41,083 nucleotides of DNA from Mucilaginibacter sp. (GTDB lineage Bacteria; Bacteroidota; Bacteroidia; Sphingobacteriales; Sphingobacteriaceae): NCBI GenBank assembly GCA_016763755.1, contig JAESTD010000022.1, positions 1-41,083 on the forward strand, read 5' to 3'. Below the pieces are notes generated by a model. It worked only from the letters and a program-made list of their open reading frames with translations. It made no database searches and was not told the DNA's origin. Of this stretch, positions 1-41,083 are shown one piece after another; positions within the stretch are counted from its first letter, which is position 1, and every line of letters begins with the position of its first letter. The position numbers and the translations under genes were made by a program.

Positions 1-117
1 ATAAAACTTTTTAAGTTTTAAGTTAGGATAGAATTTACGTTTGGTTTTAACGTTTGAGTTAGAAACGTTGTGGCCATTCATGTAACCTTTTCCTGTTAAA
101 TCACAAATTCTTGACAT
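1..117 (-). CDS. rpmB: 50S ribosomal protein L28 (5' part, cut by window edge)
   Basis: The minus strand from 117 reads [20 protein letters not shown] and continues with a [10 protein letters not shown] segment to the window edge, 39 codons with no stop. This is the highly conserved N-terminus of bacterial L28, a structural protein of the 50S subunit; the SRxCDLTGK start and the NVSxxxxKTKRKF segment are diagnostic of the family. The full protein is usually about 75-80 residues, so roughly half is present. The ATG at 117 is the only sensible start; as often in Bacteroidota there is no strong Shine-Dalgarno. L28 usually precedes L33 (rpmG) in this phylum, so rpmG is expected just outside the window (inference). 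Confidence 0.93.
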
Positions 118-598
118 GACAAATATTTTTTATTTACCCTTCTTCTAAAAAGAGTGTGCAAATATCAGGCTTTTAAGTGAAAATGGCAATAGCGGAAAGA
201 AAATATTTTCAAAAAAGTTATGCCCAATGCAATCGGTCTGATATTATGTATAAGCGTATTGCAAAGTATCGCTATCTTGCTAGACATGATATCAGTGTTG
301 AACAAAGTTAAGATACGCACCCAGATACCATTTCCTAAAAATGGCGCAAACGTTTGCTTTAAGTTTATCCATCAAAAATTGCAACCCACAAAAACAAAAA
401 TCTTGTGCAGGTACTTCTATTTATGAAGGTTTTATTTGCGTTTATGAGCGAAATATCCTCATATTAGCATCAGTAAAACCTTTTAGCAAATATAATTACA
501 GGATTAAATAATCTTTTTAAATTTTTTTAAAAAGATTTTGATATCAATTAGCTATTTTCCTAAAAATAACTAATTTACGCCACCATTATAACCGTATT
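118..598. other. AT-rich intergenic region between rpmB and acs
   Basis: 481 bases separating two divergently transcribed genes, so it should hold both promoters. A 68-codon open frame at 220-426 has no recognisable features and is not called. A perfect 12-bp AT-only hairpin (AATCTTTTTAAA at 510-521, TTTAAAAAGATT at 526-537) lies about 60 bases before acs. I could not identify convincing -33/-7 pairs for either gene. Confidence 0.5.
510..537. repeat. 12-bp perfect inverted repeat upstream of acs
   Basis: AATCTTTTTAAA (510-521) and TTTAAAAAGATT (526-537) are perfect reverse complements around a TTTT loop. The stem has almost no GC, so as RNA it would be weak. It could be a protein-binding palindrome in the acs control region or simply AT-rich sequence. 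Confidence 0.35.
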
Positions 599-2500
599 AT
601 GCAAGTCAAATCATTTGAGGAATACAAGGAGGCCTGGCGCAAAAGCGTGGAGCAGCCTGAACAGTTTTGGGAAGAAATAGCCGGCAACTTTCAGTGGCGC
701 AAAAAGTGGGATAAGGTATTGGAGTGGAACTTTAAAGAACCAAGAGTAGAATGGTTTAAAGGGGCCAAACTCAACATTACCGAAAACTGCCTTGACCGCC
801 ACCTGGAGAAGAACGGCGATGTACCTGCCATTATCTGGGAACCTAATGATCCTACCGAAGATCACCGTGTGTTAACCTACCGCCAACTGCATGATAAGGT
901 TTGCCAGTTTGCCAATGTACTAAAGAACAACGGCGCCAAAAAAGGCGACCGCATATGTATCTATATGCCCATGGTGCCCGAACTGGCTATTGCTGTTTTG
1001 GCCTGTGCTCGCATAGGTGCCATCCATTCGGTGGTATTTGGTGGTTTCTCGGCACAATCAATTGCTGACCGTATCAAAGATGCCGAGTGTAACATCGTTA
1101 TCACTGCTGATGGCAGTTTCCGTGGTACTAAAGAAGTACCTTTAAAATCAGTTATTGATGACGCGCTGGTACAGTGCCCGTCCATAAAACGTGTAATTGT
1201 ACTTACCCGCAGCCATACCCCGGTATCGATGATAAAGGGCCGCGATGTGTGGTGGGAAGATGAAGTAAAAAAAGTAGAAACACAAGGTAACCCCGAATGC
1301 CCTGTTGAAGAGATGGACGCCGAGGATATGCTGTTCATTCTGTATACTTCAGGTTCAACGGGTAAACCTAAGGGTGTTGTGCACACTTGTGGTGGTTACA
1401 TGGTTTACACGGGGTATACCTTCAGTAATGCGTTTCAGTACAAACCGGGCGAGGTTTATTTTTGTACGGCAGATATCGGCTGGATAACCGGTCACTCTTA
1501 TATTGTATATGGTCCGCTTAGTCAGGGTGCTACCACGCTGATGTTTGAAGGCATCCCTACTTGGCCAAATGCAGGCCGTTTTTGGGATATTGTAGAGAAA
1601 TACAAAGTCAATATATTATATACTGCCCCTACAGCCATTCGCTCGTTGATGAGTTTTGGCGATGATGTAATAGCTGGTAAAGATCTAAGCTCGCTGACCA
1701 AATTAGGGTCAGTAGGTGAACCTATAAACGAAGAGGCATGGCACTGGTTCGATGAAAAGATAGGCCATGGCAATTGCCCAATTGTGGATACCTGGTGGCA
1801 AACTGAAACGGGTGGTTTCATGATCTCGCCAATTGCAGGTGTTACCCCAACCAAACCGGGATATGCAACCTTGCCATTGCCAGGCGTGCAGCCGATATTA
1901 GTTGACGAGAACGGTAAAGAGATTGAAGGCAACGGTGTAAACGGAAACCTTTGTATCAAGTTCCCGTGGCCGGGCATGCTGCGCACCACCTACGGCGACC
2001 ACGAGCGTTGCCGCCAGACCTATTTTGCAACTTACGAAAACCTCTACTTCACCGGCGACGGCTGTCTGCGCGATGAGGATGGTTACTACCGCATAACCGG
2101 CCGTGTTGATGATGTGCTGAACGTATCGGGCCACCGCATTGGTACTGCCGAGGTGGAGAATGCCATTAACATGCACAGTACTGTGGTAGAGAGTGCAGTA
2201 GTAGGTTATCCGCACGATATTAAAGGCCAGGGGGTGTATGCCTTTGTGGTAAGTCCCGGCAAGCACGGCGACGAAGAGATTACCCGCAAGGATATCATCA
2301 TGACCGTATCGCGCATCATCGGCCCTATTGCCAAGCCGGACAAGATCCAATTTGTAAGCGGCCTGCCAAAAACACGCTCGGGCAAGATCATGCGCCGTAT
2401 CCTCAGGAAGATAGCCGAAGGCGATACATCTAACCTGGGCGATACCTCAACCTTGCTTGATCCGGCTGTTGTGGATGAGATTAAGGCGGGAGCGTTGTAG
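599..2500 (+). CDS. acs: acetyl-CoA synthetase (AMP-forming)
   Basis: 633-residue acyl-adenylate-forming enzyme that activates acetate to acetyl-AMP and then acetyl-CoA, cytosolic, linking acetate to the TCA cycle. Visible motifs in order: an N-terminal ACAS_N-type segment (EEYKEAWRKSVEQPEQFW), the A3 phosphate-binding loop YTSGSTGKPKG at 249-259, the WWQTETGG adenine-binding motif at 399-406, the hinge/A8 region with YFTGDGCLRDEDGYYRITGRVDD, and the C-terminal A10 motif PKTRSGKIMRR. Its lysine (K596) is the catalytic residue that is reversibly acetylated in characterised Acs enzymes. Length matches the family (about 650). The ATG at 599 gives the normal N-terminus. It appears monocistronic, with a terminator at 2665-2698. 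Confidence 0.97.
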   Translation: MQVKSFEEYKEAWRKSVEQPEQFWEEIAGNFQWRKKWDKVLEWNFKEPRVEWFKGAKLNITENCLDRHLEKNGDVPAIIWEPNDPTEDHRVLTYRQLHDKVCQFANVLKNNGAKKGDRICIYMPMVPELAIAVLACARIGAIHSVVFGGFSAQSIADRIKDAECNIVITADGSFRGTKEVPLKSVIDDALVQCPSIKRVIVLTRSHTPVSMIKGRDVWWEDEVKKVETQGNPECPVEEMDAEDMLFILYTSGSTGKPKGVVHTCGGYMVYTGYTFSNAFQYKPGEVYFCTADIGWITGHSYIVYGPLSQGATTLMFEGIPTWPNAGRFWDIVEKYKVNILYTAPTAIRSLMSFGDDVIAGKDLSSLTKLGSVGEPINEEAWHWFDEKIGHGNCPIVDTWWQTETGGFMISPIAGVTPTKPGYATLPLPGVQPILVDENGKEIEGNGVNGNLCIKFPWPGMLRTTYGDHERCRQTYFATYENLYFTGDGCLRDEDGYYRITGRVDDVLNVSGHRIGTAEVENAINMHSTVVESAVVGYPHDIKGQGVYAFVVSPGKHGDEEITRKDIIMTVSRIIGPIAKPDKIQFVSGLPKTRSGKIMRRILRKIAEGDTSNLGDTSTLLDPAVVDEIKAGAL

Positions 2501-2525
2501 GTAAACTTTTTGGCATTGAGCATAA

Positions 2526-2608
2526 GGCCTCACCTAAATCCTCTCCGAAGGAGAGGATTTGAAAAAAGATTATCAGAACCCTCTCCTTTGGAGAGGGCAG
2601 GGTGAGGC
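2526..2608. repeat. cloverleaf-like palindromic repeat (REP-like)
   Basis: Nested inverted repeats: outer arms GCCTCACC (2527-2534) and GGTGAGGC (2601-2608) enclose two perfect hairpins. The first is AAATCCTCTCC/GGAGAGGATTT (2536-2546/2550-2560, loop GAA). The second is CCCTCTCC/GGAGAGGG (2579-2586/2590-2597, loop TTT). The two inner hairpins share the CCTCTCC/GGAGAGG core. The layout looks like a mobile intergenic repeat rather than a simple terminator, since there is no T-tract. Dispersed repeats of this flavour are known in Bacteroidota genomes; mobilisation by a REP-associated (RAYT) transposase is inference. Only one copy is visible in this window. Confidence 0.7.
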
Positions 2609-2664
2609 ATCTAAGATTGATTCTCCGCAATCCAGCGGATCGTAATTGACATAACCGATATTAT

Positions 2665-2698
2665 GCCCCGTTCCAAGCAATTGAAACGGGGCTTTTTT
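2665..2698 (+). terminator. Rho-independent terminator of acs
   Basis: Stem GCCCCGTT (2665-2672) pairs with AACGGGGC (2685-2692), followed by TTTTTT at 2693-2698. It lies downstream of acs and just before the next gene. Confidence 0.85.
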
Positions 2699-2723
2699 GT
2701 ACATTTATTGTTCAAGCCCAAAC

Positions 2724-3869
2724 ATGCCACAAACAATAACAACTGAACATCACTCAAAACCCAAAGTAGTCTATATAGATAATATCAAAGTAGTGCTTAC
2801 CGCCCTTGTAGTAATGCACCATGCTTGTGTTACCTATGGCGCACCGGGTGGCTGGTATTACTCGGAGAAAACGGCCAATGCAGCGGCCGCAATACCCATG
2901 ACTTTGTTTGTGGCTGTAAACCAGTCGTTTTTTATGGGATGCTTCTTTTTTCTGTCGGCGTTGTTTGTGCCGGCCTCGTATCATAAAAAAGGGGCAATGC
3001 GTTTCTTGGGCGATAGGTTGTTGCGTTTCGGTATTCCGCTTGTTTTCTATTCATTTATTTTATCACCCGTTATGAATTTCCTGGTGTATAGGTATGCGGG
3101 AAATCATCTCATTACTTTTGGGCAGTTTTTGAGCGGATACGATGGCTGGATTCAATTCGGCGTACTTTGGTTTGTGTGGGCGCTCCTGGCTTTTAATATC
3201 CTTTATGTTATTGTCCGAAAACTTACCGGTGATAATCCTGTAACTTTAAGGATACCCTCTGTTAATGCAATAATGCTTTTTACTGCGGGATTGTCATTAG
3301 TTACTTTTCTTGTTCGGATTATCTTCCCGGTAGGATGGACACTGCAGCCCTTCGGTTTTCAATTGGGCCATTTTCCGCAATATATTGCATTATTTGGCAT
3401 CGGTATTGTAGCCGCTAACAACAACTGGTTGCCACAAGCCGATTATAAAAAAGGTGTATTTATGGCCTGGCTGGCAGTGGTAATGATAGTAATTATCTTT
3501 CCGGCTATTTATGCGCTGAAAGTGATATTTGTTAGTCCGATAGAGTGGTTTAGCGGCGGCTTGCACGATGAAGCTGCCATGTACGCCTTTTGGGAACAAT
3601 TCACAGGCGTGGCTATCATTACTGCGCTCATATGCATTGGCAAGTACAGGTGGAATACTCAATCTAAATTTATGGCAAACCTCTCGCGCTCGGCTTTTGC
3701 GGTATATATCCTGCATCCGCTGGTGTTGATATCGTTATCTATGCTGTTGATCAATTGGAAGATAGATCCCGGTTTTAAAGTGTTGGTGGTTGCGCCCTTT
3801 GGGGTGGTGCTTAGTTTTTTGCTGGGGAGTTTAGTAGTGCACATCCCGGGTGTTAACCGTATTATTTAA
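2724..3869 (+). CDS. acyltransferase family 3 membrane protein
   Basis: About 381 residues with roughly ten hydrophobic segments. It begins with the acyltransferase-3 signature (YIDNIKVVLTALVVMHHAC), where the early histidine pair corresponds to the active-site region. This is followed by FFFLSALFVPASYHKKG and RFLGDRLLRFGIPLVFYS, typical of the OafA/MdoC superfamily that transfers acyl groups to sugars or glycans at the inner membrane. The acceptor cannot be told from sequence. I chose the ATG at 2724: the upstream in-frame TTG at 2697 lies in the acs terminator tail and would add nine non-conserved residues. It is followed after 44 bases by surE on the same strand, with a separate promoter-like box there. 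Confidence 0.85.
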   Translation: MPQTITTEHHSKPKVVYIDNIKVVLTALVVMHHACVTYGAPGGWYYSEKTANAAAAIPMTLFVAVNQSFFMGCFFFLSALFVPASYHKKGAMRFLGDRLLRFGIPLVFYSFILSPVMNFLVYRYAGNHLITFGQFLSGYDGWIQFGVLWFVWALLAFNILYVIVRKLTGDNPVTLRIPSVNAIMLFTAGLSLVTFLVRIIFPVGWTLQPFGFQLGHFPQYIALFGIGIVAANNNWLPQADYKKGVFMAWLAVVMIVIIFPAIYALKVIFVSPIEWFSGGLHDEAAMYAFWEQFTGVAIITALICIGKYRWNTQSKFMANLSRSAFAVYILHPLVLISLSMLLINWKIDPGFKVLVVAPFGVVLSFLLGSLVVHIPGVNRII

Positions 3870-3900
3870 AATAGCATCGGTGCAAAGCCCTTATAATCGC

Positions 3901-3908
3901 TATTTTTG
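3901..3908 (+). promoter_or_regulatory. -7 box of a surE promoter (TATTTTTG)
   Basis: TATTTTTG matches the Bacteroidota -7 consensus TAnnTTTG exactly and ends five bases before the surE ATG, suggesting a very short or absent leader. A clear -33 TTTG at the usual spacing is not visible. Confidence 0.4.
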
Positions 3909-3913
3909 TGGCG

Positions 3914-4687
3914 ATGAAAAACAAGCAACCTAACATACTGGTAGTAAACGATGATGGCATAACCGCGCCGGGCATAAAAGCCCTGATGCATGCCATGAAA
4001 GATCTTGGCCGTGTAGTGGTGGTAGCGCCCGACAGCCCGCAATCAGGCATGGGGCATGCTATAACCATTGGTAAACCGTTGCGTTTCGATAAGATAGAGC
4101 TTTATGACGGTATCGAAACCTACCGCTGCAGCGGTACCCCGGTTGATTGTGTTAAGCTTGCCGTTAACTCGGTATTTAAGGGCCAAAAGCCCGATCTGTG
4201 TGTATCAGGCATCAACCACGGACTTAACAATTCTATCAATGTGCTATACCGGGGCACCATGTCTGCGGCGGTTGAGGGTGCTATCGAAAGTATCCCTTCT
4301 ATCGGTTTTTCATTAGATGATTACACCATGCAGGCCGATTTTGAGCCGTGCATCAAATTTGTAAAAGAAATAGCCTCGCAGGTGCTGGAGCATGGTTTGC
4401 CAATAGGCACGGTGTTGAATGTGAATTTCCCGCAGGGCGATAATATAAAAGGTATAAAAGTTTGCCGCCAGGCCAACGCCAAATGGGCCGAGGAATTTGA
4501 CGAGCGCAAAGATCCGCATGGGAGGCCTTACTACTGGCTAACCGGTGTGTTCCAGAACAATGATAACGGCGAGGATACTGATGTTTGGGCATTAGATCAT
4601 AACTATGCATCAGTAGTGCCGGTGCAGTTTGATATGACGGCGCATCACGCCATTCCTGTTTTAAATAGCTGGAAGTTTAATGTTTAA
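3914..4687 (+). CDS. surE: 5'/3'-nucleotidase SurE
   Basis: 257-residue SurE-family metal-dependent nucleotidase that dephosphorylates nucleoside monophosphates, cytosolic, associated with stationary-phase survival. Family motifs are intact: NDDG at 12-15 (metal ligands D13, D14), DSPQSGMG with S44 at the position of the conserved metal-site serine, SGTPVDCVK, and SGINHGLN with N101, followed by YRGTMSAAVEGA. The ATG at 3914 places the hydrophobic strand NILVVNDDG at the usual distance from the N-terminus; an in-frame GTG two codons upstream is less likely. The 3' end overlaps the next small gene by eight bases, so translation is probably coupled within a surE-membrane protein-lpxB operon. 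Confidence 0.95.
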   Translation: MKNKQPNILVVNDDGITAPGIKALMHAMKDLGRVVVVAPDSPQSGMGHAITIGKPLRFDKIELYDGIETYRCSGTPVDCVKLAVNSVFKGQKPDLCVSGINHGLNNSINVLYRGTMSAAVEGAIESIPSIGFSLDDYTMQADFEPCIKFVKEIASQVLEHGLPIGTVLNVNFPQGDNIKGIKVCRQANAKWAEEFDERKDPHGRPYYWLTGVFQNNDNGEDTDVWALDHNYASVVPVQFDMTAHHAIPVLNSWKFNV

Positions 4688-4940
4688 CAGGAACAACACC
4701 ATATTGGGCATTGTGCTTGCTTGCCTGCCGCCGCTGGTGCTTTGGCTTATCTTTGTTATATTTTTAAAGAACGATGCCATTATCATGAACAAGCCGGCTA
4801 TCCCATACCTGATAGCCATTGGGTTAAACCTGATTATGTTGCGCTATTATGCCCGCAAACATTTTGATCTTACATCGCGCGGTATCATGATCACTACTTT
4901 TGCGTGTATGTTGCTCATCGCCATATTTAAATTCCGTTAA
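4680..4940 (+). CDS. small membrane protein of unknown function
   Basis: 86 residues with three predicted transmembrane segments (about 8-29, 40-54 and 69-85) and short charged connectors such as RYYARKHFD. It overlaps the end of surE by eight bases and ends two bases before lpxB, so it is clearly part of the same transcription unit. I recognise no domain. Its place next to lpxB suggests a link to the envelope, but this is inference only. It could be a stabilising subunit or a lipid-handling accessory protein. Confidence 0.8.
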   Translation: MFNRNNTILGIVLACLPPLVLWLIFVIFLKNDAIIMNKPAIPYLIAIGLNLIMLRYYARKHFDLTSRGIMITTFACMLLIAIFKFR

Positions 4941-4942
4941 GC

Positions 4943-6055
4943 ATGAAGTATTATCTGGTGGCCGGCGAGGCTTCGGGCGATCTGCACGGGGCAAACCTGA
5001 TGAAAGCTTTGAAAGAGCGGGATGCTGATGCAGAGTTCCGCTACTTTGGCGGCGATCTAATGCAAGCCGAAGGTGGTACCCTGGTAAAACACTATGCCGA
5101 TATGGCCTTTATGGGTTTTGTTGAGGTAGTGATGAATTTGCAGACCATTCTTAAAAACTTAAAAACCTGCAAGCAGGATATCCTCAGTTATCAGCCTGAT
5201 GTTTTGGTATTGATAGACTTTCCGGGCTTTAATTTAAAGATAGCCGAGTTTGCTAAACAACATGGTCTGCTGGTTTGCTATTACATTTCCCCAAAAGTTT
5301 GGGCATGGAACCAGAAGCGTGTCCTAAAAATAAAACGTGTTGTAGATCATCTATTCTGTATCCTGCCTTTTGAGGTGCAGTTTTATAACGAGTGGGGGAT
5401 GGATATCGATTACGTGGGCAATCCGCTGCTGGATGCAGTTGATGCCTTTAAGCCGGATGTAGATTTCAGGACAACGCACAAACTTACAAACCAGAAAATA
5501 GTTGCTCTATTGCCGGGTAGCCGTAAACAAGAGATAAGTCGTTTACTACCTGATATGATTGTGGCAGGGCAAAAATTTACCGGCTATGCCTTGGTGATTG
5601 CCGGTGCGCCATCGTTCGATGCTGATTATTACAAGCAATACATGAACGGTGTGGATGTGCCCGTTATTTTTAATCATACTTACGATCTTTTACACAATGC
5701 AGCAGCTGCACTTGTTGCATCGGGGACGGCTACTTTAGAGACGGCTTTATTTGATGTACCGCAAGTAGTACTTTATAAAGGTAACGCGCTTACCATTGGC
5801 ATCGCCAAGATGCTGGTGAAGGTCAAATTTATATCGCTGGTAAATTTGATCATGGATAAACTGGTGGTAAAAGAACTGATACAAGAAGACTGTAACCCCG
5901 AAGCTATCGCTACCGAACTGAATAAACTCCTTAACAACAACACCTACCGCAGCGATATGCTGCACAATTATGATTTGCTTGACGAGCGCATGGGCCAGCC
6001 CGGGGCTTCGGCTAAAACGGCATCGCTTATCATTAAATACGCCTCAAAAAAATAA
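4943..6055 (+). CDS. lpxB: lipid-A-disaccharide synthase
   Basis: 370-residue GT19 glycosyltransferase that condenses UDP-2,3-diacylglucosamine with lipid X (2,3-diacylglucosamine 1-phosphate) to form the lipid A disaccharide at the inner membrane. The N-terminus MKYYLVAGEASGDLHGA is the family hallmark. Further conserved stretches are YFGGDLMQAEGG, FMGFVEVV, LVLIDFPGFNLKIA, YYISPKVWAWN, VGNPLLDAV, ALLPGSRKQEI, and the C-terminal VASGTATLETALF and PQVVLYKGN sugar-nucleotide region. Length is normal. It is the last gene of the surE operon, followed directly by a bidirectional terminator hairpin. Confidence 0.97.
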   Translation: MKYYLVAGEASGDLHGANLMKALKERDADAEFRYFGGDLMQAEGGTLVKHYADMAFMGFVEVVMNLQTILKNLKTCKQDILSYQPDVLVLIDFPGFNLKIAEFAKQHGLLVCYYISPKVWAWNQKRVLKIKRVVDHLFCILPFEVQFYNEWGMDIDYVGNPLLDAVDAFKPDVDFRTTHKLTNQKIVALLPGSRKQEISRLLPDMIVAGQKFTGYALVIAGAPSFDADYYKQYMNGVDVPVIFNHTYDLLHNAAAALVASGTATLETALFDVPQVVLYKGNALTIGIAKMLVKVKFISLVNLIMDKLVVKELIQEDCNPEAIATELNKLLNNNTYRSDMLHNYDLLDERMGQPGASAKTASLIIKYASKK

Positions 6056-6083
6056 GGCTCTGCTATCAAAGTAGCCGAGCCTT
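6046..6083. terminator. bidirectional terminator between lpxB and minus-strand small genes
   Basis: AAGGCTC (6054-6060) pairs with GAGCCTT (6077-6083), and inside it GCTA/TAGC continues the stem after one mismatch. On the minus strand the hairpin is followed by a run of seven T (6052-6046), giving a good terminator for the small genes at 6131-6682. For lpxB it is a weaker hairpin starting at the stop codon. Confidence 0.65.
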
Positions 6084-6130
6084 AAGTTCTCAAAGGTGAA
6101 ATGTTTAAAATAGAATAGATATATGATTGA

Positions 6131-6286
6131 TCAGGCGGCCGACAATTGATGTTGTGCGGCTTTCTGTTTGTTGCTTATGAACAGGTTGCGGTCTCTGAAA
6201 GCCTTCAGGTCTCCCATCAGTAAGTTCCTTAATTCATTATCAAAACGGGTAACTAATTTACTGGTTGCTGGTTTGCTGGTTTTCAT
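6131..6286 (-). CDS. very small protein, tandem paralogue A (51 aa)
   Basis: 51 codons from ATG at 6286 to TGA. The N-terminal part MKTSKPATSKLVTRFDNELR continues with NLLMGDLKAFRDRN and aligns without gaps with the 36-residue product encoded at 6345-6455: MKTxK, TSKL, R, D, EL, NLL and DLKA are shared. Conservation of amino acids between two adjacent short frames is strong evidence that both are real genes. Charged, no membrane segment or signal peptide. The sequences before both starts also resemble each other (ACTGAACA). No family recognised. Confidence 0.62.
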   Translation of the reverse strand: MKTSKPATSKLVTRFDNELRNLLMGDLKAFRDRNLFISNKQKAAQHQLSAA

Positions 6287-6344
6287 AGGTAGATGTTCAG
6301 TGTTGTAAGTTTGTTATGCTGGTGTAGATGTGTTTTATATATAG

Positions 6345-6455
6345 TTATGCCGCTCTTTTTAATTTGCTCGCTTTTAAGTCGTTCAACAAAAGGTTCATCA
6401 ATTCCTTATCAATACGGTTTGCTAATTTACTGGTAGATGTTTTTTGAGTTTTCAT
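6345..6455 (-). CDS. very small protein, tandem paralogue B (36 aa)
   Basis: 36 codons from ATG at 6455 to TAA: MKTQKTSTSKLANRIDKELM, then NLLLNDLKASKLKRAA. It is a shorter copy of the 51-residue paralogue just downstream (about 18 identical positions in the first 30). The basic C-terminus and amphipathic spacing of Leu (ELMNLLLNDLKA) suggest a helix that might bind a partner or membrane surface; this is inference. It probably forms an operon with the genes at 6491-6682 and 6131-6286. No family recognised. Confidence 0.6.
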   Translation of the reverse strand: MKTQKTSTSKLANRIDKELMNLLLNDLKASKLKRAA

Positions 6456-6490
6456 GGTTCAAGTATTTGTGTGTTCAGTTATAGTTATTG

Positions 6491-6682
6491 TTAATTGTCT
6501 TTATGTTCTTCGTCGTTATTTTCGTCCTGGTTCTCGCTTAAGTTATCGTGCCTGCGTTTAGCCTCTTTGTATTGTCGCTCTATTTGTTCTTTGTCGCGAC
6601 TATCTGAGGTTTTTTCGGGCTCGGCCGGATTGTCCCATTTTTTTTCTCCCTCGTTTGTCTCAGTTATTTCGTCGATAGCCAT
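6491..6682 (-). CDS. small, highly charged hydrophilic protein
   Basis: 63 codons from ATG at 6682. The product is almost entirely hydrophilic, rich in Glu, Asp, Asn, Lys and Arg (for example EQIERQYKEAKRRHDNLSEN), likely disordered or a single charged helix, with no signal or membrane segment. A TTG 30 bases upstream would extend it by ten residues, but the ATG is preferred. It is first in the minus-strand series, 35 bases before the 36-residue gene. An antisense frame of similar length on the plus strand is Ser/Leu-rich and less protein-like. Function unknown. Confidence 0.5.
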   Translation of the reverse strand: MAIDEITETNEGEKKWDNPAEPEKTSDSRDKEQIERQYKEAKRRHDNLSENQDENNDEEHKDN

Positions 6683-6887
6683 GATAACGTTGTTTGGTGA
6701 GTAGTATTCCAATTGAGTGCCAAAAAATCAGAAAAGCACCAAAAAAGTCAAATTATGCGTGAGATTTTTTTCAACAGCCCATCGATCATCGGTTTTTAAG
6801 CGTTTTTGTACCAATTTCCCCATTAGTATTGCGTAAATAATGTATGGAAAGTTAGAAAATGCTGTTGCTAAGAATAGTCAACTAATC

Positions 6888-6943
6888 ATTAAGCGCTTAA
6901 TAAGTGTTCGATTTCGAACATTTAAGTGTTCGAATGCATTCGA
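6888..6943. promoter_or_regulatory. array of three palindromes with 22-base direct repeat
   Basis: Three perfect palindromes follow each other: ATTAAGCGCTTAAT (6888-6901), TGTTCGATTTCGAACA (6905-6920) and TCGAATGCATTCGA (6930-6943). In addition the 11-mer TAAGTGTTCGA occurs at 6901-6911 and again at 6923-6933, a spacing of exactly 22 bases or about two helical turns. This is what a cooperative binding site for a dimeric regulator looks like. The regulator and target gene are unknown; the small minus-strand genes (about 205 bases away) and the antiporter (about 510 bases away) are the neighbours. Confidence 0.6.
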
Positions 6944-7361
6944 TTTAAGTTTTTTATGATTAAAATGGCAAAAAATCCAAAAAAAATCTTTTTTTAACTC
7001 TTTTTAATAGAAAACTCTTTAAAATTTATTCTTTATGGGTTGTTTATTTAGGTTTACGCCTAATTACGTATTGTTTATGGTGGTTTTTATTGGTTATTTC
7101 TGTTAAATTTATGTTAAACTGATGTTATAGTATTTATTTTTTCATGATTAATCAAAAAAATACTTAAAAAATTATGTTTGTTTTGATAAACGTTAATATA
7201 TTTGCTTCATCGTTGCGAGAGCGATAAAATAATTTGGTTGTGAATAAAAAAGTTACAAATAAATTACAAAATAAATTTTCGCATTTGAAATGATAGTGTT
7301 ATTTTTACACTATCAAAATTTAATAAAAAGTCTTCTCATAATTTAGGTTTATAATTGGTTA

Positions 7362-7397
7362 GTAAAGGCCCCTGCCCATCAGGGGCTTTACTTTTTT
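7362..7397 (+). terminator. orphan Rho-independent terminator
   Basis: GTAAAGGCCCCTG (7362-7374) pairs with CAGGGGCTTTAC (7380-7391) with one bulged G, followed by a run of T from 7392. No plus-strand gene precedes it since lpxB ended 1.3 kb earlier with its own hairpin. It implies a short non-coding transcript, or an attenuator in the leader of the antiporter gene 50 bases downstream. Confidence 0.75.
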
Positions 7398-7449
7398 TAA
7401 TACTTTCCAAACCCTTTTGTATATTTTTTAGTTCAGTCACCAATCTATC

Positions 7450-9120
7450 GTGTATTTACCTGGTACGGATATTTGCTGTATCTTAATTCAAAATTTTGCT
7501 GCTTTGGAAAATACTCACTCAGTTCTGGTGCTTTGCCTTGGTTTGGTGTTTAGTGTATCCTTACTGGTATTGCTGGCCAATAAACTAAAAATTGCCTATC
7601 CCATATTTTTAACACTGGCCGGTTTACTTATTAGCTTTGTGCCGGGCGTGCCTATCGTCCATATCGATTCAAATTTGGTGTTTCTGGTGATATTGCCACC
7701 TATTTTATATGATGCTGCGCAGAACATGTCGTTAAAGGCCTTATGGCGCTGGCGGCGCATCATCAGCGGCATGTCAATAGGGTTTGTGATATTTACCGCC
7801 GTTGCCGTTGCTTTTGTAAGCCATTGGCTTATTCCGGGCTTTACGCTGGAGCAGGGTTTTCTGTTGGGTGCCATTATTTCGCCGCCCGATGCTGCCGCTG
7901 CTACAGCAGTTTTGCAATATGTAAAGCTACCCAAAGGCATGGTATCTATATTAGAAGGCGAAAGCTTGCTAAACGATGCTACCAGCTTAACTATTTTCAG
8001 GTTTGCGCTGGCGGCTATACTCACCAGTCATTTTTCGTGGGGAGAAGCTGCCGGTGGGTTTGTTTTGGTTGTAATATCTGGCATTGCGATAGGCTTATTG
8101 TTCGGACTGGTGTTTTATGCTATTTATAAATGGCTGCCTACAACTTCTAACCTGGATATCGCAATTTCGCTGGTGATACCTTATATAATATATATAACAG
8201 CAGAGGAACTGCACTCATCAGGCGTGCTTGCCGTAGTGAGCGGTGGTTTATTAATCGCTTATCAAAACCATTTTGTGTTTTCGCACAGCAGCAGGTTACG
8301 GTCGGGGGCATTATGGTCGTCTATTGTGTTTATTTTGAATGCAGTTGTGTTCTTCCTGATCGGTTTGCAATTACCCGATATTACGCGGGGTATCGGGTCT
8401 GTAAGTATGAGCACTGCTTTATTCATCGCCTTAACCATAGCATTGGTTGTAATTGTAGCCAGGGTAATTGCCGGTTTATTTACAGGCGTGTTTACCAAAT
8501 TTATGAGCCGGTACATTACCGTTGCGCAAAATAACCCGGGTTGGCGCAATCCGCTTACCATTAGTTGGGTGGGGATGCGCGGTGTGGTATCACTGGCTTC
8601 GGCATTGTCTATTCCTTTGTTGTTAAAGACTGGCGAAGCCTTTCCGCATCGTAATTTGATATTGTTCATCACCTTTGTTACCATTATTGTTACGCTGGTA
8701 GGGCAGGGACTATTTTTGCCGTTAGTTATCAAAACAGTAAAGCCTGATAACTCCATAGATCAGCGGCCAAACGACCAGCAAATAGTGGAAATTGAATTGA
8801 AACTCATGACCACCGCCATTGCCGAAATGGAAGAGAAGTATGGCGATCAGATGCATAGCAATCCGCTGTTGTTGCATAAGTACGAATTTATGAAGCATAA
8901 GATAGATCTATTGGAATGCTCAGTTAAGGGAGACGGAGAAAGGCAACGTGCAAATAAACTGGTAAGCGAGTTTAGAAAAATTATGACGGCCGTTACCGAA
9001 AAAGAGCGGAGTAAACTCCATTACTTTCGCCGCAAAGATGGCTTTGACGACGACGTGATCCGCAAGATAGAAAACCGGCTGGATCTGGAAGAGGAAAACA
9101 TGCAGGATGACATCGATTAA
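7450..9120 (+). CDS. Na+/H+ antiporter, CPA1 (NhaP/YjcE) family
   Basis: 556 residues: about 12 transmembrane helices over the first 430, then a hydrophilic helical tail of about 115 residues, as in bacterial CPA1 exchangers. Key motifs are ISPPDAAAATAV with the ion-binding Asp at 147, and ILEGESLLNDATSL with the Asn-Asp pair at 175-176. It would exchange cytoplasmic Na+ or K+ for protons across the inner membrane for pH and salt homeostasis. The start is uncertain: 7450 is a GTG, and an in-frame TTG at 7504 would give a shorter protein beginning ENTHSVLVL after the initiator; neither has a clear Shine-Dalgarno. A terminator hairpin 50 bases upstream may influence expression. Confidence 0.9.
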   Translation: MYLPGTDICCILIQNFAALENTHSVLVLCLGLVFSVSLLVLLANKLKIAYPIFLTLAGLLISFVPGVPIVHIDSNLVFLVILPPILYDAAQNMSLKALWRWRRIISGMSIGFVIFTAVAVAFVSHWLIPGFTLEQGFLLGAIISPPDAAAATAVLQYVKLPKGMVSILEGESLLNDATSLTIFRFALAAILTSHFSWGEAAGGFVLVVISGIAIGLLFGLVFYAIYKWLPTTSNLDIAISLVIPYIIYITAEELHSSGVLAVVSGGLLIAYQNHFVFSHSSRLRSGALWSSIVFILNAVVFFLIGLQLPDITRGIGSVSMSTALFIALTIALVVIVARVIAGLFTGVFTKFMSRYITVAQNNPGWRNPLTISWVGMRGVVSLASALSIPLLLKTGEAFPHRNLILFITFVTIIVTLVGQGLFLPLVIKTVKPDNSIDQRPNDQQIVEIELKLMTTAIAEMEEKYGDQMHSNPLLLHKYEFMKHKIDLLECSVKGDGERQRANKLVSEFRKIMTAVTEKERSKLHYFRRKDGFDDDVIRKIENRLDLEEENMQDDID

Positions 9121-9354
9121 CATCAACCATGTCAAAATGTAATAAATAATGGTTGTGTTTTTAAACCTTTAGCTAAACTAATTACGTATAAGTATAAGTT
9201 GAATGTGAAATAAGCTTTTAATTCAAAAGTTCATTTCGGCATTTTTGAGGGTATCTTCTAAATATTTTGTTTCTTATAGGGATAAAATTAATTTAGTAGT
9301 AAATTTTATATAATACGATTATTTTGTAGTTAAATACAGAATATAACTCTGCCT

Positions 9355-10542
9355 ATGGATAACGTTTTTGGGATTGACATCATTCCGGATAATGATGCAG
9401 AACGCGTAGCTGCGCTCGAACATTATCAAATTATTAATACGCACCGCGAAAAAGCTTTTGATAGCATTTGCGCACTTGCCTGCGAATTATTTGGTTGCCC
9501 CATCAGCCATATATCTTTTTTAGATGCCGATACAGAGTACATTAAAGCTGCATGCGGACTTGACGGGATAGCTAAAGTTAGCAGATCGATCGGTTTTTGT
9601 GCGGTTGCCGTACTGGAACCCGAATTGCTGATAGTTGAGGACACGCTTTTAAATAACTTGTTTTCAAACCACCCCTACGTTGTCGACAAACTTCAGATAC
9701 GTTTCTATGCGGGCGCACCTATAATAACTCCTGATGGTTTCATAATCGGTACAATTTGCCTTATCGATACAGCGCCAAGAAAATTTTCTGACAGCGAGAA
9801 GCGGATACTCAAGAAATTGGCTAACCTGGTAATGGAGCAAACTGAACTACGATACAATAATCTGTCGCTGATACAACAGCGCGATGAGTTTATAGCGATT
9901 GCAAGCCACGAAATGCGTACGCCGCTCACATCTTTACAAGCTTCCCTGCAATTTATTAATGAGAACAACGATTCGTCTTTAAACGCAACTAACCAACGGA
10001 TGCTGCAGCATGCTTATAGAAATGCGGAAAAACTATCGCACCTGGTAAACGAAATGTTTGAGGCATCGCGTATTGCCGAGCGCCAGTTTAGCATCAATAA
10101 AAGCATCTTCAATTTAGCCGAATTGACAGATAGCTGCTGTGGTGTGTTTACACAAACAGGAAAACATCAGTTAGTAACGCACGGAGAAAAATACATACAA
10201 GTTAATGCCGACAGGCAAAAGATCGAGCAAGTGGTTGTTAACCTGGTTGGTAATGCTGTAAAATATGCGCCGCAATCAAAGATCATATCAATTGACATAG
10301 AGTACCTGGGCAGCGAAGTAAAAATGAGCGTTACCGATACAGGGCCGGGTATTGAGCCGGATAAACTGCCTCATATTTTCCGCCGTTTCTATCGCACAGA
10401 TAATAATTTAACACAAACCGGCCTTGGTCTTGGTCTGTACATTTGTGCCGAAATAATAAGAGAACACGGCGGCGAAATTGGCGTGAGTAGCAATGTTGGC
10501 GAAGGAAGTACTTTCTGGTTTACCTTGCCGCTTAATAGTTAA
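9355..10542 (+). CDS. GAF-domain sensor histidine kinase
   Basis: 395 residues, no transmembrane segment, so a cytosolic sensor. The N-terminal GAF domain spans about 20-160 (DSICALACELFGCPISHISFL, GFCAVAVLEPELLIVED, YAGAPIITPDGFIIGTICLID). It is followed by HisKA with the H-box ASHEMRTPL (phosphoacceptor H185) and HATPase_c with N-box NLVGNAVKYAP, G1 DTGPGI, F-box FRRFYR and G2 GLGLGLYI. All catalytic motifs are intact. No response regulator is adjacent, so it is an orphan kinase whose partner lies elsewhere. GAF kinases of this type often sense small ligands, light or redox; the signal here is unknown. It ends at a terminator shared with the convergent GH106-like gene. Confidence 0.93.
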   Translation: MDNVFGIDIIPDNDAERVAALEHYQIINTHREKAFDSICALACELFGCPISHISFLDADTEYIKAACGLDGIAKVSRSIGFCAVAVLEPELLIVEDTLLNNLFSNHPYVVDKLQIRFYAGAPIITPDGFIIGTICLIDTAPRKFSDSEKRILKKLANLVMEQTELRYNNLSLIQQRDEFIAIASHEMRTPLTSLQASLQFINENNDSSLNATNQRMLQHAYRNAEKLSHLVNEMFEASRIAERQFSINKSIFNLAELTDSCCGVFTQTGKHQLVTHGEKYIQVNADRQKIEQVVVNLVGNAVKYAPQSKIISIDIEYLGSEVKMSVTDTGPGIEPDKLPHIFRRFYRTDNNLTQTGLGLGLYICAEIIREHGGEIGVSSNVGEGSTFWFTLPLNS

Positions 10543-10573
10543 ACTTATCGGCAAAAAGCCGTCTGAGGCAAAT

Positions 10574-10617
10574 AAAGTTGAAGCCCTGCAATGGAAATTG
10601 CAGGGCTTCAACTTTTT
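10574..10617. terminator. bidirectional terminator between histidine kinase and GH106-like gene
   Basis: Perfect 19-bp stem, AAAGTTGAAGCCCTGCAAT (10574-10592) with its complement at 10597-10615, loop GGAA, followed by T on the plus strand. The A-run on the other side makes it work for the convergent gene as well. Confidence 0.9.
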
Positions 10618-10634
10618 AGATACTTGCAGGCTAT

Positions 10635-13600
10635 CTACTTTGCTAAGGTTAGCGTAACCGGGCCTTTCAATTCAGTATCATACAGATCCAGGTCAGGATC
10701 AGGTGCCATTCCCCATGACCACGTTCTGAGCTGGTGCAAGTCGTTTTTCATCGACATGCTGTTTAGCATCAGGTTGCCGATACGAATGCTTATAATGTTC
10801 TTTCCGTTTTTGATCATTTCCTTTGGTACGTTAAATTTAAACGGGGGCCATAATTTACCGCCAACTGATTTGCCGTTTACAAATATCTCGGCCATATAAG
10901 TTACTTTACCGAGATCTATCGTAAGGTTTTGACCGGCTTTGTTGAGCACAACAGTTTTTTCATAATCTACATAACCAGTATATTCATCAAGGCCGTAGGC
11001 AAACCAGCTTTTCAGAGGTAATGATGCTTTGTTTTTAATGAGAAACCTTAGAGGAATTTGCGGTAATTGCTCGTCTTTACTAACGGCGAAGGCAAGTGTT
11101 TTTGCTCCATTTTTAAGATCAACAGAGCCAGCCGCAACTTTTAATAATTTACCATCAACATAAACGGCTATATTTTTCATTTCTGATGGGAAAACCACTG
11201 CACCCGCTCCCGCAGGTATGTTAAGTTGCCAATAGGCGTAGTTTCCGTTAAGCGATTTTATTTCATGCGGTTTGCTATTGCCATTAACTTTAGCACCTTG
11301 TTTCAACGATCCTTTAATGAAAGACGATCGTTTCCAGGTTGAATCGGGCATTGCGTTCTTAAGTAATTCTGGTTGTAAATTATCATTGGCAGAGAAGAAA
11401 GCCCTTGCCGATGTCCTGTAAATCGTATCAACACCGGGGTAGGATACAGTCCATAGCCCATCCAATCGCTGTGTTTTTGTTATTATAGGTTTTTTGGTTT
11501 GGCTTACGACCGAACTGTTCGGGTTAAACGCAAGCCAGTACCCTTCATACGGGTGCAGCGTCAATTTTACCTTACGATAGTCGCCCTCAGTAGTAGCACT
11601 AACTGACCTCACCGAGCCGTTTTCGCAATCCCAAATTTCGGCACCACCTGTACCCTGGGGTAACGATGCTGTAAATGTTTTTTCTACGTTTTCATTGTTC
11701 GCAAACCAGTACAAGTGTGTACTCCCCATTTTTCGGTGTGCGGTATATAAACGACCTGCATTTTCGACATCAATATGCGGCACCTTACTTTTCAAAGCTT
11801 TAGCCAATTGCGCCGACGGATCTTGGGCGGCAGATAAATCTGTGAAGTTTGCACAAGCTTTAGGGGCCGCCATGGCATTGGCAATTACCGGATCCTGTTC
11901 GCCGATCTCTGGCGAACCCTTTGGAAGTTCGCCGAGAACAATGACGTTGCCGCCTCTTTTTGCAAACTCCAGGATATTTGCAGATACCGTCCGGGACATG
12001 ATAGATAAGGGTGGTAACACAATAGTAGAGAAATCATGATCACTAATAGAAAGCACAGGTTTATTACCATTTGCCTTAAGTTCTGCTTTGTTCAGATAAT
12101 AAGTATCACCGATCAAAAAATCTAAGTTGTTTTCATACATTCGTCGCATTGCTCCGGAATATTGGGCTTCAACACGGCCGGTAAACTCATTCCAGGCCCC
12201 ATCGTCTTCTGGATGGTTATAGTCAAATAACTTTTCGGCATTTACCCAAATGCTTTCTTGTGGATTTACAAGCAATATATCGGCTGCCAGCTTGCTCTGC
12301 CTGGTAACAAATGAAGCACGGCGGGCAAAATCAGCCCAGTTATGCAGATATGGCCAATAAGGATTTTCGGTGTACCAATCTGCCGGGAAAGGGATAGTTT
12401 CTGCTTTGCGATTTAGATATACCCCATGCGGAACAATGTGGTTAACGCCATATGATGTTACCGAATTTAAGGTCATTTTCATCATGGCGGGGCTTTGTCC
12501 CCAACCTGCAACGCCCATTATCTCGCTCATAAAAGGGCGGTCTTCAAACTCGGCTACGGTTTGTGTTTCCTTAAAATCATGCACATCCTGCGATTTCATT
12601 AAAAGGCAGTCCGTGCCCGGCATGGTGGCCGTACGGGTAATGCGCATAAAATCGCCTACAGCACCGGCCTGCAATTGTAAGGATTCTTCCCACAAGTTAC
12701 TGATATAGTACATGTTTTTATTGTCGAGCCAGTTAACTACCGGCTTAAAATAGCACTCGTTATAAACATCAGTTACGGTATCAAACCAATCAAAACGTGC
12801 TTTGGCGTACAATCCCTTATTGTCTTTTTCTGTAAGCAGGGGTAGCCATAAGCGTATATCGCGATGCTTTTGAAGTTTGTAAACATCGGCAAGATGATCT
12901 GACCATGCCATATGCCAGCCGTAATCACCCTCGTTATCAACAAAAACACCGGGTATGGTTTTACCTAACTCGTCCGGTATGTTAGCGTTGTATTGGTCAT
13001 GCACCAACGGGATAAAGGCTTTCATAAAACCAGGATCAAGATAATTGACCTTGCCGCCGTCAATGCCTGCATGAAATTGTTTGCTATAAGTATATCCCAC
13101 CCAAGTGCCGGCAGGTGCAGTCCATTTTACAGCATCCTTACTTTCAATGACTGTTAATGAAGATGCATCTATTTTCCCATCGGATAGTTTGGCCGCTACT
13201 GCAAAATCAACAGATGGATAATTTACTGTGTTGCCGCCTTTAACCTCGTAACGTTTCCAAACCAGATATTTTGCTTCCAGCTCGGGGTGTTGTTTAAGAA
13301 CCCGCCCGGCAGCCTGACCGCTTGGCCAGTCGTACTCGTCACAATAGCCAAGGGTAAGGCCATTTTCTTTGGTGGTTTTTACAGCCTCTTTATAGTTATC
13401 AAACCAGGGCTTTTCAAGGTACTGACTGTAGGGTAGAGATGGATATTTGGGGTTTAACCTATCCATAGAACTGCGCGGATGCGCATAGCCGGGGTTTATC
13501 CTTTGCTTAGCCATCTCCTTAACCATGTTGGCAGGCAAATGATCATTGCGCAGGGTATCGTCCCAAAACCAAAAGGCATGCGGTGCATAAAACATAGGTG

Positions 13601-13730
13601 GCTCGGTAAACATCTTGCGAACTGTATTTAGGTCGTTGTACTTTTTTTTCCACTCGGGTTGGCTAAACGCTTTTCCGGCTCCTGTAACTATGAGTAATGA
13701 AAGGATGCTGATTGTTGGAATGATACGCAT
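10635..13730 (-). CDS. GH106-like glycoside hydrolase (putative alpha-L-rhamnosidase)
   Basis: 1031 residues with a cleavable signal peptide (MRIIPTISILSLLIVTGAGKAFSQ), so exported to the periplasm or surface. The N-terminal (beta/alpha)-barrel part starts PPMFYAPHAFWFWDD. A later segment reads NLDFLIGDTYYL...STIVLPPLSIMSRTV...FAKRGGNVIVLGELP and then EIWDCENGSV and DGLWTVSYPG, the order seen in GH106 rhamnosidases. The C-terminus carries a galactose-binding-like beta domain (YTGYVDYEKTVVL, AEIFVNGKSVGGKLWPPFKF). Family assignment is by layout, so a related family is possible and catalytic residues were not mapped. It is the last gene of the minus-strand PUL arm, 48 bases after the GH78-like gene, consistent with sequential removal of rhamnose residues. 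Confidence 0.78.
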   Translation of the reverse strand: MRIIPTISILSLLIVTGAGKAFSQPEWKKKYNDLNTVRKMFTEPPMFYAPHAFWFWDDTLRNDHLPANMVKEMAKQRINPGYAHPRSSMDRLNPKYPSLPYSQYLEKPWFDNYKEAVKTTKENGLTLGYCDEYDWPSGQAAGRVLKQHPELEAKYLVWKRYEVKGGNTVNYPSVDFAVAAKLSDGKIDASSLTVIESKDAVKWTAPAGTWVGYTYSKQFHAGIDGGKVNYLDPGFMKAFIPLVHDQYNANIPDELGKTIPGVFVDNEGDYGWHMAWSDHLADVYKLQKHRDIRLWLPLLTEKDNKGLYAKARFDWFDTVTDVYNECYFKPVVNWLDNKNMYYISNLWEESLQLQAGAVGDFMRITRTATMPGTDCLLMKSQDVHDFKETQTVAEFEDRPFMSEIMGVAGWGQSPAMMKMTLNSVTSYGVNHIVPHGVYLNRKAETIPFPADWYTENPYWPYLHNWADFARRASFVTRQSKLAADILLVNPQESIWVNAEKLFDYNHPEDDGAWNEFTGRVEAQYSGAMRRMYENNLDFLIGDTYYLNKAELKANGNKPVLSISDHDFSTIVLPPLSIMSRTVSANILEFAKRGGNVIVLGELPKGSPEIGEQDPVIANAMAAPKACANFTDLSAAQDPSAQLAKALKSKVPHIDVENAGRLYTAHRKMGSTHLYWFANNENVEKTFTASLPQGTGGAEIWDCENGSVRSVSATTEGDYRKVKLTLHPYEGYWLAFNPNSSVVSQTKKPIITKTQRLDGLWTVSYPGVDTIYRTSARAFFSANDNLQPELLKNAMPDSTWKRSSFIKGSLKQGAKVNGNSKPHEIKSLNGNYAYWQLNIPAGAGAVVFPSEMKNIAVYVDGKLLKVAAGSVDLKNGAKTLAFAVSKDEQLPQIPLRFLIKNKASLPLKSWFAYGLDEYTGYVDYEKTVVLNKAGQNLTIDLGKVTYMAEIFVNGKSVGGKLWPPFKFNVPKEMIKNGKNIISIRIGNLMLNSMSMKNDLHQLRTWSWGMAPDPDLDLYDTELKGPVTLTLAK

Positions 13731-13778
13731 AGGATCAAGGTTTAATTGGTTATCTATTTAATTAAGGTGTCGCTTTAT

Positions 13779-16238
13779 TTAGTCAAAGAACAACCCGCTT
13801 ACCGCAGCATTTTTCCCTCTCACCTGGTTTATCCTCAACCTGATGCTGCCCTTATATTTGAAAGTTAAATACTTACCTTTTTGATAATGTTGCACCAGCT
13901 GTACGGGAGCAAGTAAGTTCAAAGTTTTAAGGTCAAATACCTCAAGGGCACTTCTTCTCTGCTGATCGTCCCAAACCAAAAAGTAAAGTGATATCTCGTG
14001 CTCAGCCGTATCTGTGGCTTCAACATCCATGGTCATTGTTTGCAGGCAGGCCAAAGGGTCTTGGGTTACGATAGTACCAAGGCTGCCGGTGTTGCCCAAC
14101 GTATCGGTCAATACACCTCGGGTTTTAGGAGAGTTTGTAACGTTGAGGTTAGCTTGCCTTTTTAAATTTACTTTCGAGATGAAAGAAGGCAATCTTTCCA
14201 GGTTTTTACCCGTATCCACAAAATTGAACAAAACAAAGCCTTGCTTCCCGAATTTGGATCGCCAGTTGCCGGCTGTTACACTATCCTGTTTAAATTGGTT
14301 AATGGCATAATCCCATTGTGGCTCAACTATCACCTTTAAAGGTTTCTTCGCAGTATAAACCAAACGATACTTATAGTTGCCGGCTTTAAGACTTTTAAAA
14401 CTTGCCGTGCTATCCGTTAGTAAGATGTCGCTTTTTGTGAGAGTCCCCTTTTTCCAGATGACCTTGTTATTAAGGTAGATATCTGTTAAACTGCCAGCCA
14501 ATGGTAGGGTTACCATTTCTGCCTGCGTGCCCTTAGGTACAGATATGGTATTAATGCCTGTATTAAGATCAACGGCAATACTAATTGCCCCAAATGGGGT
14601 AGGCATGCTACCCTTTAGCCAGGTTAGATTTGCGACTGGTCTTGGCGTTATACTAAATCTCTTAAACCCGGGCGATAGCGGTTTAATGCCAAGTATTTCC
14701 TGAGATAACCATTGCGTAACGCCCGAACTCCAGGGGTGTGTAAGGCTGGTGTAACCGCATTGGTTATTTACCGGCGCTCCATTTTTGCCAAGTATGTTAT
14801 TCCAGCTTGGGCGATAAACTTCAAAAAAGGTTGTACCACCGTAATCAAGCTGCCCGCCCCAGCAATCTTTTATAGAGGAGAGTGCATCATCGTATTTATT
14901 TATACCCGCTAACGATTGCAGGATGAAATACTCATTAAATGGAGAGTACGATAACCGGTTTACCCGGCTTGTGAAGTTTTTAGTGTACAGGGAATTTTTT
15001 TCTGTATCTGTAGTAAGCCCGGTATTAATGGCATCAGCAGAAGCATGCAAGCCGGTATTGTTAAACCATGTTTTATCTGCTCTTAACGCTTTCATCTTTT
15101 CAGCAGCGTATGATGAGTACTGCCCGCCAATTTTCTCCTGCCCAAGTACTGATGCAAGTTTGCTAAAAGCCATCCAGCAGCGTATAGCTAAAAACTGATA
15201 GGCCCGTTGTGTTTCGGGGTTAGTAGGGTTCTCGAAGCCGGCCCCGAGGCGTTCGTCCCATCCGTAAAAGTTAAGATCCTTTGGGTCATCGAACATGGCG
15301 TAAGCCTTATCGAGCTTTTTTCTTGCGTTATCTATATATCGTGTTCCAAATGCTTTATCGCCGGAGTAATTTACATAATCAATCAGGCTCAGTACCCAAT
15401 ACAAAGAATAGCTTGGGATAGAATTATCCAATGTAGCAGTGTGGATAAGATTGGTTTTGATCATATCATAGTTACCAAAAGCAACCATGGAAGCTGCCTG
15501 CGATGGATAGGCATCACCCGTCCATGAATGCCTGTCGCTCCGCTCCATTAGTATGGCACCCAGGTAATCTTTCATCAGGTTCAGCTTTACAGTATATGCC
15601 CCGGTGTACCATATTTTTGTAAGCTGATCATCACTGCAAGCGAAGCTGCCCAAATAGTTTACCGGTTTTACCTGGCAAACCAAACGCAGGTTCTTCATCG
15701 CCCAATTACGTTTATGGCTCCCCACATGGATCCAGCCAAAGCGTACACCTTCATATAACTCGGGGTTTAGTTCTAACCTGTACAAATTGCCGTGCTTAAC
15801 AGGCGCAAGTGTTTTTATACGATGTACAGCACCCTGGTTTAAAATGGCCGGTTCATTGTATTCGCTGATGCTGAGCTCAACGTTATCGGGCATATCATCG
15901 GCTTCAAATTCAAGCCACCCGGCGTTGGTCTGTCCAAAATCAAATCGCATTGACCCTGTCCCCGTAATGCCTATGATGTTTTTGCTTCTGAACCTACTCA
16001 TGTCAAAGCTTTTGGGCGTGTTGCTATGGTATGTTTCAGGCTTTAGCGTATAGGTTTGAAGATTGTTGGTAGCGGCTGTATTTTTCCAGTGATAATTAAA
16101 TATCGGGTCGGGTGATGAAGTATTGAAAACTCCTTTTTTTATGGCTGATATGGGTTGATAAACAGGAGCTTGTGCACATAATAACTTTGCGCCACACGTA
16201 AAAAGTAATAGTAAAAGACAAGATAAACTATAACGCAT
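13779..16238 (-). CDS. GH78-like alpha-L-rhamnosidase
   Basis: 819 residues with a signal peptide (MRYSLSCLLLLLFTCGAKLLCAQ). The central six-hairpin barrel contains ERSDRHSWTGDAYPSQ at 232-247, the GH78 counterpart of the conserved acidic D-x-x-R-x-x-x-W-T-G-D region, followed by NYDMIKTNLIHTA and YWVLSLIDYVNYSGD. A beta-sandwich C-domain follows the barrel (PLSPGFKRFSITPRPVANLTWLKGSMPTPFG, typical of the Bac_rhamnosid_C region), then an extra domain of about 190 residues of unknown role. It would hydrolyse terminal alpha-L-rhamnose from a glycan or glycoside outside the cytoplasm. It lies between the redox fusion (164 bases upstream) and the GH106-like gene on one probable transcript. Confidence 0.85.
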   Translation of the reverse strand: MRYSLSCLLLLLFTCGAKLLCAQAPVYQPISAIKKGVFNTSSPDPIFNYHWKNTAATNNLQTYTLKPETYHSNTPKSFDMSRFRSKNIIGITGTGSMRFDFGQTNAGWLEFEADDMPDNVELSISEYNEPAILNQGAVHRIKTLAPVKHGNLYRLELNPELYEGVRFGWIHVGSHKRNWAMKNLRLVCQVKPVNYLGSFACSDDQLTKIWYTGAYTVKLNLMKDYLGAILMERSDRHSWTGDAYPSQAASMVAFGNYDMIKTNLIHTATLDNSIPSYSLYWVLSLIDYVNYSGDKAFGTRYIDNARKKLDKAYAMFDDPKDLNFYGWDERLGAGFENPTNPETQRAYQFLAIRCWMAFSKLASVLGQEKIGGQYSSYAAEKMKALRADKTWFNNTGLHASADAINTGLTTDTEKNSLYTKNFTSRVNRLSYSPFNEYFILQSLAGINKYDDALSSIKDCWGGQLDYGGTTFFEVYRPSWNNILGKNGAPVNNQCGYTSLTHPWSSGVTQWLSQEILGIKPLSPGFKRFSITPRPVANLTWLKGSMPTPFGAISIAVDLNTGINTISVPKGTQAEMVTLPLAGSLTDIYLNNKVIWKKGTLTKSDILLTDSTASFKSLKAGNYKYRLVYTAKKPLKVIVEPQWDYAINQFKQDSVTAGNWRSKFGKQGFVLFNFVDTGKNLERLPSFISKVNLKRQANLNVTNSPKTRGVLTDTLGNTGSLGTIVTQDPLACLQTMTMDVEATDTAEHEISLYFLVWDDQQRRSALEVFDLKTLNLLAPVQLVQHYQKGKYLTFKYKGSIRLRINQVRGKNAAVSGLFFD

Positions 16239-16306
16239 AGGTAGAAATTAAAAGAAGTATAACAGCTGCCACTGCGGTTTACAATGGGCAGAAGGATAAT
16301 TGGTTT

Positions 16307-16334
16307 ATGCGGGTTGTTATTACCCAACCCGCAT
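16307..16334. repeat. intercistronic hairpin between redox fusion and GH78-like gene
   Basis: ATGCGGGTTG (16307-16316) and CAACCCGCAT (16325-16334) form a 10-bp GC-containing stem with an 8-base loop. There is no T-run on either side, so it is more likely an mRNA-stability or attenuating hairpin inside the PUL transcript than a terminator. Confidence 0.5.
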
Positions 16335-16402
16335 TGGCTAAATTAAATGCACAAGGGATAACACACTTGCAACTTTTGATATTTAAGTTTCAGATTTTGT
16401 CA

Positions 16403-18679
16403 TCAAAACTCATCATAGGCTATTTGATTGGCCTTAACACCAATTTCAAGTAGCATTTTGTTACAGGCTTTTATCATCATTGGAGGGCCGCACAAGTAAA
16501 ATTCGATGTTTGAGAGATCGTTATGAAACTTAAGGTAGTTATCATAAACTACATTATGGATAAATCCTTGGTAACTATCCCACTTATCTCCTTCCAACGG
16601 GTCTGAAAGTGCAACCTGGAAATAGAAATTAGAATGTGCCGACTCTAATTGCCTGAAGTAGTCCTTGTAAAAGATCTCCTGCCGGGAGCGTGCACCATAC
16701 CAGTAACTTATTCTGCGTTTAGTATAAGTGTTCTCTAACAGATGAGCAAGATGCGAGCGGATGGGGGCCATGCCTGCTCCACCACCAATGTAAACCATTT
16801 CCTTTTCAGTAGGCTTAATATAAAAGTCGCCGTAAGGGCCGAAGGCTGTCACCACATCGCCCGGTTTTAAATTAAAAATATAGCTTGATCCCACTCCGGG
16901 CTGGCAATCCTGCCCCGGCGGCGGCATTGCAATACGCACGTTAAAAGTCAGTTGCTTATCTGTTTTGCAATTGGCTGCAATAGAGTAATTGTTTCTGCGT
17001 CCCGTTTCGCTGTTTTCAGAACGCAGATCAAATAACTTTTGAGCCGCCCAAACTTCACGGTATGGTTCCGGAATATCAAAACCGGCGAATCTGATGTCTT
17101 CGTATTTAGGGATTTGAATTTGAAAATAATCTCCCGGGGTAAATATTATTCTCTCATTTTCATCAAGCGGTTCAATGGTTAGCTCTTTAATAAAGGTTGC
17201 TACATTGTTATTTGATACCACAAGAAATTTTGTGCCTTTTTCTTTAGCCCCATCATCTATATTGGTAGTTTTTACGTTGATCCATAGCTCACCCGCACGT
17301 TCGGCGACCGGGTAGGTGGCAAGGGCACGGCAAACAGGAGCCCGTGCCGGCGAACCGTCTTGCAGATTGAACCGCCCGTTGTGCTTAGGGCATTCTATAA
17401 TTTTGCCTTTTACCAAGCCTTCGCTAAGATGGGTATTACCGTGGGTGCAAAAGCCATCGGTTGCATAAAGCCTTCCTTCATTATCCCGGTAAATGGCAAA
17501 AGTTTTTGTAAAATGATTAAAACGGATAACATCTTCATTGTCTAACAGATCTGACGGGCCTATTTTTAACCAGCCCTCTCCGTCCGGTTTTAAGGTAGAT
17601 TCTATAATATTTCCCCTATTACTCTCTTTCTTATCCGGTAATTGTCGTTTTATGTGATAACCGGGCTCTTTTTGTTGTTTCAACAATGTAGGGATGATCT
17701 CTTTCCAGGCTGATAGCAGGGATGGGTATACCGGCGGACAATCATCTTTTACCAACTGATGCAAATAAGGAAGCGCATGGTAAGGCACCAGCGGGAACAT
17801 ATGATGCTCTACGTGATAATTCATATTCCAATAGATGAACCGGCTGATAGGGTTCATGTATACCGTGCGGCAATTTAAGCGGTGATCGAGTACATTTTCG
17901 GCAAGGCCCGCATGTTGTGTGGTATTATGGATGATCATTAACCAGGTGCCAAAAAACTGGGGCAGTATAAACAAAAACACGGGCAGCCAGCTATGAAACC
18001 AAACGGCAGCAGCAATAACCATCAGATAAATTAACAAGCATATCCGGGCGTTTCTGTAAACCTTGTTAAACTCACTTTCGGGAACGTAGGTACGCTCCGT
18101 TGCTGATATTTTCCCAAATGCATGGCGCACCAAGTTCGGATAATAAGTCTTATATCCTTCTATATTAAAAATGGATAAAACAAGCGTCCACAGGTTAGGT
18201 GGGCGGGGGATTTGGATCTCCGGGTCGCGGCCAACAATTATGGTATCACTATGATGCCTTATGTGGCTCCAGCGCCATATAACCGACTCCCTCATCACCA
18301 TAAATGATGCAACCTCGTAAACGATATTGTTTAGCCAATCCGTTTTAAAGGCGGTCCCGTGCCCGCACTCATGCCAGCGCGAATCTGAGCTGGTAGCATA
18401 AAAGACAGCATAGATCAGGTAGGGGATAATAGCCTGGTAAGTGCCCCAAAGTAAAGCCGTTGCAGTGCCGGTAATCAATAAAATGGCAAGCAGCAAAATG
18501 GTATCCCGTATCGCAGGGCCGTCGCGCCTGGCAAGCAGCTTCCTCAGGTTTTTGTGCGATACCGGGCTTTGGTACCAATCCGCTTCAGCAAGCCCTAAAT
18601 CAACGGCACGCTTTGCATTGGCCCCGATGAGAGAGTAGTCTAATTTCTCAACAACATGTTCCGTTGTATAAATGGCCAT
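16403..18679 (-). CDS. membrane fatty-acid desaturase/hydroxylase - Rieske - NqrF-type reductase fusion
   Basis: 758 residues carrying a complete electron-transfer chain in one chain. Residues 1-340: membrane desaturase/hydroxylase with His boxes HECGH (103-107), WSHIRHH (137-143), HNTTQH (251-256) and HVEHH (289-293), which bind a di-iron centre. Residues 365-470: Rieske [2Fe-2S] ferredoxin with C411-x-H413 and C430-x2-H433. Residues 485-758: FAD/NAD reductase closely resembling the C-terminal half of NqrF (FAD motif RRNNYSIA, SSYIFNLKPGD, NAD site GGGAGMAPIRSH 632-643, SYWYGARS, LCGPPMM 729-735). The NqrF plant-type ferredoxin domain is missing and the Rieske takes its place. Predicted reaction: NADH- and O2-dependent desaturation or hydroxylation of a lipid or hydrophobic substrate at the inner membrane. 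The substrate is unknown. It leads the minus-strand arm of the PUL, divergent from susC. Confidence 0.9.
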   Translation of the reverse strand: MAIYTTEHVVEKLDYSLIGANAKRAVDLGLAEADWYQSPVSHKNLRKLLARRDGPAIRDTILLLAILLITGTATALLWGTYQAIIPYLIYAVFYATSSDSRWHECGHGTAFKTDWLNNIVYEVASFMVMRESVIWRWSHIRHHSDTIIVGRDPEIQIPRPPNLWTLVLSIFNIEGYKTYYPNLVRHAFGKISATERTYVPESEFNKVYRNARICLLIYLMVIAAAVWFHSWLPVFLFILPQFFGTWLMIIHNTTQHAGLAENVLDHRLNCRTVYMNPISRFIYWNMNYHVEHHMFPLVPYHALPYLHQLVKDDCPPVYPSLLSAWKEIIPTLLKQQKEPGYHIKRQLPDKKESNRGNIIESTLKPDGEGWLKIGPSDLLDNEDVIRFNHFTKTFAIYRDNEGRLYATDGFCTHGNTHLSEGLVKGKIIECPKHNGRFNLQDGSPARAPVCRALATYPVAERAGELWINVKTTNIDDGAKEKGTKFLVVSNNNVATFIKELTIEPLDENERIIFTPGDYFQIQIPKYEDIRFAGFDIPEPYREVWAAQKLFDLRSENSETGRRNNYSIAANCKTDKQLTFNVRIAMPPPGQDCQPGVGSSYIFNLKPGDVVTAFGPYGDFYIKPTEKEMVYIGGGAGMAPIRSHLAHLLENTYTKRRISYWYGARSRQEIFYKDYFRQLESAHSNFYFQVALSDPLEGDKWDSYQGFIHNVVYDNYLKFHNDLSNIEFYLCGPPMMIKACNKMLLEIGVKANQIAYDEF

Positions 18680-18934
18680 AACCTTTAATTGAATTTCTTA
18701 AGTAAACCCTGCAATCAAAGGACTGACCGGCAGTAGGCTTAAACTGGTTTTTACAAAGCACTAAAGAACAAAGTTTACCTCCTGTAGAATTGCAGAAATT
18801 GAGAAAAGATTACAACAATTTGATACGAGGGGAGACGCCAGAAGAGTACATATTGTAATTTTTAACTCTATAATATACTGATTTAAAATTATTTAGATAT
18901 GTATTTGTGTGTTGGTTTTTTTAGATTTTTTGAA

Positions 18935-18993
18935 TTTTGTCAAAAAGTTAACATCATATGTCAAATTATGCAATGTAAAATTTTTGTCACAAA
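18935..18993. promoter_or_regulatory. three TGTCA-type direct repeats upstream of susC
   Basis: TTTTGTCAAAAA (18935-18946), ATATGTCAAATT (18956-18967) and TTTTGTCACAAA (18982-18993) share a TTGTCA/ATGTCA core. The first two are spaced 21 bases apart, about two helical turns, and the third ends just before the -7-like box at 18995. They could be operators for the AraC-type regulator encoded at 24396-25277; this link is inference, and the region is AT-rich enough for chance similarity. Confidence 0.35.
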
Positions 18994-19162
18994 ATACTTT
19001 CGTACTGTTGTTTCGGGGTAGTTAGTTCTTGCAATGTGCCGCACCCGAAACGACATTAAACCAATTATTAAACCAATTTAATCGATCAGCAAAGATCACT
19101 GTTTGTCAAGCGCTTGATGCATCAGGAATTTCTGCCGGTCTGATTTATTAAACCTCTGATCA

Positions 19163-19249
19163 ATGAGAAAAAAATTATTCCAAAACACTAAGTGGTGGGA
19201 AAGCCTTAGAAAGCCAATGTTTATAACGGTGGTATATCCCGGTTTTTAA
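19163..19249 (+). CDS. possible 28-codon leader peptide upstream of susC
   Basis: ATG at 19163 opens MRKKLFQNTKWWESLRKPMF plus eight residues to a TAA, 145 bases before the susC ATG. The basic-then-hydrophobic start resembles the first residues of TonB-dependent receptors, so it may be a remnant of an older susC 5' end, a translated leader, or chance. No Shine-Dalgarno stands out. Confidence 0.25.
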   Translation: MRKKLFQNTKWWESLRKPMFITVVYPGF

Positions 19250-19394
19250 ACGCCCGCCAATTTATTCTGAAATCCCAATGATCTAATGTCACAGGTTTCA
19301 GATTAAACAATAACTCAATTTCCTATTAGAAAGCAATTTAGGTTCTTGCTTACAAGAGCACAAGGGAACTTTTTTGCATAAAATTCACCCACAT

Positions 19395-22300
19395 ATGAAA
19401 AGAAAAATACTTCAAAGTGCTCAGATCTTCGTGTGCGTATGTGTGTTTGCCTTACTTTTTAATGTAAAGGCCCATGCGCAACAAACCATGAATGTATCTG
19501 GTGTGGTTACTGAACAATCAACCGGTAAGCCATTGCCGGGAGTAACCGTAAAAGTAAAGGGCGGTACTAACGGGGTTGTAACAGATGTAAACGGCATCTA
19601 CAAAATTACAATAAACCGCAACGCTGTATTACAATACTCATTTATTGGTTTTGAGGCAGTCGAAAAGACCATAACTTCAGAAAAAGCCGATGTGCAGTTA
19701 ACGGGCAAACAAGGCTCGTTAGATGAGGTAGTTGTAGTAGGTTATGGTACGCGTAAGAAGGCTACTTTAACCGGCTCGGTGGTGACCGTAAAGGGCGGTG
19801 AGATAGCAAAATCGCCCGCCGGGAACGTTTCAAACTCGTTAGCCGGCCGCCTGCCTGGTTTGGTAGCTGTTACCCGCACCGGCGAACCCGGTAATGATGG
19901 TTCCACGCTTCGCATCCGCGGTGCTAACACCTTGGGCGATAACTCTCCTCTGGTGGTAATTGATGGTATAGCCAACAGGAACCTTGAGCGTTTGGATCCT
20001 TCAACTATTGAATCTGTAACTGTTTTAAAGGATGCATCTGCCGCTATTTATGGCGCGCAGGCTGCTAATGGCGTTATTTTAGTAACCACCAAACGAGGTA
20101 CAACCGGCAAACCAACTATCCAGCTTAACTTAAACCAGGGATGGAACACCCCAACGGTGTTGCCTAAAATGGTTGATGCGGCACTTTATGCACAGATCCA
20201 GAATGAAATTTCTGAGGCCTACCATCCAGGCAGCCCGCTTCCTTATACCGCAGAAGACATACAGAAATATCGCGACGGATCTGACCCATGGGGCCACCCA
20301 AATACTGATTGGTTTAAAGAGACCATTAAAAGCAATTCGCCGCAGCGCTACGGTAACCTTACCCTTTCGGGTGGGTCAGAAGCGGTAAAATATTTTACTT
20401 CTTTGGGTTCTAATTTTACCGACGGGATGTACCGTAATAGCAATATCAATTACTCTCAAACAAATTTCCAGAGTAATATTGATGCCAGGATCTCAAAAGA
20501 TATCAAGCTGAGCTTTGATGTCGTTGGCCGCCAGGAAAACAGGAACTACTCTGGTGGTGGTGCCAATGGCGGAAGTACCGATGCTGCCCAAAATATATTT
20601 TGGGCATTAAACAGGGCTTTCCCAAATACACCTGCCTACTGGCCAAACGGCTTGCCTGGCCCGGCTATAGAGTATGGCGCTAATCCGGTAGTTTTAGTTA
20701 GCGATAAAACCGGTTACACAAGGCAACGCGATTATGTTTTTCAAAGCAACGCTAAACTTGTTGTTAATATTCCGTGGGTAAGAGGCTTGTCTATTACCGG
20801 AAATGCTGCGGTAGATAAAACCTTCACCACCTACAAACAATTCCGTAAGCCATGGGATCTTTACACATGGGATAAAGTGAGCTATGATGCCAACAACCAA
20901 CCGGTATTATTAGCAAGTAAAAGTGGCAATACAGATCCGCGCTTATACCAGTCCTTCAATCTTTTAGGAAACATCACCCTAAACGGCCTTATCAACTATG
21001 ATCGCACATTTGGTAAGCATGATCTTAAAGTGCTTGCTGCAACAGAGCGCATCAGTGGCGATAATATGAATTTCTGGGCTTTCAGGAGAAATTACACCAG
21101 CGATATACTGGACGAACTTGATCTGGGTAGTAACGCTCTTAAAGATAACGGCGGGAATTCAGGGGTAATTCGTCGTTTAGATTATTTTGGCCGTGTAAGT
21201 TATGCGTACGATTCAAAATACCTGGCCGAGTTTGTTTGGCGGTACGACGGATCTTACATATTTGATCCTAACGGCAAACAATTCGATTTCTTCCCCGGCG
21301 TTTCGCTTGGTTACAGGATCTCGAACGAGAAATTCTGGAAGGATAATATCACTTTAGTTAAGACCTGAAAATAAGAGGCTCATGGGGTAAAACAGGTAAT
21401 GACCGTATAGGGCCTTATCAATACATGACCACTTATGGTTATAACGGAACTTATTTATTCAATCAAAGTGTGATACAGCAAACCCTTACAGCATTGCGTA
21501 TCCCTAATGCGGGCGTAACCTGGGAGGTAGCAAACCAATCAAACATCGGTTTTGATGCCCAATTGTTAGATAGCAAACTATCTATCACTGCAGATTATTT
21601 CTACAATTTGCGTTCAAATATCTTAGCTTATCGCAATGCTTCGGTACCGGGTTCAGCAGGGCTTACGCTGCCACAAGAGAACATCGGTAAAGTGGTTAAC
21701 AAAGGCTTTGAGTTTCAGGTAGGTTATCAAAACCGGGCCGGCGATTTTAACTATGCTGTTTCTGTTAATGGTGCCTTCTCAAAAAACCATATCCAGTTCT
21801 GGGATGAAACACCGGGCGTTCCTGATTACCAAAAATCTACAGGTAACCAGATGAATGCCAATTTATACTACAAATCTATTGGTGTATTTAAAGACCAGGC
21901 AGCAGTAGATGCTTATCCGCATTGGTCGGGCGCGAGACCGGGTGACATCATCTTTGAAGATGTTAACAAGGACGGTCAGATCAACGGTCTTGATATGGTA
22001 AGAAGCAAAAAAACTTCTATCCCAACCTTTACCGGTGGTTTTACCTTCAACTTACAGTATAAGAGTTTTGACCTGAGCGTGCTGTTCCAAGGTGCTGCCG
22101 GTGCCGAACGTGCTTACACAACGTTCTCTGGCGGGCCGGGTGTAGGTAACTTTATGTATAACATGGTGAAGGATCGTTGGACGCCTGAAAATCCAAGCTC
22201 TACCAACCCTCGTGTTTGGGAGCGTGGAGGCGCTTATTGGATGACCGATGGTATGCCTAACAATACGTATTTCGTAAGGAGTAGCGATTACATCAGGCTT

Positions 22301-22522
22301 AAAAACTTTGAGCTGGGTTACTCGTTGCCGTCAACCTTAACTAATCGTATAGGCATACAATCGCTGCGGGTATTTGCAAGCGGCCTCAACCTGCTAACCT
22401 TTACCAAAGTGAAGGATTTCGACCCGGAATCACCCGATACCGCACCAGGTTCAATATGGGTGAACAGCCAGGTTTATCCGCTTAACAAAACCATAAATGT
22501 TGGATTATCAGTAACCTTTTAA
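19395..22522 (+). pseudogene. susC: SusC/RagA TonB-linked outer membrane receptor, frameshifted
   Basis: About 1,042 codons in total, the usual length. Signal peptide MKRKILQSAQIFVCVCVFAL..AHAQ; carboxypeptidase-like domain (VSGVVTEQSTGKPLPGVTV); TonB-dependent plug with the SusC hallmark DEVVVVGYGTRKK, RIRGANTLGDNSPLVVIDGI and ESVTVLKDASAAIYGAQAANGVILVTTKRG; then the beta-barrel, ending in VGLSVTF. The frame breaks at 21363-21368: ITLVK is followed by a TGA, while the next frame continues at once with LKIRGSWGKTGNDR. Inserting one A (AAG-AAC-CTG) restores the gene, so one base has been lost, in the genome or in the sequencing. Everything else is intact and the following susD is normal. The ATG at 19395 is preferred over an upstream TTG. 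It would import a rhamnose-containing oligosaccharide with SusD. Confidence 0.9.
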
Positions 22523-22533
22523 ACTAAGGAAAA

Positions 22534-24315
22534 ATGAATATCAAAAAAATACACCTGATAAGCGCCTCGGTTGTCCTTGCGATGACAACGCTTAACTCTT
22601 GCAAGAAAGACTTTCTTGATACAAAGCCCACCACGCAATTTGCCGAATCTGATGTGTGGTCTGATCCTAATCTTATCCAGCTAAACCTTAACAGTATATA
22701 CAATCAGAATCCATGGAATTTTTACATGACATCCATATCGGTAGATGAGGCGCGTTGTTACGATGGCGGGGCCGACTTCAATATGAGCAATATGCTGCTC
22801 TCTCCTGATAATGCCGGATGGGGAGATTGGAACGGGAAATACAGGGCTATACGCGATTGTAACGTGTTCCTTGAGAATATAGATAAATTGCCCAACGATG
22901 CAACATTAACAGACGGGGTTACCCTGAAAAACAGGTTAAAGGGCGAAGCTATCTTTTTGCGTGCATGGTATTATCAAATGCTGGTAAGCTATTTTGGTGG
23001 CGTACCATTGGTAACTACCTCATACAAACTCACCGACGATTTTGCCGCTCCAAGAAATTCATACGAAGAATGTGTAAAATTCATCAGCGATCAGTGCGAT
23101 GAAGCTGCAGCGCTATTGCCACTTCAAAACTCCGGCGATGCCAAAGGGCGTGCGACAAAAGGGGCCGCACTGGCACTCAAATCAAGGGCATTGTTGTATG
23201 CAGCCAGCGAGTTGCATAACACCAACAAGTTTGCAGGATTTTCGAACCCCGAAGTGTTGGGATATGTAGGCGGAGACAAAATGCTGCGCTGGCAAGCTGC
23301 TAAAGATGCTGCCAAAGCCGTGATAGATCTCGGGGTATATAGTCTTTACCAGCCCAGCCCGGCAACTCCTGAACAGGCCACGCAGAACTATGAAGATCTG
23401 TTCACTTCAAAAGAGAGCACGGAAGATATATTCATCAGGTATTTCAACGTAGCTGCTAATCTTGGTGCCGATTTCTGGACTGTTTTTCCGAATGGTTTTG
23501 GCGGTATTGAGTATAATGGCGCTACCAGCGAAACGGTTGATGCCTATGAAATGGCAGATGGTACAGCTTTTTCGAGAAATAATCCCGCGCAAAATAAGGA
23601 ACCGTACAAAAATCGTGATCCTCGTTTATATGCTACTATCCTTTACGAAGGTGCAAAATTTCGTCCAAGGGCATCAAACCTTTTAGGGACTGATCCGGTT
23701 GGCGTGCTGCAGGTTGGTACCTGGGAAAAATGGGATGCTGGAGCCGGTAAGATCACCTATGTATATGGCTTGGATAGTCGTAACAGCGCTGTTTATGGGG
23801 GCGGTTATAACAACACGGGTACATCTATGCTCAAATTTATCAACCGTAAAACCGACATGTATGTAAACCACCAGGATGATCTTACCTGGCGTTTTATCGG
23901 GTACACCGAGGTTATCCTGAACTATGCCGAGGCTTGTATTGAGCTTGGACAGGATGCCGAGGCCCGCACCTACCTGAATATGATACGGAAAAGAGCAGGA
24001 ATGCCAAACTTTACCGAATCCGGTGCTGCATTAAAACTGAAATATCAGAATGAAAGGCGCGTTGAGATGCTGTTTGAAAATCAGCGTTTCTTTGACGTCC
24101 GCAGATGGATGATTGGGGCAGATGCTTATCACCCTATGCATGGTGTGGATGTTGTTTATAAATTAAATCCGGATAAAACTACGGCAACTATCCCTACCGT
24201 TACACCTGTGCAAATTACCACCGGAAGCTGGAACGATAAAGCTTACTTTATGCCAATTGCAAGATCGGAAATGAATAAAAATGCAAAATTGGTACAAAAC
24301 CCAGGTTACAACTAA
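22534..24315 (+). CDS. susD: SusD/RagB family glycan-binding lipoprotein
   Basis: 593 residues with a lipoprotein signal (MNIKKIHLISASVVLAMTTL, lipobox LNSC, lipidated C23), so anchored in the outer membrane and facing out. Typical SusD features: KKDFLDTKPTTQFAESDVW near the start, FLRAWYYQMLVSYFGGVPLVT, RATKGAALALKSRALLYAAS in the TPR-like helical core, and the C-terminal RRVEMLFENQRFFDVRRWMIG and YFMPIARSEMNKNAKLVQNPGY. It forms the lid of the SusC transporter and binds the glycan. It starts 11 bases after susC, with AAGGA just upstream of the ATG, so the two are co-transcribed. Confidence 0.96.
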   Translation: MNIKKIHLISASVVLAMTTLNSCKKDFLDTKPTTQFAESDVWSDPNLIQLNLNSIYNQNPWNFYMTSISVDEARCYDGGADFNMSNMLLSPDNAGWGDWNGKYRAIRDCNVFLENIDKLPNDATLTDGVTLKNRLKGEAIFLRAWYYQMLVSYFGGVPLVTTSYKLTDDFAAPRNSYEECVKFISDQCDEAAALLPLQNSGDAKGRATKGAALALKSRALLYAASELHNTNKFAGFSNPEVLGYVGGDKMLRWQAAKDAAKAVIDLGVYSLYQPSPATPEQATQNYEDLFTSKESTEDIFIRYFNVAANLGADFWTVFPNGFGGIEYNGATSETVDAYEMADGTAFSRNNPAQNKEPYKNRDPRLYATILYEGAKFRPRASNLLGTDPVGVLQVGTWEKWDAGAGKITYVYGLDSRNSAVYGGGYNNTGTSMLKFINRKTDMYVNHQDDLTWRFIGYTEVILNYAEACIELGQDAEARTYLNMIRKRAGMPNFTESGAALKLKYQNERRVEMLFENQRFFDVRRWMIGADAYHPMHGVDVVYKLNPDKTTATIPTVTPVQITTGSWNDKAYFMPIARSEMNKNAKLVQNPGYN

Positions 24316-24351
24316 TCCTTATCATCTATACTTTATCTGAATAGATAGCCA

Positions 24352-24380
24352 AAAGGCGCCGGTTAATTACCGGCGCCTTT
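24352..24380. terminator. bidirectional terminator between susD and araC-type gene
   Basis: AAAGGCGCCGGT (24352-24363) pairs with ACCGGCGCCTTT (24369-24380) around TAATT. The strong GC stem flanked by A on one side and T on the other serves both convergent genes. Confidence 0.88.
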
Positions 24381-24395
24381 GTTGTTAATGTACGC

Positions 24396-25277
24396 TTAAA
24401 GCTTTTTAAAGCTCTTTCTAAATTCGACAGGGGTGAGGGTGGTTTTTTCTTTAAACAGATTTGAAAAATATTGGGTGGATTCAAAGTTTAGTGAGAAAGC
24501 GATCTCCTTCACAGAGTTTGACGAGTTTACCAATTCTTCTTTAGCCTTTTCAAGTTTCAGTTGGATCTGGTATTGGATAGGTGCCATGCCGGTATAATCC
24601 TTAAAAAGTTTCCGAAACCTCGAATAGCTGATATCCAGTTGTTTGGCTATATCGTGGGGGCTGAGTTTACTTTCAAGATTTGACCGTATGATGCTTCTTG
24701 CTTTATTGATGATCGTTTCTACCTTATCATGGGCAAATTCTTGCTGCCTTGACGAGTTGTAGATCTGCCCTAAAAGATAAATGGCCGCACCCGAAACCAG
24801 TGGTTGGTAAGCAGGTTTTTCCTTATCTATTATCTCAATAACCTCGTTAAACAAACTAATCATATTTTGATTATAGCCCACTTTAACCACCGGTTGCAAT
24901 GGATCAAAAAACTCGTTATCAACCAAATTGCTCATAAACGAACCCTGATAGCCAATCCAATACTCTTTCCATCCGGTTTGCCTGTTGGGGCGGTATCTAT
25001 GCCGTACGTTTGGAAATATTGCGATAACCGAGCCGCTTTCTATCGGTATATCGCCTGTTGCCTGGGTATTGAAAACACCAGACCCTTCGGTAATGTAAAC
25101 CAGGGAGTATTCGTGAAGAACCCGGCCGTTTTCCCAACTAAAGGTGTGGTGTTTGGGGTGTTCGGCATCAGGATACTGGCCGCCGGGCGCATACTCCTGA
25201 TAGCCGGCATGCAAAACCTGTAGCCCCCAATTCTCGTCGCTTGGCGATATTGGAAGATATTTATAGTAATTCTTCAT
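24396..25277 (-). CDS. AraC-family transcriptional regulator of the PUL
   Basis: 293 residues: an N-terminal cupin-type sensing domain (about 20-150; VLHEYSLVYITEGSGVFNTQ, ESGSVIAIFPNVRHRYRP) and a C-terminal double helix-turn-helix (about 190-293; KLSPHDIAKQLDISYSRFRKLFKDYTGMAPIQYQIQLKLEKAKEEL, then KEIAFSLNFESTQYFSNLFKEKTTLTPVEFRK). Such regulators bind a free sugar and activate catabolic genes. Sugar specificity cannot be read from sequence, but the rhamnosidase neighbours make L-rhamnose or a rhamnoside a reasonable guess. It is convergent with susD and divergent from the GH78 gene at 25443 with 165 bases between, so the regulator may act on that region and on the susC promoter. Confidence 0.9.
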   Translation of the reverse strand: MKNYYKYLPISPSDENWGLQVLHAGYQEYAPGGQYPDAEHPKHHTFSWENGRVLHEYSLVYITEGSGVFNTQATGDIPIESGSVIAIFPNVRHRYRPNRQTGWKEYWIGYQGSFMSNLVDNEFFDPLQPVVKVGYNQNMISLFNEVIEIIDKEKPAYQPLVSGAAIYLLGQIYNSSRQQEFAHDKVETIINKARSIIRSNLESKLSPHDIAKQLDISYSRFRKLFKDYTGMAPIQYQIQLKLEKAKEELVNSSNSVKEIAFSLNFESTQYFSNLFKEKTTLTPVEFRKSFKKL

Positions 25278-25442
25278 CTTGTTGGTTATAACTGGTAACC
25301 TAAGATAAAGGAAATTTAATTTCTAAAAAGGAAATGGCAAAAAACGAACATTTGAGATCAAAAAGCTTACATTGCTAAACCGTTTAACCAATAGTTTTAT
25401 TGAATTATAAACCGCGTTTCTTTCGCTTACTTACCTCATCAA

Positions 25443-27878
25443 ATGCGAAAAATTGATAAACTGCCAACCTTAGTAAAAATAATCCTGATAATTGTGTGCT
25501 TTAACAATGCCGTTGCATCGTACGGGCAAAAAACTTTATCGAAATACCGTTGGGGAAAGCATGCTGCTATTTCCAAAACTTCTAAAACCCTTGATGGGGT
25601 AAAACCTCTGGCTAAATGGATATGGGACTCGGGCGATGAAAATCCTAAAAATTATTATCTCCTGGTACGTAAGACTTTTGATCTGCCGGATGTGCCTTCT
25701 ATGGCTATTACCTACATTTCAGCGTTTGCGTATGCTGATGTTTACATTAATGGAAAATTGTTTGAGCGTTGCCCTGTAAACAGCGACCCCGAGTATCAAA
25801 ACTATGATAAGTTTAATATTGCAGGTTATTTGCAAAAGGGCAAAAATACGATCACGGCAATTGTGCAAAATTTTGGTGTAGGCCTGCATTCGCAGATGAA
25901 TGCAAGAGGGGGATTTTTCTTTCAGAGCAAGATAAATTACTCAGGAAAGTCGATAAATCTGCTGAGTGATAATACCTGGAAAGTAACCCGTGCAAAGGCT
26001 TGGGACAATGAAACCGCTTATCGTGATAACAACGCGCATTTGATAGGCTTTATCGAAAAATTTGATGCCAGGTTGTGGCCACAAGGATGGGAAAAGCCCG
26101 GATTTGACGATGCCGGTTGGCAAAACGCAACGATTATAGGTGTGCCACCTGTAAAGCCATGGAATGGAATTACCGTTATTGAAAGGCCGCAACTGGTACG
26201 CAAGATGGTAAAACCAATAAAGCATTGGACAAGTGGCAATAAAGTGGTTTATGATTTTGGCACGGAGATAGTTGGTTATCCTCAGTTTACGATAAACGCT
26301 AAAACCGGCGGATCGCAATTTGAAATAGGCACCGGCGAACGCCTGGATAGCGCTGGTGCACCTTTACTTAGGGTAAGTAGCGATCATTCTGAAAAATACA
26401 TTACCCGAAAAGGGATACAAAGCTGGCGACCCTACACATGGAGCGGCTTTAGGTATTTTTCTATTGAAACAGATAAAGACGTTGAGATACTAAATGTCGA
26501 CGCTGAGTTTGCATGTTATGACTATGAAATGCAAAGCTCATTTGAGTGTTCTGATACCGAACTGAACAGATTTTGGGAAATAGGCAGGCACACTATGCGC
26601 ATCAACTCTATAGACACTTATGAGGATCCCTGGCGCGAGCACACACAATACATCGCAGGCGATTCGCGCTATATGCAGATCTTTGGGAATTACGCATTTG
26701 GCGAAAGTTCCAGATTGTTGTCAGCCTATAATTTGCTATCCGGGGCGCAATCCCAGCGTTGGCGTAACGATGGTGCCGTAAGAAGCAGATATCCTACAGA
26801 TTATTTCCTTCAGCCCGGAAGTTCTGCTTACCTGGCCGACTATCAGCTTGAGTGGGTGTTGATGATGCACGAATATTTTTTATACTACGGCAGAGATGAG
26901 CTAATTGCGGACTTATACCCAAACCTGAAGAAAGCCCTGCAATATTACCGGCCGTTTAAAGATGCTAAAACCGGTTTGCTGGCCAATCTGCCGGGTTGGA
27001 TAGTGCTTGATTGGCCTTCCACCTACCCAATAGAACAAAAGAAAATTATTACAGGCACAAATTGCTTGTACTACGGTGCATTAATGGCAGCTGCAAGCAT
27101 TGCCTCAGATATTGCCCACGATCCTAAACAGGCACATGAATGGAAGGAGCAAGCCCGTCAGCTTAAAGAGAATATAAACAAATATTTGTGGTCTGCCGAA
27201 CAAGGTGCTTACCTCGATAGCTATGAGGGCTCAAAGGTTCAACAGCAGTCGCAAGTATACGCCCTGGAATATGGCTTGGCCGGCATTGAAAAGAAAGACA
27301 GCATGATTGACCTTGTAACTAAAAGCGGTAAAGCAAGCGAGCAGTCCTTCGCTTACCGTGTTGTAAGATCGATGTTTGCCAATGGGCAAGATGAATGGGC
27401 TTTAGACTATATCCGCAAAAACTGGGGAGCACAAACCAAGCTTTCTTCTTTTAACGGCGCCTGGCATGAAGGCTGGGATCTTCCATGGGGCTCCACTTCA
27501 CACGCATGGTCCTCAGGTCCTACTGCGTTACTTCCCGAGATGGTGCTTGGACTCTCACCCGCAACGTACGGTTGGAAAACGTTCATGGTCAAACCCATTA
27601 CAGGTGATTTGAAATGGGCAAAAGGAAAGGTCGCCACAGTTTCAGGAGACATTTACGCCGAATGGCATCGCGACGACAAAAAGCAATTTAGTCTGAAGCT
27701 GGATGTACCCAAAGGCACCCAAGCAGTAATATATTTGCCTACGATAAATAAAAGTTCAGTGACGATCTACAAAGGGGCAGATCAGAAACGGGCGATATAT
27801 CCCGTGCATTCAAACAAAAATAAACAGACTGTGCTTACCGTAAGCGCCGGTAAATACACTTTAAAATGCACTATATGA
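25443..27878 (+). CDS. GH78 alpha-L-rhamnosidase
   Basis: 811 residues with an N-terminal signal peptide (hydrophobic 10-28, ASYGQ). Domain order is that of GH78: N-terminal jelly-roll carbohydrate-binding domain with ITYISAFAYADVYINGKL and FNIAGYLQKGKNTITAIVQNFGVG (85-150), a beta domain (FGTEIVGYPQFTI), the six-hairpin catalytic barrel with YEDPWREHTQYIAGDSRYMQ (393-412), corresponding to the conserved acidic catalytic region, and a C-terminal beta domain (PEMVLGLSPATYGWKTFMVKPI, LKWAKGKVATVSGDI). It would cleave alpha-L-rhamnose from glycans or glycosides in the periplasm or at the surface. It is separated from susCD only by the AraC gene. The PUL therefore has two different GH78-type enzymes, which differ enough to suggest different linkages. 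Confidence 0.92.
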   Translation: MRKIDKLPTLVKIILIIVCFNNAVASYGQKTLSKYRWGKHAAISKTSKTLDGVKPLAKWIWDSGDENPKNYYLLVRKTFDLPDVPSMAITYISAFAYADVYINGKLFERCPVNSDPEYQNYDKFNIAGYLQKGKNTITAIVQNFGVGLHSQMNARGGFFFQSKINYSGKSINLLSDNTWKVTRAKAWDNETAYRDNNAHLIGFIEKFDARLWPQGWEKPGFDDAGWQNATIIGVPPVKPWNGITVIERPQLVRKMVKPIKHWTSGNKVVYDFGTEIVGYPQFTINAKTGGSQFEIGTGERLDSAGAPLLRVSSDHSEKYITRKGIQSWRPYTWSGFRYFSIETDKDVEILNVDAEFACYDYEMQSSFECSDTELNRFWEIGRHTMRINSIDTYEDPWREHTQYIAGDSRYMQIFGNYAFGESSRLLSAYNLLSGAQSQRWRNDGAVRSRYPTDYFLQPGSSAYLADYQLEWVLMMHEYFLYYGRDELIADLYPNLKKALQYYRPFKDAKTGLLANLPGWIVLDWPSTYPIEQKKIITGTNCLYYGALMAAASIASDIAHDPKQAHEWKEQARQLKENINKYLWSAEQGAYLDSYEGSKVQQQSQVYALEYGLAGIEKKDSMIDLVTKSGKASEQSFAYRVVRSMFANGQDEWALDYIRKNWGAQTKLSSFNGAWHEGWDLPWGSTSHAWSSGPTALLPEMVLGLSPATYGWKTFMVKPITGDLKWAKGKVATVSGDIYAEWHRDDKKQFSLKLDVPKGTQAVIYLPTINKSSVTIYKGADQKRAIYPVHSNKNKQTVLTVSAGKYTLKCTI

Positions 27879-27936
27879 TTGTTCGGTAGGTTTTTATAAC
27901 TATCATAAGCTCGTTATCAATTAAATTGATTTTCAG

Positions 27937-27967
27937 TTTTAATTTTGACAGCGGTTGTATATATTTG
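27937..27967 (+). promoter_or_regulatory. promoter of tRNA-Ala
   Basis: -7 box TATATTTG (27960-27967) matches TAnnTTTG exactly; TTTT at 27937-27940 sits at -33 with 19-base spacing (three of four matches to TTTG). The tRNA begins 12 bases after the -7 box. Confidence 0.6.
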
Positions 27968-27979
27968 CAGCCCACAAAC

Positions 27980-28053
<74 letters not shown>

Positions 28054-28063
28054 CCTTGATAAG

Positions 28064-28088
28064 ATCGCCTCAAAAGGGCGATTTTTTT
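28064..28088 (+). terminator. terminator of tRNA-Ala
   Basis: ATCGCC (28064-28069) pairs with GGCGAT (28077-28082), followed by a run of T to 28088, eleven bases after the mature tRNA end. Confidence 0.85.
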
Positions 28089-28204
28089 GTTTTGGAGCAT
28101 GACGTAAAAGAAATGCACTTTTAATAAGCTAATTGATTCATACAGATAACAATAATGTTCTATTGACATTTTATTTGCAAAAATTGGCAACCCTTAGTGT
28201 ATAT

Positions 28205-28289
28205 TGTACGTACAAGACAGTAACTATTGATTATTCCCCCAATTTATTGTACACCTCGGTAAAAGAATTTGCCGAGGTGTTTCTTTTTT
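28205..28289 (+). ncRNA. candidate short RNA ending at an orphan terminator
   Basis: A terminator, ACACCTCGG (28251-28259) pairing with CCGAGGTGT (28272-28280) and followed by TTCTTTTTT, has no gene upstream because the tRNA already has its own. A near-consensus promoter lies before it (TTTG about 22 bases before TATATTGT, around 28170-28207). A 12-bp palindrome TTGTACGTACAA (28205-28216) sits at the predicted start. A transcript of about 80 nt would result. No family recognised; an AT-rich open frame across it is not protein-like. Confidence 0.35.
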
Positions 28290-28314
28290 ACCGAAACCAA
28301 ATGCCAAAAATGCG

Positions 28315-28364
28315 ACACTCTTAATCTACATTAAGTGTGCCGGGTAGCTTAATCTTTAACTTTG
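28315..28364 (+). promoter_or_regulatory. pirin-gene promoter with overlapping inverted repeat
   Basis: The -7 box TAACTTTG at 28357-28364 matches TAnnTTTG exactly, 22 bases before the pirin ATG. Upstream, ACAC-TC-TTAAT (28315-28325) and ATTAA-GTGT (28330-28338) form an inverted repeat where the -33 element should be, a plausible operator. Confidence 0.5.
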
Positions 28365-28386
28365 TATAACAATTAAGGAAAACACA

Positions 28387-29103
28387 ATGGCACAAACAGT
28401 TTTGCATAAAGCAGCCACACGCGGCTATGCCGATCATGGCTGGTTAAAAAGTTATCATACATTTAGTTTTGCAGGTTACTATAATCCCGAAAGGATTAAT
28501 TTTGGAGCATTGCGCGTATTAAACGACGATAGCGTTGATGGCGGAAGAGGGTTTGGCGAGCATCCGCATGATAATATGGAGATCATCTCGATACCACTTG
28601 AAGGCGACCTGGAACATCGCGATAGCATGAACAACATCGCTACAATAAAAAATGGCGATATACAGGTGATGAGCGCAGGAACAGGCATTTACCACAGTGA
28701 GTATAATAAAGATACCTACAACAAGGTTAAATTTCTGCAGATATGGGTGTTTCCAAACAAGCGCAATGTTGAACCAAGATATGATCAGTTAAGCTTGCAG
28801 CCTGGTGATAGGCACAATACTTTACAGCAAATATTATCCCCTAACCAAGAGGATGCCGGTGTTTGGATACACCAGGATGCCTGGTTTAACATTGGCGATT
28901 TTGATAAAGGTGTAAGTGCAAATTACAAATTGCACAAAGCAGGGCAGGGCGTTTATGTATTTGTTTTAAAAGGTGATATAAAAGTTAACGATCAATTACT
29001 AAACACCCGTGATGGTTTTGGGATCTGGGATACAGATCAGCTTAATATCACAGCCGAAACGGATGCCGAATTTTTGTTGATGGAAGTACCGATGGAATTT
29101 TAA
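28387..29103 (+). CDS. pirin family protein (YhhW-like, putative quercetinase)
   Basis: 238-residue bicupin. The four metal ligands of pirins are present in the N-terminal cupin: H59 and H61 in EHPHDNMEII, and H103 and E105 in GIYHSEYN. The GGRGFGEHPHDNMEIISIPLEG stretch is typical. Bacterial relatives such as YhhW have quercetin 2,3-dioxygenase activity in vitro, while other pirins act as redox- or iron-linked regulators; the physiological role here is open. Length is normal. The start is preceded by AAGGAAAA, a good ribosome site. It is followed two bases later by a receiver-like gene, so the two form an operon. Confidence 0.93.
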   Translation: MAQTVLHKAATRGYADHGWLKSYHTFSFAGYYNPERINFGALRVLNDDSVDGGRGFGEHPHDNMEIISIPLEGDLEHRDSMNNIATIKNGDIQVMSAGTGIYHSEYNKDTYNKVKFLQIWVFPNKRNVEPRYDQLSLQPGDRHNTLQQILSPNQEDAGVWIHQDAWFNIGDFDKGVSANYKLHKAGQGVYVFVLKGDIKVNDQLLNTRDGFGIWDTDQLNITAETDAEFLLMEVPMEF

Positions 29104-29105
29104 CG

Positions 29106-29411
29106 ATGAAAAAATGCGGGATAATGGTGATTTGCCGTCACCCGGAGATACTGGCAACTATTGTGCGGTTAATCAATAATAACCCGGAGTGGAGCGCTAC
29201 AGGTTGTGAAACTGACCAAAGCGCAATAGATGCTTTCAAAGCAATAAACCATGATGTGGTATTGATAGGGTCGGGCGTAAATACAGAATCGGAAACCCAG
29301 TTACGCAAAGTTTTTATCAACTTAAATCCGTTAGTAAAGATAGTTCAGCATTATGGTGGTGGGAGCGGCTTGTTGTCTGCAGAAATATATAGCGCTTTAA
29401 ACAGTCTGTAA
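29106..29411 (+). CDS. degenerate response-regulator receiver-like protein
   Basis: 101 residues with the alternating beta/alpha pattern of a CheY-like receiver: GIMVICRHPEILATIVRLIN, then a strand NHDVVLIGSG, and KIVQHYGGGSGLL with the conserved lysine. At the phosphoacceptor strand there is IGSG where the invariant Asp would be, and the acidic pair near the N-terminus is missing, so it cannot be phosphorylated in the usual way. It starts two bases after the pirin stop and ends before a strong terminator. It may bind a partner rather than receive phosphate. Assignment to the receiver fold is tentative. Confidence 0.6.
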   Translation: MKKCGIMVICRHPEILATIVRLINNNPEWSATGCETDQSAIDAFKAINHDVVLIGSGVNTESETQLRKVFINLNPLVKIVQHYGGGSGLLSAEIYSALNSL

Positions 29412-29422
29412 CATGATTTACT

Positions 29423-29460
29423 AAAAAGGTTGCCACTACTAAAGAGTGGCAACCTTTTTT
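29423..29460. terminator. terminator after pirin operon
   Basis: AAAAAGGTTGCCACT (29423-29437) pairs perfectly with AGTGGCAACCTTTTT (29445-29459). The symmetrical A/T flanks serve the plus-strand pirin operon and the convergent minus-strand OmpA-domain gene. Confidence 0.9.
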
Positions 29461-29462
29461 AG

Positions 29463-30320
29463 TTATTTATCTGTATCAGTAGACTTTGCAGTTATCACTA
29501 TCTCAACCCTGCGGTTAGCATCTTCGTCTGCTTTTGATTGTTCAGGGTATATTTTGGGCTTAGTGGCACCGAAACCTCTGTATCTCATACGACTTTTTTT
29601 AATGCCTTGGCCGGCAAGATAATCGAATATCGCTTTTGCGCGGTTAACCGATAAATGACTGTCGTGCGAATCAAAATCATAGCCGTCTTTCACATTAAAG
29701 CTACAGCAAACATGCCCCTGTATCTCTATCTTAATGTCCGTATGTTTTCGCAAGTAATCCAGTAATATATCCAGATACGGCATAGACTGGCGCGTTAAAA
29801 TATGCCTGCCGCCGTAAAAATTAAGTTCGCTAAATTGCAGCGCATCGCCTACACTAAGGTTTCCCAGTTCTTCAATTTTTCTTTTAAAGTTTTCGTTAAG
29901 GCTGTCTTGTGTAGTCGGTTTAAGAGAAGGTGGAGCAACAGGTGCTGGCCGTAGCGCTATGATATCAACTCTGCGATCATTGGGATTACCTAATGTTCTG
30001 TCGACGCTATTTTTTATCATGCCCATGCCATACGCAGGAGTATCAAATGTAAGATCGATGGTTTTGAAATAAGTTTTAACCGCTTCCGCTCTCTGTTCTG
30101 ATAATATTTGATTGCCCGTCGCAGTGCCCAGATAATCGGCGTAGCCCAAAATACTTTTTACACTGTAGCAGTTGAGGACTAACGAATCGATCAGTTTTTT
30201 ATCATTTGTCCGAAGCACTGAAGAGTTAATGGCAAAATGCACACGCAGGGTATCTGTTTGTGCCGATACTGTAAATGCTTTGCAAAGGATTGCTGGAAAT
30301 AATAAGGACCTAAGTCGCAT
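29463..30320 (-). CDS. protein with two OmpA-like peptidoglycan-binding domains
   Basis: 285 residues with a signal peptide (MRLRSLLFPAILCKAFTVSAQ). The first OmpA-like domain (about 25-125) has VHFAINSSVLRTNDKKLID, ILGYADYLGTATGNQILSEQRAEAVKTYF and NDRRVDIIAL. The second (about 165-278) has LDILLDYLRKHTDIKIEIQGHVCC, LSVNRAKAIFDYLAGQGIKKSRMRYRGFGATKP and NRRVEIVI. A Pro-rich linker (APVAPPSLKP) joins them. There is no beta-barrel or lipobox, so it is probably a periplasmic protein that can hold peptidoglycan at two sites. It lies 20 bases downstream of the HxlR gene on the same strand, which may control it. Confidence 0.85.
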   Translation of the reverse strand: MRLRSLLFPAILCKAFTVSAQTDTLRVHFAINSSVLRTNDKKLIDSLVLNCYSVKSILGYADYLGTATGNQILSEQRAEAVKTYFKTIDLTFDTPAYGMGMIKNSVDRTLGNPNDRRVDIIALRPAPVAPPSLKPTTQDSLNENFKRKIEELGNLSVGDALQFSELNFYGGRHILTRQSMPYLDILLDYLRKHTDIKIEIQGHVCCSFNVKDGYDFDSHDSHLSVNRAKAIFDYLAGQGIKKSRMRYRGFGATKPKIYPEQSKADEDANRRVEIVITAKSTDTDK

Positions 30321-30340
30321 TACGTTTTTCTACAATATAA

Positions 30341-30727
30341 TTACTTCTCTCCAGCTACCGATACCACCGTTGCCTTTTGTGAGGCCACCTGTTGTCCCCA
30401 CCCGGATACTATTTCTAAAAGAGGTTTTAAAGTTTCGCCAAATGAGGTTAATGCATACTCAACCTTTAAGGGCGGTTTGCTGGTGTATACTTTCCGTTTT
30501 ACCAGGCCGTCATCTTCCAGTTGCTTCAATTGAAGGCTAAGCGTGCGCTCGGTAACCAACGGCATCAGCTTGCGTAGTTCACTGTAGCGTAATTTGCCAT
30601 TCCGTAAATAATGCAAAATAACCATTTTCCACTTGCCGCCAATGTAATCCATTGTGATGCTGGTAGTGCATGGATAGTATTTGTCGTTAATTTTATATGC
30701 CTGATATTCAGTGTTTATGCATTTCAT
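30341..30727 (-). CDS. HxlR-family transcriptional regulator
   Basis: 128 residues with the HxlR winged-helix pattern: CPCTTSITMDYIGGKWKMVI is close to the family consensus (here YYPCTTSITMDYIGGKWK), then LRYSELRKLMPLVTERTLSLQLKQLEDDGLVKRKVY and VEYALTSFGETLKPLLE. The conserved N-terminal cysteine (C20) is present; in related proteins it can sense redox or electrophilic compounds. It is divergent from the oxidoreductase at 30812 through overlapping promoters, the standard layout for an HxlR repressor and its target enzyme. The double OmpA gene follows 20 bases downstream. Confidence 0.93.
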   Translation of the reverse strand: MKCINTEYQAYKINDKYYPCTTSITMDYIGGKWKMVILHYLRNGKLRYSELRKLMPLVTERTLSLQLKQLEDDGLVKRKVYTSKPPLKVEYALTSFGETLKPLLEIVSGWGQQVASQKATVVSVAGEK

Positions 30728-30734
30728 ATCCCAC

Positions 30735-30804
30735 CTATCCTTTTGGATAGTTATTGCAAATATACTTTACTATAAATAGTTTTGCAACTATAAAAAATAT
30801 AGTT
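30735..30804. promoter_or_regulatory. overlapping divergent promoters and operators (hxlR / oxidoreductase)
   Basis: Plus strand: ATTG (30753-30756), 20 bases, TAGTTTTG (30777-30784), leading to the oxidoreductase ATG at 30812. Minus strand: GTTG (30788-30785), 20 bases, TATATTTG (30764-30757), leading to hxlR at 30727. Both -7 boxes match TAnnTTTG exactly. Two inverted repeats flank them: CTATCC-TTTT-GGATAG (30735-30750) and AACTATA-N5-TATAGTT (30786-30804), each at one predicted transcription start and so well placed as operators for the HxlR protein. Confidence 0.65.
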
Positions 30805-30811
30805 TAAAGAT

Positions 30812-31753
30812 ATGAAAGCATACATAGTAAAAAGTATAGGAACTGCAGATCAGCTCCAATTAGTGGATATTGAAAAACCGGTAGCTGCTAATAACGAAGT
30901 AGTGATTAAAACAAAAGCTATTTCCATTAATCCGGTAGATGCTAAAACCCGTGACGGCAGAGGCGTGTATAACTGGATAAAAGACGAAAATCCGTTGATT
31001 TTAGGTTGGGATATTTCAGGTGAAGTAACAGAATCTAAATCACCGTTATTTAAAGTTGGCGACGAGGTATTTGGTATGGTCAATTTCCCTGGCCACGGCA
31101 AGGTGTATGCGGAATACGTGGTCGCTAAGGCAGACGAATTAACGCTTAAGCCCTCAAATATCAATCATGAGGAAGCCGCAGCTGCAACGCTGGCACCTTT
31201 AACCGTATGGCAGGTGATGGTTGATAATGCCGGCATAAAAGCTGGTCAGAGGGTTTTAATTCATGGTGCCTCTGGTGGGGTAGGGCATTATGCAACCCAG
31301 ATTGCCCGCCACTTGGGTGCGTACGTTATTGGTGTATCATCAGAAAAAAACAAAGATTTTGTCCTTGCTAACGGTGCCCATGAGCATGTAGAGTATAACG
31401 ATCTGAGCAAGTTGAACGAGTTGACCAATATCGACTTTGTTCTCGATGCTGTTGGAGAAAAGGATATTACAGAGCTTTCAAAGCCAGTTGTGCGGGGTGG
31501 CAAAATAATATCTATTGTTAGAGGAAATATTTCAGAAGAAGAGCAGGCTCATGCAAAATCAAAAGATATCGAAGCCAAATTTGTTCTTGTTAAATCATCA
31601 GGTAACGATATGGGCACTATTGCCGGTTTGCTGCAGAAAAAGATCATCAAATCTCACATATTTCAAGTATTTGATTTTGAGCAAATGGCTGATGCACATC
31701 GCCAGATTGAAACCGGCAGAACTGTGGGGAAAGTTGTTGTAAAAGTTCAATAA
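30812..31753 (+). CDS. NADPH:quinone oxidoreductase-like enzyme (MDR family)
   Basis: 313 residues of the zinc-free quinone oxidoreductase branch of the medium-chain dehydrogenase/reductase family. N-terminal GroES-like domain (ISINPVDAKTRDGRG, LGWDISGEV, FKVGDEVFGM) and Rossmann domain with the nucleotide-binding motif GASGGVGHYATQIARHLGA, then VLDAVGEKD and GRTVGKVVVKV at the end. No zinc-ligand cysteines are visible. It would reduce quinones or alpha,beta-unsaturated carbonyls with NADPH. Control by the divergent HxlR regulator suggests induction by electrophiles or quinones (inference). Confidence 0.92.
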   Translation: MKAYIVKSIGTADQLQLVDIEKPVAANNEVVIKTKAISINPVDAKTRDGRGVYNWIKDENPLILGWDISGEVTESKSPLFKVGDEVFGMVNFPGHGKVYAEYVVAKADELTLKPSNINHEEAAAATLAPLTVWQVMVDNAGIKAGQRVLIHGASGGVGHYATQIARHLGAYVIGVSSEKNKDFVLANGAHEHVEYNDLSKLNELTNIDFVLDAVGEKDITELSKPVVRGGKIISIVRGNISEEEQAHAKSKDIEAKFVLVKSSGNDMGTIAGLLQKKIIKSHIFQVFDFEQMADAHRQIETGRTVGKVVVKVQ

Positions 31754-31765
31754 TTAACCTGCTAA

Positions 31766-31800
31766 AGAAAAACTGTTTTCCAAATGGAAGCAGTTTTTCT
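31766..31800 (+). terminator. terminator of oxidoreductase gene
   Basis: AGAAAAACTG (31766-31775) pairs with CAGTTTTTCT (31791-31800), with the stem continuing inward through TTCC/GGAA. The T-rich 3' arm serves the plus strand; it may also serve the convergent STAND gene. Confidence 0.6.
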
Positions 31801-31841
31801 GATGTGCCTGATCACTTTCGTGAATATTTAAGTTCTTTTAT

Positions 31842-34397
31842 TTAATCTGATACTACCATTTCGGGTGTAAAAGTTTCTTTCAAAAGTCCATTTTCCCTCA
31901 ACATTTTAGCATACTCGTACTGGCATTGTTTATAAAATTGCGGGTAAATTTCGTTTAGCTCGGTTGTTTTAACGATCATGCCCAGCATTAAGCCTTTCGA
32001 TACTTCATGGTCTTTAGCAGCATCCAAAAATGCCCGTGTATCTTCTATTAAATGGCGGTAATCCCGTATCCTGAGGTTTGCTTTTAACTGTAAAGCTAAA
32101 AAAACCGTCTTCATGTAGTCGGTGAAGTTTTCAGGGCATCGTTTGTAAACTTGTTTATATCGTTGATATATGCTAAGCAGTTGTTCAGTTTTATTCAGCT
32201 TATAATAACTGTCGGCTTTAACAGCTTCAATAAAATATTCATAAGCATAATTTTCAGATAATGCAGAGTGCCTGTAATTATGCTCGAGCGCATTAATATA
32301 CCTTAGGTTTTTTAGAGGCTTTTGAAATAAGATCAATGTATAGGCACCCAGTAAAAAAAGCATATCGTGCGATGCCGTGTTTGCTAAATAGTTGCCTTCT
32401 TTAGGTGGGTTAAAATAAAACCGGGTAAGTTCAACACCTACATCCTTTTTCAACTCGGATGTTGTTATATAGGTATGTATAGCTTCTAAGCATTTGAGCG
32501 GATTGATAGCAAACTTGTTAAAGCTTTCGGCCGGCAAACTTCTTAGTTTATATATGCAATCCTTTAGGTCGGGCATATCCAGCCTTAAGGTAGCCGTCAT
32601 CCCTAAAGCAGTATAAATAAACGCCCGCTTACGATTGCTTAAATTAAATTTCAACAAGCTGTAAAGAGTTCGCCGGTATTTAAAGTTAATAAACTCAAAA
32701 CCGAAGAAGTAATTAAATAACTCAGGGCTGCAATCCTGTTTGAAATATGCAGCGAGTGAATCTGACTGATCTTCTGCTGCGGATTGTTCGGTGAACATAT
32801 CACCCATAAAATTTATCACATCTGCCTTTTCGGTAAGGTTTAGCTTCGCGTGTATCAGCAGTTCAAAGTTTTGTTGCTGCCCGGCTTTAAATGCATACAG
32901 CACACACCATTGTAAAACAGCAACTTTTTGGCCGTTAGTTTCAAATAATCTGTTTATCTGCTCTATTAAACTTTCATCAAAAATGGAGTTATTATTATAG
33001 AGTAAGTACTTTGCTATAGTATGATTTTGGAAATGAATGTTAGCAAACTGTACATATGCATTGTAATGCAATCCTGTACTCTGGTTTATTTCACGCAAAA
33101 AACCTACGCTAAGCATATCCTGATAGGCTTGGTTGTACTGTTTTATCAACCCATTTACCTTCGCCCGCGATACGCTGAAGTTGCCGTTAGAAATATCCAT
33201 CTGTGCTGCAAGGCCATGTAACAACAAAAGCTTTTCTGCCGAATTTTGCCCCATGTATATTTTATTGAGGATAAATACGGAAACAAGATCATACAAACAT
33301 ACGCGGCTAATATTATTTAGGGTAAAATTGGTTGGGTTTTGCTTGTAATAAAACTGAAAATATAGCGGGTGACTAAATTGCAGCGCTAAATCTGCAGGTG
33401 CATTATAATGTTGTGCCGGGTTAATTTTTAAGGCCAGTTGTCTTACCTCATTTGCATCAAACACAGGTACGTTAATGCAGCTGTTCTCATCGCCAATAAA
33501 CCTGATAAACCATTTGTCATCGGCAGTATTAAATTCGTGCCTGTTATTTATCCATGTAAAAGAGCGCATGGTTAAGATAAGTTTAAACCATGGCGAATAG
33601 CGATGTAAAGCAAGTATATCAAGCAGTTGTGCCAGTAATAACCTATACTGCTCATGTTTGTAAACATGCTCGTCAAAAGCGTCTATTATCAGGTAAAAAT
33701 TACCGCCCTTTTCCTGTTGTTGATCAAATATTGACGCAACATCATCATCCGCGGTGTATCCCAACAAAGCCAATAGCCAGTGATTGAGATCCTGCCCGCT
33801 TAAAAATGCGTTCATTAAAGCACTGGTGCTAAAAAAGAGAATAATATCATTGTTATTACCTGCGCCGTTATTTAACAAATGTTCTTGGATCCAGTGAGAT
33901 AGCCCAATAGTTTTTCCGTGGCCGGCTGGTGCTGCTAAAACAGTTGCAGTGTAATCGCCGGCTAAAAAATCATCTAAGTAGTCGGATACTGCCCGCCTTG
34001 GAATGGTTTGGCCATAAGGGATTCCAGATTTATTGCGTAAAACCTGTAAAGTAAAGTTTGTTATTTTTTCGGCGTTAAGCTTAAGGCTATTCCAATCGGG
34101 CGTAGTATGTTCTGAAGTTTTGGTTAGTTTGATTTCCTGGTTCTGGCAAAAATCTTCCCAGCCCTTGTAGCCGCAGTATTTGGCCATTACATCAATGGTA
34201 AATATTGATGGTTTAAACTTGCTGTAAGCAAATCCAAAAATGCGTTTAAGCGTAGTTTCGCTTACACTTTGTTTGGTTTGCCTTAAAATATCGGCAGCAA
34301 TTATACGGCAGTCATGCGGCGTAATATTACTTATACCCGATGTTGTAACAACAGCTCGTTTCAACAGCTCGTAATATTGAGGCAGGAATGATGTCAT
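31842..34397 (-). CDS. STAND-type NTPase with N-terminal helical DNA-binding-like domain
   Basis: 851 residues. The N-terminus (about 25-85; SVSETTLKRIFGF, KPSIFTIDVMAKYCGYKGWEDF) matches a recurrent Bacteroidota module that looks like a small helix-turn-helix. Then comes a P-loop NTPase with Walker A APAGHGKT (156-163) and Walker B LIIDAFDEH (236-244), followed by a sensor-like LILTMRSFTW, resembling NACHT/STAND ATPases. The remaining ~500 residues are alpha-helical, probably TPR-like repeats that sense a ligand. STAND proteins are signal-triggered switches, many of them in anti-phage or stress responses; no effector domain such as a nuclease or TIR is visible here. A small gene sits 24 bases upstream. 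Confidence 0.78.
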   Translation of the reverse strand: MTSFLPQYYELLKRAVVTTSGISNITPHDCRIIAADILRQTKQSVSETTLKRIFGFAYSKFKPSIFTIDVMAKYCGYKGWEDFCQNQEIKLTKTSEHTTPDWNSLKLNAEKITNFTLQVLRNKSGIPYGQTIPRRAVSDYLDDFLAGDYTATVLAAPAGHGKTIGLSHWIQEHLLNNGAGNNNDIILFFSTSALMNAFLSGQDLNHWLLALLGYTADDDVASIFDQQQEKGGNFYLIIDAFDEHVYKHEQYRLLLAQLLDILALHRYSPWFKLILTMRSFTWINNRHEFNTADDKWFIRFIGDENSCINVPVFDANEVRQLALKINPAQHYNAPADLALQFSHPLYFQFYYKQNPTNFTLNNISRVCLYDLVSVFILNKIYMGQNSAEKLLLLHGLAAQMDISNGNFSVSRAKVNGLIKQYNQAYQDMLSVGFLREINQSTGLHYNAYVQFANIHFQNHTIAKYLLYNNNSIFDESLIEQINRLFETNGQKVAVLQWCVLYAFKAGQQQNFELLIHAKLNLTEKADVINFMGDMFTEQSAAEDQSDSLAAYFKQDCSPELFNYFFGFEFINFKYRRTLYSLLKFNLSNRKRAFIYTALGMTATLRLDMPDLKDCIYKLRSLPAESFNKFAINPLKCLEAIHTYITTSELKKDVGVELTRFYFNPPKEGNYLANTASHDMLFLLGAYTLILFQKPLKNLRYINALEHNYRHSALSENYAYEYFIEAVKADSYYKLNKTEQLLSIYQRYKQVYKRCPENFTDYMKTVFLALQLKANLRIRDYRHLIEDTRAFLDAAKDHEVSKGLMLGMIVKTTELNEIYPQFYKQCQYEYAKMLRENGLLKETFTPEMVVSD

Positions 34398-34421
34398 AGG
34401 TAATAGATCAAGAGCATTATT

Positions 34422-34682
34422 TTATGATGCAACAACTAATTGAATGCATTCTCGTACAGTAAGATATTTTGATACATCGCCTTCCGCAACCTTTTTACCG
34501 GTGTTATATTCTTGCGCTATCTCATGTAGCCTTTCTTCCAGTAAACGACAATGGAGGTCTGTATCATAGCCAATCTTAATCAGAGGGGTATTTGCGGTTA
34601 AATTATACGGGTGATCGGCTGGCAAGCCGCCGGTCCTTAATATATCAAATTTAATCTGATTGGTGATGAATATCCTTTCCAT
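34422..34682 (-). CDS. small protein of unknown function upstream of STAND NTPase
   Basis: 86 residues, soluble, mixed alpha/beta by pattern (MERIFITNQIKFDILRTGGL, then a helix around LLEERLHEIAQEYNTGKK). It ends 24 bases before the STAND gene on the same strand, so the two are almost certainly co-transcribed and may work together. No domain recognised. The ATG at 34682 is the only good start. Confidence 0.7.
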   Translation of the reverse strand: MERIFITNQIKFDILRTGGLPADHPYNLTANTPLIKIGYDTDLHCRLLEERLHEIAQEYNTGKKVAEGDVSKYLTVRECIQLVVAS

Positions 34683-34932
34683 CTATAAACCTTTGTCAAT
34701 CTTTAAAACTTATCAGAATAATTAATTATACGATAAAGATAATCATTCGGTTTCTTTTTAGAACAATTAGTCTGAGATTGTTCCTTGTTTACTTTCGTTT
34801 AAATTATAAAAAATAGGTTAATTTCGATTAGATAGAAACAATATTTCGCAAAATATTAAACTTTTAATTATAGTATTAAATAATTAACAGTAGAATTGTT
34901 TTAAAATCTGAAAATCACGGTTTTTACGTGGT

Positions 34933-35604
34933 TTACAAGGATAGGTCAATTATCTGGTGTTTTATGGCAAACAAAACCAGGCCTGCGGTAGTGTGGCAAC
35001 CCACTTTATTAATAAGAGAGGTGCGATGTCCTTCCACGGTGCGCACGCTCAGGTAAAGGGTATCGGCAATCTCCGTATTATTGCGGTCTTTACAGATCAG
35101 TTCAAGTACCTGTAACTCGCGGCGTGTGAGTTTTATGGGAACGTTGCTTATTGTTCTCGTTAAAATATTGCGTTGGTTGGCGCTGTTACTTAAAGCCTTT
35201 TTTACATCATTATTGAAATAAAACCCATTTTTAACAACAGCCTCAATGGTTGTTACCAGTTCATTCTTGTCGCAATTTTTAACCAAGTATGCAGCGGCAC
35301 CATTGTTCACCATCTGCGTTATAAGCATTTCATTTGCGTGTACGGTGAGGATAATTACTTTAATTGTGGGTTGGTTGGTTTGCAGGTATTTATTAAGCTC
35401 GATACCATTAACGCCCGGCATATCAAGATCGATAATAGCAACATCAATATGGCTATCATTGTGCTTAAAGCTGTCGATAAATTCCTGCCCGCCTGGATAT
35501 TCTCCAACTAACTTAAAATCATCTACAGAATTAATGAGCATTGCCAGGCTTTGCCTAAACAAGTTTTGGTCATCAACTACAGCTATGTTTATATCGTGCC
35601 TCAT
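34933..35604 (-). CDS. NarL/LuxR-type response regulator
   Basis: 223 residues. Receiver domain with acidic pair D11/D12, phosphoacceptor D59 in AIIDLDMPG, the T/S position in IILTVHA and the conserved lysine in YLVKN. C-terminal LuxR-type helix-turn-helix with LTRRELQVLELICKDRNNTEIADTLYLSVRTVEGHRTSLINKVG (about 160-203). Its start overlaps the end of the histidine-kinase gene by four bases, so it forms a matched two-component pair, the NarX/NarL-like arrangement. It is the last gene of the cluster, followed by about 250 AT-rich bases. Confidence 0.95.
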   Translation of the reverse strand: MRHDINIAVVDDQNLFRQSLAMLINSVDDFKLVGEYPGGQEFIDSFKHNDSHIDVAIIDLDMPGVNGIELNKYLQTNQPTIKVIILTVHANEMLITQMVNNGAAAYLVKNCDKNELVTTIEAVVKNGFYFNNDVKKALSNSANQRNILTRTISNVPIKLTRRELQVLELICKDRNNTEIADTLYLSVRTVEGHRTSLINKVGCHTTAGLVLFAIKHQIIDLSL

Positions 35605-36425
35605 CCGTTAGCTGCAACTTTAGCTGCCAAGATAGGATATGTTATCTCTATACCAAAACCTTTAGATTCATCTGGTAATATTACATAGGTGGCATTAATA
35701 TTAAGCAAGCGGCTTTCTATATTCTGCATACCCATTCCCTTTTTAAAGGCTTCGGGACTTACCAAGAGGCCTTTGCCATTGTCGCTATAATTAAACAGGA
35801 TATCATCTCCTTCTTTTTTTATACTGATGCTTGCACGACTGGCACCGGAGTGTTTTATGGTATTATTAAGCAGTTCTTCAAAAACCCGGTAAAGTGCCGT
35901 TGCCGTATTAATATCAAAAGCCGAAAGCTCCTGTTCGGCTTCGTTCTCAAAAGTTATAGCCAGTTTACCTGATTGATTAATAATGCCACAATGTTCCATA
36001 ATGGCAGATGCCAACCCGTAATAACGCAAAGTGGTAGGCGAAAGGTTGTGCGATATATTACGCACGTCTTTAACTATCTTATCGATTATGGATTTACTTG
36101 AGTGCGTAAATTCCTTAAAACTTTCATCTTCGGGGCCCGTGGGTTTAAACATTTCTATCAACAAACGCAAGCCCGATATCGTAGTACCAACATCATCGTG
36201 CAGATCCTGGCCTATACGTTTGCGTTCGGCTTCCTGCATTTCTATGGTAGCGCGCAGCAATTCTTTCTGATGAGCTATTTGTGCTTGTTGAAATTCCTGG
36301 CGTTGGCGTAACAACCTATTCTGATTACGTACAGAATAAATGATAAAAGCGGAGACCAGGATAAAAACCCCCACCATTGCCAGTATGATCAGGACCGCGG
36401 TATTGTCGTTGTTTGTGATCTGCAT
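35601..36425 (-). CDS. HisKA_3-type sensor histidine kinase
   Basis: 274 residues: one N-terminal transmembrane segment (about 10-31) with almost no periplasmic part, a coiled coil (about 35-70), then HisKA_3 with ERKRIGQDLHDDVG (phosphoacceptor H76) and HATPase with ELLNNTIKHSG, DNGKGL and GMGMQNIESR. With no sensor domain outside the membrane, it probably takes its signal from a partner. The two multi-pass membrane proteins just upstream are obvious candidates: its start overlaps the end of the nearer one by 37 bases. Confidence 0.94.
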   Translation of the reverse strand: MQITNNDNTAVLIILAMVGVFILVSAFIIYSVRNQNRLLRQRQEFQQAQIAHQKELLRATIEMQEAERKRIGQDLHDDVGTTISGLRLLIEMFKPTGPEDESFKEFTHSSKSIIDKIVKDVRNISHNLSPTTLRYYGLASAIMEHCGIINQSGKLAITFENEAEQELSAFDINTATALYRVFEELLNNTIKHSGASRASISIKKEGDDILFNYSDNGKGLLVSPEAFKKGMGMQNIESRLLNINATYVILPDESKGFGIEITYPILAAKVAANG

Positions 36426-37036
36426 TTGCTAAAACCTATTGCAAATAAAATATACTCAATTAATAGTACCGTATCATGAAATGTCCAGACTATATCAGTG
36501 AATATGCTTCGTTTTAAAAAAAAATTAAATGAAATAAATACCACAAACCCAACAGCATAATACATCAAGAGCCCGGTATTTATCCAGTTAAAATTATCGT
36601 CAGTCCATTTTTTTTCTTCGTTGCCGTTTTTAATAATATAACACATACAAAAAACAACAACAACAAAGGCTCCAATAGGCCTGGTATATGTATTAAACTC
36701 AATTTTGTTTTGAATGAACAGATAATTGATTATACAAAATGCATCAAACAAAAAAATAAGAATATACATTGGTATCTGCCATTTTTTTTCAAATATCCTG
36801 CTAAAAAGTAGTGTTAGGCAAGTAAACTCTACCATTGCATACAGATGCAGTATGCTAACGGTGTAGTAATTATAAGCCAGCATTACCAGCGCAACCAGGT
36901 TTATCACACTACCAAAAATGATAAAACCGAGTAAGATTCTGAAAGCAGAAGGCAAAAAGCGATAATTTTTTAAACCTATAAATATTGGAATAAGCCCCGA
37001 TGCCGGAACAATATAGGTGGCATAAAAATCAAACAT
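36389..37036 (-). CDS. multi-pass membrane protein, tandem paralogue 2
   Basis: 215 residues with about seven hydrophobic segments. It is a clear paralogue of the protein encoded at 37112-37792: shared stretches include PIF.ALKNYR.LP.AF.IL, L.FSR.F.KKW.IP.Y, IQNK.EFNTYTRP.GA, KWTD..FNW.NTGLL.YY and IEYILFAIGF. No known domain. The 3' end overlaps the histidine kinase start by 37 bases, so it is translated with the kinase. Role as a membrane signal receptor for the kinase is inference from context. Confidence 0.85.
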   Translation of the reverse strand: MFDFYATYIVPASGLIPIFIGLKNYRFLPSAFRILLGFIIFGSVINLVALVMLAYNYYTVSILHLYAMVEFTCLTLLFSRIFEKKWQIPMYILIFLFDAFCIINYLFIQNKIEFNTYTRPIGAFVVVVFCMCYIIKNGNEEKKWTDDNFNWINTGLLMYYAVGFVVFISFNFFLKRSIFTDIVWTFHDTVLLIEYILFAIGFSKCRSQTTTIPRS

Positions 37037-37111
37037 AAATAGTAATTGTGCAAGCCTTAAAGATAATCAAAGCCTGTTACAACAACTTCTATTATTATTA
37101 AAATTATTTTA

Positions 37112-37792
37112 CTATTTGTTACGGATCGGCGTGCTGGATATAGCTTTTTCCTCAAGCCCGTATTTACGAAAACCTATTGCGAATAATATATACTCAACTA
37201 TCAATATGCTGTTATGAATGGTCCAGATTAACAGGGTAAGCAGGGTTGGCTTTAAAAAATAGTTCGAAAACGTGAACATTATTAATCCGCCCGAATAGTA
37301 TAAAAGCAGCCCGGTATTCACCCAGTTAAAGCTATTGTCTGTCCATTTAGATTCAACGGTGCTTGTATTAATTATGTAACCCATGCATAAACCTATAATG
37401 ATAAGTGCACCAACAGGCCTTGTATAGGTGTTAAACTCGAGCTTGTTTTGGATAAAAACTAAATCGATAGTGCAAATCAACCCAAAAACTGCTATAAGCG
37501 CATATAAAGGTATTCTCCATTTTTTATTAAATACACGGCTAAATACCAGCGTAACAAAGGTGAACTCTAAAATTGTATATATATGGATCCATCGTATTGT
37601 TCGTACATGATACTGGTATATGGCAATTAAATTGACAAGGTTAAAAAGGCTGGAAACAATTATAAAAGCGCACAGTATCTCAAAAGCAGGCGGAAGTGAT
37701 CTGTAATTTTTAAGAGCAAAAAATATGGGTGCAAGTGCGCTTAGCGGAACCAGGTAATTAGCAAACAGGCTATAAAGAAAAAGGGGATTCAT
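37112..37792 (-). CDS. multi-pass membrane protein, tandem paralogue 1
   Basis: 226 residues with about seven transmembrane segments, paralogous to the next gene downstream. Most conserved are the loop IQNKLEFNTYTRPVGA and the segment KWTDNSFNWVNTGLLLYYSGG before the sixth membrane span, suggesting a shared ligand or partner site. The ATG at 37792 lies inside the stem of a 23-bp hairpin (37778-37832) that also acts as terminator for the gene before it, so translation may be limited. Function unknown. Confidence 0.83.
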   Translation of the reverse strand: MNPLFLYSLFANYLVPLSALAPIFFALKNYRSLPPAFEILCAFIIVSSLFNLVNLIAIYQYHVRTIRWIHIYTILEFTFVTLVFSRVFNKKWRIPLYALIAVFGLICTIDLVFIQNKLEFNTYTRPVGALIIIGLCMGYIINTSTVESKWTDNSFNWVNTGLLLYYSGGLIMFTFSNYFLKPTLLTLLIWTIHNSILIVEYILFAIGFRKYGLEEKAISSTPIRNK

Positions 37793-37832
37793 AAGCTTTA
37801 AAGGTAATTAAAGCTTATAAAATCCCCTTTTT
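37778..37832 (-). terminator. long hairpin covering the start codon of the membrane protein gene
   Basis: AAAAAGGGGATT (37778-37789) pairs with AATCCCCTTTTT (37821-37832), and ATAAGCTTTAA (37791-37801) with TTAAAGCTTAT (37808-37818), loop AGGTAA: 23 bp interrupted only by C/AA. On the minus strand it ends in T-runs and lies 10 bases after the stop of the gene at 37842, so it works as its terminator. Its 3' arm contains the ATG (37792-37790) of the next gene. Confidence 0.8.
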
Positions 37833-37841
37833 AATTAAAAA

Positions 37842-38243
37842 TTATTCTGTTGGTGGGGGAGGTGGCGGTTCAGTGCAATATGGAGGGCAGGGCCTGGTAA
37901 TATCATAGGTATTACTTTGACTGCCATCACCGCCCTCAACTTCAGTACCCGAGCCGCCTCCCTGCGGCATAACGATGCGTTTTAACTGCTCGCCGTTTAC
38001 CACCGGGATAAAGATCAGCTTCGCTGTTGTTGGATCGCCGGCTGTTTCAAGGCCCAGATGGACACGTACAGATTCGGCTCCGGGGTTAAACTTTACAATA
38101 TTGGTAAAGTCTGCAATAGGGGTCGAGAATGAAAGAATGCTAAAATTAGATTCAGGCTCTTCAGTAAAGGCTTTCCAATTAGCGATCATTTGATCGGCCT
38201 CGCTGGTAGGGATACTTCCCTCAGGAAAAAAAGATTCACTCAT
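37842..38243 (-). CDS. small soluble protein with proline-rich tail
   Basis: 133 residues, no signal peptide or membrane segment. The first 95 residues look folded (EADQMIANWKAFTEEPESNF, then strands VRVHLGLETAG, TAKLIFIPVVNGEQLKRIV). The tail is low-complexity: Gly-rich (GGGSGTEVEGGDGSQ), then two cysteines and a run of prolines (RPCPPYCTEPPPPPPTE). The proline stretch is encoded just before the stop. No family recognised. It precedes the tandem membrane proteins and two-component system but is separated from them by the 23-bp terminator hairpin. Confidence 0.75.
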   Translation of the reverse strand: MSESFFPEGSIPTSEADQMIANWKAFTEEPESNFSILSFSTPIADFTNIVKFNPGAESVRVHLGLETAGDPTTAKLIFIPVVNGEQLKRIVMPQGGGSGTEVEGGDGSQSNTYDITRPCPPYCTEPPPPPPTE

Positions 38244-38369
38244 TTTTAATTTGTTTAAAGGTTAAAAGATAATTGTGTAAGCGTAATTAAAAGGTGCAAT
38301 CTTAAACAGTCCTGTGTTCAGCGCGGCAATTTATGGAATAAGCGTTTTGTTTTTGCCGCTTAAAAATAG

Positions 38370-38435
38370 TGAACAAAATGAACAAAATATTCCTAATGTG
38401 AATAAAATGACAAAGGTGAACAGCAAATGAACAAA
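38370..38435. repeat. cluster of TGAACAAA-type repeats
   Basis: TGAACAAA at 38370 and 38379, TGAATAAA at 38399, TGACAAA at 38408, TGAACAG at 38417 and TGAACAAA at 38428: six variants within 66 bases, mostly at 9-11-base spacing, just upstream of the surface protein promoter. May be a regulator-binding array. Confidence 0.4.
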
Positions 38436-38449
38436 GTGCTTTAAGGTTA

Positions 38450-38478
38450 TTTGCCGCGCATAAGCGTACTTAGGTTTG
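38450..38478 (+). promoter_or_regulatory. promoter of surface protein gene
   Basis: -7 box TAGGTTTG (38471-38478) matches TAnnTTTG exactly; TTTG at 38450-38453 is a candidate -33 with a slightly short 17-base spacing. The ATG is 22 bases downstream of the -7 box. Confidence 0.55.
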
Positions 38479-38500
38479 ATATCTACCTAATAATCTATGC

Positions 38501-41083
38501 ATGAAAACCTCTACCTTTTTTAGCAGATGGATAACTGTTTTGTTAATCCTGCTTTGTACCACTCTCAATGTATTTGCTCAGCGCAATTTTGCCACCACCC
38601 AGCAAAACGGCCGTAGCGATGTTTCGTGCCTGGGCTGCGTTGTAGACAATGCCGGTTTGGCTGTTGACGGCAACCTGCAAACCTATTCAACCCTAACAGT
38701 TGCAGTTGGTGTAGCAGCCTCAACCTACCAGGAATTGATTTTTCCCGGCCCGGCTAAAGTTGCAGCCAACACACCGGTAACAGTAAAGCTGGGTACCGGT
38801 GATAACCTGCTCGATCTTACTTTACTGGGTGGGGTAACTATACAAGCGTATAACGGCACCACGCCCGTAGGTGGCGCAATAGCGGCAGCCACATTGTTAA
38901 GTGCGCTAAGTAATAATAACCAGTTAGAATTGAGTATTACGCCAACCGCGCCTTACGATCGCGTGCGCATAACGCTTAACGGTGGCCTGGTGGGCTTACT
39001 CAGCAGTATCTATGTTTATGATGCCTTTTATACCGGCAACGCAAATGTTGCCTGTAACAATGCGTTTGACGAGTTACATGGCGTTTCATCAGCATTGCTT
39101 GGATTAGGTGTGAATGTTGGCGGTGTTGCCAATCCACAAAATGCCATTGATGGCAACATCAATACTGCATCCACACTAAATGCCGGTATTGCCGCCTTGG
39201 GTGCTTCTGCTCAACAAACTATTATTTATGAAAGATTATCAACTGTAGGCGATTCTGTAAGGCTTACCATGGCTTTGCCCCCTGCTTTATTGGATGTGGG
39301 TATATTGTCCAATATCTCAGTTTCCACATACAACGGTAACACCGATAATAACGATGCTGTTATTTTAAACTCATCACTGATCAACTTGCGCCTGCTTGAT
39401 CTTGCAGGCGGGCGGCAGCGTTTTACAATAACCTATGCACCAACAAAAACTTTTGATAGGGTACAATTGCGTCTTGGTGGCGGCATAGCCAGCCTGCTAT
39501 CCAGCTTGGATCTTTTCGAGGCCGAAAAATTAATACCTCGCCCCGTTATCAGGTTCAATAATGTTGCAACCGATAATGCCAATGTTTGTGCGGGCAGCCC
39601 GGTATCATTAACTGCTGTAGCAGTACCCAACACCACTTTTAAATGGTATACGCAGCCAACAGGCGGCACGGCGGTATTTACAGGCACAACATATTCCCCG
39701 GGCGTGCTTGCCGCCACTACCAGCTACTATGTTTCGGCCATGCGCAACGGCTGCACCGATGAATCAGAACGCGCTAAGGTTACCGTAACAGTTAATCCCA
39801 TCCCGGTTGCCCCGGTTATTATCAATAATAACTTAACGGTTTGTCCCGGCGGTACGGTAACCTTTACTGCAAACCCGGTAGCTGGTGTTACCGTAAAATG
39901 GTATGCAACTGCCACAAGCACAACCGTGCTTGCAACCGGTAACAGCTTTACAACTCCCGCCATTAATGCTACTACAACTTACTATGCAGAGGCTACTGCC
40001 GGCGGTACATGCCCAAGCCCAACACGCACAGTTGCCACGGCTACATTAAGCCCGCTGCCGGTGGTTCCCACTTTAACGGCAAACAATGTTACTATTTGCG
40101 ATGGCGATGTGGCTATACTATCTATAGCATCGCCGGTTGCGGGGCAAACTTATAACTGGTATACCACTGCAACAGCCGGTACGCCTGTATATACCGGCAT
40201 CAATTTTACTACGCCGGTTTTAAGTGCCAATGCAGTTTATTACGCCGCGGCGGTCAATAGTACAGGTTGCGAAAGTGCAACACGCGTACAGGCAAATGTT
40301 ACGGTATCACCTAAACCTATAAGCCCTGTGCTGGCTGCCAACGCGCAATCTATTACGGCAGGGCAAACAGCAACCATAAACGTAACCAATGCACAAACGG
40401 GCATTACGTACAGGTGGTATACATCTGCTAACGCAGCAACAGCGGTATTTACCGGTAATAGTTACACTACCCCTGCCTTATATACTAATACAACTTATTA
40501 TGTATCGGCATTTAATGCAGCTGGTTGCGAGTCGGTGGCCCGTACGGCAATTACCATTAATGTAACGATCAATAACAACTCGCCATGTACGTTTGCAAAC
40601 GTACAAACCGGCAATACCAATGGCTTGTGCGTAGGATGTTTTATCGAAAACGGAGCCCTGGCTGCAGATGCTGATACCACAACAGCATCAACTCTGCATG
40701 TGATTGCCGGTTTACTTGGTGCCTACCAGGAGCAAAACATGGTATTTCAACAACCCGGTTTTGCAGGCGATACCGTGAAACTTGTATTACAATCGCCGGT
40801 GGGCTTGGCCGATGTAAGTTTACTCGGCCAGATCTCGGTTGCTTTATACAATGGAACTACAGAGGTAAACAGGTACACGCTTGATAACAACCTTTTAACA
40901 CTTAGATTATTAGGATCGGGTAACCGTTACGCAGTCTACATCCCGGCAACTGCCGGTTATGACCGCGTGCAGGTACGCCTTAATGCAGGTGTTTTAGGCT
41001 TGCTTAGCGCACTTGATGTTTATTATGCAATTCAGCAATACCCTAAACCTGTATTTGCAAATGCCTCTCCGCAAATTTGCAGC
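38501..41083 (+). CDS. large secreted modular surface protein (Ig_7-type repeats), 5' part
   Basis: 861 codons without a stop, running off the right edge. Signal peptide MKTSTFFSRWITVLLILLCT..NVFAQ. Two related ~150-170-residue modules follow (about 36-185 and 186-355), then four Ig-like repeats of about 86 residues with the pattern KWYxxxxxxxxVxTGxxxTTPxLxxxTTYYVxA (Trp at 382, 467, 553, 639), typical of Ig_7 domains in Bacteroidota gliding and cell-surface proteins. Then a further ~160-residue module like the first two (C-x-x-C motif, TTxSTL, DRVQVRLNAG, LLSALDVY). Likely exported, perhaps by the type IX system through a C-terminal domain beyond the window (inference). Adhesion or matrix binding is the probable role. 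Confidence 0.88.
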   Translation, partial: MKTSTFFSRWITVLLILLCTTLNVFAQRNFATTQQNGRSDVSCLGCVVDNAGLAVDGNLQTYSTLTVAVGVAASTYQELIFPGPAKVAANTPVTVKLGTGDNLLDLTLLGGVTIQAYNGTTPVGGAIAAATLLSALSNNNQLELSITPTAPYDRVRITLNGGLVGLLSSIYVYDAFYTGNANVACNNAFDELHGVSSALLGLGVNVGGVANPQNAIDGNINTASTLNAGIAALGASAQQTIIYERLSTVGDSVRLTMALPPALLDVGILSNISVSTYNGNTDNNDAVILNSSLINLRLLDLAGGRQRFTITYAPTKTFDRVQLRLGGGIASLLSSLDLFEAEKLIPRPVIRFNNVATDNANVCAGSPVSLTAVAVPNTTFKWYTQPTGGTAVFTGTTYSPGVLAATTSYYVSAMRNGCTDESERAKVTVTVNPIPVAPVIINNNLTVCPGGTVTFTANPVAGVTVKWYATATSTTVLATGNSFTTPAINATTTYYAEATAGGTCPSPTRTVATATLSPLPVVPTLTANNVTICDGDVAILSIASPVAGQTYNWYTTATAGTPVYTGINFTTPVLSANAVYYAAAVNSTGCESATRVQANVTVSPKPISPVLAANAQSITAGQTATINVTNAQTGITYRWYTSANAATAVFTGNSYTTPALYTNTTYYVSAFNAAGCESVARTAITINVTINNNSPCTFANVQTGNTNGLCVGCFIENGALAADADTTTASTLHVIAGLLGAYQEQNMVFQQPGFAGDTVKLVLQSPVGLADVSLLGQISVALYNGTTEVNRYTLDNNLLTLRLLGSGNRYAVYIPATAGYDRVQVRLNAGVLGLLSALDVYYAIQQYPKPVFANASPQICS

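What the first reader, a model, noticed from the sequence alone, without database searches (positions are those of the whole stretch)
34933..37792. Two tandem seven-helix proteins fused by overlap to a sensor-less two-component pair
Two paralogous multi-pass proteins precede a histidine kinase that has one membrane helix and no visible sensor domain, and the nearer one overlaps the kinase gene by 37 bases. The conserved loop EFNTYTRPxGA and segment KWTDxxFNWxNTG are shared by both. They look like an undescribed receptor family passing signals to the kinase.
Basis: partly seen in the sequence, partly recalled or inferred. Interest (0 to 1): 0.55.

Follow-up and report, generated by a model that had tools for sequence, protein, structure and literature searches.

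The report
Four-gene seven-helix receptor–kinase cassette
In Mucilaginibacter and many related bacteria, an undescribed seven-helix membrane protein and a small protein with a short conserved tail sit in one operon with a kinase that has no sensor of its own, which looks like a new kind of split receptor.

Summary
On the minus strand of a Mucilaginibacter contig lie two 53%-identical seven-helix proteins (TM1, TM2), a one-helix HisKA_3 kinase overlapping TM2 by 37 bases, and a receiver+GerE regulator. The window TMs match no Pfam or NCBIfam family above cut-off; relatives occur in 57 of 395 sampled genomes of the phylum. A kinase follows 138 of 147 TM genes, and 69 of 71 in hold-out genomes. 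Within 600 bp it is 121 of 147, against 1 of 730 other ORFs. An SM profile or such a tail precedes 105 of 134 TM genes and 57 of 70 hold-out genes. One genome encodes signal-peptide-like start, SM-like region and the seven helices as one ORF, which places SM outside, before an N-out receptor. Most likely this is a split receptor: SM and TM sense outside, and TM controls the sensor-less kinase. Signalling, ligand and output are untested, and 105 of 138 CP-tailed SMs show no export signal.

The parts
37842..38243 (-). SM: 133-aa small protein, first gene of the operon, no signal peptide visible by eye; proline-rich C-terminus
   Evidence: ORF; homologues upstream of TM genes; alignments
37875..37889 (-). 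CPPYC tail motif of SM (residues 119-123)
   Evidence: CPx(1-4)C tail in 84 of 134 ORFs upstream of TM versus 2 of 879 other ORFs; in 37 of 48 SM ORFs found by a profile not chosen by the tail. Its invariance is no evidence, as those rows were chosen by the tail
37112..37792 (-). TM1: seven-helix membrane protein, 226 aa
36389..37036 (-). TM2: seven-helix membrane protein, 215 aa, paralogue of TM1, overlaps the kinase start by 37 bases
   Evidence: model; topology
37406..37438 (-). TM1 loop EFNTYTRPVGA between helices 4 and 5, predicted extracytoplasmic
   Evidence: sequence; helix borders (TM2 model); positive-inside count
36668..36700 (-). TM2 loop EFNTYTRPIGA between helices 4 and 5, predicted extracytoplasmic
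   Evidence: sequence
37310..37348 (-). TM1 segment KWTDNSFNWVNTG (loop 5-6 and start of helix 6), predicted cytoplasmic side
   Evidence: sequence
36572..36610 (-). TM2 segment KWTDDNFNWINTG (loop 5-6 and start of helix 6), predicted cytoplasmic side
   Evidence: sequence
35601..36425 (-). HK: 274-aa histidine kinase, one membrane helix, linker, HisKA_3 and HATPase_c, no sensor domain found
36198..36200 (-). codon of the likely phospho-accepting His76 of the kinase (QDLHDD)
   Evidence: within the HisKA_3 match; role recalled from the family
34933..35604 (-). RR: 223-aa response regulator, receiver plus GerE/LuxR-type DNA-binding domain

Best explanation
The four genes form a split-receptor two-component system. 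TM is a seven-helix receptor with N-terminus outside and C-terminus inside. SM is its extracytoplasmic partner: a small ectodomain or protein ligand that presents its CPPxC-type tail to the outer face of the bundle (start of helix 1, loop between helices 4 and 5). Binding of SM, or a change in SM, shifts the bundle. The cytoplasmic side (loop 5-6, start of helix 6, C-terminus) passes this to the single helix and linker of the kinase, which phosphorylates the GerE-type regulator. Shown by computation: the four-gene linkage, the N-out charge pattern, the lack of a kinase sensor domain, TM-kinase tree agreement, and one natural SM-TM fusion. Inferred: binding, direction of signalling, the stimulus, and the output genes.
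For: TM followed by a kinase on the same strand within 2.7 kb: 92 of 98 (regions of places), 13 of 13 (named loci), 14 of 16 (subset), 18 of 19 (SM-seeded), 1 of 1 (own third copy), 138 of 147 in all (groups overlap in part); hold-out 69 of 71. Within 600 bp: 121 of 147 TM genes against 1 of 730 other ORFs (ORFs just upstream of TM, overlapping a called feature or near a stretch end left out). TM stop and kinase start overlap in 76 of 121 pairs (the most upstream ATG was taken as start, which favours overlap). TM and kinase trees agree beyond shared genomes: Spearman 0.464, within-genome shuffles mean 0.339, 0 of 300 reaching it (102 cassettes), and 7 of 500 in the 70-cassette set. Reciprocal search from SM: 20 stretches with an SM but no TM noted before were fetched (one further such place, G562:C1, was not); 19 had a TM beside the SM under a refined profile, the exception lying 54 bp from a contig end. 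CPx(1-4)C tail upstream of TM 84 of 134 versus 2 of 879. Charges alternate as N-out/C-in. L225 3465-5012 is one 516-aa ORF: signal-peptide-like start (by eye), SM-like region ending CPPHC (34.2 bits for the first 300 residues, best stretch 29.1 bits at 166-294), then the seven helices, followed by HK and RR. 33 of 138 CP-tailed SMs have an N-terminal hydrophobic segment, 16 of them lipobox-like. SM-TM-SM-TM-HK orders in L082 and L096.
Against: 105 of 138 CP-tailed SMs (crude hydropathy test) and the window's SM show no signal peptide or anchor, so how they would reach the outside is unexplained. SM and TM trees do not agree beyond genome shuffles (observed 0.381, reached by 107 of 500; 8 multi-copy genomes). 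No SM profile or CP tail was found upstream of 29 of 134 TM genes and 13 of 70 in the hold-out. The tail is not strict: 11 of 48 SMs found by a tail-blind profile lack CPx(1-4)C; 7 of these keep CPP with one Cys, 3 have PP without Cys, 1 ends differently, which speaks against a redox or metal role common to all. Nine TM genes and two have no kinase. Nothing here shows binding or signalling. The SM model is poor (pLDDT 59.3).
Confidence: 0.67

Rival explanations
1. TM is a transporter or transport-like sensor whose substrate occupancy or flux is read by the kinase, as UhpC informs UhpB (recalled); SM is a substrate-binding helper.
For: UhpB is second among the kinase's NCBIfam hits and UhpA fifth among the regulator's, far below cut-off. 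A weak MnhB (Na+/H+ antiporter subunit) hit recurs: 3 of 32 TM members, best 6.1e-5; window TM2 19.4 bits.
Against: The window hits are below the MnhB cut-off of 22.5 bits and TM2's covers profile positions 35-103 of 127. No transporter gene was seen to recur in the cassette by gene sizes (neighbours were not family-searched one by one). A 215-aa bundle is small for a secondary transporter (recalled).
Confidence: 0.1
2. Agr-like peptide signalling: SM is a precursor whose CP tail is cut out by TM, and the product is sensed.
For: The gene order small protein, membrane protein, kinase, regulator resembles agr (recalled). SM and TM evolve faster (mean identities 53, 49 and 51%) than kinase and regulator (74 and 67%) among 11 Mucilaginibacter relatives.
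Against: Over 148 TM sequences the most conserved positions are G155 (80%), Y159 (70%), an Asn column at 59 (69%) and W151 (66%); E70 is 56%, H187 31%, R119 26%, unlike a catalytic site, with the caution that so wide an alignment may be imperfect. The kinase has no sensing region of its own. A natural SM-TM fusion argues for a stable partner.
Confidence: 0.08
3. SM acts in the cytoplasm as an intracellular regulator of TM or kinase; the anchored and lipoprotein forms are side branches.
For: 105 of 138 CP-tailed SMs and the window's SM lack a visible signal peptide.
Against: In the same genome the second cassette has a lipoprotein-like SM (L204). TM loop charges are similar for both SM classes (14 and 83 pairs). 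The fusion places an SM-like region before an N-out helix 1 behind a signal-peptide-like start.
Confidence: 0.11
4. TM is a constitutive brake on the kinase like LiaF, reacting to membrane state, with SM unrelated to sensing.
For: LiaS is third among the kinase's NCBIfam hits, below cut-off; overlapping genes as expected for a complex.
Against: Does not explain why SM keeps to TM nor the SM-TM fusion.
Confidence: 0.08

Closest known systems
UhpC-UhpB-UhpA (E. coli)
   Same: Separate multi-helix membrane protein informs a HisKA_3-type kinase that drives a GerE-type regulator (recalled; NCBIfam hits below cut-off).
   Different: UhpC is a transporter relative of twelve helices (recalled). Here the membrane protein has seven helices, no transporter match above cut-off, and a paired small CP-tailed protein.
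LiaF-LiaS-LiaR
   Same: Accessory protein beside a kinase; LiaF as negative regulator (start of the abstract of PMC3543457 in the listing).
   Different: Pfam and NCBIfam list no LiaF match for the window TMs; a small CP-tailed protein is part of the cassette here.
7TMR-DISM receptors (PF07695)
   Same: Bacterial seven-helix receptors with an extracytoplasmic N-terminal domain (recalled).
   Different: Those are fused to their output domains (recalled). The PF07695 profile finds G000:C296 at 3.2e-43 but not the window TMs.
QseG-QseE-QseF
   Same: An accessory lipoprotein binds and activates a kinase (abstract of PMC12691602), a model for the lipoprotein-like SMs.
   Different: No seven-helix protein is named in that abstract; here TM stands between SM and kinase.
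GPCRs and microbial rhodopsins
   Same: Overall seven-helix arrangement, N-out/C-in: the 50 entries listed by VIA-align are GPCRs or GPCR-like, Z 14.5 to 12.0, 192-215 residues aligned, rmsd 3.6-5.0.
   Different: Best Foldseek E 0.38, identity 5-12%, no sequence match to PDB chains. A Z near 13 may mean only a common arrangement of helices; homology is not claimed.

Membership tests
HisKA_3 two-component system (HK and RR) | HisKA_3 and HATPase_c in the kinase; receiver and GerE in the regulator, adjacent | tested here: met
   HK HisKA_3 41.2 bits (cut-off 24), HATPase_c 30.5 (26.4); RR Response_reg 84.8 (30.2), GerE 50.4 (23.5)
HisKA_3 two-component system (HK and RR) | phosphotransfer between this kinase and this regulator | not testable with these tools
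   needs biochemistry
7TMR-DISM (PF07695) | profile match over the curated cut-off | tested here: not met
   the profile at E<=1 over the own genome gives C296 and C149 only, not C233
MnhB / Na+/H+ antiporter subunit (PF04039) | profile match over the curated cut-off | tested here: not met
   TM2 19.4 and TM1 13.1 bits against cut-off 22.5; among relatives 3 of 32 match at E<=0.01, best 6.1e-5
GPCR or rhodopsin superfamily | seven-helix bundle, N-out/C-in | tested here: met
   model; positive-inside count; structural alignment
GPCR or rhodopsin superfamily | detectable sequence homology or significant fold match | tested here: inconclusive
   no PDB sequence match at E<=1; best Foldseek E 0.38; VIA Z up to 14.5, near the level common for helical bundles
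UhpC-type transporter sensor | MFS-type transporter sequence | tested here: not met
   Pfam scan of the window TMs at E<=1 lists only Phage_holin_9 and MnhB
AgrB-type peptide-processing protein | conserved catalytic residues and a processed peptide | tested here: inconclusive
   no near-invariant polar residue in 148 TM sequences; processing not testable here
SM-TM-HK-RR cassette (defined here) | small SM protein directly upstream of a TM-family gene, kinase and regulator downstream | tested here: met
   window; family

The most novel reading that the evidence does not exclude
SM is a dedicated protein ligand and TM its GPCR-like receptor. SM reaches the cell surface by signal peptide, lipid anchor or an unknown leaderless route, and its CPPxC-type tail acts as a tethered or diffusible agonist in the outer cavity of a seven-helix bundle that drives a histidine kinase. 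The several diversified SM-TM pairs within one genome would then be parallel cell-cell or self-recognition channels in Bacteroidota.
Probability: 0.2. Interest if true: 0.9.

Novelty: new variant of a known kind. Interest (0 to 1): 0.7.

Why it matters
Kinases with no recognisable sensor are common in bacteria (recalled), and what informs them is open. This cassette gives such kinases a candidate sensor made of two protein families that the family libraries searched here do not name, found in 57 of 395 sampled genomes of the phylum and 65 of 295 of the class. It offers a bacterial seven-helix receptor whose protein partner is encoded next door, so a receptor-partner pair can be tested directly. 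That leaderless, lipoprotein-like and receptor-fused forms of the same small protein exist raises a question about export that is open to experiment.

Tried and rejected
Alignment A1 was too diverse for the search for related loci (error); closer sequences (A2) were used. The SM model is of low confidence (pLDDT 59.3) and its PDB search had no match below E 0.38. PDB sequence searches with both families gave 0 matches. Pfam on 37 SM proteins gave one stray Recombinase hit; on 32 TM members five families at E<=0.01, MnhB in 3 members and the others in 1 each. PADLOC and PHROGs gave nothing for TM1, TM2 and SM. Literature: eight searches, of which I saw titles and starts of abstracts (12 of 15,654 papers, 8 of 19), showed no description of this cassette; the library holds open-licence PMC papers only, so an account elsewhere is not excluded. 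A 2003 paper on bacterial 7TM receptors (recalled) was not held. TM-kinase single-ORF fusions were sought among TM open frames over 320 aa in the fetched regions; the only long frame was the SM-TM fusion. A cysteine redox or metal switch in the SM tail was considered and put aside as a general mechanism, because the second or both cysteines are missing in 10 of 48 tail-blind SMs.

TM genes with no kinase downstream: L125, L136 (regulator only), L139 (two), a second TM in L141, L155, L168, L169, L214; L254, L285. L169 and L285 have about 0.5 and 1.1 kb left to a contig end; the others have more room, so they are real exceptions in the stretch read.

Limits of the counts: HK, RR, SM and TM were called with profiles built here from the cassettes, which favours finding more; the profiles used on the hold-out were fixed, before its genomes were met. 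The 37 SM rows of A5 were picked from ORFs chosen by a CP tail, so conservation of the tail in A5 is by selection, and the SM profile used from then on comes from A5; one search repeats the count with the older tail-blind profile. Regions were chosen by TM or SM hits, so background ORFs come from the same stretches. Groups were not made non-redundant (named contig L105 and G051:C1 have the same length, 4280019); searches dropped identical sequences. Gene starts are the most upstream ATG. Of the five AlphaFold models of TM2, two were poorer (67.6 and 60.9).
Full report
Observation. Searches show, on the minus strand, TM1 (37112-37792), TM2 (36389-37036), HK (35601-36425) and RR (34933-35604), with a 37-base TM2/HK overlap and a 4-base HK/RR overlap. 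HK carries HisKA_3 and HATPase_c after one membrane helix (the helix by eye); RR carries receiver and GerE domains.

Family and distribution. For the window's TM1, TM2 and SM there is no match above a curated cut-off in Pfam or NCBIfam and none in PADLOC or PHROGs. Among relatives, 3 of 32 TM proteins match MnhB at E<=0.01 (best 6.1e-5), and 1 of 37 SM proteins has a stray Recombinase hit. TM relatives occur in 39 of 201 genomes of the family (single-sequence search), 57 of 395 of the phylum (profile) and 65 of 295 of the class; these samples overlap and include the own genome. Named relatives are eleven Mucilaginibacter loci and one Niastella; the named contig L105 has the length of a contig of G051, a same-genus genome, and Mucilaginibacter belongs to Bacteroidota. 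The window's genome holds two further cassettes: SM-TM-HK-RR at G000:C68 (L204) and TM-HK-RR at a contig end, G000:C323 (L101).

Neighbourhood test. The places were fetched with wide flanks, except the closest relatives and the window itself, which one search shows as SM-TM-HK-RR; 14 places were added. A kinase lies downstream on the same strand of 138 of 147 TM genes: 92 of 98, 13 of 13, 14 of 16, 18 of 19 and 1 of 1 by group. Within 600 bp it is 121 of 147, against 1 of 730 other ORFs of the same regions. The hold-out, 71 TM genes in 69 regions of genomes first met, gave 69 with a kinase, 66 of them within 600 bp, and 66 with a regulator within 4.5 kb. In six loci (L160, L162-L164, L166, L167) kinase and receiver matches lie in one open frame of 547-561 aa while TM stays separate. 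TM stop and HK start overlap in 76 of 121 pairs, with the most upstream ATG taken as start. Trees of TM and HK correlate more than within-genome shuffles allow: 0.464 against a mean of 0.339, 0 of 300 (102 cassettes); 7 of 500 in the 70-cassette set.

The small protein. SM by profile or by a CPx(1-4)C tail lies upstream of 105 of 134 first-of-run TM genes and 57 of 70 in the hold-out; the tail alone is in 84 of 134 against 2 of 879 background ORFs. Searching from SM instead gave places with no TM noted before; 20 such stretches were fetched (one further place, G562:C1, was not), 19 had a TM beside the SM under a refined profile and 18 of these a kinase. SM proteins are diverse (mean column identity 23% in 37). 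A profile built before any choice by tail finds 48 distinct SM ORFs, 37 with CPx(1-4)C in the last 45 residues; of the other 11, seven keep CPP with one cysteine, three have PP without cysteine and one ends differently. Among 138 CP-tailed SMs, 125 have exactly CPxxC, a median of 8 residues before the C-terminus. Double SM proteins occur: L075 by eye, and L211 and L212 between TM and HK by profile. SM-TM-SM-TM-HK occurs in L082 and L096.

Where SM sits. 33 of 138 CP-tailed SMs have a hydrophobic N-terminus by a simple hydropathy test, 16 of them lipobox-like; the SM of the window genome's second cassette is lipoprotein-like and keeps CPTMC (L204). Loop charges of 148 TM sequences alternate as N-out/C-in: K+R per loop 2.93 in, 0.90 out, 2.61 in, 0.92 out, 1.90 in (with 1.86 D+E), 0.99 out, C-terminus 2.26 in, and are similar for TMs paired with anchored and with leaderless SMs (14 and 83). 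Locus L225 holds one 516-aa ORF with a signal-peptide-like start, an SM-like region ending CPPHC and then the seven helices, followed by HK and RR. The SM-like region scores 34.2 bits with the widest SM profile (best stretch 29.1 bits, residues 166-294) and 14.2 bits with the earlier one. This places SM outside in that protein. The leaderless SMs, 105 of 138 and the window's own, remain unexplained.

Structure. The TM2 model (15 sequences, pLDDT 84.7, pTM 0.83) has seven membrane helices and a short helix in the 4-5 loop. The 50 entries listed by VIA-align are GPCRs or GPCR-like, Z 12.0-14.5 over 192-215 residues; the best Foldseek E is 0.38. I take this as a GPCR/rhodopsin-like arrangement, not as homology. 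Residues invariant among close relatives fall, by the model's helix borders and the charge pattern, into an outer group (N46, Y66, E70, C101, Q109, N115, Y117, R119, N171) and a cytoplasmic group (W144, N150, W151, N153, G155, K204). In the wide family these are less conserved (E70 56%, R119 26%), which argues against a catalytic site and suits a receptor of varied partners.

Mechanism. I commit to a split receptor: SM and TM sense outside, TM drives the sensor-less kinase, and the kinase drives the GerE regulator. Gene linkage, charge pattern, agreement of TM and HK trees and the fusion are computed; binding, direction, stimulus and target genes are inferred. SM and TM trees did not agree beyond shuffles (107 of 500 reached the observed value, 8 multi-copy genomes), whereas HK and SM did (0 of 500). 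Since the cysteines are not kept in every SM, the tail is more likely a recognition peptide than a redox or metal switch.

Novelty. Accessory membrane proteins for kinases are known (UhpC, recalled; LiaF, abstract start), and lipoproteins that activate kinases too (QseG; abstract). The two families here, their pairing and the tail were not seen in eight literature searches (listings only). I therefore file it as a new variant of a known kind, with a bolder reading, a GPCR-like receptor with its own protein ligand, at probability 0.2.

Noticed in passing
34422-34682 (-) and 31842-34397 (-): An 86-aa protein and an 851-aa protein with weak NACHT/STAND matches below cut-off follow RR on the same strand; homologues follow the cassette in 8 and 7 of 11 named Mucilaginibacter loci within the 5-kb flanks, so they may belong to it or be controlled by it.
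   Followed up: partly
38501-41083 (+): Divergent gene, open at the window end, for a large protein with four Ig_7 (CHU_C-associated) stretches, in the same place in 4 of 11 named Mucilaginibacter loci; a possible target of the regulator.
   Followed up: partly
L160, L162, L163, L164, L166, L167: Cassettes in which kinase and receiver matches lie in one open frame of 547-561 aa (hybrid kinase) while the seven-helix protein stays separate.
   Followed up: partly
L168, L169, L214: SM-TM pairs with no kinase in the fetched stretch; L168 and L169 come from genomes of 1.8 and 1.6 Mb, and L169 lies near a contig end.
   Followed up: no
L070, L075, L077, L096, L154: Kinases of the same cassette whose match starts 438-604 bp after TM, so a longer N-terminus may hold an extra domain.
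   Followed up: no
L211, L212: A double-SM protein of about 250 aa lies between TM and HK in addition to the SM upstream.
   Followed up: no
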